Positions 1 through 64,000 of a DNA stretch of 64,000 bases are shown here, one piece after another. The notes beneath the pieces were generated by a model. The model saw nothing but the letters and a program-made list of their open reading frames with translations. It was not told the DNA's origin and ran no database searches. Both the position numbers and the translations under genes were made by a program. This DNA is from Candidatus Saccharimonadota bacterium (GTDB lineage Bacteria; Patescibacteriota; Saccharimonadia; Saccharimonadales; Saccharimonadaceae), in the NCBI GenBank assembly GCA_015999875.1, contig JAECRG010000003.1, positions 62,001 to 126,000 on the forward strand. The letters run 5' to 3'. Positions within the stretch are counted from its first letter, which is position 1. Each line of letters starts with the position of its first letter.

Positions 1-50
1 CCTCTATAATAGCAAACTCGGCCCAAAACGTCAAATTTGAGCTTTTGGAC

Positions 51-839
51 TTACCCAAATAGCCAGCTGGGTTGGATCGAAAAGAGTATTGCCAGAAACA
101 CACACAAATCAACTATGGCATGGATGATGAGAGTTACGAGCAAGTTTCCTGTCTTGTAATACACGAAGCCTTGGTAGTAGGTATACCACAGCACAAATAT
201 AAGCACCCATCCACCAAAGCCAAACGCATAAAGAAACATCGTAAACGCACTCGCCTGCAATATGTTTGCCACTCGATACGGCAAATACTTACGCAGTATT
301 CCAAAGATTGCTGCGATAAAAAACACCTCTTCCCATGCACCGATAATCATAATCGCTGCGAAGCTTACTAGTGTATCCGCAAACGATTCCATATGCCAGC
401 CATGCCCTGCTCCCGATGTGAGAAAATACAGCACAATCACCGGTGATGTAAGACACGCGGCAAACACGATATACCCCCACTCGCGCTTGGTTGGCCAGCC
501 CCACCTAAGGCGCAGGTGTAGCAAGTCGGCGTCAACTTTAGATAATTTCTGCACGAGAAATGGCAAGCCGACTGCAACAAGCATGCCGAGCGTCATGATA
601 GCGCCAGGGTTTATCTCTGTCGATGTCCCAAGTGGGCTTATGCCTAGTACAAGCAACATTGTTGCCACAAGCGTGAGATGGCGACGGCGCGATTCTGGCG
701 TTGCTGCCACCGCACCGTATGCAGCCAACCAAGCCAACATTGCGCTCCAAAATGGTGCGTCCATCACTGTCACGGCAAACGCAACCACGCTGAGCGTGCC
801 GGCTAGATATGTCGCGAGATGTGAGACTGAGTGCTTCAT
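51..839 (-). CDS. CPBP-type (CAAX protease-like) multipass membrane protein, copy 2 of a tandem pair
   Basis: 262 aa, strongly hydrophobic with about seven or eight predicted membrane segments. Near residue 167 it has the motif GAWEEVFF, resembling the Glu-Glu motif 1 of CPBP/Abi intramembrane proteases, and near the C-terminus an IIHAIVDL motif resembling the His of motif 3. The Arg normally found four residues after the Glu pair (EExxxR) is absent. The gene starts 5 bp after the stop of a paralogous gene (845-1639), so the two are cotranscribed. The family cleaves prenylated proteins or acts in peptide immunity in some bacteria; the substrate here is unknown. Membrane topology and motif resemblance are visible; protease activity is inferred and uncertain. 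Confidence 0.7.
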   Translation of the reverse strand: MKHSVSHLATYLAGTLSVVAFAVTVMDAPFWSAMLAWLAAYGAVAATPESRRRHLTLVATMLLVLGISPLGTSTEINPGAIMTLGMLVAVGLPFLVQKLSKVDADLLHLRLRWGWPTKREWGYIVFAACLTSPVIVLYFLTSGAGHGWHMESFADTLVSFAAIMIIGAWEEVFFIAAIFGILRKYLPYRVANILQASAFTMFLYAFGFGGWVLIFVLWYTYYQGFVYYKTGNLLVTLIIHAIVDLCVFLAILFSIQPSWLFG

Positions 840-844
840 GCAGG

Positions 845-1639
845 TTACCTTGTGATAAATATTGGTAGTAAATCAGGATGGTGTGCATTGATAAGCGCTA
901 GATACAGCACAAGGTCGATAGTCAGATGGATCGCGATGATATATACGAGGTTCTTCGTGTACTTAAACACCAGTCCCTGAGATAGTGCAAACGGGAAGAT
1001 AGCATATGGCGCCCAACCCTGAAAACCGAGTTCATACAAAAATGCCGTAAACAATACTGCCTGCACCAGGTTTGCCTGCCAAAACGGAAAATGATGCCGC
1101 AATATACCAAGTGCCGTTACGATAAAGAACAGCTCATCCCAGATGCCGAGTCCATTCGTGCCAAGAAATAGCACAAACAGGCTCTGTGGGTCTGTAGCCA
1201 CCGACCAGTTCATGTATCCGCCTGTCGACTGCATCCAAAACGGCAACAGCAAATAACTTACGACAAGCGCGAGAAAGATATATCCTACTTGGCTACGAGT
1301 AAACGTATGTCTGGAGAAATGATACTGTATAATCTCAGGCTCTTGGTAGATATAACGAAACACTACGTAGGGCACACCTATCGCAAGTAGCAACGGCACG
1401 CCCATGAGCACTATGTGTTGTAAGTCGATGCTTGTATCAATCGGCGTACTTCCCAGGATAGCAAGGGATACAAACAGCAAGAAAACATGCTTAGCAAAAC
1501 GTCGTTCGGCAAGCGCGAGCATTGCGACGCCGGCCAACATCGCACTATAACCTTCAGCTTTTTGTTCTAATGGCAAAATCAACATCGCTGCTACAAGCAG
1601 CAGTGCGACACTTCCATATTTGCCTATCAGTTCACGCAT
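845..1639 (-). CDS. CPBP-like multipass membrane protein, copy 1, degenerate active-site motif
   Basis: 264 aa, multipass, clearly paralogous to the next gene: both have a GxWxE(L/V)FFI segment followed by GILR and a C-terminal IHxxxDL. Here motif 1 reads GIWDELFF, so the first Glu of the CPBP pair is Asp and the EExxxR arginine is missing; the motif 3 His is kept (AIHLTIDL). A -10-like TACAAT at 1648-1653 lies 8 nt upstream of the ATG, suggesting a leaderless or near-leaderless start. Either a divergent protease or a non-catalytic membrane scaffold. Confidence 0.68.
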   Translation of the reverse strand: MRELIGKYGSVALLLVAAMLILPLEQKAEGYSAMLAGVAMLALAERRFAKHVFLLFVSLAILGSTPIDTSIDLQHIVLMGVPLLLAIGVPYVVFRYIYQEPEIIQYHFSRHTFTRSQVGYIFLALVVSYLLLPFWMQSTGGYMNWSVATDPQSLFVLFLGTNGLGIWDELFFIVTALGILRHHFPFWQANLVQAVLFTAFLYELGFQGWAPYAIFPFALSQGLVFKYTKNLVYIIAIHLTIDLVLYLALINAHHPDLLPIFITR

Positions 1640-1653
1640 TGTGTCTTATTGTA

Positions 1654-2247
1654 CTATATCTTTGGCTCCGGCAGACTACCGGTTTTTGCTACCTGCGCAG
1701 CTAGTAAAAAGTCGTCTATTAATGTCTGCCGCATTGAGCCATTATAGAGTGCCGCCGCAGGGTGATATAGCGGCACTACGAGAAGTTCATGCTCGTGATA
1801 CTTCACGATGCGTGCATGGCCATGATCTCTTGATATTAGCAAGTCTGAGATGAAGCACTTGCCACTATGACGGCCGAGAGTAATCACGACGGTCGGGTTA
1901 ATAATCTCGAGTTGGCGCATGAGGTACGGCCAGAATTCCTGCTTCTCTTCTTCGGACGGGTCACGGTTGTTTGGTGGCCGATATTTAACGATGTTTGTAA
2001 TATACACGTCACTTCGCACCATCCCGGCCGCCTCAAGCATTTCATTCAGAAAACGGCCACTTGCACCCACAAATGGCCGCCCCTGTTCATCCTCTGCTTT
2101 GCCCGGCGCTTCGCCGATAAAAACGATATTGCTATCGACATTACCATCCCCCATTACAAGGTTCTTAGCATTAAGCGCAAGTTCAGAACAAATACCTTTG
2201 TCTGTTATTTCTCGTTGTAATCGTTCGAGCTGGGATTGCTTATTCAT
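1654..2247 (-). CDS. Uracil-DNA glycosylase, family 4-like, lacking iron-sulphur cysteines
   Basis: 197 aa. Excises uracil from DNA in base-excision repair. The family motifs GEAPGKAED, PFVGASGRFLN, YITNIVKYRPPNNRDP and the C-terminal HPAAAL are all visible. Family 4 enzymes normally bind a 4Fe-4S cluster through an N-terminal CxxC and two later Cys; here the N-terminal position has a single Cys (GICSEL) and the later position reads QEFWPYL with no Cys. I start it at the ATG at 2247 (MNKQ), because TATACT at 2254-2259 lies 6 nt upstream and overlaps the codons of a longer GTG-initiated frame. Confidence 0.88.
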   Translation of the reverse strand: MNKQSQLERLQREITDKGICSELALNAKNLVMGDGNVDSNIVFIGEAPGKAEDEQGRPFVGASGRFLNEMLEAAGMVRSDVYITNIVKYRPPNNRDPSEEEKQEFWPYLMRQLEIINPTVVITLGRHSGKCFISDLLISRDHGHARIVKYHEHELLVVPLYHPAAALYNGSMRQTLIDDFLLAAQVAKTGSLPEPKI

Positions 2248-2274
2248 ACGCTTAGTATAAGCCACAAATCCTAG

Positions 2275-4107
2275 CTATACAGCCGCCTGAGATGTTCCGC
2301 CCATCGCATTTCGAGTTGCAGGCACTATTTTTACAACCGGTATGATCATTGGCGACAGCTTCGACGACTTAGATAAATAGTTCGAAACCACAGATCTAAT
2401 GCGCAGCTTCACGTCATCAACATCCTGCAGTCGAAGCTTTCGTGTGCCCACTATCTTGAGGATTTCCCGTCGAATCGACTCCATCAAGTCACTATTGTCT
2501 CGAATAGAAAATGATCCACGAGTAATAATGTCTGGGCTCGACAATAGTCTACCCGTCCATCGATCAATAGATACCAGAACTACTAAAAACCCGTCGTCTT
2601 GTAGTAATAGCTTATCTTTTATAACAAGTTCTGGCACTATATTGCCTGTTTGATCGACGAGCCGTGAGCCAGCTGTCACCTTACCTACAATCGATGGTTT
2701 CTTACCACTCGTAATCTCAATTACAGAGCCGTTATTAGCCATGACAATCTGACCGTCGCCTAGCCCGTTCTGCAATCCGATATCCCTATGATATTGTCGG
2801 TTCATCGGACCTCCATATATTGGCATCAGGTACTTTGGCCGTGTCAGCTGGATCATCTCAGCATGCTCGTCGCGATTACCGTGACCTGATACATGCAGTG
2901 GTCCACAGCCGTCTACCTCATGAGTCGTATGGCGATACTGTTTTGCGCCAATCAGCGCCAAATCATCGCCGACTTGCTGGTAGCTTATCTCATTACCCGG
3001 AATCGGTGTACTACTAATGACCACGCTGTCACCGCGTTTCAATTTTATATATTGGTGCTCACCAGTACTCATACGACTCATCGCCGCACCGGGTTCGCCT
3101 TGTCCACCGGTGCATATAACAATCAGCCTGTTGTCTGGCACCGACACTGTTTCGCGCATCGCAATAAGTGTACCTTTTGGAATCTTGAGATTGCCGAGTC
3201 GCACTGCGAGTTCTGCTGTCGTCAGCATACTACGACCATCAAGCGCCACTTTGCGGTCGTATTTAACAGCAGCGTTCACAATCATCTGAATACGGTTCAT
3301 GTTTGACGAAAAAATAGATGCAAATACACGGCCTTTTGCATTTCCAATAAGCTGATCGAAGCTATCTTGTAACGTGTGCTCGGTTGGTGTGCGTCCAGGT
3401 TTTGTTGCATTGGTGCTCTCACTCATCAGTAGTAAAACTCCTTCTTTTCCTAGTTGCTCTAATCGAGCAATATCCGTGGGCATTTTATCAAGTGGCTCTG
3501 GGTCTAGGCGAAAATCGCCCGTGTTAATCAGACGACCTGCCGGCGTATTAACGACAATAGCCGACGATTCGGGTATAGCATGTGTCACGCGAATAAGTTC
3601 AATACTGAGTGCCCCGAGCTGTAGCTGCTCATGTGTGTCCATATCTAATACAATCGTTTTGGGTTGATAAGTTAGTCCATTCTCGTGCGCTTTTTCAAAC
3701 TGAGTATTCACCATTCCTATCGTGAAACGACTACCGATAATTGGTGCTTGATTATCCGGAACGACATGCACCAATCCCCCGATGTGGTCAAGGTGTCCAT
3801 GGCTAATCACATAGCCTCTGAGCTTATGGCGAATCGAATGTAGATAATCCACAGCCGGAATCGCGTAGTTCACACCAGGTAAATCTATACCGAGTGCAAA
3901 CCCGCAATCCAGCACCAATGCATCATCGTTATATTCAACAACGATCATATTCTTTTCACCAATACCGTTCTGTCCACCAAGCGGCACAATACGGAGCGTA
4001 TCCTTTGCAAGTGGCCGTGCGGCTGCATTGGCAGTACGATACTTTCGCACTTTGCGTTCGGTTGCTTCTAATTTACGACGCGTTTGTTGGGTTATATTTT
4101 GTTTCAT
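2275..4107 (-). CDS. rnj: Ribonuclease J
   Basis: 610 aa. Metallo-beta-lactamase/beta-CASP nuclease with 5'-to-3' exo- and endonuclease activity, the central mRNA decay enzyme in bacteria without RNase E. The HxHxDH motif (SHGHLDHIGG) is at about residues 101-110, the TGDFRLDPEP strand around residue 194, and beta-CASP motifs (including GHGNRDEH near 409) follow; the C-terminal third is the RNase J dimerisation/C-terminal domain. The first 35 residues are a basic extension before the IVPLGG start of the fold. Translation starts after a strong AGGAGG site 4 nt upstream of ATG 4107, at the end of a leader of about 200 nt. Confidence 0.95.
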   Translation of the reverse strand: MKQNITQQTRRKLEATERKVRKYRTANAAARPLAKDTLRIVPLGGQNGIGEKNMIVVEYNDDALVLDCGFALGIDLPGVNYAIPAVDYLHSIRHKLRGYVISHGHLDHIGGLVHVVPDNQAPIIGSRFTIGMVNTQFEKAHENGLTYQPKTIVLDMDTHEQLQLGALSIELIRVTHAIPESSAIVVNTPAGRLINTGDFRLDPEPLDKMPTDIARLEQLGKEGVLLLMSESTNATKPGRTPTEHTLQDSFDQLIGNAKGRVFASIFSSNMNRIQMIVNAAVKYDRKVALDGRSMLTTAELAVRLGNLKIPKGTLIAMRETVSVPDNRLIVICTGGQGEPGAAMSRMSTGEHQYIKLKRGDSVVISSTPIPGNEISYQQVGDDLALIGAKQYRHTTHEVDGCGPLHVSGHGNRDEHAEMIQLTRPKYLMPIYGGPMNRQYHRDIGLQNGLGDGQIVMANNGSVIEITSGKKPSIVGKVTAGSRLVDQTGNIVPELVIKDKLLLQDDGFLVVLVSIDRWTGRLLSSPDIITRGSFSIRDNSDLMESIRREILKIVGTRKLRLQDVDDVKLRIRSVVSNYLSKSSKLSPMIIPVVKIVPATRNAMGGTSQAAV

Positions 4108-4321
4108 TTTACCTCCTATGAAGATAGCCCTGCCCTATTGCGAATACATCGAAATATAAAGCAGATGAGATGGAGATCCTCATGTTATAAGTTAATTATT
4201 TAAGAATTGAACAAGTAATTATTCTTGGCCAAATGTGAAAAGAGTAAAATTTATTCTGCTCTGATTTGTTCAAGAATACTGTTGCAAGAGGGGCTCATAC
4301 GAGCTATATACAATCATTATA
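4108..4321 (-). promoter_or_regulatory. Promoter and long 5' leader of the RNase J gene
   Basis: An extended -10 (TG-C-TATAAT, hexamer 4316-4321) predicts a start near 4309, giving about 200 nt of leader before the ATG at 4107. In the leader, an 8-nt segment (4266-4273) is exactly complementary to another (4207-4214), and a local 6-bp hairpin lies around 4202-4226. The length contrasts with the leaderless genes around it and suggests post-transcriptional control of RNase J, as known for RNase E in Escherichia coli. Control itself is inference. Confidence 0.5.
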
Positions 4322-4355
4322 GCATACTGTTGGTAAAATAGCAATAAGTACAAGA

Positions 4356-6686
4356 CTACCTCTCGCGACGACGATCATACTTGCGTTTGTGTTTAGGCTG
4401 CCAGCCGCGTCGGACAGGTTGTTTCTGGGAGTGCGCATGGCGACTGTGCGAAGCACCAAGCTTGGCCATGAAATCATTGCCCAGGTGAGTGCTGAGCTTC
4501 GATAAATCGATCAATGCAGCGCGCTGTTTGGAAGACAGGCCGTCTAAGGATATGACGTGTCCGGCAATCGCCCTAGCCTGCTGACGCAGTTGCGAGATTG
4601 AGATTACCGGAATACGCTTGGTGTGAAATTTCGCAAGGTTTCGACGCTCACGCTCAAGCTGCTCAAACGCCCAGTCTGCATAAGCATCTGGGAACATGCG
4701 CATCGTATCGTTTGTCATGCTCGTGAGTGGCACGCTTGCACCTTCGAGAATTTGTCCCCCAGTGCGCACAAGCTGCCTGGCAGACAGTGTGCCGGTACGA
4801 GGATCGTAAAATGTCTTGCCTCGTCGACTCGCAAAAAGATGTGGCGCCAGCTCCACAAGCCAGTCAACTTTGACGGCCGTAATACCCTGCAGGAGACTCA
4901 GTGTTTCCAGTGCGCCACTTCGTGTCGCTACCTGTAAATCAAACGGTGTGCCCGCGACGAGTTTAGGGTTGCGCACCACGCTACTGGTCGAGAGTTCGCG
5001 ACGTTGTTTTGTGAAAATGTGCTCCGCAGCACCGCGCTCTTCGACCGACCATAGTTCATCTATTTGTCCTGCCACAATACAGCGCATCAGCTGGTCTTGC
5101 TCGAGCTCAGTGATGGGCGTCAGCTCTATATGGCCAAGATTGAGGTCACGATCGAGTCGCGCCATTACCTCGCTTGCCTTATGGACGTTTTTGCCGATAA
5201 TGCCAATGGCTTCGTACATGTCAGGCAAGATATCTGGTAGTGCCAAATACACATCGTACTGCGCCAACAAGTCAGACTGTGTCTGCCGAGTATATTTCTG
5301 CCAGCCTGTGTGTTTCGGACCACCTTTTACTATGCCTCCAATTTCCTGAATACCGATGATCGCAGCGAGTTTCGACTGCACTTCTTCGCTAAACTGCGCA
5401 GCTTCTACGAGCATGCGACCATAACTTGATTCCACAGGAAAGCCTTCCATCTGGCGACCGATCCGAGTCACGTCACCAGATTTGGTCATAGCGCCGAGAG
5501 CCACAAGAGTGCGCTTCGCCCTCTGAATTGCTTTGTTGCTCGGGTCGTGATAAAAGTCGAGAATCTCTATGTCGATACCGACGCTCGCGAGACGAAGTGT
5601 CAGGCGATCAATATGCTTTCGGATAATCTCTGGGGTAGCGTATTCGGGGCGCTCATCAAACTCCTGACACGGCATGATATCGTAGGGCGCCAATATATAC
5701 TCACCCGCTTTTGTGCGGCCTGCACGTCCAGCACGCTGCAAACAATCTGCTTGCGATATCTGGGCAATAAACAGGCCTTCCACACCGTTACGAACCTCAG
5801 AACGACGCTCAAGCCCGCTGTCGATTACTACGTCAATATCGTCTATCGTTACGCTCGTTTGTGCGATATTTGTGGCAAGGATAATTTTTCCGTTTGGATA
5901 GTTTGCAAACGCCTGCTGCTGCGAGGTAAGCTCAAGCTGACTATGGAGCGGAATCACTGGCACACCAGCCGAATCGGCTTTGCTACGGATTGCATCGGTG
6001 ACGTCTTGGATCTCAGCTTTACCTGGCAAAAAGACAAGCATATTGCTCGTCGCCTTCGATAGCTGATCGAAAATCTCACTGATCACATCAGTTCCCCGCC
6101 GCTTTATCACCTCAAAACTACGTCCAGGCACATTAATCACGGCTTCAGTGCCAAAGTACTGTGCGAGTGTGTCCGTTTCTATCGTGGCGCTCATGACAAC
6201 AACCCTAAACGTTGGATCTTCCTGACAACGTTTTTTTGCCCACGCCACCAACACTTCCATATTTTCGTTCCACTCGTGCACCTCGTCGAGCACTAACACC
6301 TGTCGCTCAGTTGCGCCGGAGCCAGTGAGCTCGCGCACAAGCTGCAGGCCATCTGTACAATACAATATTTGCGTCGTCGAACTATCGTCACGCTCATGAG
6401 CGGTGCGGTAACCGATGATCGAGTCACTCTTCGTACCATGTCGCTCTGTCCACTCTTGACGTACACGATAGCTCAAGTTTCGCGCCGCCAAAATACGTGG
6501 CTGCGTAACTATCACTTTGGCGTACCCATGCTCCGCCAAGTACTGTGGCACCTGTGTACTTTTGCCTGCACCCGTCTCGGCTGTCACGATCGTCACTTGA
6601 TTGCGATCAACGCTATCTGTGATGGTGTCGCAAAAATCCCTAATCGGTAGATCAGACCATCCTGTGTTGTCATAAGCGGAATTCAT
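4356..6686 (-). CDS. ATP-dependent DExH-box RNA helicase, HrpA/HrpB-like
   Basis: 776 aa. SF2 helicase expected to remodel RNA or RNPs. Visible motifs: Walker A TGAGKST near residue 40, DEVH (motif II) near residue 135, MSAT (motif III), a C-terminal RecA domain with FLPGKAEI and the QRAGRAGR motif VI, then HA2/OB-type sequence. The C-terminus is a short basic tail rich in Arg, Lys and His. TACACT at 6693-6698 lies 6 nt upstream of ATG 6686 with a TG extension, predicting a leaderless transcript. A second, larger paralogue is at 44863-47745; HrpA versus HrpB cannot be settled by eye. Confidence 0.88.
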   Translation of the reverse strand: MNSAYDNTGWSDLPIRDFCDTITDSVDRNQVTIVTAETGAGKSTQVPQYLAEHGYAKVIVTQPRILAARNLSYRVRQEWTERHGTKSDSIIGYRTAHERDDSSTTQILYCTDGLQLVRELTGSGATERQVLVLDEVHEWNENMEVLVAWAKKRCQEDPTFRVVVMSATIETDTLAQYFGTEAVINVPGRSFEVIKRRGTDVISEIFDQLSKATSNMLVFLPGKAEIQDVTDAIRSKADSAGVPVIPLHSQLELTSQQQAFANYPNGKIILATNIAQTSVTIDDIDVVIDSGLERRSEVRNGVEGLFIAQISQADCLQRAGRAGRTKAGEYILAPYDIMPCQEFDERPEYATPEIIRKHIDRLTLRLASVGIDIEILDFYHDPSNKAIQRAKRTLVALGAMTKSGDVTRIGRQMEGFPVESSYGRMLVEAAQFSEEVQSKLAAIIGIQEIGGIVKGGPKHTGWQKYTRQTQSDLLAQYDVYLALPDILPDMYEAIGIIGKNVHKASEVMARLDRDLNLGHIELTPITELEQDQLMRCIVAGQIDELWSVEERGAAEHIFTKQRRELSTSSVVRNPKLVAGTPFDLQVATRSGALETLSLLQGITAVKVDWLVELAPHLFASRRGKTFYDPRTGTLSARQLVRTGGQILEGASVPLTSMTNDTMRMFPDAYADWAFEQLERERRNLAKFHTKRIPVISISQLRQQARAIAGHVISLDGLSSKQRAALIDLSKLSTHLGNDFMAKLGASHSRHAHSQKQPVRRGWQPKHKRKYDRRRER

Positions 6687-6768
6687 ATATTTAGTGTACC
6701 ATCTGGCGTCTTTACTAGCTTATTTCTCTTTTGAACTTTCCATGATTACGGTGTTTTTAGTCCAAAGC

Positions 6769-7326
6769 CTAACTAAACTCAGATAGTTGTTTTTGAAAAG
6801 ACTTGTACTGTTCGTCAAACGATACCTCACCATTGATTTCAATGACGTTTTCTCCTTGCTCAGGGAGGTCTGTTACTGCGTCAAAACGGTCTATCAGCAT
6901 TCTCATTTTCTCTTCTGAGTACTGCAGACTGTCAGAACGTTCCTCTCGCTCCTGGCCGCGTTTGAGCGCGACTGCTTTATCTGTCTTAATCCACACAAGG
7001 ATAGAAACTGCACCCACCTCACGGGCAATGCGCTCAACATTTATACGATTTTCGCGTTTTGTCTGCTGTGCATCATAGATAACCGAATGGCCCGTGAGAA
7101 GTGTTTGTTTTGAGGCGTAATCCATCGCACCAAACACATCAACATATAACCGCTGATTATCCAGCTGGCGAATGTTCTCAATTGCATCGAGTGATTTAAA
7201 CATAGACAACCTTAGTGCATCGGAATTGAGCGTCACCGCACTTAGTTCACGAGCTAATTTTGTGGCAAAATATGTCTTACCAGAACCAGGAAATCCAAGA
7301 AAAACAATAAGAAGCGGCTTGTTCAC
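6769..7326 (-). CDS. P-loop kinase of the AAA_33/zeta-toxin-like group
   Basis: 185 aa. Walker A GFPGSGKT at residues 11-18, a DALRLSMF segment as in small nucleoside/polynucleotide kinases, VIYDAQQTKRENR in the Walker B/substrate region, and a lid-like KRGQEREERSD segment. Transfers ATP phosphate to an unidentified small substrate, possibly a nucleotide, nucleic acid end or sugar. It begins 2 bp after the PNPase stop codon, so it is cotranscribed with pnp, which makes an RNA-end or nucleotide role plausible but unproven. Confidence 0.72.
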   Translation of the reverse strand: MNKPLLIVFLGFPGSGKTYFATKLARELSAVTLNSDALRLSMFKSLDAIENIRQLDNQRLYVDVFGAMDYASKQTLLTGHSVIYDAQQTKRENRINVERIAREVGAVSILVWIKTDKAVALKRGQEREERSDSLQYSEEKMRMLIDRFDAVTDLPEQGENVIEINGEVSFDEQYKSFQKQLSEFS

Positions 7327-7328
7327 AT

Positions 7329-9440
7329 CTACTCAACGTCTTTTAGCGAAAGACTCAGACGTCCTCGCTCATCGATACCAGTCAGTTTAACCTTTACGAT
7401 CTCACCTTCCGTCAGCACGTCTTCGACGCGTTCTACGCGCTCGTTTGAAAGTTGGCTAATATGCACCATACCGTCAACACCAGGCATAATGTTTACAAAT
7501 GCACCGAACTCTTTAATCGTGACGACTTTGCCTTCATAGATACGACCAACTTCTGGTTCTTCGGTAAGGCCCTTGATCCAGTTGATAGCTTTTTCGATAC
7601 CTTTGGCATCTTGACCAGCAACAGTAATCAGACCGTCTTCTTTGATGTCAATCATCGCACCTGTTTCAGCAGTAATCTTATTGATCACTTCTCCGCCCTT
7701 ACCGATAACCGCACCGATCTTATCTGGATTGATCTTAATTTTCTCAATACGTGGCGCATACGGACTCAGTGTTGTGCGAGGTGCCGCGAGAGTTGTGAGC
7801 ATATGCTCCAAAATGTGTGCACGACCTGGCTTAGATTTTTCGAGCGCCTCACGAAGTACAGATATAGGCAGTCCGTGAACTTTCATATCCATCTGGATAG
7901 CCGTGATACCTTCACTTGTACCGGTAACCTTGAAGTCCATGTCGCCAGCGAAATCTTCTGCATCGGCAATATCCGACAGCACATATGGTGTATCTCCGTC
8001 GATCATCAAGCCCATCGCGATACCGCTGACAGGGCGCTTAAGTGGCACACCCGCATCCATAAGTGCGAGTACACTGCTGCAAGTTGCAGCCATGCTCGTT
8101 GAACCATTTTGACTCATAATTTCTGTGACACTACGAATCGCGTATGGAAACTCTTCCTCAGTCGGAAGCATTGGGAGTACTGCGCGTTCTGCCAAATAGC
8201 CGTGGCCAATTTCACGACGACCAGCACCACCGAGTCGACGAACTTCACCGACAGTATAGCCTGGTGCATTGTAATGATGCATGTAGCGACGCTCATAATC
8301 GTTTTGCTCCATAGTATCTACCATCTGTGCATAGCTAAGTGGCGCAAGCGTAATAATATTCAAACCTTGCGTCACACCGCGCGTAAAGATGCTCGAACCA
8401 TGCGCACGTGGAAGAAATCCTACCTCGCTCGAAAGTACACGCACTTCATCGAGTGCACGTCCATCTGGACGTTTACCGAGCTCTACTATACCTTTACGTA
8501 CATCTTGGTGAAGTGCCATAGTAAACGCTTCATCGTACTCGTCTTTTGAGCCACTATACTCATCGCCGATCTTTTCAGCAAATGCTTCGTGGAATGCCCA
8601 ACGAAGCTCGTTAACCATTTCATTGCGTTCTGGGTATGGTCGGTGCAACGCTTCGCCAAGTTTGCCATCAACCCATGCATCTACTTCGCTCTGGAGCGTC
8701 TCGTTTGGCAATACCAATTCGTACTGCTGTGCTTCCGGCTGAATTTTCTCTACGAGCTCTTTTTGCAAAGCGATTGCAGGCTGATACTGCTCAAATGCCC
8801 ATGCGAGCGCATCAGCAATTTCTTCTTCGCTAACTTCATTTGCGCCAGCTTCTACCATAGTGATACCACTTTCGATACCCGCGACTACAAGATCGAGATC
8901 ACTTTCTTCGCGCTCTTCTGGAGATAGGAATGCTTTGAACTCACCATTTACTCGGCCGACACGAAGACCCGCCACAGGACCATCAAATGGTGTGCCGGTG
9001 AGACTGAGTGCCGCGCTTGAGGCAATCATCGCCACCATGTCTGGGCGGAAGTTTGGATCCATACTCAATACACTTGCGACCACCTGCACTTCTTGGCGAT
9101 ACCCTTTTGGAAACAACGGGCGAATTGGGCGATCGATCAAGCGGCCAATCAGAATAGCTTCGTCACTCGGACGACCTTCTCGTTTGACAAAGCGACTGCC
9201 GCTAATTTTGCCAGCTGCATAAAACTTTTCTTCATAGTCAATGCTTAACGGGAAGTAGTCGAGCTGAATTGGTCGTGAACCGACCATCGCAGTGCCAAGT
9301 ACTACTGTGTCACCGTAACGTACGAGTACGCTTGCCGTAGTACGGAAACCGACTCGGTTTACCTCGAGTGTGAGTGTTTTTCCAGCCAGCTCCGTGCTGA
9401 CAGAGATTATTTCTTTACCTTTTGGATTTATAGTAGACAT
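7329..9440 (-). CDS. pnp: Polyribonucleotide nucleotidyltransferase (PNPase)
   Basis: 703 aa. Phosphorolytic 3'-to-5' exoribonuclease. Two RNase PH domains (first about residues 10-215, second about 310-540, with GTGTSEGIT-type catalytic region seen as VTGTSEGITAIQMD), a KH domain with the GxxG loop (IGKGGEVI) and a C-terminal S1 domain (GAFVNIMPGVDGMVHIS). The start is ATG 9440 (MSTINPKG): a GGAGAG site lies 4-5 nt upstream. The ATG at 9452 would place that site inside the coding sequence. Cotranscribed with the P-loop kinase. Confidence 0.95.
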   Translation of the reverse strand: MSTINPKGKEIISVSTELAGKTLTLEVNRVGFRTTASVLVRYGDTVVLGTAMVGSRPIQLDYFPLSIDYEEKFYAAGKISGSRFVKREGRPSDEAILIGRLIDRPIRPLFPKGYRQEVQVVASVLSMDPNFRPDMVAMIASSAALSLTGTPFDGPVAGLRVGRVNGEFKAFLSPEEREESDLDLVVAGIESGITMVEAGANEVSEEEIADALAWAFEQYQPAIALQKELVEKIQPEAQQYELVLPNETLQSEVDAWVDGKLGEALHRPYPERNEMVNELRWAFHEAFAEKIGDEYSGSKDEYDEAFTMALHQDVRKGIVELGKRPDGRALDEVRVLSSEVGFLPRAHGSSIFTRGVTQGLNIITLAPLSYAQMVDTMEQNDYERRYMHHYNAPGYTVGEVRRLGGAGRREIGHGYLAERAVLPMLPTEEEFPYAIRSVTEIMSQNGSTSMAATCSSVLALMDAGVPLKRPVSGIAMGLMIDGDTPYVLSDIADAEDFAGDMDFKVTGTSEGITAIQMDMKVHGLPISVLREALEKSKPGRAHILEHMLTTLAAPRTTLSPYAPRIEKIKINPDKIGAVIGKGGEVINKITAETGAMIDIKEDGLITVAGQDAKGIEKAINWIKGLTEEPEVGRIYEGKVVTIKEFGAFVNIMPGVDGMVHISQLSNERVERVEDVLTEGEIVKVKLTGIDERGRLSLSLKDVE

Positions 9441-9563
9441 ACGTCTCTCCATTTTTCTCTCGCGCTATGCGAGCTATGTGCGCGAACAGTAACAGGGGTG
9501 AAAATTCTATCTTAGAATCCTCGTCTCTATCACCTTCCGCGCAGTTAATACATATACAGTATA
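9441..9563 (-). promoter_or_regulatory. PNPase promoter and structured 5' leader
   Basis: Extended -10 TG-G-TATACT (hexamer 9558-9563) gives a start near 9551 and a leader of about 110 nt. The leader can fold into nested stems: GCGCG/CGCGC (9480-9484 with 9538-9542), GGTGA/TCACC (about 9497-9501 with 9530-9534) and ATTCTA/TAGAAT (9505-9510 with 9514-9519); a separate small CTCGC/GCGAG hairpin lies nearer the start. A long leader stem is how pnp is autoregulated in enterobacteria; here this is inference from structure. Confidence 0.5.
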
Positions 9564-9658
9564 CCACTCTTAGCCCGCGAGCACAGCCGGCCACCTCACA
9601 ACTCATAGCTGCGATTGCTAGATAACCCGAATATGAATCATGATATACTGTTGCTACT

Positions 9659-9736
9659 ATGAACCAATCGGTTCCTCTACGCGTGCCACGTCCGGACGAG
9701 CCGAGACCGCTGACGCCAGTCTATTTTTATACATAA
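9659..9736 (+). CDS. Possible 25-codon Pro-rich leader peptide upstream of the NUDIX gene
   Basis: A 25-aa frame with six prolines and a TPVYFYT end. TATACT at 9644-9649 places the predicted transcript start 2-3 nt before its ATG, as for the leaderless genes of this window, and its stop (9736) is 15 bp before the NUDIX ATG, which has its own AAGGGA site. It could be a translated leader that tunes the NUDIX gene through proline-rich stalling, or chance. There is no independent conservation evidence. Confidence 0.3.
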   Translation: MNQSVPLRVPRPDEPRPLTPVYFYT

Positions 9737-9751
9737 CAAGAAAGGGAAACT

Positions 9752-10198
9752 ATGGAATCACGTCGCATAGCAGTGCGGGGTATAGCATTTGAAGACGGTA
9801 AATTATTTGCCGTCAAACACAAAGAAAAAGATGGTGCCGAGAGCGACTTCTGGGCTATCCCTGGTGGTGGACTCGACCCAGGTGAATCGCTTGAGGATGG
9901 GCTTCACCGCGAGATGATCGAAGAAATGGGTGTCGCACCAAAGATAGGAAAGTTACTCTTCATACAGCAGTACCGTAGTGAAAAGCGCGAATTTCTCGAG
10001 TTTTTCTTCCACATCGAGAATGCCGACGACTATCGATCCGTCGACCTATCTACGACCACTCATGGGCACTTAGAGCTTTCGCGCTGCGAGTTCATTAGTC
10101 CTGCAAGCGAGTACGTACTGCCAGATTTCTTGCAGACGATCGATATCGAGACGCAGATATCATCGCATCAACCAGTACATGTCGTCAGTTATCTCTAG
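9752..10198 (+). CDS. NUDIX hydrolase
   Basis: 148 aa. The Nudix box is complete (GGGLDPGESLEDG followed by REMIEEMG, fitting GX5EX7REUXEEXGU) at about residues 38-60, with the preceding WAIPGGG loop. Hydrolyses a nucleoside diphosphate linked to another moiety; the family covers oxidised dNTPs, ADP-ribose and sugar nucleotides, and specificity cannot be read from sequence. AAGGGA lies about 6 nt before the ATG. Convergent with the MFS gene, whose stop is 3 bp away. Confidence 0.88.
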   Translation: MESRRIAVRGIAFEDGKLFAVKHKEKDGAESDFWAIPGGGLDPGESLEDGLHREMIEEMGVAPKIGKLLFIQQYRSEKREFLEFFFHIENADDYRSVDLSTTTHGHLELSRCEFISPASEYVLPDFLQTIDIETQISSHQPVHVVSYL

Positions 10199-10201
10199 AG
10201 G

Positions 10202-11551
10202 CTACTCTTTCACCTTCACTACAAAGACCGCAACCAGTAGCGCGCCGGCCATAAGTACGGTCGCAGTAATAAACGCCGCGTGATACCCAGCTAGCGCGCT
10301 ACCCGCTGTTGCGGCAATCGTCGAGAGGACCGCAATACCAAGTGCTCCACCAACTTGCTGAGATGTATTGATGAGCCCCGAAACAAGCCCTGATTCCCTG
10401 GCTGGCACTCCAGATGTTGCCGCCAACACTGCCGAGAGGAAGAAAATACCCATTCCCGCAGGGATTAATATAATACTTGGTAGTATATTCACAAAGTAAT
10501 TACTCTCAGCCGGAAGAAGTCCTAGTAAGCCAATACCTACAAGTGGCAAAGTTGTTCCGATAATGAGCATGCTGCGTATACCAATACGCGGCACGAGCTT
10601 CTGAGCATGCCACGCCACAAATCCTAGGATGATCGGAAACGGTGCAAATGCGAGTCCACTCATAATCGGCGTATAACCTTGGGTTTCCTGCAAGTAAAGC
10701 GAGAGGAAATAAAACATACCGAGCATACTCGCCATCGCAGGCACCATGATAATGTTTCCTGCTACAACGTTACGGATCTTAAATATCGACAGCGGCACAA
10801 GTGGATGCTTCACCCTTGACTCGTTGTACACAAAGGCTACGAGGAGCACTATCCCGGTTGCAAGCAATCCTAGGATGAGTGGGCTACCAATACCGAGTAC
10901 CGGCGCTTCGCTTATCGCATATACGAGCGCCATGAGACCTGCTGTCACCAGTAGCGCACCTGGCATATCAAGATTTTTGTCCGACTCTTCCTTAATGTGC
11001 GCTGGTATATATCGCCAGATACCCCACATCACCAGTAGTCCTAATGGCACGTTGATGAAGAAATCCCAGTGCCATCCCAAAAGCTGCGTGATCACACCGC
11101 CAAGTAGCACCCCCGACGCAGCGCCGCCCGACGCCACGATCGACCACACACTGAGCGCACGGTTGCGTTCACTACCCTCTTTGAACGTAGTGAGTAGTAC
11201 GGACATAGCTGCGGGAGACATAAACGCTGCGGACAGACCTTGCAGCGCGCGGAATATAATAAACATTACCGGCGAAGAGGAAACTCCTATCAGGAACGAT
11301 GTTGCGACGAACCCTGCGATTCCGAGCAGGAGTACCTTGCGACGACCATACAGGTCGGCCGCACGTCCGCCAAGCAGCAAGAAGCCGCCAAAAGTCAGTA
11401 CATATGCAGTGAGAATCCACTGCAATGACTCATCGCTGAAACCAAGAGAATCTTTGATTGCAGGCAGCGCTACGTTCACGATAGCACTATCGAGTACCAC
11501 CAAAAACTGCGTAAGGGCAAGCAAAATTAATATTACTAGTTTTTTGTTCAT
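10202..11551 (-). CDS. MFS multidrug efflux transporter, EmrB/QacA (DHA2) type
   Basis: 449 aa with about 14 predicted membrane segments. The N-terminal VVLDSAIVNVALPAI motif and the DLYGRRKVLLLG loop between segments 2 and 3 are characteristic of the drug:H+ antiporter-2 family. Exports small toxic compounds by proton antiport. It is transcribed divergently from a MarR-family gene; the shared intergenic region holds its promoter (TTGACA at 11616-11621, TACAAT at 11592-11597, spacer 18) embedded in a 15-bp inverted repeat, so it is almost certainly repressed by that regulator. GGAG lies a few bases upstream of ATG 11551. Confidence 0.9.
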   Translation of the reverse strand: MNKKLVILILLALTQFLVVLDSAIVNVALPAIKDSLGFSDESLQWILTAYVLTFGGFLLLGGRAADLYGRRKVLLLGIAGFVATSFLIGVSSSPVMFIIFRALQGLSAAFMSPAAMSVLLTTFKEGSERNRALSVWSIVASGGAASGVLLGGVITQLLGWHWDFFINVPLGLLVMWGIWRYIPAHIKEESDKNLDMPGALLVTAGLMALVYAISEAPVLGIGSPLILGLLATGIVLLVAFVYNESRVKHPLVPLSIFKIRNVVAGNIIMVPAMASMLGMFYFLSLYLQETQGYTPIMSGLAFAPFPIILGFVAWHAQKLVPRIGIRSMLIIGTTLPLVGIGLLGLLPAESNYFVNILPSIILIPAGMGIFFLSAVLAATSGVPARESGLVSGLINTSQQVGGALGIAVLSTIAATAGSALAGYHAAFITATVLMAGALLVAVFVVKVKE

Positions 11552-11591
11552 ATGGTATCGTCTCCGCCCAGTAGATTTATGTTCATCATCG

Positions 11592-11643
11592 ATTGTAGTT
11601 CTAAATAGTTTATTTTGTCAACTATTTAGAACTATGATAAAAT
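11592..11643. promoter_or_regulatory. MarR operator with overlapping divergent promoters
   Basis: Perfect 15-bp inverted repeat TAGTTCTAAATAGTT (11596-11610) / AACTATTTAGAACTA (11620-11634) around a 9-nt spacer. The minus-strand promoter for the efflux gene has -35 TTGACA (11616-11621) and -10 TACAAT (11592-11597). The plus-strand promoter for marR has -35 TTGTCA (11615-11620), a 17-bp spacer and -10 TAAAAT (11638-11643). The two -35 boxes overlap on opposite strands in the spacer, so one bound dimer would block both. Confidence 0.85.
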
Positions 11644-11649
11644 TAATAC

Positions 11650-12087
11650 ATGAAACACACGCTTGATGAAAATCCACTTTGGTTAATCTGGTCTCTCTCT
11701 AGTCACCTCAAGCACCACATCGCCGACTTCTCCGAGCAGCACAATCTCAGCCCCAGCCAACTCCATGCGCTCCTACTACTACAACCAGACACCCCCGTAC
11801 CCATGAATCAGCTATCATGCCTTGTGGGTTGTGACCCCTCATACGCAACAGGCCTTGTCGATAAACTCGTAGCGCTAGATCTCGTCACCCGCCAAGAATC
11901 AACGCAAGATCGTCGCATCAAGACACTCACCCTCAATACTCAAGGTGTCGTACTCAGAGCCGATCTCATACAACAATTCGGAGTCTTTTATAAGGATTTA
12001 CCAATCTCTAAACACATTCCAAACACACTCACAAGCGAGCTAAAGACCCTCAGCAAGATCACCTTAGAAATCAGTCGTACCAAATAA
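11650..12087 (+). CDS. MarR-family transcriptional repressor
   Basis: 145 aa winged-helix protein. The LSPSQLHALLLLQ helix, MNQLSCLVGCDPSYATGLVDKLVALDLV recognition region (residues about 56-83) and RRIKTLTLNTQG wing match the MarR fold. It should bind the palindrome at 11596-11634 and repress both itself and the divergent efflux pump, with release by a phenolic or drug ligand as known for the family. Its -10 hexamer ends 6 nt before the ATG, predicting a leaderless mRNA. Confidence 0.88.
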   Translation: MKHTLDENPLWLIWSLSSHLKHHIADFSEQHNLSPSQLHALLLLQPDTPVPMNQLSCLVGCDPSYATGLVDKLVALDLVTRQESTQDRRIKTLTLNTQGVVLRADLIQQFGVFYKDLPISKHIPNTLTSELKTLSKITLEISRTK

Positions 12088-12100
12088 TTATTCAGCCGTA

Positions 12101-12895
12101 TCAGCGCACATCACGACGACGGAACACGACTATAGCCACCAGCAATGCCACGAGCGTCACGCCACTTAGAACTGCGACATTCGTCTTGGCGATGCCATAC
12201 TCTACGATATCTACCGCTGGAAAATAGTAAATCAATGAGAGCTTCTCATAGTGGCCGAGCCAGTCCACTGCCGGAGCGAACGTAGAGAGAATGAAACTAC
12301 CGATAATCACAAAGATACTCACGAGTGTTGCAAGACCCTTACTCCCAGAAATCATGCCTACTGCAAACGCAATAGTACCGTAGGCAATCATGAGTAGCCA
12401 GGTCATAAGCGCAAGTTTGATAAATGTCAGGAATTCTAGCTCAGCTCCAGTTGTCACTGGCGCGGTAATATAAATACCGACACCCAAGCCGATAACTGTC
12501 ACTCCAGTGATGATCACCAGTGCAAGCCACTTCTCAAACAGAAGCTTCGTACGGCTGATCGGAAGTGCCAAGATAGTGCGTAGCTCTCCGCGCTCTTCTT
12601 CGTGAGTACTTAGACCCTGCGCTAATATAATCGCCATAATACCTGCTACGAGCGGTAAACGAATATCGAATAGTTGCGACGCAAGGTACGTATCAAACGA
12701 CTTAAGGCTGGCAAGATTTCCCACTAATCCTTCGAATGCTTTTGGCATATTCTCTACTAACGCATCAAGAGCACCCTCTTGGTGCATCGCTGGATAAAAG
12801 CTCACCATAAGCGCCGCAAACCCCACAAACCCGAGCGTCCACCCGAGCATAAACCAGCGACGATCATAGAGCGTCTTGAGTAGTACACTATTCAT
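12101..12895 (-). CDS. ABC-2 type exporter permease
   Basis: 264 aa with about six membrane segments (for example near residues 19-38, 95-112, 140-165, 175-200 and the C-terminal span), ending RRRDV. The LYDRRWFMLGWTLG start and the central ELRTILALPISRTKLLFEKW segment are typical of ABC-2 permeases of drug or lantibiotic export systems. I choose the ATG at 12895, which overlaps the stop of the ATPase gene by 8 nt (translational coupling); an upstream in-frame extension would run inside the ATPase gene. Confidence 0.85.
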   Translation of the reverse strand: MNSVLLKTLYDRRWFMLGWTLGFVGFAALMVSFYPAMHQEGALDALVENMPKAFEGLVGNLASLKSFDTYLASQLFDIRLPLVAGIMAIILAQGLSTHEEERGELRTILALPISRTKLLFEKWLALVIITGVTVIGLGVGIYITAPVTTGAELEFLTFIKLALMTWLLMIAYGTIAFAVGMISGSKGLATLVSIFVIIGSFILSTFAPAVDWLGHYEKLSLIYYFPAVDIVEYGIAKTNVAVLSGVTLVALLVAIVVFRRRDVR

Positions 12896-13814
12896 CGCCA
12901 GACCCCTTATCATCTTGTCCACTATAGATGTGTTTAAACTCTTCTTCGAGTGTATGCTCAGAAATATCAAGATCAATCACATCCTCTTGCGAGGCAAGCC
13001 ATTTGAGTAGCGGCGTTATTTCGCGCACATACCCAAAAGCCAGCACATGCACATCACTCTCCACATGGCTACTCGGCCAGCGCGCATGCTCGGGCGGTTT
13101 AATTTCTTTGTAGGACTTGAGAGTTACCACTTTGCCACCACGTTCGGCCAACTCTTCAGCTGATAAATCTTCAACAACACCACCGTCTTTCATGAGAATC
13201 ACTCGTGTACATACTTCTGCTACTTCCTGCAGATAATGTGACGACATGAAGATGGTCGTGCCACGAGCCGCTTCTTCACGTACAGTCGCGAGAAACACGC
13301 TCTGCATCACAGGATCGAGACCACTCGTAGGCTCGTCTAGCACTACAAGTTCTGGCTCTGTTACAAATGCAGCCACGAGAGCGATCTTCTGCTTATTGCC
13401 CCGTGACAAGGTGCCGATGCGCTTTTCAAGCTGTGGCCGGTACGCCTTTACAAGTTCTCCGTAGCGCTTCGCATGTTTTTTGCCGCCGGACTGCGCCATC
13501 ACAAAATGAATATACTGCGCACCAGTCATATGTTTCGGTAACTCCATATCGCCTGCCGCATAGCCGATGCGCCGGTGAGAAACATGAGCTGTCGCAGGAG
13601 ATATATGTTGCCCAAATACTTCTACCTCGCCAATCGTTGGTGACGTAAATCCAAGTAGCATGTTTATCGTGGTTGTTTTGCCGGCACCGTTTTCGCCAAC
13701 AAATCCTACCACTTCTCCCTGTTCTACTGCAAAAGAAACTTTACTTACAGCCGCAAAGCGACGAAATTTCTTTGTTACCTGCGCTAATTTCAAGACTGTT
13801 GTTTTTTCTGTCAT
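12888..13814 (-). CDS. ABC transporter ATP-binding protein
   Basis: 308 aa. Walker A GENGAGKTT near residue 40, the signature as LSRGNKQK (a divergent LSGGQ), Walker B LVVLDEPTSGLDP and the switch His in SSHYLQE are all visible; the C-terminal about 80 residues are the extension common in DrrA-type exporters. Pairs with the overlapping permease. The ATG at 13814 is chosen: TATACT at 13839-13844 places the transcript start near 13832, so the longer frame from 13835 would begin at or upstream of it, and AAGG precedes 13814. Confidence 0.88.
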   Translation of the reverse strand: MTEKTTVLKLAQVTKKFRRFAAVSKVSFAVEQGEVVGFVGENGAGKTTTINMLLGFTSPTIGEVEVFGQHISPATAHVSHRRIGYAAGDMELPKHMTGAQYIHFVMAQSGGKKHAKRYGELVKAYRPQLEKRIGTLSRGNKQKIALVAAFVTEPELVVLDEPTSGLDPVMQSVFLATVREEAARGTTIFMSSHYLQEVAEVCTRVILMKDGGVVEDLSAEELAERGGKVVTLKSYKEIKPPEHARWPSSHVESDVHVLAFGYVREITPLLKWLASQEDVIDLDISEHTLEEEFKHIYSGQDDKGSGDE

Positions 13815-13885
13815 CTGGTTATGCCTTATCTGCATTTCAGTATAGCATAAGCACTGCAGTCAACCGATCACAGATGAGCACCCGC

Positions 13886-14581
13886 CTACGTGCCGATTCC
13901 CGATGCGCCAATTGCCGTCAGTCCTTTCTCGTTCAACTTGAGTTTGTCATACCGTATCTGCAGAATTCCGTCGCCTTCATTACCACCAATCGTCACGACT
14001 ACATCTCCTCGCACTTCAAGCACCATAGCAACATGCTCCGAACTACCGCCATCAGGTGTATTCCCGAAATAAAACGCCACGTCACCAAGCTGTGGCTTAT
14101 AGCCATCACCAATCTCGTGGTACGCGCCTTCTTGCTCGTAATAGTTTTTGAGAGTTTGTACACCCGGTATACGCCAATACTTCGTGTCCGGGTGCACAAA
14201 CGGTGTACCCGCTTGATTGAACACCCAGCTTATGAAATCCGCACACCACGACTCCTCGAATCCTTCGGTATATTTCATAACAGTTGGATTATAGTCGGTT
14301 GGATTTTTCTGATATTCTTGCTGAGCCAGCGCCAGTACTTTTTGTTGGACGACCGAGAGATCCGTGGCCTCAATGATTGCAAACCCTGATCGAACCGTAG
14401 ATCGCTCGGTCGTATCAAGTTGAGACGAGCCTGTATCTTTCGACTGATTTACAAGCCAGACGATTGCACTAATGCAAAGCACAACAATCAGAAAAAATCC
14501 GATTATTCTATCCCAACGCCACGACTGCTTAGCAGGGGTGACTGGTATTTGTTGTCGACGCACTTGATAATTCCTATTCAA
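13886..14581 (-). CDS. Membrane-anchored CHAP-domain peptidoglycan hydrolase
   Basis: 231 aa. Basic N-terminus, one membrane segment at about residues 27-45, an extracellular linker, then a CHAP (NlpC/P60-like) domain: the catalytic Cys in ESWCADFISWVF and the His in SSEHVAMVLEV, followed by a GGNEGD strand. Likely a cell-wall amidase or endopeptidase outside the membrane. It begins 2 bp after the LCP gene stop, so wall cleavage and wall-polymer attachment genes are coexpressed. Confidence 0.85.
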   Translation of the reverse strand: MNRNYQVRRQQIPVTPAKQSWRWDRIIGFFLIVVLCISAIVWLVNQSKDTGSSQLDTTERSTVRSGFAIIEATDLSVVQQKVLALAQQEYQKNPTDYNPTVMKYTEGFEESWCADFISWVFNQAGTPFVHPDTKYWRIPGVQTLKNYYEQEGAYHEIGDGYKPQLGDVAFYFGNTPDGGSSEHVAMVLEVRGDVVVTIGGNEGDGILQIRYDKLKLNEKGLTAIGASGIGT

Positions 14582-14583
14582 CC

Positions 14584-15573
14584 TTACAATTGTGCCACGA
14601 TATACATTTGAATGCTACTATAGTCACCCATATTCCTCGCTGACACCAAGGCGGATTGTCCATCATACGATGTATAATCCGCAAGTAGTGAACCTCCTCC
14701 GGCGTCAGTACGTATCGACAGAAGTGAAAGTGTCGATACTGCACCAAGATCATATAACCGACGCATCTGCCCAACGCTCAAGTCGGTCGTGATCTTGCCA
14801 TTCATATCCTCAACCAGTCCTGCAAGCGTAGATGGGTTAACAATAGAACTGCTGCTGGCGATCTTCTCGAGTAATGCCTGGGCTATCTTGCGCTGATACA
14901 TCTGTCGATCAAAATCACCATTTGGTAGACCATAGGCAATTCGGCCATCATACGTAGGGTCATTGCGTGAACGTGCCAGCAGAAGCGCCTGCGTACCATC
15001 TAAATGTTGCGCACCACTTGCCACGTTAAACCCTATCATCGGATCATAAATACCGCGCGGGTCACCACTCTCTATCATTATATCTATACCGCCTACGGTA
15101 TCGATCATATCGCGAAGCGCCGCATAATTCACCAATATAGCGTGATTAATAGTAAGCCCTGTCACCTCCCGTACAACAGATCTGAGGCCGTCCATTCCAC
15201 CACTCAGGTATACTGCATTAATCTTACTTTCGGTATTGTCATAAGCTACCCACAGGTCACGCGGAATACTAATAAGCGAAATCTTTTTCGTGGCAATATC
15301 GATACTCGCAACCAATATAGAATCGGTCAGCTCTGCGCCACTGTGGCCTGGATCGTCCGCCGAATTACCGGCGATCAAAATATTGACTCTCCCCGCTTCC
15401 TCACCACTTAGCGATTCAGCCTTCAAAATGTCAGTAAGTTTGCCGGACGAGGCAACAGTTGCAACCGCAGCATCTGCCGTCATGTATAGTGTATAGATGT
15501 ATGCCGCACCGGCCGTAAAGCTGCTTATGAGTATGCCCCCGAGGAGTATTTTAATCGCGAGTGGTAATTTCAT
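14584..15573 (-). CDS. LytR-CpsA-Psr (LCP) family wall-polymer ligase
   Basis: 329 aa, N-terminal membrane anchor (residues about 8-30) and an extracellular LCP domain. Hallmarks: the DSILVASID strand, LISIPRDLWV (catalytic Arg/Asp region) near residues 98-107, and the LLLARSRND...FDRQMYQR segment near 195-225 that binds the polyprenyl pyrophosphate. Transfers glycopolymers from a lipid carrier to peptidoglycan. TATAGT at 15581-15586 lies 7 nt upstream of the ATG, predicting a leaderless message. Confidence 0.92.
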   Translation of the reverse strand: MKLPLAIKILLGGILISSFTAGAAYIYTLYMTADAAVATVASSGKLTDILKAESLSGEEAGRVNILIAGNSADDPGHSGAELTDSILVASIDIATKKISLISIPRDLWVAYDNTESKINAVYLSGGMDGLRSVVREVTGLTINHAILVNYAALRDMIDTVGGIDIMIESGDPRGIYDPMIGFNVASGAQHLDGTQALLLARSRNDPTYDGRIAYGLPNGDFDRQMYQRKIAQALLEKIASSSSIVNPSTLAGLVEDMNGKITTDLSVGQMRRLYDLGAVSTLSLLSIRTDAGGGSLLADYTSYDGQSALVSARNMGDYSSIQMYIVAQL

Positions 15574-15610
15574 ATCCTAAACTATATGTAGCCATCCATA
15601 AAATTACCTG

Positions 15611-15642
15611 AAAACAAAACCACCCTCGGCTAGCGAGAGTGG
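15611..15642 (-). terminator. Intrinsic terminator of rpsO
   Basis: 9-bp stem (15620-15628 with 15634-15642, one G-U pair) with a 5-nt loop; on the minus strand it is followed by TTTTGTTTT (15619 down to 15611). Confidence 0.85.
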
Positions 15643-15660
15643 ATAGTGTGCGGTCAACTA

Positions 15661-15927
15661 TTATTTACGAAGACCTAGTGCTGAAACGGTTGCCTTGTAG
15701 GCATCGAAGTCTTTGCGCTCGAGGTACTTGAGGAGGCGCTTGCGGCGGCCTACCATCTGAACCAAGCCGCGACGAGCCATAAAGTCATGCTTGTTGGCTT
15801 TAAGGTGCTCTGTAACTTCTTTGATACGAGCCGTCAAGATAGACACCTGAGCTTGTGGGCTGCCGACATCTTCCTTGCTGACCTGAGTCAAAGCAATCGC
15901 TTTGTGCTTGTTTTCTTTAGTAATCAT
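15661..15927 (-). CDS. rpsO: 30S ribosomal protein uS15
   Basis: 88 aa, standard length. The core HKHDFMARRGLVQMVGRRKRLLKYL (split here into recognisable parts around residues 46-70) is the 16S rRNA-binding region of uS15. It is monocistronic with its own terminator and is not next to pnp as in enterobacteria. TACTAT (15935-15940) with a TG extension lies 7 nt before the ATG, so even this ribosomal gene appears leaderless. Confidence 0.97.
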   Translation of the reverse strand: MITKENKHKAIALTQVSKEDVGSPQAQVSILTARIKEVTEHLKANKHDFMARRGLVQMVGRRKRLLKYLERKDFDAYKATVSALGLRK

Positions 15928-15972
15928 CTGGTATATAGTAGCAGATTTTCACCAACGCCGCAAGATATACAC

Positions 15973-16467
15973 TTATGCGTCGTGGGCAATTGCTGCCTGC
16001 AGTATGGATCGAAGCTCCAACGCCTCTATCTGATTCACGCGACGATCGATAAAATCATCGGCTACGTCCGTATCAGGAGTGAGTATGTCAGTCGACTCTT
16101 CATCGCCTTCTATCGTATAGTGAACATATCGATTATTTTCGTATGCTATATACACGGCGGTCCTTTCAGCTACTCCGTTTTTGCCCGCGTCGTCTTCTGG
16201 ATCGTAGTGTTCGGGAGTATACGCTATGCGCAGTGACTCGACATGCATTCGGGCGAGGTCTGAGTTAGCGTGTATCGCGCCCTTTGCAAGTACATATTCA
16301 AGATGGTATAAATCACCTGCACCCTCTTTGAGAAACTTATACCTGTCCTCTTCATACGCTACCGCATGTACACGAGGCAAAAAAATTACATCGTGAGCTT
16401 TCGCTCGAAGAAGTCGCATCTCATCGGGACCAGGAAAGTGATCACCGTCACGTTGTTCACGCGCCAT
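15973..16467 (-). CDS. Hypothetical soluble acidic protein
   Basis: 164 aa, no signal peptide or membrane segment. A DEMRLLRAKAHDVIFLPRVHAVAYEEDRYKF-type N-terminal half (first 50 residues) and a conserved-looking TAVYIAYENNRYVHY strand around residue 105. Not recognised. Its start overlaps the end of the 333-aa upstream gene by 11 bp, so the two are translated together and probably act together. Confidence 0.7.
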   Translation of the reverse strand: MAREQRDGDHFPGPDEMRLLRAKAHDVIFLPRVHAVAYEEDRYKFLKEGAGDLYHLEYVLAKGAIHANSDLARMHVESLRIAYTPEHYDPEDDAGKNGVAERTAVYIAYENNRYVHYTIEGDEESTDILTPDTDVADDFIDRRVNQIEALELRSILQAAIAHDA

Positions 16468-17458
16468 CGTGCACCTTTCTGTCGGAGTCGTGCTGATCGC
16501 GTGTGACCATCTGCTCGACGCGCGCTATCACCCGCTGGCGCACCTCGGGATCATTCAGGTTTTCACGCTCACGCGCTGTCTCGAGATAGTAAAACGCCTT
16601 ATCGCGAGTTGCGTGATCTATGTCACTACCCTCATTCCAGTTGCCATCTATCCAGGATTCAGCCACACTGCGTGCTCGATTATTTTTCTCAACTTTGTGC
16701 AGTTCGCCATCCTGACCGACATAGTGCACCGTTTCGCCAGTATCGCCGGCGACTACACCTTGCTCGATTTGTTTTCCAAGGCGAGCAAGCTTCTCGTTGC
16801 TGGCGGGACCGTTTTCGGATATATTCTGCTCATACGCCACCACTTTTTCTGCGGTAGAATTGTTCATGCGATTGAGCTGCTCCACATTGCCCTCTTGGAG
16901 CTCCTCGAGTACGAAAGCGGCTTCAACTGCTCGTCGAGCCTCATTGAGATCATCTGTATTGATGTTTGAATTTGCACCTTCGGGGTCATCACCATCGAGC
17001 GTATCTTGAATCATCTCGCCTTCAAGGCGCGCAGCGATATCGTTTCGCTCAACGCCGCTGCCGCCTAGCTCACCTATGTTGCGTTCGACATCAGATGCTA
17101 TCTCACTAACTTGCTCGTTAAAATGTCGCTGTTCGAGCGAGTCGTTATTATGCAAAGTGTCATGCGCCTCAGCGATATGTTGTCGTCGCTCTGCTGTGTT
17201 TTGACCTAGATTAGTGCGATCTGCTACTGCACTGTCTATACTCGAGATGTCTATTCCATTTCGATTGCGGTCAGTTACACCCGGCTCAGTCTCACCGTCT
17301 GCGCCACTCAACTCTGCTTCCCAAGCATCGAAGTCATTTTGAGGTTCACCCGTATTAAAATTATAGAGAGTATTGAGTATCTCATTACTCTCGGCAATAT
17401 CCGCTTCGCTGCGTTCGGGGTTTTCAAGTTCTTTTAGTGTTTCGTGGCTATCAAACAT
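16457..17458 (-). CDS. Hypothetical acidic, Asn/Glu-rich helical protein
   Basis: 333 aa, very acidic and hydrophilic with no membrane segment or signal. Mostly predicted helix, with a low-complexity N-terminal 150 residues rich in Asn, Asp, Glu and Arg, and a more ordered C-terminal part (ARSVAESWIDGNWN...HATRDKAFYYLETARE). Not recognised. AGGAA precedes ATG 17458. First gene of a two-gene unit with 15973-16467 and divergent from the alpha/beta hydrolase at 17567. Confidence 0.72.
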   Translation of the reverse strand: MFDSHETLKELENPERSEADIAESNEILNTLYNFNTGEPQNDFDAWEAELSGADGETEPGVTDRNRNGIDISSIDSAVADRTNLGQNTAERRQHIAEAHDTLHNNDSLEQRHFNEQVSEIASDVERNIGELGGSGVERNDIAARLEGEMIQDTLDGDDPEGANSNINTDDLNEARRAVEAAFVLEELQEGNVEQLNRMNNSTAEKVVAYEQNISENGPASNEKLARLGKQIEQGVVAGDTGETVHYVGQDGELHKVEKNNRARSVAESWIDGNWNEGSDIDHATRDKAFYYLETARERENLNDPEVRQRVIARVEQMVTRDQHDSDRKVHDGA

Positions 17459-17566
17459 AGTAGATTCCTATGTAGGTATTTAAGCATAAATATATTAAAA
17501 AGTCAATGTTCACCGTATCGTCGTCTCATTGATAATACTCTCCCCGGGCAATATAATTATTCCATA

Positions 17567-18643
17567 ATGACAACCAAAAAATATGGAGACGAGCTACATA
17601 CGCACTACCCTGAGCTTTTCGATAGCGCAGAGTTATTGCGAGAGGAAGATATTGCTACCGTTACGGCAGTATACGGGGAACTGTCCGAATCAGACACGAT
17701 TACACGAGAGACGAACTCGGCAGTGATTCGTCTAGAACATGTAATACGAGCGATGTTATGGCGGGGCGAAGCAAGCTCCACCGACACACTAGTGGTTCCT
17801 CGACATTTTGGTGGCGGCATCAGTCCAGATGCGACAGAATTCGCACATACCCTTCGAGCACTCATACCAAACGCGCATGTGCTAGTACTACCAAACGACA
17901 CGGTCTCGCGACAAGCAAAAGCAGACAAGCCAGCGTTTAGCGGACAAAATAATCTCGCATTATCTGAACTCGATATCACGAAACTAGCAAAGGGCTCGGT
18001 TGAGCCACTTGCGCATCGCTTATCTACTCTATTGCACGACCAGAGTCTAGACGACACCACTCTACACTTCGTAGGCACATCTCAAGGCGCCCTGGTGAGT
18101 AATGGATTGGCGACGCACATGAGAGACGAGACGAAATGGCAGATAGGCTCTCTCACTCTTGTCGATCCACCCACGATACTCGACCCTATTCGCGCAGGTA
18201 TCAATGCAATCAATCTCAAAAGAAGCATGAATCACTACGAATCAAATCTACGCATCGGAGGACTTGGTCATCATCTTACGCCAGATGATGAGCTACTATT
18301 TCGCAAAGGAGCCAAAGCTCCTCCGACTGAAGACTACATACACAGAGCGACAGCGTTTAATGATTTCATGCTGCACCATCGTGATAACGGCATACAGTCA
18401 CCTGACTTTGTAGGAGTGACTGCGCGAGGGCAGCAGTCTCATATAAGTGACGGTAACCTCTATCAGGCCACGCCAAGTAGGCCATATATTGAGTTTCGTG
18501 GTGATTATGCCGATCATTCAGTGGCTATGCTACCAATTCTTGTGGCCGCACTTGCGCGAGACTCAATTGTTCGCTACCGGCGTACTGCATCTCATCACGA
18601 TCAGGCTTTGAAAAATTCTATGGCCGTGGCTACTCTCCAGTAA
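17567..18643 (+). CDS. Alpha/beta-hydrolase-fold protein
   Basis: 358 aa. A nucleophile elbow GTSQG (Ser about residue 172), LTLVDPP strand with Asp about 200 and a late DHSVAML His about 317 make a plausible Ser-Asp-His triad; no secretion signal. Substrate unknown. The ATG at 17567 is chosen because TATAAT (17552-17557) lies 9 nt upstream; the longer frame from 17444 would cross the promoter. Its end overlaps the convergent transglutaminase-like gene by 14 bp. Confidence 0.68.
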   Translation: MTTKKYGDELHTHYPELFDSAELLREEDIATVTAVYGELSESDTITRETNSAVIRLEHVIRAMLWRGEASSTDTLVVPRHFGGGISPDATEFAHTLRALIPNAHVLVLPNDTVSRQAKADKPAFSGQNNLALSELDITKLAKGSVEPLAHRLSTLLHDQSLDDTTLHFVGTSQGALVSNGLATHMRDETKWQIGSLTLVDPPTILDPIRAGINAINLKRSMNHYESNLRIGGLGHHLTPDDELLFRKGAKAPPTEDYIHRATAFNDFMLHHRDNGIQSPDFVGVTARGQQSHISDGNLYQATPSRPYIEFRGDYADHSVAMLPILVAALARDSIVRYRRTASHHDQALKNSMAVATLQ

Positions 18644-20507
18644 TTCTTCGTACTCTTTCGCCAAGTCGTATCGAACCTACACCCAGGCCGGCCGTTTGCT
18701 TGCGCACCAATGCTTCGATATCCGTACCACTTGCACGCATCCTAGAAGATAAGCGCAGCAATCCTGCCTTCGCCCTCTCATGTTGTTGCACGCTCATGTC
18801 GCGCTGCACCGCTATATCACTTAGTACATCAAGCGCCACCAAAACATCTTCTGACGACATACTCATATCTTGACGCTCGGTTGCTCGCAGCAACAATAGT
18901 TTATCACCACGAGTTAGACTGGGTCGATTATTTGAGCTACTAAATATAGCGAGTTCAAATACCATATGGCTAGCCTTTTCAAACATGTGATCATCAAGTG
19001 GTATATTCGCAGTGAGCAGTTTTTTACCGTTGCCATATCTTTCATGCAAATCTGAAACACATTTTGTAATCTGTGAGCGATAATAGCCTTCTATCGCATC
19101 TTTATTTCTATCCTTGAAACGTGAGTTGTTGGGCGTATCCCATCCGTTTGCCTCTTTCATACCGGCGAACATTTTGTAGTGCGTGCCGATACGCCGTTCA
19201 ATCTGACCATAGCGCTGTAGTCGACCATCGATACTTTTTTCTACCCATGTTGGATCAACCGTAGTAGCTACAATTTCGTCACCACTAGTTTGCATTACAA
19301 AATCTACCCATGCGTGCCCTGCGGACCTATCTCCTATCACACCCGTTGTGTCGCGGGTATAGCCAGCCATATTGAAGCAGTGGACATTTTTCAGATGTGA
19401 GTTTTGGCTTTTGAGCGCATCAAAAAGCATTTTTGTTGCAGTTGAATAATTACGACACACGCCGAGTGGCGCAACACTTTGTTTAGAGTCTCGCCACATT
19501 CCTTCTCTTAGCAAATCAAGCGAGTTCATAGCATCTGCTTTGTTTGGGTTGCCGTTCGTGGCAGCATAATCATATTGAGTCAGCTCGTACATCATATGTC
19601 CGACCAAATCGATCGCTTGACGAGGTGAGATATTTGCCAAATCACCAGAGTGCAGGCCAAGCGTTTTCATTGCGGCTTTACCCCGTGAATCGTGTTGTGT
19701 AAATTGATCAATTAGCGTGAGCGCTTCTCTGTTCATGTCGTGTGTTCTGGCATATTTCTCATCGACCTTATACGAAGGTAGCTTATGCGCATGCCTATTT
19801 TCGCGTAGTTGATACTGCGTTAGCGCTGGACTAGCACTGGTGTTAATCGAGGATTCTCGCGTTGGCGCCACAAAGTTATCAATACCTGTCAAATGGACTC
19901 GAAAAGGAGCAAAGGAGTCTGGGGCAATAAATTGCAAAGTTACTGCATCGTTCGCATTGAAAAATTCACTACGCTCATATTTTTTAAGTCGCTGGTTTTC
20001 GTAATATTCCTGAGCGACCCGTACTCCAGCGCCCCCAATTCGCGCCTGTCGACGTGATCTTTCTATGTGGTCAAGCTCTTGTACGTACATCTCACGCATC
20101 GAATCATGATGCTCTACATCTTCACTTAAGACTCCTACGAAATCTACCGACTGGATTAAGCCATACTCATCACCTAAAGTTGCACGCTGTCGTTCAAAAC
20201 CATCTCCGACAACACCACCCTGAATACTACCTGCTGAGTCTTTGATTTGATAACGCCCGCCTTGCATTGAATACTCAAGCATAGCGCCAAACTGATCAGG
20301 CCCTCGAAGCACAAACACACTACCACCTGGCTTCGTCGGATTAAATCCGATAGCATACCCGATATTGTTATCTCTATCAAATATTTTTCGATTGCCGCCA
20401 GGACCACTTACTCTAGGCTTGTCATTAGCCTCGAGTGAGAGATTCTGCTGATGTTCTTGGGGTGATGGCATTTTGGTGTTTTTAGTATTGGTACTATCTA
20501 AATACAC
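18630..20507 (-). CDS. Large protein with transglutaminase-like cysteine-protease domain
   Basis: 625 aa (GTG start at 20507; ATG 20471 is an alternative, as the TATAGT at 20511-20516 is only 3 nt from the GTG). A central domain has the transglutaminase/papain-like triad: Cys351 in GVCRNYSTATK, His398 in AGHAWVDF and Asp418 in DPTW. The N-terminal about 230 residues and the C-terminal about 150 helical residues are not recognised. There is no signal peptide or membrane segment, so it seems cytoplasmic. Could be a protease, cross-linking or deamidating enzyme; function unknown. Confidence 0.7.
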   Translation of the reverse strand: MYLDSTNTKNTKMPSPQEHQQNLSLEANDKPRVSGPGGNRKIFDRDNNIGYAIGFNPTKPGGSVFVLRGPDQFGAMLEYSMQGGRYQIKDSAGSIQGGVVGDGFERQRATLGDEYGLIQSVDFVGVLSEDVEHHDSMREMYVQELDHIERSRRQARIGGAGVRVAQEYYENQRLKKYERSEFFNANDAVTLQFIAPDSFAPFRVHLTGIDNFVAPTRESSINTSASPALTQYQLRENRHAHKLPSYKVDEKYARTHDMNREALTLIDQFTQHDSRGKAAMKTLGLHSGDLANISPRQAIDLVGHMMYELTQYDYAATNGNPNKADAMNSLDLLREGMWRDSKQSVAPLGVCRNYSTATKMLFDALKSQNSHLKNVHCFNMAGYTRDTTGVIGDRSAGHAWVDFVMQTSGDEIVATTVDPTWVEKSIDGRLQRYGQIERRIGTHYKMFAGMKEANGWDTPNNSRFKDRNKDAIEGYYRSQITKCVSDLHERYGNGKKLLTANIPLDDHMFEKASHMVFELAIFSSSNNRPSLTRGDKLLLLRATERQDMSMSSEDVLVALDVLSDIAVQRDMSVQQHERAKAGLLRLSSRMRASGTDIEALVRKQTAGLGVGSIRLGERVRRITGE

Positions 20508-20526
20508 AATACTATAATTTTATACT

Positions 20527-21186
20527 TTAGTCAAGTATACCGAAGTCTGTAAGCACTTTTGCACCATCAAGGCGCCAATCAGCAATAGACGTGCGACGAA
20601 GTTGCGTACAATACGCGCCCGTACCAAGCGCCTTGCCGATATCGACAGCCAAACTGCGAATATATGTCCCGCTGCTCACATGTGTACGTATTTTTACTTC
20701 TGGGTATGAATATTCCAGTAACTCAAGACTATATACAGTGACGCTACGTTCTGGTATTTCGACTTCTTTACCATCGCGCGCAAGTTTATATGCACGCACA
20801 CCATCTATCTTGAGGGCACTAAAGATTGGCGGTCGCTGACGGATTTCTCCTGTGAATTGAGCGAGTGCAGTCTCCACATCCGCCCGTGTCGGCACCGCGT
20901 CTGAGATAGCCGTAAGCTCTCCCTCTGGATCTCCAGTAGAGCTCTCTTGTCCGAGTGTAAATGTTGCTTCGTAGACTTTATCGAGCTTGGTATACATACC
21001 AGCATTTTTGCACTCTTTGCCTACGACAAGTATCATCAATCCTGTCGCGAATGGATCAAGTGTACCCGTATGTCCAACCTTGACTTTTTTGTTTGCTTGT
21101 CGCGTCAGCACACGTCGCACGCGCGCTACGACACCAAAACTTGTCATATCACTAGGTTTATCAATAAGAATAATTCCGTCGGTCAT
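20527..21186 (-). CDS. truB: tRNA pseudouridine(55) synthase
   Basis: 219 aa. Makes pseudouridine at position 55 in the tRNA T-loop. Motifs: GIILIDKPSDMTSF at the N-terminus, VGHTGTLDPFATGLM with the catalytic Asp near residue 44, YEATFTLG, and the RPPIFSALKIDG and VSSGTYIRSL segments. Shorter than E. coli TruB because the C-terminal PUA domain is missing, as in many bacteria. A CATTAT -10 (21193-21198) is 6 nt before the ATG. Confidence 0.95.
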   Translation of the reverse strand: MTDGIILIDKPSDMTSFGVVARVRRVLTRQANKKVKVGHTGTLDPFATGLMILVVGKECKNAGMYTKLDKVYEATFTLGQESSTGDPEGELTAISDAVPTRADVETALAQFTGEIRQRPPIFSALKIDGVRAYKLARDGKEVEIPERSVTVYSLELLEYSYPEVKIRTHVSSGTYIRSLAVDIGKALGTGAYCTQLRRTSIADWRLDGAKVLTDFGILD

Positions 21187-21240
21187 AAATCTATAATGTC
21201 ACACTAAAGAGCAACTACGCAAGGCAATCGCATGGTACGA

Positions 21241-21357
21241 TCATCGTGACTGCCATGCAGTAGAATTCGCAAGTTTCTCTTTGTGTGCATACTGACGCGT
21301 ATTTAATCCATCATCAAACACCGCGACACGACCACGGCGGTCAGTCGTCGAGAGCAA
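21241..21357 (-). CDS. Possible 38-codon small ORF in the truB/deacetylase intergenic region
   Basis: Within the 273-bp gap between truB and the deacetylase, a TTG-initiated frame encodes a 38-aa amphipathic peptide (DRRGRVAVFDDG...) preceded by TACACT 8 nt upstream. No Shine-Dalgarno site. It could be a leaderless small gene, the end of a decayed gene, or chance. The rest of the gap holds only the divergent promoters. Confidence 0.25.
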   Translation of the reverse strand: MLSTTDRRGRVAVFDDGLNTRQYAHKEKLANSTAWQSR

Positions 21358-21460
21358 TTTTAGTTAGTGTATTAATAGCCTACCTATACTCACAGTGTCG
21401 TGCAGCAAGGCAGACAAGAATCGCTCACCTACAGATTTCAATTAGCTGTATAATAACTGT

Positions 21461-22150
21461 ATGAAAAAGCTTCTATTTGCTATCTTCGCTCACCCTGATG
21501 ACGAAGCGTTCGGACCAAGTGGCACCCTGGTGCTTGAGGCTCGCAGCGGCACAGAGCTACATCTTGTCACGCTTACAAGTGGTCAAACTGGCCAAAACCC
21601 CGATGGACATGAAGACCTTGGCGTAGTACGACTCATAGAGTGGCACAAAGCAGCCAAATTAATGGGCGCGGCCAAAACCCATTATCTGGGCTACCGCGAC
21701 GGGCAACTTTGCAACAATGTACTCGTAGAGATTCAGGCTCGTTTGATCAAAATTGTCAAAGAAGTTGTCTCACAGCAAGATGAACCATGTGAAGTCGAAT
21801 TTATGACTATCGATGACAACGGTATCACCGGACACATCGACCACACGGTCGCCTCTCGAGCTGCTACATTCGCCTTCTACACGCTCAAAGGGACTGGCAA
21901 TTTACCGCTTACTCGCATTCGCTACGTATGCGCACCGCAAGACGTGTTCCCCACTCATAATATCGACTGGATATACATGCCGGCAGGTCGCACACCCGAG
22001 GAGATTGACGAAGTAGTAGACGCACGCGAAGTGCTCGACACGGTGCGACAAATCATCCGTTGCCACCACACCCAACGTGCAGATGCAGAAGCGCATCTCT
22101 CCGCTCGCGCAGATGCAGTAGCGATCAATCATTTCATCGTCCGTAACTAA
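21461..22150 (+). CDS. PIG-L/LmbE-family deacetylase
   Basis: 229 aa. The zinc-binding AHPDDE motif at residues 10-15 and the later GHIDHTV His pair define the PIG-L (N-acetylglucosaminyl deacetylase-like) family, which deacetylates sugar conjugates such as GlcNAc-PI or mycothiol precursors. Substrate here unknown; a cell-surface glycan is a reasonable guess. TATAAT (21449-21454) ends 6 nt before the ATG, so it is predicted leaderless. Ends in a strong terminator. Confidence 0.88.
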   Translation: MKKLLFAIFAHPDDEAFGPSGTLVLEARSGTELHLVTLTSGQTGQNPDGHEDLGVVRLIEWHKAAKLMGAAKTHYLGYRDGQLCNNVLVEIQARLIKIVKEVVSQQDEPCEVEFMTIDDNGITGHIDHTVASRAATFAFYTLKGTGNLPLTRIRYVCAPQDVFPTHNIDWIYMPAGRTPEEIDEVVDAREVLDTVRQIIRCHHTQRADAEAHLSARADAVAINHFIVRN

Positions 22151-22180
22151 AAACCGTCACTCATATGGTGACGGTTTTTA
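22149..22180. terminator. Bidirectional intrinsic terminator
   Basis: Stem ACCGTCAC (22153-22160) / GTGACGGT (22168-22175), 7-nt loop, with an A-run on one side and a T-run on the other, serving the convergent genes 21461-22150 (+) and 22187-24121 (-). Confidence 0.92.
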
Positions 22181-22186
22181 GTTTGG

Positions 22187-24121
22187 CTACTGCTGGCCAG
22201 GAATCTTGAATTGTTTTGGATCAATCGGGCCCATGTCTTGTGCGGGCGGCAGGTTTGGCGCCTCCGGCAACACGCTACCAAGCTGCTCAGGTGGCAGTGG
22301 TGCTTGCGGCAACTCTGGGGGCTGCGGGCCGAGTGGTGGCAACGATGGAGCTGCTGGAGCAAACTGATTGTTCTGTTGCGGGAAGACTGGTGGCGGTGGC
22401 AATGGTGGAAGCATTGAGAAATCCGGCATTGGTGGTGGCGGTGGTGTCATAGGCGCGCCTGAAATTGCCTGGTTGTCTACCTGTGGTGCAGGCGGCACTG
22501 TCTCGAGGACTGCTACCGGATCAAACGGCTGAGGATCTGGTGAAGCCTGTAGCACGGCATTCACGGCGTCCATAGCAGGGTCACTCGACGGTGCAGCTGG
22601 TACTGCAGACGCGAAGTCCGCACGATTTTGCTGATCGATATCCGCCAATGTGCCTGTAGGTGTTGGCGGCGTAAGTGGAGCAACGGTCTCTAGTGTGTTT
22701 ATTGTCGCAAATGGATCGATAGAAGGCTGTTCACCCGTCTGTCCCGCACCATTGAGTGGCGACTCAAAAATTGGCTGGCTATCACCGACATATTGATTAC
22801 TACCATGGGAGAGGATTGTTTTGTTGCGATCCGTGTCGGCGTTGCGTTTGTCTTGCGCAGCCTGATCGGTAGTTGCGTTAAGTGTACCACCAAATGATGG
22901 TTCGGGTGGATTGTCCCTAGTATCAAGTGGAGACTTGGCCGCGGTAATTTCAAGGGGGGTTTCTTCGGCAAGTTGCCCGATAATTGGAGGTGTCGTGGCA
23001 ATCGGCGCTACAGATGCGAGCTGCTCAGAAAGCATATCTTCTGGCGTTTTGTTTGTTGCAGCCTGTTGTGTAACAGATGCCACGAGATCATCAGTCTCTT
23101 TATCTGCTTCGGCATTGCGATCGGCTTCTGACTTTTTTAACGCTTCTTCGAGCGTCACTAAGCTGTCTGCTTTTGCAGCCGGCTTGGCTTCTTCTGTGCG
23201 CTTAGTCTCGGGTTTTTTCTTTGGAGCTTTGAGCTCTTCGTCCGTATCATCTTTTGCGTGCGCAATACTTAGGCCGTCGTCACGGCGCTTTGGCTGCACA
23301 TCTACAGGAGTGTCGTCAGCAGGTTTTGGAATAGAGCGTTTCTTTCCATCATCTTGAAGTGGTAATTTTGCTCCTTCACGGAGTTTAGATGCGATTAGCT
23401 GCTGGTTAGCTCCAGCTGCCATAAGCTCACCCGCAAGTGACATAGTGCGCGCAGACGTCTTATCGTTGCTGAAGCGATCTGTTGCAGAAACAATACCCGT
23501 CAAAAGCGAGCTTGCTACCTGCGAAGAGATTGGGTGTTCTTCGCTTTGCAAACCATCAGTCAGGCTTGTCACGAGCTCCGACAAGCTACTGGCAGTCTCG
23601 TCTGTCCAGTCGATAGTGCCAAGCGTACTTGCCTGCAAGCCTATGGTCGCTACGCTTGCGTCATGAAAAATCTTGCCATGCGCTGCAAGTGCTTTGTCTA
23701 AGTGATCTTGATCGGTCACACCGAGTGCTATCACCATTTCTACGTTGTAGTCCCCCTGGCTAAATTCGAGATCTTTGTTGGAGATAACTGTCTTGTAGGG
23801 GGTAATAAAGATTTTTACTACATCGCCTTCGACTTTGTAGCGCAGGTGATCGGCTTTATCTTTGTCGAGTGCAATCACAAAGTCGCGCAAGCTGTCGATA
23901 GTCGGCTCGAACGTCTTCTCTGGTTCAAGGAAGTTGATAGCTGGTGGCAGCGCCCCGCTCACGACAGCAGTCGCATGTTTACCCAAATCGTTGAGATATA
24001 CCGTCAGACCTAATGCAGCAGATAGCTCATCGACAGTTGGATTGGTACTCACTGTCACTAGTATCGTATCCGCACCCTGGATAGTATCGACAATTTGCTG
24101 CTTGACGCCTGACTCGTTCAT
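22187..24121 (-). CDS. Degenerate DHH-like protein with long Pro/Ala-rich C-terminal tail
   Basis: 644 aa. Residues about 1-255 resemble the NrnA/RecJ (DHH) fold: a Rossmann-like start (ILVTVSTNPTVDELSAALGL) in the position of the DHH motif I, but without its metal-binding Asp pair. Residues about 260-400 are charged and repetitive; the last about 240 are low complexity with Pro-rich runs (PPPPPM, PPLPPPPV). No signal peptide is clear. Possibly a non-catalytic nucleotide- or RNA-binding scaffold with a flexible interaction tail. Family assignment is by pattern only. Confidence 0.6.
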   Translation of the reverse strand: MNESGVKQQIVDTIQGADTILVTVSTNPTVDELSAALGLTVYLNDLGKHATAVVSGALPPAINFLEPEKTFEPTIDSLRDFVIALDKDKADHLRYKVEGDVVKIFITPYKTVISNKDLEFSQGDYNVEMVIALGVTDQDHLDKALAAHGKIFHDASVATIGLQASTLGTIDWTDETASSLSELVTSLTDGLQSEEHPISSQVASSLLTGIVSATDRFSNDKTSARTMSLAGELMAAGANQQLIASKLREGAKLPLQDDGKKRSIPKPADDTPVDVQPKRRDDGLSIAHAKDDTDEELKAPKKKPETKRTEEAKPAAKADSLVTLEEALKKSEADRNAEADKETDDLVASVTQQAATNKTPEDMLSEQLASVAPIATTPPIIGQLAEETPLEITAAKSPLDTRDNPPEPSFGGTLNATTDQAAQDKRNADTDRNKTILSHGSNQYVGDSQPIFESPLNGAGQTGEQPSIDPFATINTLETVAPLTPPTPTGTLADIDQQNRADFASAVPAAPSSDPAMDAVNAVLQASPDPQPFDPVAVLETVPPAPQVDNQAISGAPMTPPPPPMPDFSMLPPLPPPPVFPQQNNQFAPAAPSLPPLGPQPPELPQAPLPPEQLGSVLPEAPNLPPAQDMGPIDPKQFKIPGQQ

Positions 24122-24222
24122 GAGTGGTAGTTTTCCTTGTTGTTTGTTTTATCTATAGATTTTGATACCACTGTACCATAAGCTTTATTCTCTCGTCAAG
24201 TATATTGTCTCGCTCCTACCCC

Positions 24223-24251
24223 TTTACATTTGTCGACATTTTCTGTATAAT
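24223..24251 (+). promoter_or_regulatory. rpsT promoter
   Basis: -35 TTTACA (24223-24228), 17-bp spacer, -10 TATAAT (24246-24251). The transcript start is near 24258, giving a leader of about 38 nt with AGAGG before ATG 24296. Confidence 0.85.
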
Positions 24252-24295
24252 TCACTCTTGATTGTATTAACAAACTTATAAGAGGTAACTACCCT

Positions 24296-24715
24296 ATGCC
24301 AATCATCAAATCAGCTATCAAACGAATGAAGCAAACCATCAAGCGCAATGAGCGTAATGTTGGTATCAAAAAAGACATCAAAACAGCCAACAAAGCCTTT
24401 GCTGCAAAGCCGACTGCTGACACTGCATCAAAAGCTCAAAGCGAGCTCGACAAAGCTGTCAAAAAAGGCCTTATCAAAAAAGGTACAGCAAACCGTCGCA
24501 AAGCCGCTATCGCTCGTACCGCAAAAGAAGCTGGCGTAAAACCTGCTACAGCTAAAAAAGCTGCGGCAAAGACTACGACTGCAAAACCAGCTGCAAAGAA
24601 AGCTCCTGCTACAAAAGCCGCTCCTAAAAAAGCCGTAGCAGCAAAGCCTGCCGCTAAACCAATAGCTAAAAAAGCTCCTGCGAAGAAGCCAGCTGCAAAG
24701 AAAACTACAAAATAG
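24296..24715 (+). CDS. rpsT: 30S ribosomal protein bS20 with histone H1-like tail
   Basis: 139 aa. Residues 1-80 are a standard bS20 (MPIIKSAIKRMKQ..., AFAAKPTADTASKAQSELDKA, KKGLIKKGTANRRKAAIAR), which binds 16S rRNA. Residues 81-139 are an extra tail almost entirely Ala, Lys, Pro and Thr with repeated PAAKK/AKKAP units like histone H1 C-termini, well beyond the usual length of about 86-90 aa. The tail likely binds nucleic acid nonspecifically. Strong promoter, SD site and terminator make it a self-contained unit convergent with holA. Confidence 0.93.
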   Translation: MPIIKSAIKRMKQTIKRNERNVGIKKDIKTANKAFAAKPTADTASKAQSELDKAVKKGLIKKGTANRRKAAIARTAKEAGVKPATAKKAAAKTTTAKPAAKKAPATKAAPKKAVAAKPAAKPIAKKAPAKKPAAKKTTK

Positions 24716-24731
24716 TAGTTAGGTTGCATAC

Positions 24732-24760
24732 ATAGCCCCTTATTGGGGCTATTTTATTTG
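24732..24760 (+). terminator. rpsT terminator
   Basis: Stem ATAGCCCC (24732-24739) / GGGGCTAT (24745-24752) with loop TTATT followed by a T-rich run; the run overlaps the end of convergent holA. Confidence 0.9.
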
Positions 24761-25647
24761 GTGAGCGCTATCTCAATCTGTAGCCACGGATCAACTGAAC
24801 TTGACTTGAGACCGATGTCTGCAATTGCAAGCGACTCTACGACAACTTTGAGTTTAGTGCGGTCTACGCCTGCCGCTAAACCCGCGAGATTGCGCAATAC
24901 ATAAGGACTAACACTAAGATCACTAGCTATCTCGCTCTGAGATTTACCCGATAATACTATGCCAGCAAGTGCAAATGTCTGCGACGCAAGCAAACCTACT
25001 GTCATGTATGGGTCGTTTTCTAAACGTAGTGTGCGGATCATCGCTCGCACATTGCTCGCGTCACCTGCGAGCGAAGCAGCGAGTAGTTCAAACACGTTTT
25101 CGTGCGGAGTCGTCTCGATATGAGCTTCGACTACCTCACGACTCACCTCGCCTAAGACGGCGAGCTGTCGAAGTGTATTGAGTAGCTGATACTGCTCAGT
25201 GCCTCGACGTACGACGATTTCTCTCGCCGCATCACGAGAAAGCGCAATCCCATCCGACGAAGCGGTATCGAGCAACCATTTCTCTGCCTTCAACGCATCG
25301 CGCTCAGTCCATGCGGTAAATACACGCACATCAGCTTGCTTAGCAAGTGCCTTGTAGGATTTGGTGCGCTTATCAACTTTTGGCTCAACAAGTACAAGTG
25401 TTGTGTCACTTGGTTTGTCGAGCCAGCGAGCGAGTCCCTCCCAGACGGTAGTATTTTCATTTAGGCGTTTGATAACCACAAGTCGATTTGCGCTAAACAA
25501 AGAAACTCCACTGAAAATATCCGTGAGATTACGTGGATCGAGCGAGTCAGCATCAAGCTGCTCTGCCTCTCCATCAAACTCAACAACGATCCGACCGAGC
25601 TCCCGGTCTATCTCATAAAAGTTATCACCTGTCAGTAGAATAATCAC
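24754..25647 (-). CDS. holA: DNA polymerase III delta subunit
   Basis: 297 aa. Clamp-loader subunit that opens the beta clamp. Family features: MIILLTGDNFYEIDRE start, LFSANRLVVIKRL near residue 55, TLVLVEPKVDKRTKSYKAL, and the helical C-terminal collar domain. Neighbouring rpsT is a common arrangement in bacteria. Start is GTG 25647: TATACT (25655-25660), inside the end of the upstream gene, lies 7 nt before it, predicting a leaderless GTG message. Confidence 0.87.
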   Translation of the reverse strand: MIILLTGDNFYEIDRELGRIVVEFDGEAEQLDADSLDPRNLTDIFSGVSLFSANRLVVIKRLNENTTVWEGLARWLDKPSDTTLVLVEPKVDKRTKSYKALAKQADVRVFTAWTERDALKAEKWLLDTASSDGIALSRDAAREIVVRRGTEQYQLLNTLRQLAVLGEVSREVVEAHIETTPHENVFELLAASLAGDASNVRAMIRTLRLENDPYMTVGLLASQTFALAGIVLSGKSQSEIASDLSVSPYVLRNLAGLAAGVDRTKLKVVVESLAIADIGLKSSSVDPWLQIEIALTK

Positions 25648-25652
25648 TCTAC

Positions 25653-25985
25653 TCAGTATACGCCACCGCGTGATGCGCGCTCTGTTTTTTCTATCAACTC
25701 GAGTATTTGAGCCGAGTGTCCGAAACTATTTTGAAGATGGCGCTCTGCTAGAAGTACCTCCAACTCGTCAATTGCCCTACTCACAACCCCGCTTTCAACA
25801 TTTAGTCCCAGTGCAATCTCCTCGACGGACTTACTATGGCAGAGATATGGAGTAAGAAATTTCTGCACATCTAATGGACTGAGCAGCTGTACTGCCCGCC
25901 GATACGCATCTGCCAACGGCAAACCTCCATATTTAGCCATGGCGACAGCTTCGGGACCAGATACTATTTTTGGCAATTCGGACAT
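25653..25985 (-). CDS. Small hypothetical protein with helix-turn-helix-like segment
   Basis: 110 aa, all-helical in appearance. A SVEEIALGLNVESGVVSRAIDELEVLL segment (residues about 53-79) looks like an HTH or RNA polymerase-associated helix pair, but no family is recognised. Its start lies inside the 3' end of mutM (22-bp overlap at 25985; ATG 25940 is the alternative). Its UGA stop, with further in-frame UGAs behind, shows that UGA is a real stop here. Confidence 0.62.
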   Translation of the reverse strand: MSELPKIVSGPEAVAMAKYGGLPLADAYRRAVQLLSPLDVQKFLTPYLCHSKSVEEIALGLNVESGVVSRAIDELEVLLAERHLQNSFGHSAQILELIEKTERASRGGVY

Positions 25986-26830
25986 ATATGAGTTCCTCTA
26001 CCTGCCCACTTGATCTTTTCTATAGTCGTACCGCAGCGCGGACACGCCAGTCCCTCACGACGGAACACGCGTGCAAAGTCCATATAGCTCCCCCGCTTCC
26101 CCTCTGCATTGACATAGTTTTTATCTGTACTCCCGCCTTTTTCTATGGCAAGATTCATTACATCCCTCAATTCATGGTAGAGCACTGTAAATTCACCATG
26201 AGTTACGTCTGAGACTTTACGCTTAGGACTAATCCTTGCGCCCCACAAGCTCTCGTCTGCGTAGATATTACCCACGCCCGCCACGACAGTCTGGTCAAGT
26301 AGCGCCGCCTTAATATTGGTATTTTTGCGCCGAGCAAAACGCATGATAAATTGCTCGGGAGTAAAATCGGCATCGAGTGGCTCAGGGCCGACCTTCTTCA
26401 TAAAATCAATGTTCGGCACTTCTATTGTTGGAATTAGTTTAACCCAACCAAACTTGCGCTGATCGTTGAAATAGAGCCATGAATTGTCAGTAAATTCAAT
26501 CATGACGCGCGTAGAGCGATCGGGTAGTTCACCGATGAGCGAATCATTTGGATGACCAGCACCAAACACCTGATCACCACGATACACAAGTTGACCTGTC
26601 ATCTTGAGATGGATGACCAAGGTATAGCCTGTCGCAAGATCTATAAGCAACACTTTTGCACGGCGGCGCACTGCCCTGATTTCTGCGTGTATCATAAATT
26701 CCTCGACATCGCCCTGAGCGTTCGGAAAGCTCTTCGGAGAGTCAAGCACGCCGACACTTCGAATTACGCGACCAATTATCAATGTCTCTAGCCCACGTCG
26801 GACAGTCTCTACTTCTGGGAGTTCTGGCAT
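25964..26830 (-). CDS. mutM: Formamidopyrimidine-DNA glycosylase
   Basis: 288 aa. Removes 8-oxoguanine and FaPy lesions. The catalytic MPELPEVETVRRGL N-terminus (Pro2, Glu3), the VIHLKMTGQL strand, NDQRKFGW, the GVGNIYADE helix-two-turn-helix and the C-terminal zinc finger (CPRCG...CPNCQ) are all present. TATAAT (26837-26842) lies 6 nt upstream of the ATG. Downstream small gene overlaps. Confidence 0.96.
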   Translation of the reverse strand: MPELPEVETVRRGLETLIIGRVIRSVGVLDSPKSFPNAQGDVEEFMIHAEIRAVRRRAKVLLIDLATGYTLVIHLKMTGQLVYRGDQVFGAGHPNDSLIGELPDRSTRVMIEFTDNSWLYFNDQRKFGWVKLIPTIEVPNIDFMKKVGPEPLDADFTPEQFIMRFARRKNTNIKAALLDQTVVAGVGNIYADESLWGARISPKRKVSDVTHGEFTVLYHELRDVMNLAIEKGGSTDKNYVNAEGKRGSYMDFARVFRREGLACPRCGTTIEKIKWAGRGTHICPNCQK

Positions 26831-26868
26831 AGATCTATTATACGATGATGACCTCTTTCACACCAAGC

Positions 26869-27708
26869 TTAGAGCAACAATGCGCCTATAAGTACAATAA
26901 GACTTACTACGCGCACTCCAATACCGATTATATGACGGCGTCTCGTAGTAGTGGTGCCGGCTGTTGCCGAGATGACAAATGGCAACATAGCGATAGCTCG
27001 TATAGCCGTAGGTGCAAGGCCAATGATAAGTAGATACATACTCATGAAAATCACCGCTGCTCTGCCAAAAGACAATGTCTGCGCTTCGCCATTTACATCT
27101 ACCGGACTGATGTTGAGCCATCCAAAAAGTTGCTCCAACGGTCGACTCAGTAGTGGCGGTAGCCCCAGACTAGCAATTGATGACTTTGGCTGGCCTACCT
27201 CCACGCCAGGCGTCGGAGTGCCAATTGTTATTGTCGCGTCTTCTGTCGGGGCCACTCCTGTGGGTGTTGTTTCGCCGGTCGACGGCTGAGTAGGTGGCGC
27301 CGTGTAAGTAATTACACTAGTTGCCTCACCGTTCTCACCGTCACAGCTATTAATGGCTTCGACACGAACAGTGTGCGTACCAATTGGCAACTGTAGCATA
27401 CCGCTATAAGCACTCTGCCCTATTGTAAGCGGTAAGATACTGTCGAACTCGCCATCAACATATATCTCGATTTGGTTTGCTTGATTAACACTACCCTTGA
27501 TTGCAACTGGATTACTCGTAACAGTACTGTCGTTTACCGGCTGATCGATACTGATCGTCGAAGCGGGTACGCAAATCGTTGCGTACACATTGGTTTGAGC
27601 ATGAGCTGATACCGCGAGAGATAACACCAAAAGTAGACTCACCAGGAAGCCACAGCTAGCGACAACTGCGAGAAGGTGCCTATCGTTTCTTACGACGAAG
27701 GACTGCAT
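26869..27708 (-). CDS. Secreted/membrane protein with Ig-like domain and C-terminal membrane spans
   Basis: 279 aa. N-terminal signal or anchor segment (residues about 12-37, ending AHAQT), then an extracellular Ig-like beta domain (STISIDQPVNDSTVTSNPVAIKGS...GTHTVRVEAINSCDGENG) with two Cys, a Thr/Pro-rich linker (residues about 135-170), then about three membrane segments in the last 85 residues. Overlaps the preceding DUF916-like gene by 29 bp and closes the five-gene surface operon; probably a membrane partner of the secreted paralogues. Confidence 0.7.
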   Translation of the reverse strand: MQSFVVRNDRHLLAVVASCGFLVSLLLVLSLAVSAHAQTNVYATICVPASTISIDQPVNDSTVTSNPVAIKGSVNQANQIEIYVDGEFDSILPLTIGQSAYSGMLQLPIGTHTVRVEAINSCDGENGEATSVITYTAPPTQPSTGETTPTGVAPTEDATITIGTPTPGVEVGQPKSSIASLGLPPLLSRPLEQLFGWLNISPVDVNGEAQTLSFGRAAVIFMSMYLLIIGLAPTAIRAIAMLPFVISATAGTTTTRRRHIIGIGVRVVSLIVLIGALLL

Positions 27709-28591
27709 AGCCCCCTCCGATAAGGAGTAGTACGAGCAGCAATACTGGTAGGAAGCGTGGCATCATCAAGACATAGCTTGTTGTCGTAAGATCTTTATCG
27801 AGGAACTTCTGCTGTACGTCGACACGGAATAGTCCGAACCATGGAGAGTTTGCCCATTCAAGTGCCACTGTACGAGTTGTTTGTGGTAATACCGGGTAAT
27901 CTTTGACGATAGCATATTTGGTGTTGCCAAACAGATCTTTGACGGAGAACGTGATTTTGTTGATGAAATCAACATTACCTTCGTTCTTTGAAGTGACAGA
28001 TGTCCTAAGTGGCGGCTGCACCTGCCAGAAGTCTGTGGCGTTGCTTACTGTACTACCTTTATTTATCACATTACCGTTGACTGATGCGTAGATGATCATA
28101 CCCACACGTTTTTTGCGGTCAACTGAATTACCTTGCGTCTCAGTCTTTACCGGCTGTGTTTCGGCAAATATTACACCGTAGTGGCCACCGGGAGCAGCCG
28201 TAGCTGGCACGGCTATAGAATATGGGACTTTGACTGTTTCACCAGCCTTAGCGTGGAACAGCGTTTTAGGTAAGCGTACCCATTGATATGCATCACTCTG
28301 TTCCGAAGCTTTCGTAAACACAGGATCATATGTCTCACCCGCTACCCAATACGGACGCGCATACACCAAGAAGTCGTAATCAGTCTTACCATCGTTGACG
28401 ATTGTAAGCTCGCCTTCCCGCTGTTGACCTGAATCAATTGTAAATCGAGTATTAACTGGAGAGAGCGTGATACTTTCATTAGTTGTAGCAGGAGCCCCCT
28501 CCTCTGCGGCGTTTACATGGGGCGCGGCAAAAATACCGCTTACAGTAAGTGCCGCCAGTACCAAGAATGTGCCAATAATACGTTTTTTCAC
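27680..28591 (-). CDS. DUF916/WxL-binding-like surface protein with signal peptide and C-terminal anchor
   Basis: 303 aa. Signal peptide (residues 1-28, cleavage near VNAAEE), extracellular beta-rich region with the LSPVNTRFTIDSGQQREGELTIVNDG pattern typical of DUF916-like WxL-binding proteins, a VPYSIAVPATAAPGGHYGVIFAE strand pair as in that family, and a C-terminal membrane span followed by RRKKR. In Gram-positive bacteria such proteins anchor small WxL-domain surface proteins at the wall. It lies 30 bp downstream of three tandem secreted paralogues. Family by pattern; role inferred. Confidence 0.68.
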   Translation of the reverse strand: MKKRIIGTFLVLAALTVSGIFAAPHVNAAEEGAPATTNESITLSPVNTRFTIDSGQQREGELTIVNDGKTDYDFLVYARPYWVAGETYDPVFTKASEQSDAYQWVRLPKTLFHAKAGETVKVPYSIAVPATAAPGGHYGVIFAETQPVKTETQGNSVDRKKRVGMIIYASVNGNVINKGSTVSNATDFWQVQPPLRTSVTSKNEGNVDFINKITFSVKDLFGNTKYAIVKDYPVLPQTTRTVALEWANSPWFGLFRVDVQQKFLDKDLTTTSYVLMMPRFLPVLLLVLLLIGGGYAVLRRKKR

Positions 28592-28621
28592 TGAATCTGT
28601 TTCTCCGTAAATCCTATTTAT

Positions 28622-29224
28622 CTAGTTTGTTGTAGCAGTATAGGTAACTGTATCACTATAAGTTCCGCCTGGCTTAGTGCTATCCGCCTTCACGCCGTAC
28701 CATACTGTCGTCGTGTCTCCAGAAGCAGTAGTAGCTGTTGTCTTGAGGGTATTTGCTGATCCTGTTGCTGGCACGCCCGCCCAGGTCGAACTACTGCTGC
28801 CATTGTTTGATTCGGCGCTATAGGCAGTCGCACCAAAGCCACCGACGCTAACAACGCGGTAGCCCCATGTATTTGCGGCTAGCGCAGTCGGAGATGCCTG
28901 AGTTCCCGCATGGGGTAATATCGTGTTTCCACCACTTACCAAGTTGCGTGTTGCATCAGAATTGGCAAGAGTAAGTGCATATCCGGTCGAGTTATTCGTA
29001 CTGACAGTTACCGTATCACTTGCGCTACTCACGACACCGCCAGCAGTTGGCGTAAGCGCAATTGCAACTGTTGTGCCGGTACTGATACTAATCACTGAAC
29101 CCACGGTGGCGTTGATCGTAGTAGAAGCAGTGCTAGATACGGCAGAAGCAGCGATAGGTAAAGAGAACACTATCATCCCAGACACTATGCTGATTCCGAC
29201 CGCCTTAACTGTCTTCACTCTCAC
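28622..29224 (-). CDS. Secreted beta-rich surface protein, tandem paralogue 3
   Basis: 200 aa. Signal peptide ending ASAVSS, then a single Ser/Thr/Gly/Ala-rich beta domain. Shares with the two upstream genes the blocks LTPTAGGVVSSASDTVTV, GYALTLANSDA, NTWGYRV, WAGVPA and the exact end GTYSDTVTYTATTN. Start assigned to GTG 29224, since AGGGA lies 6 nt upstream of it; the GTG at 29230 would abut the site. Looks like a wall-associated or fibre-forming subunit; not a classical WxL protein because the paired W-x-L motifs are not evident. Confidence 0.75.
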   Translation of the reverse strand: MRVKTVKAVGISIVSGMIVFSLPIAASAVSSTASTTINATVGSVISISTGTTVAIALTPTAGGVVSSASDTVTVSTNNSTGYALTLANSDATRNLVSGGNTILPHAGTQASPTALAANTWGYRVVSVGGFGATAYSAESNNGSSSSTWAGVPATGSANTLKTTATTASGDTTTVWYGVKADSTKPGGTYSDTVTYTATTN

Positions 29225-29268
29225 GTACACTCCCTCATTAATGCCACAATACTTGTGGTTATTGTAGA

Positions 29269-29883
29269 CTAATTTGTCGTCGCTGTATAGGTGACCGTGT
29301 CAGTATAGGTTCCACCTGGCTGACTACTCGTTGCCTTTGCAGCAAACCATACAGTGGTAGTGTCATTTGTTGCGACCGCAGCGGTAGTCTTGAGCATGAT
29401 CGGCGAACCGGACGCTGGCATACCAGCCCATTTTGAGGTACTCGAACCTGCGTTTGTTTCAGTTGAATATGATGCATCAAAACCGTTAGTGCCGATACCA
29501 GTCGTACTAGTTGCAACTGCAAATCCCCAGGTATTGTTAGCAAGTGCCGTAGGGGCAGTTTTTGTACCAGAGTGTGCTGCAAATGTATTACCACCGCTTG
29601 CGAGAGTTGTTGTAGCGTCGCTATCGGCAATACTAAGATTGTATCCAGAAGTACGGTTGGTATTAACAGTCACTGTGTCGCTTGAGCTACTCACGACACC
29701 GCCTGCGGTAGGAGTAAGGCTAAGTGCCACTGTTGTACCTGTTGTAATACTAATCACGTCAGCAACCGATGCATTAATCGTTGTATTTGCAGTATTTGCG
29801 GCTGCTGACGCAATAATTGGCGAAGAAGCTACCGCGAGTAATGATGCGATGCTTACTAGTGTGACTACTTTTATGTTTTTCAT
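29269..29883 (-). CDS. Secreted beta-rich surface protein, tandem paralogue 2
   Basis: 204 aa from ATG 29883, 8 nt after AGGGA. Signal peptide (KVVTLVSIASLLAVAS..., ending ASAAAN) and the common domain: TTINASVADVIS, LTPTAGGVVSSSSDTVTV, GYNLSIADSDA, NTWGFAV, WAGMPASG, DTTTVWFAAKA and the end GTYTDTVTYTATTN. 38 bp upstream of paralogue 3. Fast-evolving loops between conserved strands suggest exposure to a variable partner. Confidence 0.75.
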   Translation of the reverse strand: MKNIKVVTLVSIASLLAVASSPIIASAAANTANTTINASVADVISITTGTTVALSLTPTAGGVVSSSSDTVTVNTNRTSGYNLSIADSDATTTLASGGNTFAAHSGTKTAPTALANNTWGFAVATSTTGIGTNGFDASYSTETNAGSSTSKWAGMPASGSPIMLKTTAAVATNDTTTVWFAAKATSSQPGGTYTDTVTYTATTN

Positions 29884-29910
29884 ACCCATATTCCCTGTTT
29901 ATCTAGCTGT

Positions 29911-30516
29911 TTAGTTTGTTGTTGCTGTATATGTAACTGTGTCACTATAGGTGCCATTCGGCTGGGCGGAGTTTGCTCTCACACCGTACCAAACAATTGT
30001 CGTATCATTTGTCGCAATATTCGATGTACTTTTTAGCTGATTCGGAGCACCCACCACAGGCATTCCTGCCCATTTTGACGCACTAGACGTGTTGTTAGTC
30101 TCCGCTGAATACGAGCTATCAAATCCACCAACATTTGCAACTGCATATCCCCACGTATTAGCTCCTAGAGCTGTAGGACTTGCTTGCGTACCCGAGTGAG
30201 CACCTATTAAATTACCGCCACTCGATAGATTAACGTTAGCATCACCATCTGCAAGTGTCAACATATAACCAGTAGCGTTGTTTGTGTTTACCGTCACTGT
30301 ATCACTCGCACTACTCACGACACCACCTGCGGTAGGTGTAAGCGACAGGCTGACCGTAGCCGTTGTTGTAACACTGATAGATGCACCGACAGATGCATTA
30401 ATTGTTGTGCTGGCGGTATTGGCTGCTGCAGATGCAACTATCGGTGAGCCAATTACCCCTGTTAATATAAGTGCTGACGCAGCCAGCCGTATAGTACGTA
30501 GGTTTATTTTTTTCAT
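29911..30516 (-). CDS. Secreted beta-rich surface protein, tandem paralogue 1
   Basis: 201 aa from ATG 30516. Basic signal peptide ending ASAAAN, then TTINASVGASISV, LTPTAGGVVSSASDTVTV, GYMLTLADGDA, NTWGYAV, SKWAGMPVVG, DTTIVWYGVRA and the end GTYSDTVTYTATTN. First gene of the surface operon; a TTG-initiated longer frame from 30561 is excluded because it would lie in the -10 box. Confidence 0.76.
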   Translation of the reverse strand: MKKINLRTIRLAASALILTGVIGSPIVASAAANTASTTINASVGASISVTTTATVSLSLTPTAGGVVSSASDTVTVNTNNATGYMLTLADGDANVNLSSGGNLIGAHSGTQASPTALGANTWGYAVANVGGFDSSYSAETNNTSSASKWAGMPVVGAPNQLKSTSNIATNDTTIVWYGVRANSAQPNGTYSDTVTYTATTN

Positions 30517-30560
30517 ATTGTTGTGGTGTTTTTTGTTTTTTACGGTTGTATCTACCTGCA

Positions 30561-30589
30561 ATTATCTATGTATCTGCCTACTATGTCAA
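30561..30589 (-). promoter_or_regulatory. Promoter of the surface-protein operon
   Basis: -35 TTGACA (30584-30589 on the minus strand), 17-bp spacer, -10 GATAAT (30561-30566). Start near 30554, leader of about 38 nt. Near-consensus, so high expression of the five-gene operon is likely. The rest of the 30590-30702 gap is A+T-rich with no gene seen. Confidence 0.82.
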
Positions 30590-30702
30590 TGGATACTAAT
30601 AAATGCGAAGTACTTTTTACATCATATTATATATAAAGCGTGGTAAAAATAATTTCAAAATCGTTGTGTTTTTATCCAGATATATCCCGAGGACAGGGCA
30701 AC

Positions 30703-31287
30703 CTAACCACGCAACAGCATCTCCACTTGAGATTTCATCTCAACAAAAGAAGTAAACACCACACCTTTCATCCCCGCCTCTATCGCCCCGCTGACATTTG
30801 AATATGCATCATCGATCATAATTGCCTCTGAGGGCTGCACGCGAATTCTATCAAGTGCACGGTCATATGCAGTGATGTGTGGCTTCGTGACGCCTATGTC
30901 CCCCGATGCTATAATCGCTGTAAAAAGTTCATAATCTTCTTCTTTGAATAGCTTCTGAATTGTATCGCGCCCTATGTTGCTAAGGACCGCAGTCTTATAG
31001 CCCCTCTGCTTGAGCTCTTTTGCATACTCAAACACACCACGACTTCGCACCTGAGCAGTCGCCATTAACGCTTTCACTTCTTGATTGCCGAGATGCGTCA
31101 GCTCCATCACCTTTGATATATACTCCTCACGCGACAAAAAACCATGATCAGCTGCTCGCGTAGCATCATATAATTCTTTCACAGCTTCTGGCGTGTCACA
31201 ATTACTTGCCAATTCAGTGAGACTACCGGTGTATAGTACACCAAAACAATCAAATATAACTGCCTTGATGGAACTTGTTGTTTCCAT
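30703..31287 (-). CDS. HAD-superfamily hydrolase
   Basis: 194 aa. Nucleophile motif FDCFGVL at residues 11-17, AVLSNIGRD (motif II Ser), VTKPH (motif III Lys) and IDDAYSN (motif IV Asp pair). The DxF motif I resembles haloacid dehalogenase or YihX-like members rather than DxD phosphatases. Probably dephosphorylates a small metabolite. GATAAT (31294-31299) is 6 nt before the ATG, overlapping the upstream gene. Paralogue at 33279-33893. Confidence 0.85.
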   Translation of the reverse strand: METTSSIKAVIFDCFGVLYTGSLTELASNCDTPEAVKELYDATRAADHGFLSREEYISKVMELTHLGNQEVKALMATAQVRSRGVFEYAKELKQRGYKTAVLSNIGRDTIQKLFKEEDYELFTAIIASGDIGVTKPHITAYDRALDRIRVQPSEAIMIDDAYSNVSGAIEAGMKGVVFTSFVEMKSQVEMLLRG

Positions 31288-31299
31288 AATTAGATTATC

Positions 31300-31905
31300 C
31301 TAGCTTTCGTTGATTTTCTTGAGGAGGTCAGGACCCTGAGGAATCTGGGCAAGGAACATGTCACTGATCTGCGATGAGTTTGCTTTGAACGAGCCTTTAG
31401 CGTTGCCACATGTAGAGGTCCAAAGAAGCTCAACAGACTGACTGTTTTGCAGAGTTTCAAATTCAAGGATCTTACCTGTTGGACACAGGCCGCGCCGATC
31501 ATTTTTCTCACCTTCAAGTGGGGTTCCATCCATCATACCTGCACGATTAAGCGCAAATACAAACTCTTCATAAGCACGAGTATTGTTATCGAGCTGAACG
31601 GTGTCGATCTGCTGATCAAGATACCCTGCGTAAGTAGTCATGACGCGGGTAGAAGGCGAGACTGTTATCTGATACGAGCGGAACTTTTCATCTGCCGTGA
31701 TAGGACCGCGAATTGTCATACGTACTGCGCGGTCAGAAGTTGTCTGAACAAGCGCGACTTTTTCTGGCTCTTCCGTTTGTTCGGTAGACTCTCCACCGCC
31801 AAAAAGTAATGTACGAGCAAGTGCCACGATAGCAGCAACGCTCACAACAACAATGACAACGATCAAGATAACGGGAAGGAGCTGATTGCTACGGTTTGGA
31901 TTCAT
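31300..31905 (-). CDS. Hypothetical single-pass membrane protein
   Basis: 201 aa. N-terminal membrane segment at residues about 10-35, acidic linker (ESTEQTEEPEK), then an extracellular alpha/beta domain with two Cys (LCPTGK and STCGN) that may form a disulphide. Not recognised. A CACAAT-type -10 sits 6 nt before the ATG with TTGACT 17 bp further upstream. Confidence 0.68.
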   Translation of the reverse strand: MNPNRSNQLLPVILIVVIVVVSVAAIVALARTLLFGGGESTEQTEEPEKVALVQTTSDRAVRMTIRGPITADEKFRSYQITVSPSTRVMTTYAGYLDQQIDTVQLDNNTRAYEEFVFALNRAGMMDGTPLEGEKNDRRGLCPTGKILEFETLQNSQSVELLWTSTCGNAKGSFKANSSQISDMFLAQIPQGPDLLKKINES

Positions 31906-31945
31906 GAAAGTATTGTGTCATTAACTCTAGTAAAAGTCAATTATC

Positions 31946-32854
31946 TTACTCTTCTTTGTACTGATAAAATCCGTCACCTTGCCGACCATAAACATTGATT
32001 GCTTCGCGCAGCTTAAGTGCCAATACGTCACTTGTCGCAAACTCAAAATCCTGTATGCCACCAAATAATTCCGACACGACTGAAAAGAGCACCACTTCAA
32101 CCTGCTCATCATAGCGACCGTTGGACACTCGTATATAGCCTCTTGTGAGTGCCACCCCTACTTCGCGTTCGTCGAGGCGCTCTTCACGACGGAGCTCTTC
32201 GACACGACGTAAATACGCCTTGGTAGTCTTGCAATCAATGTTAATATAACGGCCCGAATCACGATCGCGTATCTGCATATCCACACCTAGCCCATCGGCC
32301 ACCCGGTTTGTCATATGCACATCGAATCCTTCTTTTTGCGCGCCTAGGTACACCGCCGTCTCGCGAGATAGCCCGTGCGTAATTGCGTCAAATTGCTCAC
32401 GACTAAACACATGAGTCCTCGCACGAACACAAAAATCATGCATCAACGCATAGATTTTGTGGTGAAATTCCGCACGCTGTTCGTGACGCAAAGAAAGTAC
32501 GATATCTACAAAAGTATCGTTAAAATCTATCAGTTCGTAGAGTCGTTTTTGGCGATGGTGGTATGAACCACCATGTCTCCTGTCCATCGCGTCCTGGGCG
32601 CGAGCAGCTCGCGGTGTTTGCAATAGCAGCAACGCGATAAGTTGTGCTGATCGCCGATGCGACTCGCTCTGCGCTGTGCGTTGTTTCATTTCATCAATCG
32701 CAGTAGATAACCGCTCGACACGCACATGCTGCCAGTCGTGTCCGTGTAGATCGTACAGTACTTCGTCGAGTTCGATCATCGCACGCTGATACAACGAATC
32801 ATCAAGCCGTTGCTGTGGTCGATGCAGGCGATGGTGATGCGTACGATATTGCAT
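31946..32854 (-). CDS. Hypothetical protein with PD-(D/E)XK nuclease-like motif
   Basis: 302 aa, His/Arg-rich at the N-terminus, helical first half. In the second half, GVDMQIRDRDSGRYINIDCKTTKAYLRR-type sequence (residues about 191-215) has the D...(D/E)xK pattern (Asp in GVD, then DCK) of PD-(D/E)XK nucleases, preceded by an EGFDVHMTN strand and followed by helix and strand as in that fold. Could be a repair or restriction-like nuclease. TACAGT (32861-32866), with a TG extension, is 6 nt upstream of the ATG. Motif evidence only. Confidence 0.6.
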   Translation of the reverse strand: MQYRTHHHRLHRPQQRLDDSLYQRAMIELDEVLYDLHGHDWQHVRVERLSTAIDEMKQRTAQSESHRRSAQLIALLLLQTPRAARAQDAMDRRHGGSYHHRQKRLYELIDFNDTFVDIVLSLRHEQRAEFHHKIYALMHDFCVRARTHVFSREQFDAITHGLSRETAVYLGAQKEGFDVHMTNRVADGLGVDMQIRDRDSGRYINIDCKTTKAYLRRVEELRREERLDEREVGVALTRGYIRVSNGRYDEQVEVVLFSVVSELFGGIQDFEFATSDVLALKLREAINVYGRQGDGFYQYKEE

Positions 32855-32866
32855 ACGCTTACTGTA

Positions 32867-33310
32867 TCACGCTTCTTTGATTCCCGTGCTGCCGTAGCCA
32901 CCTGAGCCACGATCGGTCTCGTCGAGTGAATCAACAAGCTGCCAAGTTATTTGCTCGCACTTACTCAGTACCATCTGTGCGATCCGCATACCCGGCTCAA
33001 TAGTAAACACTTCTTGTCCGAGATTAATCACAAGTACCCCCACTTCTCCACGATAGTCGGAATCAATTGTACCCACCCCATTGATCATAGTGATACCATG
33101 CTTGCTACTAAGCCCACTACGTGCGCGAATCTGGACCTCATAGCCCAGCGGTATGGCCAGCGCAAAACCAGTCGGAATCACACGTCGCTCCATAGGCTGT
33201 AGTGTCACTGACTCGTCGAGACAGGCATGCACATCCGCTGCAGCTGCGCCTGCTGTTTGATACTCCGGTAGAATTGCATTAGCTTTGAGCTGTATGGCCT
33301 GTATGTTCAT
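32867..33310 (-). CDS. dut: Deoxyuridine triphosphatase (dUTPase)
   Basis: 147 aa. Hydrolyses dUTP to dUMP, keeping uracil out of DNA. All five trimeric dUTPase motifs are present: AAAADVHA, RARSGL, GVGTIDSDYRGE, RIAQMV and the C-terminal P-loop-like RGSGGYGSTG. AGGAGG 6 nt before ATG 33310 is a textbook SD site, located in the 3' end of the upstream HAD gene (32-bp overlap), so the genes are coupled. Confidence 0.97.
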   Translation of the reverse strand: MNIQAIQLKANAILPEYQTAGAAAADVHACLDESVTLQPMERRVIPTGFALAIPLGYEVQIRARSGLSSKHGITMINGVGTIDSDYRGEVGVLVINLGQEVFTIEPGMRIAQMVLSKCEQITWQLVDSLDETDRGSGGYGSTGIKEA

Positions 33311-33893
33311 TGAGTACCTCCTCTAGTTGTTGTGTGAATGATTCAAAATCTTTGTACTGCATACTTCGCATACCCGCCTCACTCGCACCATCAACATTCA
33401 CTTGTCTATCGTCGATAAACAAACATTCTCCAGCCTCCACACCTAGGCGCTCGGCTGCTAACAAGTAGATTCGTTCGTCTGGTTTGGTGACTCCGACTTT
33501 GTACGAAAGCACTATCTCGTCAAACAATGTACCTTGCAGCAATCGAAATAAATCTGTGCGAAAACCTCTACCTACGTTACTCACGAGCCCCATGCGGTAG
33601 TGCGCGCGCAAGTTGTCGGCAATATAGACTAGTAATGCGCCATTGTCTGTATTCCGCTGACGTTCTAGTCGGACCTGGTCTTCACTCACTCCAACGATCA
33701 CAGCCATGCCACTCACCCACTCATCATGCGAGAGTAGCCCCATATCCGATCGACGATTTAGCTCCTCTGCACGCCTAGCTTGAACAGGCCGGCCTGTAAG
33801 GTACTTTTTGCCAAAGTCTGCCCAGCTATCGCTCGCAAGCACACCGAAGCAATCAAAGATTATTGCCTTAATCACGCGGCGTCTCATTTTCAA
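33279..33893 (-). CDS. HAD-superfamily hydrolase, paralogue of 30703-31287
   Basis: 204 aa. FDCFGVL motif I, GLVSNVGRG motif II, GVTKPDERIY motif III and LFIDDRQVN motif IV. Same DxF nucleophile motif as the nearby paralogue. Overlaps both dut (32 bp) and the upstream pyrophosphohydrolase (26 bp); the company of dut suggests a nucleotide substrate, but this is inference. Confidence 0.84.
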   Translation of the reverse strand: MKMRRRVIKAIIFDCFGVLASDSWADFGKKYLTGRPVQARRAEELNRRSDMGLLSHDEWVSGMAVIVGVSEDQVRLERQRNTDNGALLVYIADNLRAHYRMGLVSNVGRGFRTDLFRLLQGTLFDEIVLSYKVGVTKPDERIYLLAAERLGVEAGECLFIDDRQVNVDGASEAGMRSMQYKDFESFTQQLEEVLNEHTGHTAQS

Positions 33894-34209
33894 AAATTAC
33901 TTCTTCTAGAAATACTTTATCCACAAATCCGCCACGTCTATCTGCCTTAAGTCGACGTGCTTGTTCGACCTGCTCAGCCGAGTAGTCAAACGCCCGATCT
34001 AACGCTCGCAAAACTTCCGCCACATCAGCGCGCTCATCAATATCCGCATCCGAATCACGAAGCTCAATCGCTTCTTCTACCAGCTTTTCTAAAAGTGACT
34101 TGCGATACTCAGCTTCGCTCAGTAATCTTGTGACAGGTTCGGCGTTATCTGCACGAATGATACCCGGTATCTTGTCCCGAACAAGTTTTTTATGTATGAC
34201 CTTCTTCAT
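33868..34209 (-). CDS. MazG-like/PRA-PH-like nucleotide pyrophosphohydrolase
   Basis: 113 aa. The HKKLVRDKIPGII start, KLVEEAIELRD (metal-binding EExxE-type helix) and ERADVAEVLRALD (ExxD helix) plus the GGF...FLEEV end fit the KLVRDKIP group of all-alpha NTP pyrophosphohydrolases. Likely cleans up non-canonical nucleotides. SD site AAGGGG lies in the pseudogene remnant just upstream. Confidence 0.82.
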   Translation of the reverse strand: MKKVIHKKLVRDKIPGIIRADNAEPVTRLLSEAEYRKSLLEKLVEEAIELRDSDADIDERADVAEVLRALDRAFDYSAEQVEQARRLKADRRGGFVDKVFLEEVIFENETPRD

Positions 34210-34407
34210 CTATTTCCCCTTCTTTGCATTCGCATCAATCGCAGCTTTCATAATTTCTTGCTGTCGGCATGATACTATCGCTCAATACCGCAGTACTCAC
34301 GGCCACTGCGCTGGCTGCCCCTCTAGGTTCAGAAGTCCTGTGTGAGCAATGATGCAAGCGTAGGCATCAATATCAAGATACTTACCACCTGCTGTTACTA
34401 CTATCAC
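34210..34407 (-). pseudogene. Remnant of a DHH/PPase-like gene directly downstream of polA
   Basis: The frame opens with GTG immediately after the polA stop and encodes a typical DHH-type start (VVTAGGKYLDIDAYACIIAH, with the D-x-D of motif I) before a UGA at 34297-34299. In the same frame it passes a second UGA five codons later and ends as KAAIDANAKKGK at the UAG 34210-34212, directly before the next ATG. The 198 nt are exactly 66 codons, so a large in-frame deletion plus stops has left both ends of a gene. DHH enzymes are phosphoesterases or pyrophosphatases. Confidence 0.6.
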
Positions 34408-36945
34408 TTACAACGCGCCCCAATTATCGCCCACGCTCACATCTACCTTCAGTTTTACTGGCAGCTCTTTGGCGATAGATTCCATAGTCGTCTGCAAAAG
34501 TTCACTCACTTGCTCAGCGTTTGCTTTGGGACATTCCACAAGTATGGAGTCGTGGATTTGCAGGATTTGCTCGCCGAGATCGCCCAGGCCTTTTTCTACT
34601 TTGAGCATCGCAAGTTTCATAAGGTCTGCTTCAGTGCCCTGAATCGGCATATTTGCCGCAGCTCGCTTGGCAGACTCACGAACCATAAAGTTGCTACTCT
34701 TCACGTCTGGTGTCGGACGGCGACGCCCGAAATACGTCTCTACGAAGCCTTCGTCTTCGGCTTGTTTGAGCGTCGCGTCAATGAATTTGCGAATCGGTGC
34801 TCGAAGCTCAAAATACTGATCAATAAATTTCTTCGCTTCAGGAAAGCTCATGCCTGTTGCTGCACTCAGTCCATGCGGGCTCATGCCATACAGCACACCA
34901 AAGTTGATCACCTTGGCAGCACGACGCTGATCTTTCGTAACCTCTTCAAGTGGAATACCATATGTCTCACTTGCTGTCTTGGTATGGATGTCTACGCCGC
35001 TATTGAAATCTTCTATGAGATCCTTGTCATCTGCAAGCACCGCTGCGAGACGAAGTTCGAACTGGCTATAGTCTGCGCTTACGAGTACATTGCCAGTCTC
35101 AGCTACGAACGCCGTGCGGATAGTACGACCAAGTTCACTGCGAATCGGAATGTTTTGCAAATTTGGTGCGGTACTACTCAAGCGCCCTGTAGCTGCGACA
35201 TCTTGGTTAAAAGTTGTATGCAAGCGACCATGCGCATCTGCTAATTCAGGTAACGCATCTACGTAGGTATTCTTGAGTTTGGCAAGTTCTCGTGTTCGCT
35301 CGATCAGGTCGATTACCGGATGTTGTCCTTTCAACTTGTCGAGTGTTTTCTGGTCCGTACTGTAGCCAGTCTTACCACGCTTGATACCTGTCGTCGGAAG
35401 TTGCAACTTAGTAAACAACACTTCACCAAGCTGTGCAGGCGAACCGATGTTAAATTCATATCCAACCATGTCGTACATCTGCTGCTGCAAGGTCTGATAT
35501 TCGCTACCAAGCTCCTTGCTCATTTCATGAAGTCGATTCGTATCGATCTTAACTCCGCGACGCTCGATATCAAACAACAGTCGCACGAGTGGAAAATCAA
35601 AACGCTCTGCAATATCAGCAACTTTTGGCTTGAAACTAAATGCCTCTTGTTGCGTTTTATAGACACTCCATAACGCAGCAGTCACTTCACCTGGACTTGC
35701 TAAATCGATTTCCCCGCCATACAGTGCAGTCAAGCTTCGATCGCGTTGCAACGGGTCAAGCAAAAAAGCAGCTTGGCGAATGTCGTGCACTTCGTCTATT
35801 GAAGTCGAGATACCTGCATCCGCCAAACTATGCAAGGTTGCCTTAATGTCATAGCCCACTACTCGGCTCATGCCAAGGAGCTTCCACGTTTTGTCGGCGA
35901 CGTTGTCAATCGCTGTGCGCATAACCGTCGACTCTGCCAGCGAGAGCCAGACTTCATCTTCAGCGACATGCAGCACCACATGTTCATCTATACTAATCTC
36001 ATCCGTCCAATCAACAACCTTGAGTGCGTCAATTTTGTGTTCAACATATAAACCACCCTGTGGTACGACGTCTTGCATGTGTGCAGGTAACCGATTTACA
36101 AGCGAGTGAAACTCTAGGCGTCCTAGCATCTCTACAAGTCGAGGGATATCAAGATCATGCACATCCATATCATCGAGATCGAGCGGCGTAGGAGCATCGC
36201 ACCATATCTCAGCAACTTTTTTACTCAAGTAGGCAGAGTCTTTTCCAGCTTCAAGTTTTTTACTCATAGTTGGCTTGATGTCGCCGAGGTGCGCATATAT
36301 TTCGTCGAGATCTTTATAAGAATTCAGGAGCTCTACAGCTGCCTTTGGACCAATACCCGGCACACCCGGAATGTTGTCGGAGCTATCCCCCACCAGCGAT
36401 TTATAGTCGACAAATCGCTCTACTTCAATACCGTACTTTTCTTCGAAATGCTCTGGGTCGTATAGCTCAATATTTGCGAGGCCTTTTTTCATAGCATAAA
36501 CATGCGTCAGCGGTCCGACCAGTTGCAGCATATCGAGGTCGCTTGTTACGAGACATGTTTCGATACCTTCTTTTTCGGCGAGCTTCGCAAACGTTCCCAT
36601 GATATCATCGGCTTCATAATCATCCGCTTCGTAGAGTGGCCAACCGAACGCCTCGAGCATCTCGTGCAGCACCGGAATCTGATCAAAGAAATCTTGAGGT
36701 GGCTTCTTGCGTCCTGCTTTGTAGGTTGGCATTAACTCTACCCGTCGGCGGATACTTGTACCTTTTTTGTCCCACGCGACCGCCACATAGTCAGGTTCTA
36801 ATTTTTTGATAATCTCAATCGCGAGGCTTGCAAAACCAAATACACCACCGGTAGGCGTGCCGTCTTTTGTACTCAAGCCAGGCATCGCATAATAGCCCCT
36901 ATAAAAAATTGATTTCCCGTCGATTACTACCAGTCGCTTCGTCAT
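34408..36945 (-). CDS. polA: DNA polymerase I
   Basis: 845 aa. N-terminal 5'-nuclease domain (LVVIDGKSIFYRGYYA, YEADDIMGT, GDSSDNIPGVPGIGPK), a central domain in which the 3'-5' exonuclease DEDD residues are not evident, and the family A polymerase domain (SADYSQFELRLAA motif A, RRAAKVINFGVLYGMSPHGL motif B in parts, QIHDSILVE motif C). Gap filling and Okazaki fragment maturation. TATACT (36952-36957) with TG extension lies 6 nt before the ATG: leaderless. Confidence 0.97.
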   Translation of the reverse strand: MTKRLVVIDGKSIFYRGYYAMPGLSTKDGTPTGGVFGFASLAIEIIKKLEPDYVAVAWDKKGTSIRRRVELMPTYKAGRKKPPQDFFDQIPVLHEMLEAFGWPLYEADDYEADDIMGTFAKLAEKEGIETCLVTSDLDMLQLVGPLTHVYAMKKGLANIELYDPEHFEEKYGIEVERFVDYKSLVGDSSDNIPGVPGIGPKAAVELLNSYKDLDEIYAHLGDIKPTMSKKLEAGKDSAYLSKKVAEIWCDAPTPLDLDDMDVHDLDIPRLVEMLGRLEFHSLVNRLPAHMQDVVPQGGLYVEHKIDALKVVDWTDEISIDEHVVLHVAEDEVWLSLAESTVMRTAIDNVADKTWKLLGMSRVVGYDIKATLHSLADAGISTSIDEVHDIRQAAFLLDPLQRDRSLTALYGGEIDLASPGEVTAALWSVYKTQQEAFSFKPKVADIAERFDFPLVRLLFDIERRGVKIDTNRLHEMSKELGSEYQTLQQQMYDMVGYEFNIGSPAQLGEVLFTKLQLPTTGIKRGKTGYSTDQKTLDKLKGQHPVIDLIERTRELAKLKNTYVDALPELADAHGRLHTTFNQDVAATGRLSSTAPNLQNIPIRSELGRTIRTAFVAETGNVLVSADYSQFELRLAAVLADDKDLIEDFNSGVDIHTKTASETYGIPLEEVTKDQRRAAKVINFGVLYGMSPHGLSAATGMSFPEAKKFIDQYFELRAPIRKFIDATLKQAEDEGFVETYFGRRRPTPDVKSSNFMVRESAKRAAANMPIQGTEADLMKLAMLKVEKGLGDLGEQILQIHDSILVECPKANAEQVSELLQTTMESIAKELPVKLKVDVSVGDNWGAL

Positions 36946-36962
36946 GCTACTAGTATATCAGC

Positions 36963-37241
36963 TTAAGACGCAACAGTTCGAACACCCCGTCGTTGCAACT
37001 CTCTGCGCTGAGTAGGCGTCATGCCACCCCACACTCCATGCCCTTCATTATTTTCAAGTGCCCACTCAAGGCATGCCGATTTAATTGCACACGAGGCGCA
37101 AACCGGCAGAAGCTCTTTTTTTGCTCGTTTATTATAATCTATAGTACCTTCGTGCTCTGTAGCGAAAAAATCTAAACCAACGTCCTTGCAATTAGCTTGT
37201 GTGCTATTTAATGGAACAACTTCATAGTTCTTAGATACCAT
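36963..37241 (-). CDS. WhiB-like iron-sulphur transcription factor
   Basis: 92 aa. Cys18, Cys48, Cys51 and Cys57 give exactly the C-X29-C-X2-C-X5-C cluster-binding pattern, followed by ACLEWAL, the GVWGG turn and a basic Arg-rich helix (QRRELQRRG). WhiB proteins bind a 4Fe-4S cluster and sigma factor region 4 and are characteristic of Actinobacteria. TACTAT (37248-37253) lies 6 nt before the ATG. Upstream of polA by 17 bp on the same strand. Possible partner: the RpoD at 38460. Confidence 0.88.
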   Translation of the reverse strand: MVSKNYEVVPLNSTQANCKDVGLDFFATEHEGTIDYNKRAKKELLPVCASCAIKSACLEWALENNEGHGVWGGMTPTQRRELQRRGVRTVAS

Positions 37242-37300
37242 ATAGACATAGTATCAGTTTTACGCACACGCAAGACCATAAGCAGTGCTACAATAAGCAT

Positions 37301-37876
37301 ATGAGTGAACACATGCATGTCAAAATCATATCTTTCGTTGGCCTAGCTGGCGCAGGCAAGACAACTGCCACAGATTACATGACAGCCAAAAATATTCCAA
37401 AAGTCTCGTTTGGTGACATTATACGTCAGAGTATGGAGCGTGCATCTATTGAAACCACCGAGGTGAATGAGCGCAGCTTCATCACCCACCTTCTCTCACA
37501 AGGTCACGCGCAGTTCATTGAGCAGTGCACACTGCCACATTTTCGTCGGCTTATAGAGGCAGGTCAGCGCCGCATTGTTACGGATGGCTCAAGCTCTCTC
37601 GAAGAATACCGCGCACTCATGGCTGCATTTCCAGGAAGCGTCACGACCGTTGCAATCGTTGCGCCAAAGCATCTGCGCTATGGCCGTGTCGAAAAGCGCC
37701 CAGATCACCCACTCACGCGCGCAGAAGCGATTGCCCGCGATATCGCGGAGGCTGAACGCGAAGATAAAGCCGCACCAATCGCATTGGCCGACCATTATCT
37801 CATCAACGATGGCACGAAGGACGCTCTCTACGATAAGCTCGATAAGCTCGTAGTAGAATTAGGTTTTACGCGCTAA
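37301..37876 (+). CDS. P-loop (d)NMP/dephospho-CoA kinase-like protein
   Basis: 191 aa. Walker A GLAGAGKTT at about residues 14-22, SFGDIIRQSMER as in adenylate-kinase-like NMP-binding regions, RRIVTDGSSSLEEY and a basic KRPDHPLTR lid. Similar to archaeal-type AAA_18 kinases. Substrate not identifiable. Extended -10 TG-C-TACAAT (37289-37294) ends 6 nt before the ATG. Its stop overlaps the convergent second P-loop kinase by 11 bp. Confidence 0.72.
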   Translation: MSEHMHVKIISFVGLAGAGKTTATDYMTAKNIPKVSFGDIIRQSMERASIETTEVNERSFITHLLSQGHAQFIEQCTLPHFRRLIEAGQRRIVTDGSSSLEEYRALMAAFPGSVTTVAIVAPKHLRYGRVEKRPDHPLTRAEAIARDIAEAEREDKAAPIALADHYLINDGTKDALYDKLDKLVVELGFTR

Positions 37877-38456
37877 GTTCAAACAGTTCGATTACATGTA
37901 CGTCAAAATGCCGTTCATCTTCGAAACTATTGTCTATCGACACATCTGCGATATCCCGGACGCCAGCCATATTGAGCGCAGATCCATCATCACCAAGCGG
38001 CGGCGTCATCTCAGCATCTTCATCAATGCACCACTGCTCAAAAGTCACCGCATCTTCGGCACGACCACGATGCGCAGCTTGAATGCGCTCAAATCGCACT
38101 CGCCTATCGGCATCTAGCCACAACACCATACCATTATCAGCCTGGATTACCTGTGCTTCAGAAGGTCGGCGCACACTACCGATAGCGAGACCGGTATAGC
38201 CAAAGCCTTCTTTCTCTTCTCGATACAGTGCAATTGTTCGCTTGGTCAGATATTCAGGACCAAACTCGCGATGCCACTGCGAGCTAAGGCCACGCATGTT
38301 TTCGCGAGTGTGTTCTTTACCCTGCACGTCGAGCTCGGCGCGAAGTGTATCGCTGATGCTTGTAAACTTATAACCAAACTTTGCCAGCAGATGGCCGGTC
38401 GTATCCTTACCCGCGCCACTTGCTCCTGCTATCCCGACAATCTCTGGAAGCTTCAT
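37866..38456 (-). CDS. P-loop nucleoside/CoA kinase-like protein
   Basis: 196 aa. Walker A GASGAGKDTT at residues 10-19, SISDTLRAEL substrate-binding helix, RGLSSQWHREFGPEYL, and a VLWLDADRRVRFERI Walker B/lid region. Related in plan to the convergent gene. Starts 3 bp after the rpoD stop, so it is the third gene of a dnaG-rpoD operon. Confidence 0.72.
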   Translation of the reverse strand: MKLPEIVGIAGASGAGKDTTGHLLAKFGYKFTSISDTLRAELDVQGKEHTRENMRGLSSQWHREFGPEYLTKRTIALYREEKEGFGYTGLAIGSVRRPSEAQVIQADNGMVLWLDADRRVRFERIQAAHRGRAEDAVTFEQWCIDEDAEMTPPLGDDGSALNMAGVRDIADVSIDNSFEDERHFDVHVIELFELSA

Positions 38457-38459
38457 CGA

Positions 38460-39452
38460 CTAGCCCAGGTATTCGTGTAGTTTCTTGGCATCTTTGTGCT
38501 TGCGAAGCTTGGCGAGTGCCTTAGCTTCGATTTGGCGAATTCGCTCACGTGTTACCGCAAATTCTTGTCCTACCTCTTCGAGAGTATGACTCTTACCATT
38601 GTCGAGTCCGAAGCGCATGCGTACAATTTTTTGCTCACGATCACTAAGTGTCGAGAGTACTGCCTGGACCTGTTCTTTGAGTAGCTGATTTGACGCTGAC
38701 TCTTCTGGCGTTGCGCTGTCTTCATCTTCGATAAAATCACCGAGCACGCTATCTTCTTCATCACCGTCACGACCCACACCAGCGTCGAGAGAGTGAATAT
38801 CTTGCTTGATCTTCATCACATATTCGATCTTTGACGGTTCCATCTCGAGTTCTTTTGAAAGCTCTTCCATGGTTGGCTCGCGGTTGAGCTCCTGAGTCAT
38901 ACGACGCTGCGTACGAAGTAGCTTGTTGATAGTCTCTACCATGTGCACTGGAATACGAATTACGCGAGCTTGGTCGGCAATCGCACGAGTAATCGCCTGA
39001 CGAATCCACCATGTGGCGTACGTACTGAATTTGAATCCCTTGTCTGGATCAAACTTCTCTACGGCACGAAGCAGACCGGTATTGCCTTCTTGGATAAGAT
39101 CGAGGAAATCGAGTCCGCGACCGCTATAGCGCTTGGCAATCGAAACCACAAGACGCATATTGGCTTCTGCCATCTTGTCTTTTGCGCGCTTATCGCCTTC
39201 TTTAACTTTTTGTGCAAGCGCTAGCTCTTCTTCGGCGTTGAGTAGTGGGATTTTACCAATTTCACGTAGATAGAGACGCACCGAATCGTCGCTCACATCG
39301 TCAAGATACTGACCGTTGAGCGTCTCTTCGTCCATTTCTTCTTCGTCGATAAGCTCTTCGACTTTTGGCTCTTCGAATTCGCTTACTGGTACACCGCCGC
39401 TGACGTCAACAACTTCTTCATCTTCTACTGGTTTAGTTACATCATCGCTCAT
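38460..39452 (-). CDS. rpoD: Primary sigma factor RpoD (sigma-70)
   Basis: 330 aa. Acidic N-terminus (short region 1.1-like), [16 protein letters not shown] (1.2), the 2.1-2.4 block with [34 protein letters not shown], region 3, and region 4 with [14 protein letters not shown]-type helix-turn-helix (seen as [16 protein letters not shown]). No large non-conserved insert, so it is a compact sigma-A. Its ATG overlaps the dnaG stop as ATGA. Recognises the TGnTATAAT promoters seen throughout the window. Confidence 0.97.
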
Positions 39453-41185
39453 GAATGAATCTCCTTATTTAAGGTTTGGATCGCTTGCATCAGCTCACGC
39501 ACCTTCGCATCATCGCCTTCATTCTCGGCGTCACGAATCTGCTGTGTGAGTATTTGCTTTTGTTGTTTCTTGTGTTCGTCCTTTATTCGGCGGAGCAAGC
39601 GCGCGGCTTCGTGGAACCTGTCTGTATCGGTCCAACCGGCGTATCGTGCATCGGCCTGTAATAGTAATATTTTTACATACTCGTCGTATTTTTGCAATTC
39701 CTCAGGTGTTTCTCGCGCGGCACTGTGCTGAGTTTGCAGGTATCGAGCGACTGCCTGTCGTTGTTCACTCACGAAGAGCTCTGGTCTCGTATCGCGAAAG
39801 AGATCGTGCAGCGACGGCTCAGTGAGACCAAGAGCCAATACGCTATCATGATATGCATATTGCTGCTCATCGCCTACAGCCGGTTGCTGAACAACTTTGC
39901 GGTACACCGTCTCCTGTTTCTCGCCTACAGCCATCTTGGTGCGGAGCGTCTCAAGTGTCGTGTTACTGATGCTAGCAATCTTTTGCAAATAGTGCTCTTG
40001 TTCCACCGGGTCCTTAAGTGCTTTTGTCACTTGGAGCGCCGCTGTAGTGAATGCGCGCTTACCCGCTGCTGTTGTTACGTCATGACGCGACTGATACTGC
40101 CTCAATATCCAGTCCACAACGGGCTCAGCGCTATCAATCGCCGCTTGCCATGCCGCCAAGCTTTGTTGGATCAGTTCATCTGGATCTTTGGCGCCATCTG
40201 GCAGACTAATAATAGTTAAGTTCACGCCAGCCTCTTCGGCAATCGGTATAGATCGCTCGGTTGCCGCTAACCCGGCTTTGTCACCATCAAAACTCAGTCG
40301 CACGTTGCCCGTCAATCGACCGAGGCCTTTGAGGTGATGGATAGTCATGGCCGTCCCCGCCGTAGCCACCACCTGCTTCACTCCTGCCTGCCAGCTACTC
40401 ACTACATCCAAGTTGCCCTCTACTACCACTGCATAGTCATGTTGTCGCATAGACTCCTTGGCTTGGCTCAGTCCAAACACATGCCAGCTCTTGTCGTAGA
40501 GCAGTGTCTGTGGCGTATTGAGATATTTTGGCGCCTTCGGATCATCTCGGATAATTCTGCCCGTAAAACCTATCACACCTCCGCCAGAATCCATAAGTGG
40601 CACCATCATACGCCCTTTAAACAAATCACCCCCAAAACGGTTTGTGAGCCCTGCATCCCGAAGCTCATCAGCAGAAAAGCCTTTCTTGCGCAAAAACTGC
40701 ACAAGCGCATCGCCAGACTCTGGCGCATACCCCAGCTGAAAGGCCTCTGCTGTCTCACGGGAAATAGCACGTTTCTTGAAAATATATTCAAGCGCGTGCT
40801 GGTTGCGCAGCATCGTGTGCTGAAAATACCTCGCCGCTAGCTCGTTGGCTTCGCGAAGTCGCTTTTTCTTCGCAGCGATATCACGTGCTTTTGAATTTTG
40901 ATATAGACTAAGGTCGACATTGGCCTTGCGAGCTAGATGCTCCAGCGCCTCGCGAAAATCCATACCTTCGACTTCCATGACAAAACTAAATATATCGCCG
41001 CCTTTATTTGATGAGAAGTCATGCCAAATATTCTTCTCTGGACTCACGAAGAAGCTAGCTGTTTTCTCACCACTAAAAGGGCTTAGGCCTTTGAAATTGC
41101 GCCCTGCCCGCTTGAGCTCTACGTACTCACCCACGATGTCTTCGATCGCCAGTCTAGCTCGTACTTCTTCTTTAGCATCCTGCAT
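39449..41185 (-). CDS. dnaG: DNA primase with a zinc-less N-terminal domain
   Basis: 578 aa. Makes RNA primers at the replication fork. The N-terminal domain keeps the CHC2 fold sequence ([26 protein letters not shown]) but all four zinc ligands are replaced: C-P-F-H is S35-P-F-S38, and the later C-x2-C is D56/S59 (WHDFSS). The TOPRIM domain has VVEGNLDVV and LSFDGDKAG; the C-terminal DnaB-interacting region follows. TATACT with TG extension (41193-41198) lies 7 nt before the ATG. Operon head for rpoD. Confidence 0.93.
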
Positions 41186-41249
41186 TGCTCTTAGTATAAC
41201 ACTTTACCCCTTGTCTACCCCTATTGCTTATGGTTAAATAAGTGCAGCT

Positions 41250-42173
41250 ATGGACCCAAATCAAACACCTCAGCCGCAATACTCTGGCGGCTATCCACCA
41301 CAAACACCTCCACCAGCTCCTGGAGGCTATCCTGCTGCCGCCCCGCGGCCCGCTCCAAACCCTGGCTATGCGCCGCAACCTCAACAACCAAACCCCCAAC
41401 CCTCGTTACAACAGCCATACCAGGCACCAGCTCCCGCTCCGGCGTGGTACACTCCAGCACCTAAGCCAGAAGATAGCAAACCTGGCGATGTCAATTCATA
41501 CCTCCAGTCTGCCGGAGTAGGCACCCCTGCACAACAAACCCCCCAGTCCACCGTGCCAGGTCAGATGATCAATGGCCAGTACTCTATCGACTACCTCGAT
41601 CAGATGGCCGCACCTGCCAAACAGCCCCTAGAGAAAAAGTTCATATTTGTCGGTATTGGTGCCGTCGCCGCACTTCTCGTAGCAGCATTTCTCATCTTCG
41701 GCACTCAGAAAACGACTTCTACAGTAAACGAGGTAAAACTCTACACTACGCTCATAGACGTCGAAAATTCCACCAATAAATCCTCCAAGCTCATCAAAAA
41801 CAGCAAGCTCACTGCCATCAACAGCAATATGCGCACCACTCTTGTTAACGCTGCTCGCGACATGGAAACGCCTCTCACAAACATGGGGCAAAACCCTACC
41901 TCACTCAAATCTGCCGCAAAGACAGGCACATACCATGACAAGAAACTTGTCACTACTCTCGAAGACGCTCGACTCAACGGTGTATATGACCGCATCTACG
42001 CAAACGAGATGAACACAAAAATGAAACTCATTATCACCTACATGGACAGCATTAAGAAAAACAATACCCGTAAGTCTATGCAAGAGTTCATCACCAAAAA
42101 CGAGCCAAGCTTCCAGACAATTCAAAAGTCTATCGAAGCGCACCAAAAATCCCCCGAGGCCAACCTATACTAG
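41250..42173 (+). CDS. Membrane protein with Pro/Gln-rich cytoplasmic N-terminus
   Basis: 307 aa. Residues 1-75 are a Pro/Gln/Tyr/Ala-rich low-complexity region with PPAPGGYP-type repeats; a single membrane segment at about residues 131-151 (KFIFVGIGAVAALLVAAFLI) precedes a charged helical extracellular domain of about 155 residues. No family recognised. TTGTCT (41211-41216), 17-bp spacer and TTAAAT (41234-41239) place the start about 4 nt before the ATG. Divergent from dnaG. Confidence 0.7.
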   Translation: MDPNQTPQPQYSGGYPPQTPPPAPGGYPAAAPRPAPNPGYAPQPQQPNPQPSLQQPYQAPAPAPAWYTPAPKPEDSKPGDVNSYLQSAGVGTPAQQTPQSTVPGQMINGQYSIDYLDQMAAPAKQPLEKKFIFVGIGAVAALLVAAFLIFGTQKTTSTVNEVKLYTTLIDVENSTNKSSKLIKNSKLTAINSNMRTTLVNAARDMETPLTNMGQNPTSLKSAAKTGTYHDKKLVTTLEDARLNGVYDRIYANEMNTKMKLIITYMDSIKKNNTRKSMQEFITKNEPSFQTIQKSIEAHQKSPEANLY

Positions 42174-42206
42174 GCAGTCAATCAACTCCTATGCTACAGT
42201 CGTAGC

Positions 42207-43016
42207 ATGAACTCATTTGTCGAACGCATCCACGAAAATCACGACCAACTGGTCAAACTCATGCAACAAGCAAGTGTGACTGTCATGAAATTTTACCAAC
42301 CTGGTCCCGATAATCCAGATCTCGATATAGAGACTAAAGATGACAATAGCCCCGTGACCGCTGCCGACAAAGCCGCTCACGATATTCTCACATCAGGCCT
42401 CATCGAACTCTTCGCAGACGTTCCCGTCGTGAGCGAAGAAGGAGACATGGTGCGCGGTGCGCGCGATGTTATGAGTGAGCAGTGTATTATCATAGACCCG
42501 CTCGACGGCACCAAAGAATTCATCAAAAAAGACTCGGGTGAGTTCACCATATGTGTCGGCTTCGTAGAACATGGTCGCCCTGTCTACGGCTACATCGCGG
42601 TTCCTGTATATGCGCAGCTCTACTACGGTGGCAAATGGGTCGAGGGGTCGGAAAGCTTCGCGTTAGAAGCCGAGCAGATACCGCGAGCGCTTCGTGTCGC
42701 CACCACTCCCAAGGGCATCGTCATGGGTAGCGTCTCACACAAAAATGACAGCACAGCTGCCTATATTAGCACCCACTACCCCGATGCACGAGTAGTCACT
42801 CGCGGATCAATGCTCAAGTTTATCGCCATAGCAAATGGAGAAGCAGATGCCTATCCACGCATAGCACACTCCATGAAGCTTTGGGATGTTGCCGCAGGCC
42901 ACGCAGTATTAGAAGGTGCCGGTGGCTCGCTTACACATCCAGACGGCAGCGAGATAGACTACCGCCAAGCGTCGTTATCAATCGGCGATTTCCTTGCGCA
43001 ACGAAGTATTAATTAG
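42207..43016 (+). CDS. Inositol-monophosphatase-family phosphatase, CysQ-like
   Basis: 269 aa. Metal-binding motifs: DNSPVTAADKAAH, VSEEGD (Glu-Glu), IDPLDGTKEF, and WDVAAGHAVLEGAGG. The DPLDGTKEF form is typical of 3'(2'),5'-bisphosphate nucleotidase (CysQ), which removes pAp and can act on nanoRNA; oligoribonuclease follows nearby. Extended -10 TG-C-TACAGT (42195-42200) ends 6 nt before the ATG. Convergent with the MmcQ/YjbR gene. Confidence 0.85.
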   Translation: MNSFVERIHENHDQLVKLMQQASVTVMKFYQPGPDNPDLDIETKDDNSPVTAADKAAHDILTSGLIELFADVPVVSEEGDMVRGARDVMSEQCIIIDPLDGTKEFIKKDSGEFTICVGFVEHGRPVYGYIAVPVYAQLYYGGKWVEGSESFALEAEQIPRALRVATTPKGIVMGSVSHKNDSTAAYISTHYPDARVVTRGSMLKFIAIANGEADAYPRIAHSMKLWDVAAGHAVLEGAGGSLTHPDGSEIDYRQASLSIGDFLAQRSIN

Positions 43017-43357
43017 CTTGCAACTTGTTCGCCGCTTACCAAGCGGTAGCTCAAGCGTGCAAGGTCAAACACCTCCTCGTGACTGAGCTGACCTGTACAA
43101 ATAATAGTATTCCAGTGTTTTTTGTTGAGATGGTAGCCTGGTACGATCGTCTCATATTTCTCACGCAAACTTTCGGCTAGCACGGGATCGCATTTGAGAC
43201 TCACGCGCAATGGCTTACTACCTTCTGCGACGATTGCCACGATTTTACCTTCGGGTTTCTCGCCGTATTTATATACAGCAGTTCCTTCACCAAATGGATA
43301 ATCCAACCACACGTTAGTGTATTGAAATATATGATCTTCGAATTCTTTGTGTGTCAT
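43013..43357 (-). CDS. MmcQ/YjbR family protein
   Basis: 114 aa. The family pattern is clear: F/Y-PFGEGTAVYKYGEK, LRVSLKCDPVLAESLREKYETIVPGYHLNKKHWNTI and a C-terminal helix. These proteins have a DNA-binding-like double-wing fold and unknown role. Start codon overlaps the orn stop by 1 nt (TAATG). Confidence 0.85.
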   Translation of the reverse strand: MTHKEFEDHIFQYTNVWLDYPFGEGTAVYKYGEKPEGKIVAIVAEGSKPLRVSLKCDPVLAESLREKYETIVPGYHLNKKHWNTIICTGQLSHEEVFDLARLSYRLVSGEQVAS

Positions 43358-43893
43358 TATGCTTTCACTTTTCCTAAATAATATGTCAATTCCTCGATAC
43401 TGCCACGGATATCTTCAAGTGCACGGTGCTGTTCTGGCTTGGCAAATTTCTTTTTGTATTTGCCTTCCATCACGAGCTTCCAAGCAGTCACATCGAGCAT
43501 GCGATAGTGCAATCTCTCGCTTAGGCGGTGCCATTCGTTATCGATAAACTTGCGGTCTTGATGAATAGAGTTACCAGCGAGTATCACGCGAGTGTCTGCG
43601 TCAAAATGTTCATCGATAAATTCGAGTAGTTCGTTCTCAACAGTACGGCCATTTTTACCACTGAGGTTTTGTGTCATAAGTGCATCACGCACGTGAGAAT
43701 ACTTCTCCCAGAATTCCCCTACCATGCGGGCTTTCACGAGATTCGGGCCTACTTTTTTTACAGCTTCGTACGTGGCAATTTCATTCATATCCCAGTTTGT
43801 CGCGATCACTGCAACCTCAAGTATTCGATCTTCTATCGGGTCAAGTCCAGTCATCTCTAGGTCCATCCAGAGCAATTTAGCTTTTTTCGTCAT
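43357..43893 (-). CDS. orn: Oligoribonuclease
   Basis: 178 aa. DEDDh exonuclease that degrades 2-5 nt RNA left by PNPase and RNase J. Motifs: WMDLEMTGLDP (Exo I), AGNSIHQDRKFI (Exo II) and HRALEDIRGSIEEL (Exo III with catalytic His and Asp). TATACT with TG extension (43901-43906) lies 7 nt before the ATG. Confidence 0.95.
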   Translation of the reverse strand: MTKKAKLLWMDLEMTGLDPIEDRILEVAVIATNWDMNEIATYEAVKKVGPNLVKARMVGEFWEKYSHVRDALMTQNLSGKNGRTVENELLEFIDEHFDADTRVILAGNSIHQDRKFIDNEWHRLSERLHYRMLDVTAWKLVMEGKYKKKFAKPEQHRALEDIRGSIEELTYYLGKVKA

Positions 43894-44008
43894 ATATATC
43901 AGTATACCAGATTATACTTAAATATATTGCATATTATATATATTTATGCTATGGTAGTGTTTATTCTCGATATTCTTCGAGAAACCTCGATCAGGAAGGC
44001 CATATACG

Positions 44009-44350
44009 TTGTCCAACAACGCCATCGCCCAACAAGACCGAATCATCGAAACCACAGTGCCGACTCTGCTTGCCATCCTGAATACACAGAAAGACAAGCG
44101 CATTCCCACCGATAGTCAGAAGAACGCAGCCGAGAAATGTCTCGGTATGATGTACAAACCCGGAAAACTAGGCCGGACGCACAGAAAGCGAATGAATAAG
44201 ATGAGGAGCGTCATCAGAGCCTGCATGAAGTTTGGATATATCGAGTATGTCGACCGTCGCGGCAGCTGTCTCAAGCTCACACCCAAGGGTGAACAGGCGC
44301 TCGAACAACACAGAGCGAAGTTCAGGACCGGTCGCGCGGCATACGCCTAA
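44009..44350 (+). CDS. Small basic hypothetical protein, winged-helix-like
   Basis: 113 aa from TTG 44009, about 8 nt after AGGAAGG. Basic, with a C-terminal GYIEYVDRRGSCLKLTPKGEQALEQH segment that resembles the recognition-wing part of winged-helix proteins. Not recognised. The upstream 115 bp are A+T-rich with several -10-like hexamers. Followed by a GC-rich hairpin. Confidence 0.55.
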   Translation: MSNNAIAQQDRIIETTVPTLLAILNTQKDKRIPTDSQKNAAEKCLGMMYKPGKLGRTHRKRMNKMRSVIRACMKFGYIEYVDRRGSCLKLTPKGEQALEQHRAKFRTGRAAYA

Positions 44351-44370
44351 CAGTCTGATCTGAGGGACAT

Positions 44371-44403
44371 GTACCAGCGGTGAGCAACACTTGCCGCTGG
44401 TAC
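44371..44403 (+). terminator. GC-rich 10-bp hairpin after the small basic gene
   Basis: GTACCAGCGG (44371-44380) and CCGCTGGTAC (44394-44403), 13-nt loop. No T-run follows, so it may stabilise the 3' end rather than terminate. Confidence 0.5.
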
Positions 44404-44448
44404 GACTTCCAAACCACGTTACACCTATTGCCGCCACGTCGGCATTTT

Positions 44449-44847
44449 TTATTGAGAACTATCAGATGGATCAAATTTAAGACTCAGCGAGTTAATACAG
44501 TAGCGCTGATCGGTAGGAGTACCGAGTCCTTCGCCTTCAAATACATGCCCCAAGTGACTGCCGCAGTTACTGCAAGTCACTTCCGTACGACTCATCCCAA
44601 GAGTATCATCTGGTGTACGTGTCACTGTACCGGGTATAGCATCGTAGAAACTTGGCCAGCCGCAATGTGCATCGAACTTCTTGTCACTTTCAAAAATCTT
44701 CGCACCGCATGCCCCACAGCTATACGCACCCGAGTCAAATACACTATCATACTTACCGCTAAAAGCCGGCTCTGTACCCTTTTCACGCAAAACATGATAT
44801 TGCTCAGGCGTAAGTTCGTCTTGCCATTCACTTTCGGTTTTGTTCAT
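44449..44847 (-). CDS. msrB: Peptide methionine-(R)-sulfoxide reductase
   Basis: 132 aa. Repairs oxidised Met. Two zinc CxxC pairs (CGACG and CSNCG), HCGWPSFYD, HVFEGEG and the catalytic Cys in QRYCINS. The ATG at 44847 is chosen: TATACT (44854-44859) lies 6 nt upstream, directly beside the alternative GTG at 44853. Confidence 0.96.
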   Translation of the reverse strand: MNKTESEWQDELTPEQYHVLREKGTEPAFSGKYDSVFDSGAYSCGACGAKIFESDKKFDAHCGWPSFYDAIPGTVTRTPDDTLGMSRTEVTCSNCGSHLGHVFEGEGLGTPTDQRYCINSLSLKFDPSDSSQ

Positions 44848-44862
44848 ATTCACAGTATATCA

Positions 44863-47745
44863 TTACAGTTGTGAAGCAGAGATCCACGAATCTTTTCGCT
44901 GTATCAAAATCTCGCGGCCATCTGGCAGGGTCAGCCCACCGGCTGCATGCATTGCTTTGAGTTGCCCAATTCTCGAAAGCATTCTCGGAGGCAACATAAT
45001 ATAAGGTGTACGCGTCACACTCATTCGGTTGTACACCTTTACCATTCCACCTCCCGGAAACTCAACCTGCTGAGGAGAGCACTTTTGCAGATATTCACGA
45101 TCTTCATTCGTGAAGTATCGTTCGATACCAATATTCTTTTGGTATATATGTTCGCGTATTAATTGGTCAACATGGCTGATGCTCGTGGTTCTTTCTGCAT
45201 AGACACGTATCAACTGCTCGATACTTTCGTCAGTTACGAATTCTGGTGCGTCATCACGTGAGTAACTCCTGAGTACGGTTGGCGGAATTGCCCGACTATA
45301 CATGGCTAGCTCGTTTGCCACCTCCCGTAGTGCCCGTTGCGCACTCCCCTGATGTTGCAGTACTTGCTCTACCATCATTTGCTGCGCACTTTCAGATATC
45401 ACAAAAAACTTTTCGTTGCTCGATACTGGCTCGCCTACTGCAACCGACCCAAACATTGCCTGTGTACGCTCAACAATCACATCACCTTCAACACGAACAC
45501 CGGTGTGAACCATACGTACAAGATCTGCGGCAAGTGCGTATTTTCCAATCATCTTGGTAGATACAGGCATAGTTTGTTCCACGACTTCATGCTTAACATC
45601 ACCTTTGCGATTACGCGACATAAACCACCTAGGAAAACCGACTAGCATTTCTGGTGCAGGATTCGTAACGCTGCGCGCACCCAGGAATCGTTCTTTTGCC
45701 TCATCTCCAGATGCATGGATATTCGAATAATACGTTTTGCCATATCTATCGGGTGTACTGTTTTTTCTTGTGTACACAAAATCTAACATACCAACTGCAA
45801 TATCCTCACGCAGCAACATCTCCTCGTCATTAGTTGGGGTGCCGTGTACGATATTGCGAGAATTTATATCAAATACTCGAAGTACTTTTCGAGCTACTTT
45901 TTGTGACTGTTTAATCTTTTTGTAGCTCAGATCATAGTTACGCAAAAACCCACCAGCGCTCTGATCAACATCAACATCCGCCAAAATACGGCCGTCATCG
46001 TCGCTACCTACAACTGCTGTCATAATATCCAGCTGGGCTATCATGTCGTCGGCGGTAGTATCTCTGAGTAAATTCTTCCAAGCAGTTGCATCTTTTTGAC
46101 GAAACTCCTGTGTGCCGCCCGCCCCAACTGCCGACACGATAAGTGCTAAACGCGCCATATGGAGTAGAGGGCGTTTTTGTTTCATACCTTCCACAAGCCC
46201 TCGTGAAAGTTCCGGTCGTATCGGAAATTTACTCATTTCCTTGCCTGTGCTTGTGATCTTGCCGTCTACATCGATCGCTCCGAGCCGTAGCAAGTTTTGC
46301 TCGGCCTTGATAATCTCTGACTGGGCCACCTTGTGTGGCAGATACTCATTGATCTCAGCAAAGCTCATGCCCAAGTTTGCAACCGACAACACGATTTCTG
46401 ACAAATTCGCACTATATATTTCTGGTGGCTCAAACTCTTCTCGATCTTCAAAAGACCGGTATGGCATCGCTTCTAATTCGACCTCGTTGCCTTGCGCGCG
46501 AATCCTATCCTCCTCCACCATCGTCGGGCGCACCAAAATTCCTATTCCACCAGGCACGTCCCGCCCAGCACGTCCAAATTGCTGAATAATCCCCGCCTTG
46601 GAGAGATAGTTGCGACGCAACCCCGACACATCATCTTCGTCAAGTTCGCTTCGATTGATCGTGCCGTCAGAGATCACATGCGTTACACCGGGTATAGTAA
46701 TTCCAGACATACCTGCAGGAGATGAAACTATCACAAGTCTGTATCCATCCGGCACAGGGTCATTGATGTGCGAGATTTCACGCTCCGTCAACTCACCATG
46801 CAGTTTGCGAAATACGACTTTTTCAGAACTACCCCGCTCGTGTGCTTCGAGTGCATTGCGTGTCTGATCGATCATGTGATCAATCTCTTTTTTACCAGAT
46901 GTGAAGATCATGGTTTTGCGCACATCTTCACATTTTTGTGCATATGCGTCCCACGCAAACACCTCTGAATCTTCTTCCCACTCTAGTTCAAATGGACGAC
47001 CCTCTATGTGTATACTTGGCACAATACCTTGATTTACTTGCGCAAGTGGCTGCTGTAGTACCGCCTCGTTTTGGGTTGCGCTCATAGCGACAAAGCGCCA
47101 ATTTTCATGTTCTTGTACCGACTTAAGTCCTACTCCGGCAGCAATCTCCGTATACACATTCGCTTCATGCATTTCGTCAGCGATGATAGCGACCTTTTTA
47201 TCAGCATGCTGCTCTTCGATATCGCTTCCAGCCCTCACAAAAGTATTTGGTGTCATGATAACAATCCGGTTATCGTCGTGTGTCTCACTACGCTCTCCGT
47301 GCATCACACCAATTGCAGTATCAAGTTCCTCTTCTGGGATATGGGAAGCCATCTCTTCTCGTAGTCGATCGTACAAGCCGTCGGCTATCACGCGACGAGG
47401 CACCATCACATATATTTTGTCGTACCCTGCTTCATAGAGAAACTGAGGCACTTGCGTACTCTTACCGCTCCCTGTCGCACCGCCAAGTATCGATGCTTTG
47501 TAGCCTTCTACGACATCGACAATCTCTTGTTTGTGCTTGTATGCTGGTAGCTCCGTATTACCGAGCCCTTGTCGTGTTTCCTTCAGGCGTGCTTCGGTGC
47601 TTCGTCGTATAAGATCTCGAAGTGCCGCCTTATCGGCATAACCCTGATGAAGATTGCGAAGATGCGCGGGTACAGCACGAACAGCACGCTGGTCACTACC
47701 ATGACGAGGCTGGCTGTTGAAGGGTCCTGTCCTACGCTCTGCCAT
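44863..47745 (-). CDS. DExH-box RNA helicase, HrpA-like (second copy)
   Basis: 960 aa. Walker A GATGSGKSTQ, motif II DEMH, MSAT motif III, FTSGKKEI in domain 2, QQFGRAGRD motif VI, then HA2-like and unique C-terminal sequence with an RVHTGV strand and a YGNTGL-less end. Longer than the 4356-6686 paralogue and with a DEMH rather than DEVH box. ATG 47745 is chosen because extended -10 TG-A-TATAGT (47754-47759) lies 8 nt upstream. Confidence 0.86.
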   Translation of the reverse strand: MAERRTGPFNSQPRHGSDQRAVRAVPAHLRNLHQGYADKAALRDLIRRSTEARLKETRQGLGNTELPAYKHKQEIVDVVEGYKASILGGATGSGKSTQVPQFLYEAGYDKIYVMVPRRVIADGLYDRLREEMASHIPEEELDTAIGVMHGERSETHDDNRIVIMTPNTFVRAGSDIEEQHADKKVAIIADEMHEANVYTEIAAGVGLKSVQEHENWRFVAMSATQNEAVLQQPLAQVNQGIVPSIHIEGRPFELEWEEDSEVFAWDAYAQKCEDVRKTMIFTSGKKEIDHMIDQTRNALEAHERGSSEKVVFRKLHGELTEREISHINDPVPDGYRLVIVSSPAGMSGITIPGVTHVISDGTINRSELDEDDVSGLRRNYLSKAGIIQQFGRAGRDVPGGIGILVRPTMVEEDRIRAQGNEVELEAMPYRSFEDREEFEPPEIYSANLSEIVLSVANLGMSFAEINEYLPHKVAQSEIIKAEQNLLRLGAIDVDGKITSTGKEMSKFPIRPELSRGLVEGMKQKRPLLHMARLALIVSAVGAGGTQEFRQKDATAWKNLLRDTTADDMIAQLDIMTAVVGSDDDGRILADVDVDQSAGGFLRNYDLSYKKIKQSQKVARKVLRVFDINSRNIVHGTPTNDEEMLLREDIAVGMLDFVYTRKNSTPDRYGKTYYSNIHASGDEAKERFLGARSVTNPAPEMLVGFPRWFMSRNRKGDVKHEVVEQTMPVSTKMIGKYALAADLVRMVHTGVRVEGDVIVERTQAMFGSVAVGEPVSSNEKFFVISESAQQMMVEQVLQHQGSAQRALREVANELAMYSRAIPPTVLRSYSRDDAPEFVTDESIEQLIRVYAERTTSISHVDQLIREHIYQKNIGIERYFTNEDREYLQKCSPQQVEFPGGGMVKVYNRMSVTRTPYIMLPPRMLSRIGQLKAMHAAGGLTLPDGREILIQRKDSWISASQL

Positions 47746-47780
47746 ATGCCGCAACTATATCATCTCGACATCTGTTTTCA

Positions 47781-47810
47781 AAGCAAAAGCACCTCTACCT
47801 GAGGCGCTTT
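47781..47810 (-). terminator. mscL terminator
   Basis: 10-bp stem (47786-47795 with 47801-47810, one mismatch or wobble), 5-nt loop, followed on the minus strand by TTTTGCTTT. It sits between mscL and the helicase promoter. Confidence 0.75.
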
Positions 47811-47826
47811 CTATATAGGAGCGTGA

Positions 47827-48270
47827 CTATTCTTTTTTCTTATCAAGTTTATCGAGTTTAGCAAAGTGAATGATGAGGTAAATCACAAACGCTGTCGCAA
47901 CAAGTGTAATCGCCGAAGATACAAATGCACCCCATGCGAAATCCGCCTGTCTGCCCCATAGGTCGAGCTGCCAAGTCGCCATCTGCAGGCCTTCTTGCGA
48001 GCCTACGATAAACTGCACGAATGGATTTATAAAACCTTCCACTAGCTTCTTCACAGTGTCACCAGCTGCGGTACCGATGGCCAGACCAACCGCCAGACCC
48101 ACCACACCTTGTGTGCGAATGAAATTGACGAATCCACTAAACTGCCCAGTCGTGGCTTTGCGCGCGCGACCACGTGCTACTGCCGCGCGTTCTCTTACTG
48201 CCTGAGCTTTCGCCTTTGCAGCTCCCGATTTTGGCTGTTTTTTGCTAGGTGTTGTATTGTCTGTTGCCAT
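47827..48270 (-). CDS. mscL: Large-conductance mechanosensitive channel, with basic N-terminal extension
   Basis: 147 aa. FVNFIRTQGVVGLAVGLAIGTA is the pore-lining first helix region and FAWGAFVSSAITLVATAFVIYLIIHF the second span of MscL; GDTVKKLVEGFINPF lies between. Opens under membrane tension to release solutes. An extra N-terminal region of about 40 residues is rich in Lys, Ala and Arg. Leader of about 33 nt from extended -10 TG-A-TATAAT (48310-48315), with GGAGG upstream of the ATG. Confidence 0.85.
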   Translation of the reverse strand: MATDNTTPSKKQPKSGAAKAKAQAVRERAAVARGRARKATTGQFSGFVNFIRTQGVVGLAVGLAIGTAAGDTVKKLVEGFINPFVQFIVGSQEGLQMATWQLDLWGRQADFAWGAFVSSAITLVATAFVIYLIIHFAKLDKLDKKKE

Positions 48271-48353
48271 GCCTTACTTCCTCCCACCTCTTATGCGCTT
48301 TATTAAAAAATTATATCATACAGAGTTGTTTGACGGAGGAGAAGTGGGGGTGT

Positions 48354-48404
48354 GATCCCGACCAGTACGACCACATTGGGTGGCGTGGCGTACTGGTCGG
48401 GATC
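48354..48404. repeat. Perfect 16-bp inverted repeat (long hairpin) between mscL and a small gene
   Basis: GATCCCGACCAGTACG (48354-48369) and CGTACTGGTCGGGATC (48389-48404) with an inner CCAC/GTGG extension. No T-run on either side. The 170-bp gap has no gene; the hairpin could be a processed RNA end or protein-binding site. Confidence 0.7.
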
Positions 48405-48441
48405 GTCGAGTCACAGAGCACTGTAGTGGTGCGACCCTAGA

Positions 48442-48657
48442 CTAAGGGAGTTCAACTTCAACCGAATTAGCAGCGATCACACACCTAAGCTTTCCAGCCC
48501 TGCGTAACGCCTCCAGATTCATTTTGAAATCCTGACTTCTCATCGACTGCAGATCGAGTATCTTTCGTATATCTGCTACTGTTTTACCGGTAGCACGCCC
48601 CCCGCAGGCTTTGAGTGCCCTAGTAATCTTGCGGTGAGTATCGGACCCTTGTGCCAC
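48442..48657 (-). CDS. Small basic hypothetical protein
   Basis: 71 aa, GTG start 48657 after AAGGAGGAG. Basic, helical with a final strand pair (AGKLRCVIAANSVEVELP), reminiscent of small winged-helix DNA-binding proteins, but no family is recognised. It lies downstream of a leader with an intrinsic terminator, so its expression may be attenuated. Confidence 0.55.
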   Translation of the reverse strand: MAQGSDTHRKITRALKACGGRATGKTVADIRKILDLQSMRSQDFKMNLEALRRAGKLRCVIAANSVEVELP

Positions 48658-48708
48658 TTCTCCTCCTTATTAACATGGCCTAAGCCAGGCTACTCGTATC
48701 ATTCCTAC

Positions 48709-48857
48709 AAAAAACTCGCCGCGTATGTGCGGCGAGGAGGTTTGATCGAGTTTGAGTCGGAAAACTACCTGCCGCTTGACGTGCCAAAAATCACGAGGAT
48801 GAGTCCGCGTAGATTGAGGCTGCTTGTGCGATAGATGGCTTTCACACAGCTATTGTA
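48709..48857 (-). promoter_or_regulatory. Promoter, leader and intrinsic terminator upstream of the 71-aa gene (attenuator or small RNA)
   Basis: On the minus strand: extended -10 TG-G-TACAAT (48852-48857), then about 110 nt without a convincing frame, then an 8-bp stem CTCGCCGC/GCGGCGAG (48736-48729 with 48722-48715) followed by TTTTTT (48714-48709). The next gene begins 51 bp beyond. This is either a short RNA of about 135 nt or a 5' leader with transcription attenuation. UACGCGG occurs both in the leader (48805-48811) and in the terminator (48719-48725). Confidence 0.55.
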
Positions 48858-48932
48858 CCATAGCTTTCTGATATAGTGAATATATGTAATAATACCTATT
48901 TTTAATAAAATGTGTTATATTATACAACTATC

Positions 48933-49661
48933 GTGCAAAAGCCAAGTATACACGACCGTCTCCGGACTAGTCGTAACACCCATCACATTACGGCCCGAGA
49001 GGTACTGGCTACGGCTATTACTCGTTCAGACAAAGAAGTTCCTCTAGACCGTGGTGCAAAACACAAGATTGCAAGACACCGCGGACTACTACAGGCGCTC
49101 GAAAACGTCGACCTTTCGCCACTCGACAGCACCGTTGCAAGCTGGGAAGAGCTACAGGCACGAAGTATAGACGTATTCGAACTGCATGCACAACGCAACG
49201 CAAACATTCTCGATGAAGCTCAAGTGGAATCAATCTTACATGCTGGTACCGCCGGCGCTGGCGCAAGCGGCGCATTTCTGCGGGTCATTCCCGAGCTGGT
49301 ATCTAGTGACATGACACTCACTATAGCCAACAACTCGCTCAGGACCGCCATGGAGTGGGCCGCGCTCTCAGAAAAGGCCGATGCAGGACTCACTCGCACA
49401 ATCGCAAAGGTGCTACCAAGCAGTAAGCTGTCGGTACGAGATCAATACATTGGATTAACTTATGACCCCTCGTTCTTCATCGTCAATGAAACACCTGTGC
49501 CATATATCACAATCGACTACACGAAGCTGGAGGCATATGCGTCTGATATCGACAAAGGTCTCGGTGGTCGAGATGTGTATTTCGGATGCCCGTTTCGCAA
49601 AAACATACCTCGTGTCTACAGGGCGATGGCCACCACAGCAGTAAAGTCTGAGCTCTTGTAG
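48933..49661 (+). CDS. Hypothetical cytoplasmic protein
   Basis: 242 aa from GTG 48933; TATACA (48921-48926) lies 6 nt upstream, so the ATG at 48912 would lie in the promoter. Mixed alpha/beta, no signal. VASWEELQARSIDVFELHAQR and the C-terminal GGRDVYFGCPFRKNIPRVYRA block look conserved, but no family is recognised. Ends exactly where convergent argS ends. Confidence 0.62.
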   Translation: MQKPSIHDRLRTSRNTHHITAREVLATAITRSDKEVPLDRGAKHKIARHRGLLQALENVDLSPLDSTVASWEELQARSIDVFELHAQRNANILDEAQVESILHAGTAGAGASGAFLRVIPELVSSDMTLTIANNSLRTAMEWAALSEKADAGLTRTIAKVLPSSKLSVRDQYIGLTYDPSFFIVNETPVPYITIDYTKLEAYASDIDKGLGGRDVYFGCPFRKNIPRVYRAMATTAVKSELL

Positions 49662-51335
49662 CTACATCTTTTCTGGTGCGACAATGCCGAGAATCATCAA
49701 GCCAGCACGCAGTGTATCCGCATACAGTGCCACTATGCCAGCTCGATGTAGTTCGTGGTCGCTACCTACAACTTTATTTTTCTCGTAGTAACGGTTAAAC
49801 TCTTGCGCAAGTTCAAACAAATAATTACAGATATGATGTGGAGCGAGCTCCTGCGTCGATAGTTCTATTACTTCTCGGTACTCACCAAGCTTACGCACAA
49901 GTGCACGATCCTCAGTCCGCACCGTAGTCGGAGATGTAGGATTTTCAACCTTTTCGAGAATTCGACGCGCACGCGCATGGGCATACTGCAGATAAGGGCC
50001 AGAGTTCCCCTGTAAACTCACCGTTTCATCCAAATCAAAAGCTATATCGCCGCCTAGTCGATAGCGTGCAAATGCGTATTTTATCGCGCCTATTGTTACA
50101 TCATTTACGAGCGACTCATCTTGTACAAGCTCTCGAACTTTCTCCCGGACCGCCTCGACGACATCGAGCCCACGAGTTACGTTGCCTAGTCGAGAGCTCA
50201 TCTTTTTACCATCGCCGAACCGTACAGTGCCGTTGGTCATGTGTGTCATCGTACCTGCAAGTTCTGGCGAGAATGTTTCTGCAGCGGCAAACACCACGCG
50301 CATATAGTCCTTTTGGTCATTGCCTGTGATCAAGTAGCGATGGTCAAACCCATATTCCTCGCGTTCAAGCCAGATAACGCCAATGTCTTTTGTCTCATAT
50401 GTCGGCAGGCCTTTTGACGTGATAAATACTCGCGTATGGAGATGTTGAGACTCATCACCTTCGAATACTACCGCACCCTCAGATTCTTTGAGATTACCTT
50501 TTGCGAGCTGCTCTCTCACTACCTTCAGGCCAACTGGTGCAGTGGTGCTTTCGGGGTAGTATCGTAGTGGTGCCACTTCAATAAGCGCATAAAAAGCTTC
50601 AAAATAGTCATAGCTCCACTGTCGAGTAGTCCAGTAAATTTGCGCAAGAGGCGACTCGTGGTCGTTCGTATCATGATACCCGTAGATAGTTTTATTGAGA
50701 TCATCTATTTCAGCTTTGCTGTCTTCGCTGTCTTCGTAAGCGCTTGCACCACGGACATAGGCTGCGCTAATCCAGCTGGCACGCTCAAATGCGTTTTTGT
50801 TATTGAATTCTTCAAGCTTAGTAGGATCTTCTCCACCCAGCTCAACACGCATACCCCATAGGCATTTCGCTACATGTAGCCCTACATCGCCGCCGAAGCT
50901 TGTACGATGTAGCTGTGCGCCGCCGACAAGTAGTAGACGAGACATAATATCACCGAAAACCGTGTTATATAGATGCCCTGTGTGTAATTCTTTAAACGCG
51001 TTTGGGCAACTATATTCTAGGACGATCTTTTTACCGCTATAAAAAGCTTTTGGCTCAGCACGTACAAGATGCAGAAGTGCCTCAGATTTGAGAGTAATGT
51101 TGATAAACCCAGGGCCAGCAACTTCTACTGATTCGTATTCACCAGATTCGGCTAGTTTCTCTGCGATTTTCTCTGCGATAGCGCGTGGGTTTTGGCCAAC
51201 AGGCTTAGCAAGCTGCATCGCCACATTGGTCGTATAGTCACCAAACTGTGCGTCAGGACGAGAAAATTCAGGCGTCGTCTCAACGTCGAATTCGCTTTTT
51301 GTAATCGCTGCTACCGTATAAGAAAGTTGCTCCAT
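49662..51335 (-). CDS. argS: Arginyl-tRNA synthetase
   Basis: 557 aa. Class I synthetase. N-terminal Add-1-type domain (VAGPGFINITL), the HIGH motif as HTGH in ELHTGHLYNTVFGD, KMSSR as the KMSKS motif, and an anticodon-binding helical domain ending GLMILGIVAPEKM, where arginyl enzymes end in M. Extended -10 TG-C-TATAAT (51343-51348) lies 7 nt before the ATG, so argS is predicted leaderless with its own promoter. Confidence 0.96.
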   Translation of the reverse strand: MEQLSYTVAAITKSEFDVETTPEFSRPDAQFGDYTTNVAMQLAKPVGQNPRAIAEKIAEKLAESGEYESVEVAGPGFINITLKSEALLHLVRAEPKAFYSGKKIVLEYSCPNAFKELHTGHLYNTVFGDIMSRLLLVGGAQLHRTSFGGDVGLHVAKCLWGMRVELGGEDPTKLEEFNNKNAFERASWISAAYVRGASAYEDSEDSKAEIDDLNKTIYGYHDTNDHESPLAQIYWTTRQWSYDYFEAFYALIEVAPLRYYPESTTAPVGLKVVREQLAKGNLKESEGAVVFEGDESQHLHTRVFITSKGLPTYETKDIGVIWLEREEYGFDHRYLITGNDQKDYMRVVFAAAETFSPELAGTMTHMTNGTVRFGDGKKMSSRLGNVTRGLDVVEAVREKVRELVQDESLVNDVTIGAIKYAFARYRLGGDIAFDLDETVSLQGNSGPYLQYAHARARRILEKVENPTSPTTVRTEDRALVRKLGEYREVIELSTQELAPHHICNYLFELAQEFNRYYEKNKVVGSDHELHRAGIVALYADTLRAGLMILGIVAPEKM

Positions 51336-51368
51336 ACGGGCAATTATAGCAGAACTACCTCTGTAGGA

Positions 51369-51548
51369 CTAGACTAGTACCGCACCAATTTCGTCGAGAA
51401 GATCTGGGTCTGGTAGGCCGAGTTCGACAGCATTACCAGAGACAGGCATGAGGCCGTGTACGTTCTCTACGAGCGCTTTGAGAACGCGCATGTCATCACC
51501 TGCGCCCATGTGTGCAATATCTGCTGTACCGTGATTTACTTTGTCCAT
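51369..51548 (-). CDS. Highly promoted 59-aa acidic hypothetical protein
   Basis: 59 aa, stop 33 bp upstream of argS. Acidic (VKALVEN-type helix in the middle, LGLPDPDLLDEIGAVLV at the end), no Cys, no membrane segment. No family recognised. It is driven by the only full consensus promoter seen (51582-51610), so the protein or its RNA should be abundant. The SD site is weak (AAAGAAA). Hydrophobic-acidic helical pattern resembles small ribosome- or polymerase-associated factors, but this is speculation. Confidence 0.62.
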   Translation of the reverse strand: MDKVNHGTADIAHMGAGDDMRVLKALVENVHGLMPVSGNAVELGLPDPDLLDEIGAVLV

Positions 51549-51581
51549 TTGTTTGTTTCTTTTCAGTTAATTTATAGATTC

Positions 51582-51610
51582 ATTATAGCACTTATGTTTA
51601 ATAATGTCAA
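51582..51610 (-). promoter_or_regulatory. Consensus sigma-70 promoter for the 59-aa gene
   Basis: -35 TTGACA (51605-51610), 17-bp spacer, TG-C extension and -10 TATAAT (51582-51587). Start near 51575; leader about 27 nt. Confidence 0.9.
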
Positions 51611-51640
51611 TCATGCAATACGGTACCCTGTCGCGTATTG

Positions 51641-52387
51641 CTACGGTGCGTTTTCTAGGAGACTCTTATAGCCACCTTTTGTCACTATCAGATGATCGAG
51701 TAGTTCGATACCCAGAATAGCTCCACCAGCGCGCAACTGGCTCGTAGTTTCCAAATCTGCCTGTGTAGGCTCGACATCACCCGACGGATGATTATGCGCG
51801 ATAATCACGGCCACTGCTCCGCGTTCAAGGGCTGGCTGAAACACCTCTCGTGGGTGCACCACGTTTGAGGTTAAGCTCCCGACAGATATAGTTTCTTCGT
51901 GAACAAGCTGATAGCGACTATTGAGGTACAACCCTCTAAGTTGCTCTTTATTGAGCATGCCCATATCACTGAGATACTGCCAGGCCTGCCGTGATGTTCG
52001 TACAAACACCGGCCTTTCACCTCGTTTGTCAAAGTACCTGCGCCCCAGTTCTAGCCCCGCCACCAGCTGATATGCTTTGTTTTTGGGTATCATCAGCGCG
52101 TCCGCAAGCTTCATAGGATCTGTTTCGTACAGTATCGCCCGCTCACCGTATTCTTTGAGTACTCGGTGAGACATCTCGAGCACATCTTCTTTACGCGTGC
52201 CTACACCCCATAGCACAGCCACAAGCTCCGCCATACTCAGTGTCGACAGACCATACTTCAATAGCTTTTCGCGAGGCTTCTCGTCTATTGGCATATCGCG
52301 TACGCGAAGTACGTAGCGCGTATCATCCACTATTCGATCATGATCGACCATTTTGTACTGGGTTGGGTTAGTTGTTACTAGTTGCAT
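51641..52387 (-). CDS. radC: RadC-family JAB-domain protein
   Basis: 248 aa. N-terminal UPF0758 helix-hairpin region, then the JAB/MPN+ metal site HNHPSGD with upstream Glu in NVVHPREVF. Despite the old name its role in repair is unclear. TATAGT (52394-52399) lies 6 nt before the ATG. Confidence 0.93.
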   Translation of the reverse strand: MQLVTTNPTQYKMVDHDRIVDDTRYVLRVRDMPIDEKPREKLLKYGLSTLSMAELVAVLWGVGTRKEDVLEMSHRVLKEYGERAILYETDPMKLADALMIPKNKAYQLVAGLELGRRYFDKRGERPVFVRTSRQAWQYLSDMGMLNKEQLRGLYLNSRYQLVHEETISVGSLTSNVVHPREVFQPALERGAVAVIIAHNHPSGDVEPTQADLETTSQLRAGGAILGIELLDHLIVTKGGYKSLLENAP

Positions 52388-52450
52388 ATGCTTACTATAG
52401 CTATCCTGTAGTTGAGGTACAGTGAAGAGTTTTTCACTAAACTACTCCAC

Positions 52451-52480
52451 AAAAAAAGAACGGGCCGCACAACCCGCTCT
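52451..52480 (-). terminator. Terminator of the DUF4352-like gene
   Basis: 8-bp stem (52457-52464 with 52473-52480, one G-U pair) and a run of seven T on the minus strand; a T5 run on the other strand makes it potentially bidirectional. Confidence 0.88.
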
Positions 52481-52496
52481 TTTTACTTCACCTCTT

Positions 52497-53063
52497 CTAC
52501 TGCAAAGTAAAAGTAACTGCTTTGTTACTAAAGAAACTATAGCTTTGGTAAAGCAATTTCAACCCCGTATCATCCTTTGGCACTTCAAACGCAAGCTTGC
52601 CTGTCACTTTGCCACCAGGTGCAAGTGATCCGCTATTGAGCTTACCTTCAGAAAGTGCAGTAAACGATTCGTTTTGCTGTACACCATTTGAATCCTGCAG
52701 TTTGAATTCGAACGTATTGTAGTCCATTGAGTTTTTACTATTGTTGGTAACTTCAACAGTCACGAGCACGAACTCTTTGCCAGATTCTGGCTGCGCGAAT
52801 TGATTTCCCGTATCGTAGTTGCGTTCTACGTTTGTGATAGTGATTGATTTGTCATCAAATGTTGCTGTCTCTCCCACAGCAAACTCAGTTTTTTCAGCTT
52901 CTTTCGCCGTTTCACTACCGGCCTGAGTATTGTCACCCGTGTTTGTTGTGCCTTCCTTGCCGCCGCCCGATACGGCTGAGACAATGATAGCTAGCACTAT
53001 AAATATACCGATACCCGTGAGTATTTTATGACGACTTGCCCATGATTTTTTCTGTTCTGACAT
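52497..53063 (-). CDS. Membrane-anchored DUF4352-like protein
   Basis: 188 aa. N-terminal membrane segment (residues about 13-32), Gly/Thr/Glu linker, then an MPT63/telokin-like beta domain: FAVGETATFDDKSITITNVER, EFVLVTVEVTNNSKNSMDYNTFEFKLQDSNG and a final strand. Function of the family is unknown; proteins of this type sit at the outer membrane surface. GGAG 6 nt before the ATG. Divergent from the XRE regulator, with a palindrome between them. Confidence 0.8.
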   Translation of the reverse strand: MSEQKKSWASRHKILTGIGIFIVLAIIVSAVSGGGKEGTTNTGDNTQAGSETAKEAEKTEFAVGETATFDDKSITITNVERNYDTGNQFAQPESGKEFVLVTVEVTNNSKNSMDYNTFEFKLQDSNGVQQNESFTALSEGKLNSGSLAPGGKVTGKLAFEVPKDDTGLKLLYQSYSFFSNKAVTFTLQ

Positions 53064-53117
53064 TTATTTCTCCTCATTTACTATACATCTGTTAATGTAG
53101 CAGAGAATGTACAAAAA

Positions 53118-53150
53118 ATAAACAGTTAGTTTATGTTACTAACTGTTTAT
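53118..53150. promoter_or_regulatory. Perfect 13-bp palindrome, probable operator of the XRE regulator
   Basis: ATAAACAGTTAGT (53118-53130) and ACTAACTGTTTAT (53138-53150), 7-nt spacer, in the divergent gap. A plus-strand -10-like TATCAT (53148-53153) overlaps the right arm. Confidence 0.72.
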
Positions 53151-53168
53151 CATTACTACCCTAGTACT

Positions 53169-53396
53169 ATGACATCTACGACCGAACAAAAACTCATGAA
53201 AGCATTTGGTGCACGTGTTGCAGCGGTACGAAAAAGTCGTGGATATACTCAGCAAGAGCTAGCCGAAGAAATCAGCATGAGCGTAGTGGCCATAGCCTAC
53301 ATCGAGACAGGAAAACGCTGGGCCAGGCTCGGCACACTCACAAAAATCGCCAACGCCCTACAGGTGGACGTTGCCGATTTATTCAAAAACATCTAG
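53169..53396 (+). CDS. XRE-family helix-turn-helix regulator
   Basis: 75 aa from ATG 53169. Nearly the whole protein is a Cro/CI HTH: RVAAVRKSRGYTQQELAEEISMSVVAIAYIETGKR followed by LTKIANALQVDVADLF. Likely binds the palindrome just upstream and controls itself and the divergent DUF4352-like gene. The longer frame from 53133 would lie in the operator. Confidence 0.88.
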   Translation: MTSTTEQKLMKAFGARVAAVRKSRGYTQQELAEEISMSVVAIAYIETGKRWARLGTLTKIANALQVDVADLFKNI

Positions 53397-53400
53397 CGCC

Positions 53401-54978
53401 TTATTTTATAGCTCTGATAAGCCCAGTAAACAGTGGGTGCGCACGATTTGGACGAGATTTTAGCTCAGGGTGAGCCTGTGTGGCTACGAAGTATTTACTC
53501 TCTGGTGCTTCGACAAATTCTACTAGTTTGCCATCTGGTGACGTGCCACTAATGACCAACCCACCTTTTTCGATCGCCTCGGTAAATGCTTGGTTTACTT
53601 CATAGCGATGGCGGTGTCGCTCTACTACTTCAGTAGCGCCGTAGGCTTCAGCTACCTTACTGCCCTCTTCGAGTACGGCATCGTAATCACCCAAGCGCAG
53701 TGTGCCGCCAGTTGACTCTTTGCCCTCTTGGCCGGCCATGATGTACACCACGTTGTGCGGCGTACCGCCATCGAATTCATTGCTATGTGCATCTTCCAGC
53801 CCACTACGGCGTGCAGCAGCGATCACCGCGACCTGCAAGCCTAGACACAAGCCAAGATACGGCTTACCAGTACGTAGCGCGTAGTCTGCCGCAGCGATCT
53901 TGCCGGAAATACCGCGCTCGCCGAAACCACCAGGCACTAGTAGTGCATCGACAGTGTCGAACTCGGTGTCGCTAGCTGTTTCTGCGTTGAGCCATTTGAT
54001 GTTGAGGTTTACTTCTTCGTGCCATGCGGCGCTTTTAAGCGCTTCGAGTACAGAGATGTAAGTATCTTCGTTGTCCATGTATTTAGCTACTAAGCCAACC
54101 GTCACATCGCGGTCACGTACAGTACTTTGCGCCAGCATGATATCTTCCCACTTGCGCAGATTTGGCACAGTATCGTTGCCGGTAAATTTAGTTAACACGT
54201 CGTTGATACTACTCTCAGCGATGATGATAGGGATTTTAAATACCGTCTTGGCGTTGTGGAGCATCACCACGGCGTCTTCGGCTACACCACTAAACTGAGC
54301 GATCTTTGCCGCCACGCCAGCAGGCGCTGGATCGTCTGTACGCACCACCACACAATCTGGTACGATACCAAATCCACGTAGCTCGTTGAGTGCGTTTTGC
54401 GCAGGCTTAGTCTTGAATTCTTTGCTTGTACCGATAAATGGCACATACACCACATGCACATACATACAATTTTCGCGACCCACGCGCCCAGCAAATTCAC
54501 GAATCGCTTCGACAAAGCTGAGACCTTCGTAGTCACCTACCGTGCCGCCGATTTCTACAATGTGCACATCACTACCGTCGGCAGCAAGCTCGATTGCGTC
54601 TTGGATTGCGCCCGTGAGATGTGGTACCAGCTGCACTGTCTTGCCGCCAAATTTACCTGCGCGCTCATCAGCGATAAGCTGGCTCAGCAGGCGTCCACTG
54701 AGTGTCGCATTTTTCTGTGTTAGCTCCAAATCCAAAAAGCGCTCATAATGCCCTAAGTCGAGATCCGTTTCTGCACCGTCTTTTGTGACGAAGCACTCGC
54801 CATGTTCCGCAGGATTCAAAAGACCCGCATCTACATTGAGATACGGATCGCATTTTTGGATCGAAATTGTTATGCCTTTGGCTTGGAGTACCGCACCTAT
54901 GCTAGCTGCTGTGATTCCTTTGCCGACTCCTGACAGTACACCGCCTGTCACGAAGATATATTTCTTAGATTTTCCCAT
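53401..54978 (-). CDS. pyrG: CTP synthase
   Basis: 525 aa. Amination of UTP to CTP. Synthetase domain with FVTGGVLSGVGKG, then the class I glutamine amidotransferase domain with the nucleophile GLCLGLQ and HPE near the C-terminus. ATG 54978 is chosen: GGGAG lies 6 nt upstream, and the longer frame from 54996 would place this site in coding sequence. Confidence 0.97.
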   Translation of the reverse strand: MGKSKKYIFVTGGVLSGVGKGITAASIGAVLQAKGITISIQKCDPYLNVDAGLLNPAEHGECFVTKDGAETDLDLGHYERFLDLELTQKNATLSGRLLSQLIADERAGKFGGKTVQLVPHLTGAIQDAIELAADGSDVHIVEIGGTVGDYEGLSFVEAIREFAGRVGRENCMYVHVVYVPFIGTSKEFKTKPAQNALNELRGFGIVPDCVVVRTDDPAPAGVAAKIAQFSGVAEDAVVMLHNAKTVFKIPIIIAESSINDVLTKFTGNDTVPNLRKWEDIMLAQSTVRDRDVTVGLVAKYMDNEDTYISVLEALKSAAWHEEVNLNIKWLNAETASDTEFDTVDALLVPGGFGERGISGKIAAADYALRTGKPYLGLCLGLQVAVIAAARRSGLEDAHSNEFDGGTPHNVVYIMAGQEGKESTGGTLRLGDYDAVLEEGSKVAEAYGATEVVERHRHRYEVNQAFTEAIEKGGLVISGTSPDGKLVEFVEAPESKYFVATQAHPELKSRPNRAHPLFTGLIRAIK

Positions 54979-55037
54979 GTTGGTCTCCCTGTCCATGGGA
55001 TTTTATTGTAGCATATTTAGGTATGTTGAGCGAACGC

Positions 55038-55580
55038 CTAACCTTCGTTCTTAGGCTCAGGCCTAGTTACTTTGTGTCCTATGTGCGTATACACATCATC
55101 AGCATGATCGCCCCCGGTACGTCTGTAGCCCGTAGCATGTAAGGATTTTCGACTACCCTGATTACCTTTTCTTACAGTTGCCCTGATACGCAAATGGCTG
55201 CCGACCGCTTCTTTCATATGTCGAGTTGCCGCATAGATCGCTTCGGCAGCAATCCTCTGACGCAAGTGATCTTTGTCCACCCAATAAGAGATCTCGGGAG
55301 ATGACTCATTTGACACATGAAATCCCCCTACGAGCTCGTCATTTTTTCTAATACCGTACACCACTATATCATCGCTACCCTGACGCTCGGCGACAGAGTC
55401 CGAAGTTCTATAGTCTCGCATATCGAGACCCCCTGCAAGTGCGTGATCATAATTGCCACTTACCGCAGCCGCATATGCCTCGTAGTCATCTTCTGCAAGT
55501 TGTTCGAGGCTTAAGTCTGGGTTTTCTGTGTCTATTTTCTGAGCCAATTCATTACGGATATGGCGCGTTCTATTTTGCAT
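55038..55580 (-). CDS. GNAT-family acetyltransferase, RimJ/RimL-like
   Basis: 180 aa. DELVGGFHVSNESSPEISYWVDKDHLRQRIAAEAI shows the strand 4/5 and Q/RxxGxA-like acetyl-CoA segment (here RQRIAAEAI), and the late RKGNQGSRKSLHATGY block is the typical NxxSxxxxxxxGF of RimJ-type enzymes. Acetylates an unknown amine. Extended -10 TG-C-TAATAT (55587-55592) lies 6 nt before the ATG. Confidence 0.8.
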   Translation of the reverse strand: MQNRTRHIRNELAQKIDTENPDLSLEQLAEDDYEAYAAAVSGNYDHALAGGLDMRDYRTSDSVAERQGSDDIVVYGIRKNDELVGGFHVSNESSPEISYWVDKDHLRQRIAAEAIYAATRHMKEAVGSHLRIRATVRKGNQGSRKSLHATGYRRTGGDHADDVYTHIGHKVTRPEPKNEG

Positions 55581-55667
55581 AATAATATATTAGCATAACT
55601 ACTTTGATATGTCAATGTTTGTGCTATAGTATCCGTATCATCCCAACGCAAGGAAGTGGTGATTCAA

Positions 55668-55958
55668 ATGAGTAAACTTATCGCACTCAACTGCGGGAAT
55701 ACTCGAATTATCAGAGTTACCGAGCAGATTGAAATGAGCGTGGTCGAAGCAAAGGTTGCGGCAGACAAGACACTAAAGGTCATCGTAAACTTACCCGAAT
55801 ATCCAGAAGACCGCATTCTTGAGATCTCCGGGCTGCACCACGCAAAGGATGGATGGGGAGTTCGGCATGTAGTCGGCACGATTATCGAAGAAGACGGCAC
55901 GATACAGGTCACCTTCTACGATAACATTTTCGAAGCTGATCCGCTGAACCTCAAGTAG
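55668..55958 (+). CDS. Small hypothetical protein (ORFan cassette 1)
   Basis: 96 aa from ATG 55668 (GTG 55656/55659 are alternatives; AAGGAA at 55650-55655). Beta-rich, with VVEAKVAADKTLKVIVNLPEYPEDRILEISGLHHA. Not recognised. Extended -10 TG-C-TATAGT (55625-55630) and a strong terminator make it a self-contained unit. Confidence 0.6.
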   Translation: MSKLIALNCGNTRIIRVTEQIEMSVVEAKVAADKTLKVIVNLPEYPEDRILEISGLHHAKDGWGVRHVVGTIIEEDGTIQVTFYDNIFEADPLNLK

Positions 55959-55959
55959 A

Positions 55960-56000
55960 CCCCGAAGGACTCTCTAAGCGAGAGGCCCTTCGGGGCTTTT
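55960..56000 (+). terminator. Terminator of ORFan cassette 1
   Basis: CCCCGAAGG (55960-55968) / CCTTCGGGG (55987-55995) with an inner CTCT/GAGA stem, followed by CTTTT. Confidence 0.88.
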
Positions 56001-56005
56001 CATTT

Positions 56006-57304
56006 CTAGTCGTTTTCGTGAGGTCGCGGGGCATCGGCGAGCACTTGCTCTGCCGTACTACCTTTTGCATAGGTGTGATTACACGCTTCGCACATAGACC
56101 AGTGGCTTACGAGTGGCTGCAAGATTTCCCAGCTGCGTATTACTTCTGCGTTGGATGTAAATATATGTTTGTGGCCACGTATCGCGTCCACAATCACCTG
56201 TTCGTACGCATCTGGCAACACTACATCTGCTGGGTAGCCGAACGAGAGGTGTGTTTCCTCGTATTCATATTCGTAGTCTGGCTTGAGCGTGTTGAGTGCA
56301 ATCTCTATACCCACTTCTGGCTGAATACGAAAGATTAGGCAATTGGTCTGTGCGTCATGGAATTTTTTGAAATATACTTTGATCTCTGTAAGCTTCTGAT
56401 CAAGCGCCTTACCTGTAGTAAGGTAAAAAGGTACACCGGTCCATTTCGGTGCATCTGATTCGAGTCGGACAGATACAAATGTCTCGGTGGTACTGCCGGG
56501 ATTTTGCACATCGTCCTGATACCCATCGTACTGCGCGCGAACAGTGGTACGCATATCTGCAGACTGCAAACTTTGCAACGCGTTAAGGCGATGTGTCGAG
56601 ACTTGACTCCAGTGCATGTCCCCCGGGATGTCCATAATCACAAGCGAAAGTAGCTGCATCAAGTGACCTTGCACAAGATCGCGTAGTGCACCTGTTTGTT
56701 CGTAGAACTGCGCCCTACCCTCGATATCGATAGATTCATAGGCGTGTATTTCGATCTTCTCTATCGCCGAATTGTCCCAGACATGGGCAAAAAGCGCGTT
56801 GTGGGCACGAAACGCCACGATGTTTTGCGCCATCTCTTTTGCGAGGTAATGGTCGATACGATACACTTGCTCGTCGTCGAACCATGCGTTGATCTGCTCG
56901 GCCATGCGTTTGGCGCTTTCTAGATCTGTACCAAACGGCTTTTCGAGCATGATCTTCACACGGTCGTCATTGAATCCTGCTTGGCCGAGTAGCTGTACGA
57001 TTTGGCCAGAAGCGGCTGGCGGTACAGACAAGTAGATGAGTAGCTGGTCGTCTTCAGAGAGGTTAACTGCCGTCTTGAGGCGTTCGTAATCTTCTGCCTT
57101 CGAAAGATCCATCGTCACGATACTTGTGCGCGACGCGAGGCCCGAGTCGCGGATGAGCATAGATTCATCGACTTCACGGCGTGATACACCGATAATTTCT
57201 AGATCGTCATACGTGCCAGCTTGTGTAATGCGCTCGAGCGCTGGAATAAGTTTGCGGCGGCTCAAGTCGCCAGTGATACCGAAGATGAGGAGTTTTGTAG
57301 TCAT
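56006..57304 (-). CDS. zwf: Glucose-6-phosphate 1-dehydrogenase
   Basis: 432 aa. First step of the oxidative pentose phosphate pathway. NADP-binding GITGDLSRRKLIPAL at the N-terminus, active-site RIDHYLAKEM near residue 155 and the C-terminal beta domain. Shorter than the usual about 490 aa. TATAAT (57313-57318) ends 8 nt before the ATG. Confidence 0.95.
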   Translation of the reverse strand: MTTKLLIFGITGDLSRRKLIPALERITQAGTYDDLEIIGVSRREVDESMLIRDSGLASRTSIVTMDLSKAEDYERLKTAVNLSEDDQLLIYLSVPPAASGQIVQLLGQAGFNDDRVKIMLEKPFGTDLESAKRMAEQINAWFDDEQVYRIDHYLAKEMAQNIVAFRAHNALFAHVWDNSAIEKIEIHAYESIDIEGRAQFYEQTGALRDLVQGHLMQLLSLVIMDIPGDMHWSQVSTHRLNALQSLQSADMRTTVRAQYDGYQDDVQNPGSTTETFVSVRLESDAPKWTGVPFYLTTGKALDQKLTEIKVYFKKFHDAQTNCLIFRIQPEVGIEIALNTLKPDYEYEYEETHLSFGYPADVVLPDAYEQVIVDAIRGHKHIFTSNAEVIRSWEILQPLVSHWSMCEACNHTYAKGSTAEQVLADAPRPHEND

Positions 57305-57358
57305 ATGTAATTATTATACACCTTTATATAGATCACTATAGAAACTATAGTGTATTTT

Positions 57359-57387
57359 TTGACATAACAGCCCCATCGGAGTATTGT
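57359..57387 (+). promoter_or_regulatory. Promoter of ORFan cassette 2
   Basis: -35 TTGACA (57359-57364), 17-bp spacer, -10 TATTGT (57382-57387). Confidence 0.7.
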
Positions 57388-57434
57388 ATACCCATCCTCG
57401 TACCTCGAGGAGTCCCCCGACAAAGGAGACACAC

Positions 57435-57806
57435 GTGATTATCAATGTGAACATAGAAGACTATCTGGCATTGTGGCGTGATATCAAGCAGTGGTACACC
57501 GCACGACGTGTACACCGACTGATTCACCACATGCGACTACTACGCGAAAGTGGTCAGAAAGTCGAAAAGATCACTAAAGCACCTTACGACTTGCATCAGC
57601 AGCACATCAACCGCATCAGCATATTGGACACATGGCACCGAGAGGCGTCGGAATTGGTCGAACGTGGGATACAGCTGTGCAAGTCCCCACTGCTCTCGAG
57701 TACCGACAAGGAGCGGCTCATTATGGCCAATGCGGCACTGTTTGCTCAAACAATCATGTGCGGCAATCTGCGCATGTACCTAGAGCAACAAGCTGAGCTG
57801 TCATGA
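57435..57806 (+). CDS. Small basic helical hypothetical protein (ORFan cassette 2)
   Basis: 123 aa from GTG 57435, 6 nt after AAAGGAG (57422-57428). Basic and all-helical (LALWRDIKQWYTARRVHRLIHHMRLLRES). No family recognised; a longer frame from 57384 would start inside the promoter. Followed by a terminator. Confidence 0.6.
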   Translation: MIINVNIEDYLALWRDIKQWYTARRVHRLIHHMRLLRESGQKVEKITKAPYDLHQQHINRISILDTWHREASELVERGIQLCKSPLLSSTDKERLIMANAALFAQTIMCGNLRMYLEQQAELS

Positions 57807-57825
57807 TGTCAAGAGGTACGAGTAC

Positions 57826-57884
57826 AGCACCCCGCCAGAGATGACGTCACCGCGAAGGCGCCTCTGGATACCGGGGTGCTTTTG
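57826..57884 (+). terminator. Terminator of ORFan cassette 2
   Basis: AGCACCCCG (57826-57834) / CGGGGTGCT (57872-57880), inner CCAGAG/CTCTGG stem, then TTTT. Confidence 0.82.
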
Positions 57885-57915
57885 CGTTCAGGGTTATTGT
57901 CAAAGTATTACTAAT

Positions 57916-57944
57916 TTTACAGTTATTATCTAAGGTTATATAAT
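57916..57944 (+). promoter_or_regulatory. Promoter of ORFan cassette 3
   Basis: -35 TTTACA (57916-57921), 17-bp spacer, -10 TATAAT (57939-57944). Start near 57951. Confidence 0.82.
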
Positions 57945-57986
57945 AACTATGTGCAAAACCGCACACAGACCTACCGAAAGGTTGCT

Positions 57987-58253
57987 ATGCCTTCAGCAAT
58001 GTTCTCTCCATCTCACTGCAACATCCCCCAGGAAGTATTGGACTATGAAGCAAGAGTTAATCGCATCACCGCGCTACGTCTATGGCTGCCCCGCAGGCTT
58101 TGGTGGCTCACTAGCCCGCTTCAGGGAAAGCTAGCCAACTTGCGATCAACATCGCTCGAAGCAGCACAGGACAGTCACGAGGCGGCGCTGTATCGACATG
58201 AGCGAGTCTGCCATGAAGGTGGCGACAGTATGGTCAACGGCCTTGCACCCTAA
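57987..58253 (+). CDS. Small basic hypothetical protein (ORFan cassette 3)
   Basis: 88 aa from ATG 57987, 5 nt after GAAAGG; a leaderless GTG at 57951 in the same frame is an alternative (100 aa). Helical, Trp/Arg-rich centre (LRLWLPRRLWWL), then HERVCHEGG. Not recognised. Followed by a 38-bp perfect palindrome. Confidence 0.52.
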   Translation: MPSAMFSPSHCNIPQEVLDYEARVNRITALRLWLPRRLWWLTSPLQGKLANLRSTSLEAAQDSHEAALYRHERVCHEGGDSMVNGLAP

Positions 58254-58267
58254 CAGGTAGCAGCCTC

Positions 58268-58305
58268 ATTCTCACTCGCAAACCATATGGTTTGCGAGTG
58301 AGAAT
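58268..58305. repeat. Perfect 38-bp palindrome
   Basis: Each arm is 19 nt (58268-58286 and 58287-58305) with centre CCATATGG and no spacer. No T-run follows. It could be a strong 3' hairpin of the preceding small gene or a binding site. Confidence 0.85.
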
Positions 58306-58368
58306 ATCGACAAATTCCGATAAGCCAACTTTTTAACAGCTCGTGCAGTTGCCCAAGAAATAGTAGAT

Positions 58369-58692
58369 ATGTATTATGTAGAACCCAAAAATATCAACGA
58401 GATTATTCAATACATCCAACACACAATCGCTCGCGTAGACCGGAATGAGCTTTCGACCTCCCAAGGCGCAAGTAATATAGTTGGCGCAACGCTTGCAAAT
58501 AACTCTATAGATATAGACAAATTGTATGACGCCGTTCCCTATTTGGAGAAACTAGTAGAGCTCGCAGCAGATATAGAGATATACGACGATAAGCAGCTTA
58601 GCTTCGACACACACCTTAAAGTATCAGTAGCTGCGGACTGGGAGCGAATCAAATCTTTTACCACGAATATAAAAAATTCGCTTCACAAATAA
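58369..58692 (+). CDS. Small acidic hypothetical protein
   Basis: 107 aa, acidic and helical (NINEIIQYIQHTIARVDRNELS, DKLYDAVPYLEKLVELAADIEI). No SD site seen. More A+T-rich than its neighbours. A 7-bp hairpin (58708-58726) lies after its stop. Not recognised. Confidence 0.58.
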   Translation: MYYVEPKNINEIIQYIQHTIARVDRNELSTSQGASNIVGATLANNSIDIDKLYDAVPYLEKLVELAADIEIYDDKQLSFDTHLKVSVAADWERIKSFTTNIKNSLHK

Positions 58693-58732
58693 ACCAAAGG
58701 CTTAGCTCAAGCTAGAAATTAGCTTGTACTGA

Positions 58733-59644
58733 CTAGAGCTGTATAATCACGTTATACGCGGCATTCTCTAAAATCTTTTGGCGTGTGAGCCGACCATTTG
58801 TGAAGTGTGGATATGGGTCTTTGAGTTTGGAGCCGTATTCTTGTTGCACCAACACACCGAGGTCCGGGTACTGTGATGGTACTTTGTCGAGCATATCCTG
58901 GGGGAATTCTATATCTAGATCGATACCTACTTTTGGTGCTTGGCCTGTTTTTTCTATAACGATTACATCGCAACCAAATAGACTATGATTTGGATGAGCT
59001 GGATGTTGCCCACTCTCGAGGCTAACGTAGTAATCTGCTTCTACGCCCGATTTCTTGAGGTTTGCATGGCGATTCATAGCACCTTCGTATGTCTCTTCGA
59101 TGGTCATAGGCTGCTCGTTTACACCAGTCTCGACTTTTTCACCATCTATGCGTACCGGCACACCTGCTCGACGCATCGCACGGCTGATGGCAGACTGCTT
59201 GATAGGGCTTTCGGTGCTCATGTAGACGAGTGGTAGCGAGGCAAAATACGTATCTACATTTGCAATGTCGCCATCTAGTAGCACAGGGTGAATACCCCGA
59301 ATCTCGTCGCCATAACCTACATCAGGCACAGGATTAAGCAGGAACACCTCAAGTCCATGTGCGTATGCATAGGTAATTTCCATAAGAGTGTTGCCACCAA
59401 TATAATTCTCTACGCCATTTTTCTCGTGATTGACGACGAGAATTGCGTCCGACGTATCGATCTTGGCAAAATGCTCATCGATGAAACCACGCTTGAGATG
59501 CGCATTTTTGTCGAGGTCGTCACCATAGCTATGGCCTTCGACAATGTTTGGTTTATCCACTTCGTAGCCACGCGCTTCGAGCTGCTGCTTGATGTCTGTC
59601 ATCTCTGGATCAAATTTCATTGATCCACATATCGTAATTTTCAT
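58733..59644 (-). CDS. Fusion: deoxyribosyltransferase-like domain plus inosine/xanthosine triphosphatase-like (DUF84/YjjX) domain
   Basis: 303 aa from ATG 59644, 7 nt after AGGAG. Residues 1-115 (ITICGSMKF, GNTLMEITYAYAHGLEVFLLN) resemble nucleoside 2-deoxyribosyltransferase-like folds. Residues about 135-303 match the DUF84/YjjX non-canonical purine NTPase: MSTESPIKQSAISRAMRRAG, VNEQPMTIEETYEGAMNRHA, YYVSLESG and the end GRLTRQKILENAAYNVIIQL. Last gene of the nrd operon, so nucleotide-pool cleaning is likely. Confidence 0.72.
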   Translation of the reverse strand: MKITICGSMKFDPEMTDIKQQLEARGYEVDKPNIVEGHSYGDDLDKNAHLKRGFIDEHFAKIDTSDAILVVNHEKNGVENYIGGNTLMEITYAYAHGLEVFLLNPVPDVGYGDEIRGIHPVLLDGDIANVDTYFASLPLVYMSTESPIKQSAISRAMRRAGVPVRIDGEKVETGVNEQPMTIEETYEGAMNRHANLKKSGVEADYYVSLESGQHPAHPNHSLFGCDVIVIEKTGQAPKVGIDLDIEFPQDMLDKVPSQYPDLGVLVQQEYGSKLKDPYPHFTNGRLTRQKILENAAYNVIIQL

Positions 59645-59645
59645 A

Positions 59646-60236
59646 TCATTTCTCCTGTAGGCGTTCGGGTAACGGCAATTCAAATTTAATTTCAGCTACG
59701 TCGTCCATAATGAAATCTTTTGGCAGGTAATTATACTGCTGGCGATAGGCTTCGGTAGCGGCACCAAACACGGCCTGTGACCAGTCGAAGCCGAGAGCAG
59801 CCGCAGTCGTGCGTACCGCCACCTCACTCTCACCTTCTATCTCGATAAACGGCTTAAGCCATGGCCACTCGTCTATCACTACTTCTGTGCCATCGGTCAT
59901 ATGCCAGGTTTCGCGTCGTGTTTCTTGGTAGCTTTTTGGTACTAAGCCAGCCTGTTTCTGAATTGCAATCGCGTCTTCAAAACTGCTCACCACAATTTCG
60001 ATCTCCTGCGCACTATGTAGACCATTTGCTCCATCAAATTCTTTGTAGGTCATGGTAGCCTTATCTCCTTCGTCGCGCACGCGCAAATACGCGTCTTTAG
60101 TACGGTCTACGAGATAAAATACTTGTCGTCGCATCACACGCATGGGCTGCACCAGTGTCGCCCCCGCTTCGCCTAGACGTGAACGTACATCGTCTATATC
60201 TACTTGGCAGAACTTCACTTCAATCTCTATCTTCAT
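59646..60236 (-). CDS. CYTH-domain protein (triphosphate tunnel metalloenzyme)
   Basis: 196 aa. The EIEVKF motif at residues 3-8 and alternating basic/acidic strands (YLRVRDEGDKATMTYKEF, ETRRETWHM, VVIDEWPWLKPFIEIEGES) define the CYTH family, including thiamine triphosphatase and class IV adenylyl cyclase. Hydrolyses or cyclises a triphosphate. Overlaps the flavin reductase stop by 4 nt and is followed 1 bp later by the fusion gene. Confidence 0.85.
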   Translation of the reverse strand: MKIEIEVKFCQVDIDDVRSRLGEAGATLVQPMRVMRRQVFYLVDRTKDAYLRVRDEGDKATMTYKEFDGANGLHSAQEIEIVVSSFEDAIAIQKQAGLVPKSYQETRRETWHMTDGTEVVIDEWPWLKPFIEIEGESEVAVRTTAAALGFDWSQAVFGAATEAYRQQYNYLPKDFIMDDVAEIKFELPLPERLQEK

Positions 60237-60796
60237 ATGATGCTCCCTAGTGGTAAATACGTTTTGGTCGGCAATACATCGTCTATACGCATGTTCTGCG
60301 CCGAATGCCGGTGCTGCACTACGTATTGTCGATTTCCTTGTTCGTCTTTACCACAATAAAATAGTTGTTCAGCCACATCGTTGTCACACTGTTCAGCTAT
60401 ATTACCATACACAATTGCGTATTCGTCGCTCACGGGTAATATACCCCCAACTTTGCAGGCGATATTGCGGTAGGCTTGTGGCAAATAGGGTGTGCGGATA
60501 GATGATGCATCAAACGGCATAGTCTGTATACCCGTGTTTGCGAGTTTATCTATGCCTTCATCATGACCCTTGTGTGAGCCAAAGTATGTCAGCTCATTGA
60601 CTAGCTCACTACTAGCTAGAGCTAGTACAAATTCACGACTGCTACGAATGAGCTGCATCGTGTAACTAGACTGTTTGACAGAAACCATCCACGACTGCTT
60701 GTCGCAACGATTCATCCATGTGACAGCCATACCGCTCGTGTATCCCGAGACCGCGTCGGTCGACAGCAGAAACGCGCAAGGATCCATCCTCTTCAT
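60233..60796 (-). CDS. Flavin reductase-like (FMN-binding) protein
   Basis: 187 aa, ATG 60796 seven nt after AGAGG. SGMAVTWMNRCDKQSWMVSVKQSSYTMQLIRSSREFVLALASSELV is the FMN-binding core of the flavin reductase-like split-barrel family, and YFGSHKGHDEGIDKLA follows. It probably reduces or binds flavin with NAD(P)H. Located inside the ribonucleotide reductase operon. Confidence 0.78.
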   Translation of the reverse strand: MKRMDPCAFLLSTDAVSGYTSGMAVTWMNRCDKQSWMVSVKQSSYTMQLIRSSREFVLALASSELVNELTYFGSHKGHDEGIDKLANTGIQTMPFDASSIRTPYLPQAYRNIACKVGGILPVSDEYAIVYGNIAEQCDNDVAEQLFYCGKDEQGNRQYVVQHRHSAQNMRIDDVLPTKTYLPLGSII

Positions 60797-60810
60797 CCTA
60801 GTACCTCTTT

Positions 60811-61161
60811 TTACGTTGTAACGTGTCCTGCTTCGATAGGGTCAGATGGTAATCTATAGACACTTTGATTACCCCTCATGTCATGCACTATCCGCCGCGC
60901 ATGCAGCGCCTGCTCAATTGCAAACACCACTGCATTGCCGATATACACCGGTGGATCTAATGGTTGGCCCTCGGCTTCTCTAAGTAGTAGCGAAGACTCG
61001 GTAATTTGCGCCTCTATCTCCGCTCCTAAAACCAAATCTGGCGCATAGCTTGTGACGATATCAACCGCCTTGTTGGCGAGCTCGCGCGTGATCGAAAGCT
61101 TCATCGCACGAGATGTATCCCGAAAATCCAGCGAAGTCACGCTCTTTCTTTCGAAAGTCAT
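60811..61161 (-). CDS. Small hypothetical protein in the nrd operon
   Basis: 116 aa, 4 bp after nrdB. Helical N-terminal half (MKLSITRELANKAVDIVTSYAPDLVLGAEIEAQITESS), a PPVYIGNAVVFAIEQALHARRIVHDM segment, no Cys. Not recognised and not NrdR, NrdI or NrdH. Confidence 0.62.
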   Translation of the reverse strand: MTFERKSVTSLDFRDTSRAMKLSITRELANKAVDIVTSYAPDLVLGAEIEAQITESSLLLREAEGQPLDPPVYIGNAVVFAIEQALHARRIVHDMRGNQSVYRLPSDPIEAGHVTT

Positions 61162-61165
61162 CGCG

Positions 61166-62152
61166 CTACTTATCTTTCGTCGCGTTCACCTCATAACTCG
61201 TGTTTGTGCTTTCGAAAAAGTTTACGAGCTCGAGTGTATCGTTTGCTGCAGCCATCCATTTAGCTGGGTTTGAGACTTTGTAGTGCGCACCAAAACCAAG
61301 CTCTTCGAGGCGGCGATCTGTCAGGTATTTTACATACTGATTAACATAGTCTGCGTTGAGACCCAGAATACCTTTTGGCAGCAAGTCGTTATTATATTGC
61401 TCTTCGATCTCTACTGCTTCGAGGATCATTTGTTTGATCTCGTTTGCAAACTCTTCTGTCTGTAAATCTTCGTTTTCTTCGAGTGTAGTGAGGATCAAGT
61501 TGATGCCGAATTTGAGGTGTAGCGATTCGTCGCGGATAATCCAATCCATGAGTGAGCCGAAGTTGCGAAGTAGATTTCGCTGGCGGAAGCTAAGTGCCAC
61601 CATGAAACCGCTATAAAACCAGATGCCTTCGAGGATGATGTTATAGGCGATCAAGTTCTTTACAAAATCTTTCTTGCCTTCGGTGGTAGTGATATCGAGC
61701 GTATCTTCTGTCATGCGCTTGATATACTTTGTCTCGAATGCTTCTTTTGCGGCCATGCTTGGCACATCTACGTGAGCAGCATATGCCTTCTCTCGGTCGA
61801 TTGGGAATGTCTCGAGTACATACTCGAAGCTCATACAGTGGTTAGCCTCTTCCCACATCTGCTTGGCAAGATATAGGTGGCACTCGGCTGCGTTGACATA
61901 CGGATACACACCAAATGCTAAAGCTTTGTTAACAAGCAGTTCGTTTGGATTGAAATAGCTCATGAGGAATTCGAGCGCATGGCGCTCCTCATCTGTCATC
62001 TTTTTCCAGTCAGCGAGATCTTGGCCTAGCTGGATTTCGTTTGGAAACCAAGTGTTGGCTACCGCCTGATCGTAGAGATCCATCGCCCACTGATAGTGAA
62101 CTGGTTTGAGTAGCAATCCGTCTTGGATGCCTGTGCCTAATATTCCTGCCAT
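61166..62152 (-). CDS. nrdB: Class I ribonucleotide reductase beta subunit, Phe at the radical-Tyr site (class Ic-like)
   Basis: 328 aa from ATG 62152, 7 nt after AAAGGA. Ferritin-like R2 fold. Metal ligands: Glu71 (FNPNEL), Glu102 and His105 (EEANHCMSF), Glu in ILEGIWFYSGF and Glu/His in RDESLHLKFG. The residue aligned with the radical Tyr is Phe109, as in Chlamydia trachomatis R2c, which uses a Mn(IV)/Fe(III) cofactor. The overall sequence is close to that type (for example LPKGILGLNADYVNQYV). Activates the R1 subunit. Confidence 0.92.
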   Translation of the reverse strand: MAGILGTGIQDGLLLKPVHYQWAMDLYDQAVANTWFPNEIQLGQDLADWKKMTDEERHALEFLMSYFNPNELLVNKALAFGVYPYVNAAECHLYLAKQMWEEANHCMSFEYVLETFPIDREKAYAAHVDVPSMAAKEAFETKYIKRMTEDTLDITTTEGKKDFVKNLIAYNIILEGIWFYSGFMVALSFRQRNLLRNFGSLMDWIIRDESLHLKFGINLILTTLEENEDLQTEEFANEIKQMILEAVEIEEQYNNDLLPKGILGLNADYVNQYVKYLTDRRLEELGFGAHYKVSNPAKWMAAANDTLELVNFFESTNTSYEVNATKDK

Positions 62153-62165
62153 GCTATATTCCTTT

Positions 62166-62444
62166 CTATGCGGCTTGTTTCGTTTGGAAACTGCCATCTT
62201 CATTAATTGCTCCCGGTATGAGACTTAACTCTGTGCCCCAGTCGAGAAACTCTTGTTGTGTGAGATCAGCTTCTGCTCCCTTTGCATATATTTCGAGAGC
62301 CTCTTCTTCGCTAAGCGGCGCATGATTCTGCACTACCCAGATAGCCTCTTGTGCAATAACTGCCATCGTATCCGTAATACGGACAAACTCGCCGTAGGTT
62401 GGTTCCACTGCATGTGCTACTGATTTGTTTAGACGTTCAGTCAT
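62166..62444 (-). CDS. Small hypothetical protein between the R1 tail gene and nrdB
   Basis: 92 aa, AAGGA 7 nt before the ATG. Helical, acidic: YGEFVRITDTMAVIAQEAIWVVQNHAPLSEEEALEIYAKGAE. No Cys. Not recognised. Conserved placement in the nrd operon, 13 bp before nrdB, suggests a role in the reductase complex. Confidence 0.66.
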   Translation of the reverse strand: MTERLNKSVAHAVEPTYGEFVRITDTMAVIAQEAIWVVQNHAPLSEEEALEIYAKGAEADLTQQEFLDWGTELSLIPGAINEDGSFQTKQAA

Positions 62445-62497
62445 CTGTATATCCTTGTATCTTTTGGGCGTTAATTATTTACTGTGCAGTCCTTTAA

Positions 62498-62674
62498 CTA
62501 CTGACAACCTTCACACATAGTGAGATCAGCTGGATCAAGCGGTACATTTGAAACAGTACCGTCATCCCCTACGATTTGCTTAGTCTGACCTGCCATAGCC
62601 GACATTGCCGCGTCGATAGCAGCTAATTTTTCTTCTAGTGTCATGTTTTCGTCGATGATTGTTGATGCGTTCAT
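62498..62674 (-). CDS. 58-aa protein ending in CxxC: detached C-terminal redox tail of R1 (candidate)
   Basis: 58 aa, AGGGGG about 8 nt before ATG 62674. Helical start (TLEEKLAAIDAAMSAMAGQ), flexible middle, and the end LTMCEGCQ. Class I R1 subunits end in a mobile tail with a CxxC-type pair that rereduces the active site. The R1 encoded just upstream ends without any Cys. The two frames are in register: nine codons with UAA and UAG separate them. It is therefore read as a split-off tail of NrdA. Confidence 0.75.
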   Translation of the reverse strand: MNASTIIDENMTLEEKLAAIDAAMSAMAGQTKQIVGDDGTVSNVPLDPADLTMCEGCQ

Positions 62675-62698
62675 TGTGTTATCCCCCTATTTTTTTGA

Positions 62699-64000
62699 TT
62701 AAACTTTTGCGAAACCGAATCCGACTTTGCGCGCGCCGCCTGATTTTTTGGCCATTTCTTCTGTCTTGTTCACGTTTGTCGTACTCTGCTCTGCCTGATG
62801 TCGTGGTTTGACGTGCAAATAGTAGGTAGTCTTGAGGCCACGGCGCCATGCTTCTGAGTAGATCTTCACGTATTCGTCGATGTCACGTGTCTCCAGATAC
62901 ATGTTGCGACTGATAGCTTGGTCAACCCATTTTTGTGCCCGACCGGCGACTTCGATAAAGGCATACGGACTAAGCTGGAAGCTTGTTTTGTACACATCTT
63001 TGATTGCTTGTGGAATCACGTCGATGTTTTGGATATCACCTTGGTTTGCCAGCACTTCGTCTTTTACTTGGTCCCATAAATCGAGTTCTTTGAGCTTGCG
63101 AATCATATTATGATTCACTTCGAGGAACTTACCGTTGAGTGTGGCACGAGAGAAAATCTGTGCGAACTGTGGGTCGATGCCAGGTGTGGTGCCAGACACA
63201 TGGGCGTTGTTTGCTGTCGGCGCGATAGCCATGAGCGTCGCGTTGCGCATGCCTTTTTTTACCTTAGCACGAAGTGCTTCCCAGTCGAGTTTGTGCTTGC
63301 GGCTAATCTTTACTTTTACTTTACGATCTTTTTCTAGAATATCGAGCGTATCGATTGGCAAGAGGCCTTTGCTCCAGCCGCTGCCTTTAAAGTTTGCATA
63401 GCTACCGCGTTCTACTGCGAGATCCGCACTTGCGTCGATAGCGTGATAACTAATGTACTCGAGGAGCTGATCCATGAGGTCGAATGCTTCTTCTGAATCA
63501 TAGCTGTATTCAAGTTTTTCGATTACATCGGTAAAGCCCATAACCCCTAGTCCGACAGCACGATTCTTTGAGTTTGAATTCATCGCTTGGTCGATAGGTG
63601 TGTTTGTGAGATCACACAGGTTGTCCAGCTGACGAATCGAGCTGCGGACAGCTTTTTCGAGACGCTCCCAGTCCCATGTCCTGTCTTCACGCAAGTGAAC
63701 ACTTAAATTAATGCTGCTCAAGTTGCACACCGCAGTGTTGTCTTTGTCTTGTGGCAATGTAATCTCAGTACAGAGGTTTGAGTGATGAATCGTACCGGTA
63801 TTGTTGTTGAGCGCACGGACGTTCTGTGTATCTTTCCAAGTAAGCCATGGGTGGCTTGTTGCCTGGAGCTGCGTGAGAATTTGGCGGAATTGTTGTTGTG
63901 CAGGAATCTTAGCGAAGTCGCGAAGCTCGCCTTTTTCGGCCATCTTGATGTACTCTTTGTAGCGCGCGCTAAACTCGCTACCATAGAGCTCTACGAGATC
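62699..64000 (-). CDS. nrdA: Class I ribonucleotide reductase alpha subunit (C-terminal 434 aa; 5' end outside the window)
   Basis: Partial; open to the window end in the same frame (LVELYGSEFSARYKEYIK precedes the first internal Met). Reduces NDPs to dNDPs. SNLCTEI holds the catalytic thiyl-radical Cys with Asn and Glu; AVCNLSSINL holds one of the active-site redox Cys; ATLMAIAPTANNAHVSGTTPGIDP binds substrate; TTYYLH carries the Tyr pair of the radical pathway. The C-terminus GARKVGFGFAKV has no Cys pair, unlike other R1 proteins; the next gene supplies one. Confidence 0.95.
   Translation of the reverse strand, partial: DLVELYGSEFSARYKEYIKMAEKGELRDFAKIPAQQQFRQILTQLQATSHPWLTWKDTQNVRALNNNTGTIHHSNLCTEITLPQDKDNTAVCNLSSINLSVHLREDRTWDWERLEKAVRSSIRQLDNLCDLTNTPIDQAMNSNSKNRAVGLGVMGFTDVIEKLEYSYDSEEAFDLMDQLLEYISYHAIDASADLAVERGSYANFKGSGWSKGLLPIDTLDILEKDRKVKVKISRKHKLDWEALRAKVKKGMRNATLMAIAPTANNAHVSGTTPGIDPQFAQIFSRATLNGKFLEVNHNMIRKLKELDLWDQVKDEVLANQGDIQNIDVIPQAIKDVYKTSFQLSPYAFIEVAGRAQKWVDQAISRNMYLETRDIDEYVKIYSEAWRRGLKTTYYLHVKPRHQAEQSTTNVNKTEEMAKKSGGARKVGFGFAKV

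Follow-up and report, generated by a model that had tools for sequence, protein, structure and literature searches.

A five-gene operon of a Candidatus Saccharimonadota bacterium as a candidate compact Pam/WxL-type surface module with pilin-like subunits

We have analysed a window of 64,000 nucleotides (C2:62001-126000, contig JAECRG010000003.1) from a Candidatus Saccharimonadota genome which is 1.04 Mb in size and 98.6% complete, and find there a five-gene operon that we interpret, with a modest degree of confidence, as a compact Pam/WxL-type surface-fibre or surface-display module. In such a module the membrane-tethered protein P0004 would donate a strand to small pilin-like subunits, and these would link to one another via their N-termini.

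Results

By our ORF calls the operon lies on the minus strand and runs from 30516 to 26869. P0001 (29911..30516, 201 aa, ATG start), P0002 (29269..29883, 204 aa, a type that occurs across several genera) and P0003 (28622..29230, 202 aa, GTG start) are pilin-like secreted proteins, and the gaps from P0001 through to P0004 are 27, 38 and 30 bp in gene order. P0004 (27680..28591, 303 aa, GTG start) is a WxLIP-like (DUF916-like) protein and the proposed chaperone-anchor; its signal peptide is followed by two Ig-like domains and, at the C-terminal end, a membrane helix. Its gene overlaps by 29 bp that of P0005 (26869..27708, 279 aa), a putative Ig-like protein whose C-terminal part has two hydrophobic helices and which occupies a PamR-like position. 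A first-pass annotation had proposed a five-gene surface operon of this layout, and that claim is strengthened by the sister genome G041, which keeps the full order of a 201-aa upstream gene, a HAD gene, the operon and fpg.

The near-consensus promoter proposed at the same time is also borne out: TTGACA-N17-GATAAT (30561..30589, minus strand) agrees with the consensus at 11 of 12 positions, and the exact hexamers and N17 spacing precede the orthologous gene in G041, where chance would give 0.17 sites in 15 kb even if one mismatch is tolerated. Across the promoter scan overall, sites were no commoner than chance (9 found vs 8.6 expected). The TTG at 30561 would, as a start codon, overlap the -10 box, and we therefore placed the start of P0001 at the ATG at 30516. 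Elsewhere in the window, at 4356-6686 and 44863-47754, this 1 Mb genome encodes two long helicase-like ORFs with GSGKSTQVPQ-type motifs and the look of DEAH helicases.

P0002 and P0003 are paralogues of P0001, with 62-65% identity to it and the blocks LTPTAGGVVSS-SDTVTV and GTYsDTVTYTATTN conserved, as had been noted. All three are small, cysteine-free and rich in Ser and Thr (28-34%), and carry signal peptides of the ordinary type with ASA-type cleavage sites (read by eye), so the secreted or membrane location assigned earlier to the operon's products agrees with their sequences. Searches of Pfam, PHROGs and PDB sequences with single proteins returned little or nothing usable. We drew on AlphaFold models of two single chains, P0001 and P0004. 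In the P0001 model confidence exceeds 90 in every block of ten residues from residue 60 onwards, and the N-terminus of the mature protein is disordered. When the model was searched with Foldseek, 33 of the 50 best PDB matches were chaperone-usher pilins or pilin domains by manual count; no single match reached an E-value of 0.001, the best (0.011) being a glycoside hydrolase. The predicted fold of P0001-P0003 thus appears to resemble chaperone-usher pilins most closely, on the strength of many matches that are individually not significant.

Two features of the family are of particular relevance to assembly. Among 71 small family members, the share of hydrophobic residues in the N-terminal segment is 0.80-1.00 at positions 39, 41, 43, 47 and 49 and 0.08-0.56 at the even positions between. 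The most conserved stretch in the same set is the last 14 residues, with a glycine at its start; this residue, Gly188, is 99% conserved, and in 56 of the 71 its distance from the end is exactly 14. In Gram-negative pilins, a glycine 14 residues from the C-terminal end is part of the chaperone-recognition motif. Donor-strand exchange by the C-terminal strand had earlier been suggested as something to look for; the likeliest donor is instead the N-terminal extension, which is disordered in the model and has the alternating hydrophobics.

P0004 returned no match when searched alone against Pfam, and its earlier description as DUF916-like draws its support from comparisons of profile and structure. 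A 29-row P0004 profile matched WxLIP1 of E. faecium (EfmWxLIP1) in the PDB at 2e-4, the alignment covering only the first, DUF916 domain and including its conserved Arg. The AlphaFold model (pLDDT 90.9) had WxLIP chains as its three best PDB matches in Foldseek (5e-13 to 8e-12), one of them from a complex with a long WxL protein; the PDB includes a WxLIP-WxL complex, 9i25. Next came RbmA and the PapD-type pilus chaperones CfaA, CsuC, Caf1M and FimC (1e-8 to 1e-6), a likeness of fold only. Judged by profile and modelled structure together, P0004 appears to be a remote relative of WxLIP (DUF916), and the parallel drawn previously with WxL complexes gains support. The segment at about residues 147-161 is the least confident loop within the folded part of the model and precedes Arg162, which is invariant in our alignment. 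Save for one conserved V/I157, this segment does not have the alternating hydrophobics of chaperone G1 donor strands, an argument against a mechanism that follows chaperone strand donation to the letter.

Of the description of P0005 as an Ig-like membrane protein, the membrane part stands by virtue of its hydrophobic helices, and the Ig-like label rests on a Glucodextran_B match below the Pfam threshold (24.7 vs 27 bits). We propose an accessory role for P0005, as an Ig-like membrane protein that takes the PamR position; neither it nor the other operon proteins match the NCBIfam models of PamR or PamT.

These model titles are the only source of the Pam names (NF058578 PamR, NF058579 PamT and NF058581 Pam_pilin_C, from CPR bacteria), and we found no publication on a Pam pilus in the literature searched. 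A true Pam locus is present on contig 3 of the source genome (L015:11361-19500), where PamT scores 314 bits (cut-off 240) and PamR 381 (cut-off 300), and comprises four pilin-type proteins (PamT included, one below cut-off) and two homologues of P0004. Because this locus has the same layout elsewhere in the same genome, the window operon represents a second, smaller system. The order of pilins, WxLIP-like protein and Ig-like membrane protein is common to both, this being the order in the genome's own Pam locus rather than a published definition; the window pilins are mostly smaller than Pam pilins. Pam_pilin_C falls well below its cut-off of 55 bits for P0002 (23.3) and P0003 (23.2) and does not match P0001, and is matched weakly by 21 of 29 members of the pilin-like alignment (best 8e-7). 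A profile-profile comparison of the small pilins with the genome's four Pam pilins aligned only 28 residues at the C-terminal end, at a probability of 9%, so homology to Pam pilins rests on the other searches, including these weak Pam_pilin_C matches. On sequence, P0001-P0003 may be regarded as weak relatives of the NCBIfam Pam pilins. The operon was first put forward as a system not described before: the absence of a publication is in keeping with that, whereas the NCBIfam names PamT, PamR and Pam_pilin_C and the Pam locus in the same genome are not. It belongs to a general kind already named in NCBIfam, and is itself a smaller version of the same layout.

Beside the Pam locus (L016:7937-14114) we observed an ATP synthase-like cluster containing an alpha/beta-type ATPase with a V/A-type C-terminal domain, a gamma-like subunit and others. 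A further P0004 homologue of the source genome is convergent to a pilin-like gene. At L017:9327-13409, convergent WxLIP-like and pilin-like genes adjoin one for a protein of 746 aa in which a phage tail tip domain (PF24243) is present.

Both protein families are widespread. The pilin-like profile matches 119 of 245 genomes of the class and P0004 173 of the 245, and in a phylum-level sample of Patescibacteria matches to the P0004 profile turned up in 124 of 287 genomes, against 31 of the 287 for the pilin profile at 1e-5. Named relatives with a pilin-like protein are mostly Candidatus Saccharibacteria records. Within the genus the operon occurs patchily: of four genomes sampled, the source genome and G041 have it, G186 carries a divergent form that includes a protein of 1567 aa, and G117 gave no match to the pilin-like profile. 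A pilin-like gene lies directly upstream of at least 43 of 61 P0004-type genes (40 fetched neighbourhoods, the window and two source-genome loci), so the co-operon arrangement does extend to relatives; these neighbourhoods were chosen for carrying matches, which biases the sample, and the counts are lower bounds because at least one gene (L097) was missed by the ORF picker. A small contig filed under a Chloroflexi MAG (L117) carries a Saccharibacteria-type operon and is probably mis-binned.

In relatives the pilin-like domain also occurs as the C-terminal domain of larger proteins, such as one of 657 aa that has a ConA-like lectin domain and an RCC1/fn3 protein of 1284 aa, and matches lie inside open frames of up to 4565 aa. 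In an RCC1 protein of 1567 aa, the pilin-like domain is followed by a GH16-like one. It may be, then, that this domain caps large lectin, RCC1 or giant proteins. In relatives such as L079, L080 and L082-L085 a large protein with a C-terminal pilin-like domain joins the cluster of small-domain and DUF916 proteins; the window operon has no such large adhesin. A different arrangement is seen in G183 (L114:2698-15801), where five proteins of 541-836 aa in an array have the pilin-like domain at the N-terminus, one that was checked also having DUF285; genomes of that genus hold up to 16 pilin-like copies.

In the pilin tree P0001 pairs with its G041 counterpart (support 100/98). P0002 and P0003 cluster with theirs as well, in groups of good support whose membership extends to other genera or records. 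That each window pilin groups with its own counterpart indicates long-standing types rather than a recent amplification. Between the source genome and G041, dN/dS, where computable, is 0.09 for P0001, 0.04 for P0002 and 0.08 for P0004, with synonymous sites near saturation, and pN exceeds pS in no sequence window of the pilins; the loops thus show no sign of the positive selection that had been raised as a possibility. In the P0004 tree, genes that follow a large partner and genes that follow a small one lie on opposite sides, with one exception; joint inheritance of the operon explains this split as well as specific pairing does.

Discussion

The operon invites comparison with two further known systems. 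With the WxL/WxLIP (Csc) clusters of Bacilli (PMC10599100, PMC9772566; PDB 9i1y, 9i25), P0004 appears to share the build of two Ig-like domains plus a membrane helix, and relatives of the operon share the grammar of a small domain, a large protein with the same C-terminal domain and a DUF916 protein. P0004 is shorter (303 aa vs 337-365 aa in the WxL paper) and has no Pfam DUF916 call of its own. In 33 of 117 genomes of the class, PF06030 does exceed its cut-off at some point. In an AlphaFold model of WxL and WxLIP, a hairpin strand of WxLIP completes the WxL sandwich (PMC10599100). With chaperone-usher pili (Csu, type 1, Caf1 and CFA/I) both partners appear to be alike in fold, pairing a pilin-like subunit with a PapD-like protein of two Ig domains, and the alternating N-terminal extension and the conserved Gly near the C-terminus are likewise found in the window family. 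The window partner is, however, tethered to the membrane, sequence similarity is not significant, and no usher (PF00577) was found in the source genome, the E. coli control being positive. The large proteins that contain the pilin-like domain are reminiscent of adhesins that join a lectin to a pilin domain, FimH being one, or of large WxL proteins.

We infer that strand donation, polymerisation and host contact may be part of the operon's function. P0004 would fold and hold the small secreted pilin-like Ig domains P0001-P0003, its flexible segment at about 147-161, which lies between two strands of the first domain and next to Arg162, completing their open fold. The N-terminal extension of each subunit (about 37-46, with hydrophobics alternating on to 49) would then link to the next subunit, or else to an adhesin whose C-terminal domain is of the same kind. 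The outcome would be a short fibre on the cell, made without an usher, with P0005 as an accessory.

The main rival is a WxL-type platform without polymerisation, in which the small domains attach to the wall through peptidoglycan or a different polymer, P0004 keeps them stable there, and other surface proteins are displayed or anchored with no fibre being formed. We consider this somewhat unlikely. In its favour, the gene grammar seen in relatives is that of WxL clusters, P0004 appears remotely homologous to WxLIP, and the domain appears to cap lectin, RCC1 and giant proteins. Set against it, the nearest solved folds of P0001 are mostly pilins, and the alternating, unstructured N-terminal extension would go unexplained. 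The WxL domain (PF13731) exceeds the Pfam cut-off in none of 117 class genomes, with a positive Lactococcus control, and P0001-P0005 contain no W-x-L motif, in agreement with the earlier remark that the small proteins lack it. P0001-P0003 were accordingly rejected as WxL proteins. When plasmids and the PDB were searched with a typed WxL motif, no WxL protein came up.

It could also be that P0001-P0003 do not assemble with P0004 and form a soluble or S-layer-like coat, with the role of P0004 limited to general help in secretion or folding. Small, secreted, Ser/Thr-rich and cysteine-free proteins would suit such a role, yet the three conserved paralogue types speak against it, as does the type-specific pairing in the P0004 tree (a pattern that operon inheritance would give equally), and we think it improbable. 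A sortase-linked or type IV pilus operon is already largely refuted and would be very surprising: the source genome has two sortase genes and Saccharibacteria make type IV pili (PMC12206443), but the sortases are on another contig, P0001-P0005 contain no convincing LPxTG (P0003 has two LP-x-x-x strings, one within the signal peptide and the other in the middle of the protein), the signal peptides look ordinary by eye, and the five-gene operon has neither an ATPase nor a prepilin peptidase gene.

Our preferred reading, a compact Pam/WxL-type module, can be extended to a broader and distinctly more tentative proposal, which we would hold doubtful in its entirety. It asks that all of the following be true: that a single ancient machinery for strand donation branched into WxL platforms on one side and chaperone-usher pili on the other, that Patescibacteria have a phylum-wide class of usher-less pili, that a tethered WxLIP-like chaperone builds donor-strand fibres, that it anchors them, and that the window operon is the smallest self-contained version.

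For the way in which ultrasmall epibionts hold their hosts, a module that ranges over the phylum from small fibres to giant adhesins offers a concrete candidate besides type IV pili. WxL complexes and chaperone-built pili, which textbooks treat as separate systems, may be linked through this class of operon, which is widespread, hardly studied and looks like a missing link between the Gram-positive WxL system and the chaperone-built pili of Gram-negative bacteria.
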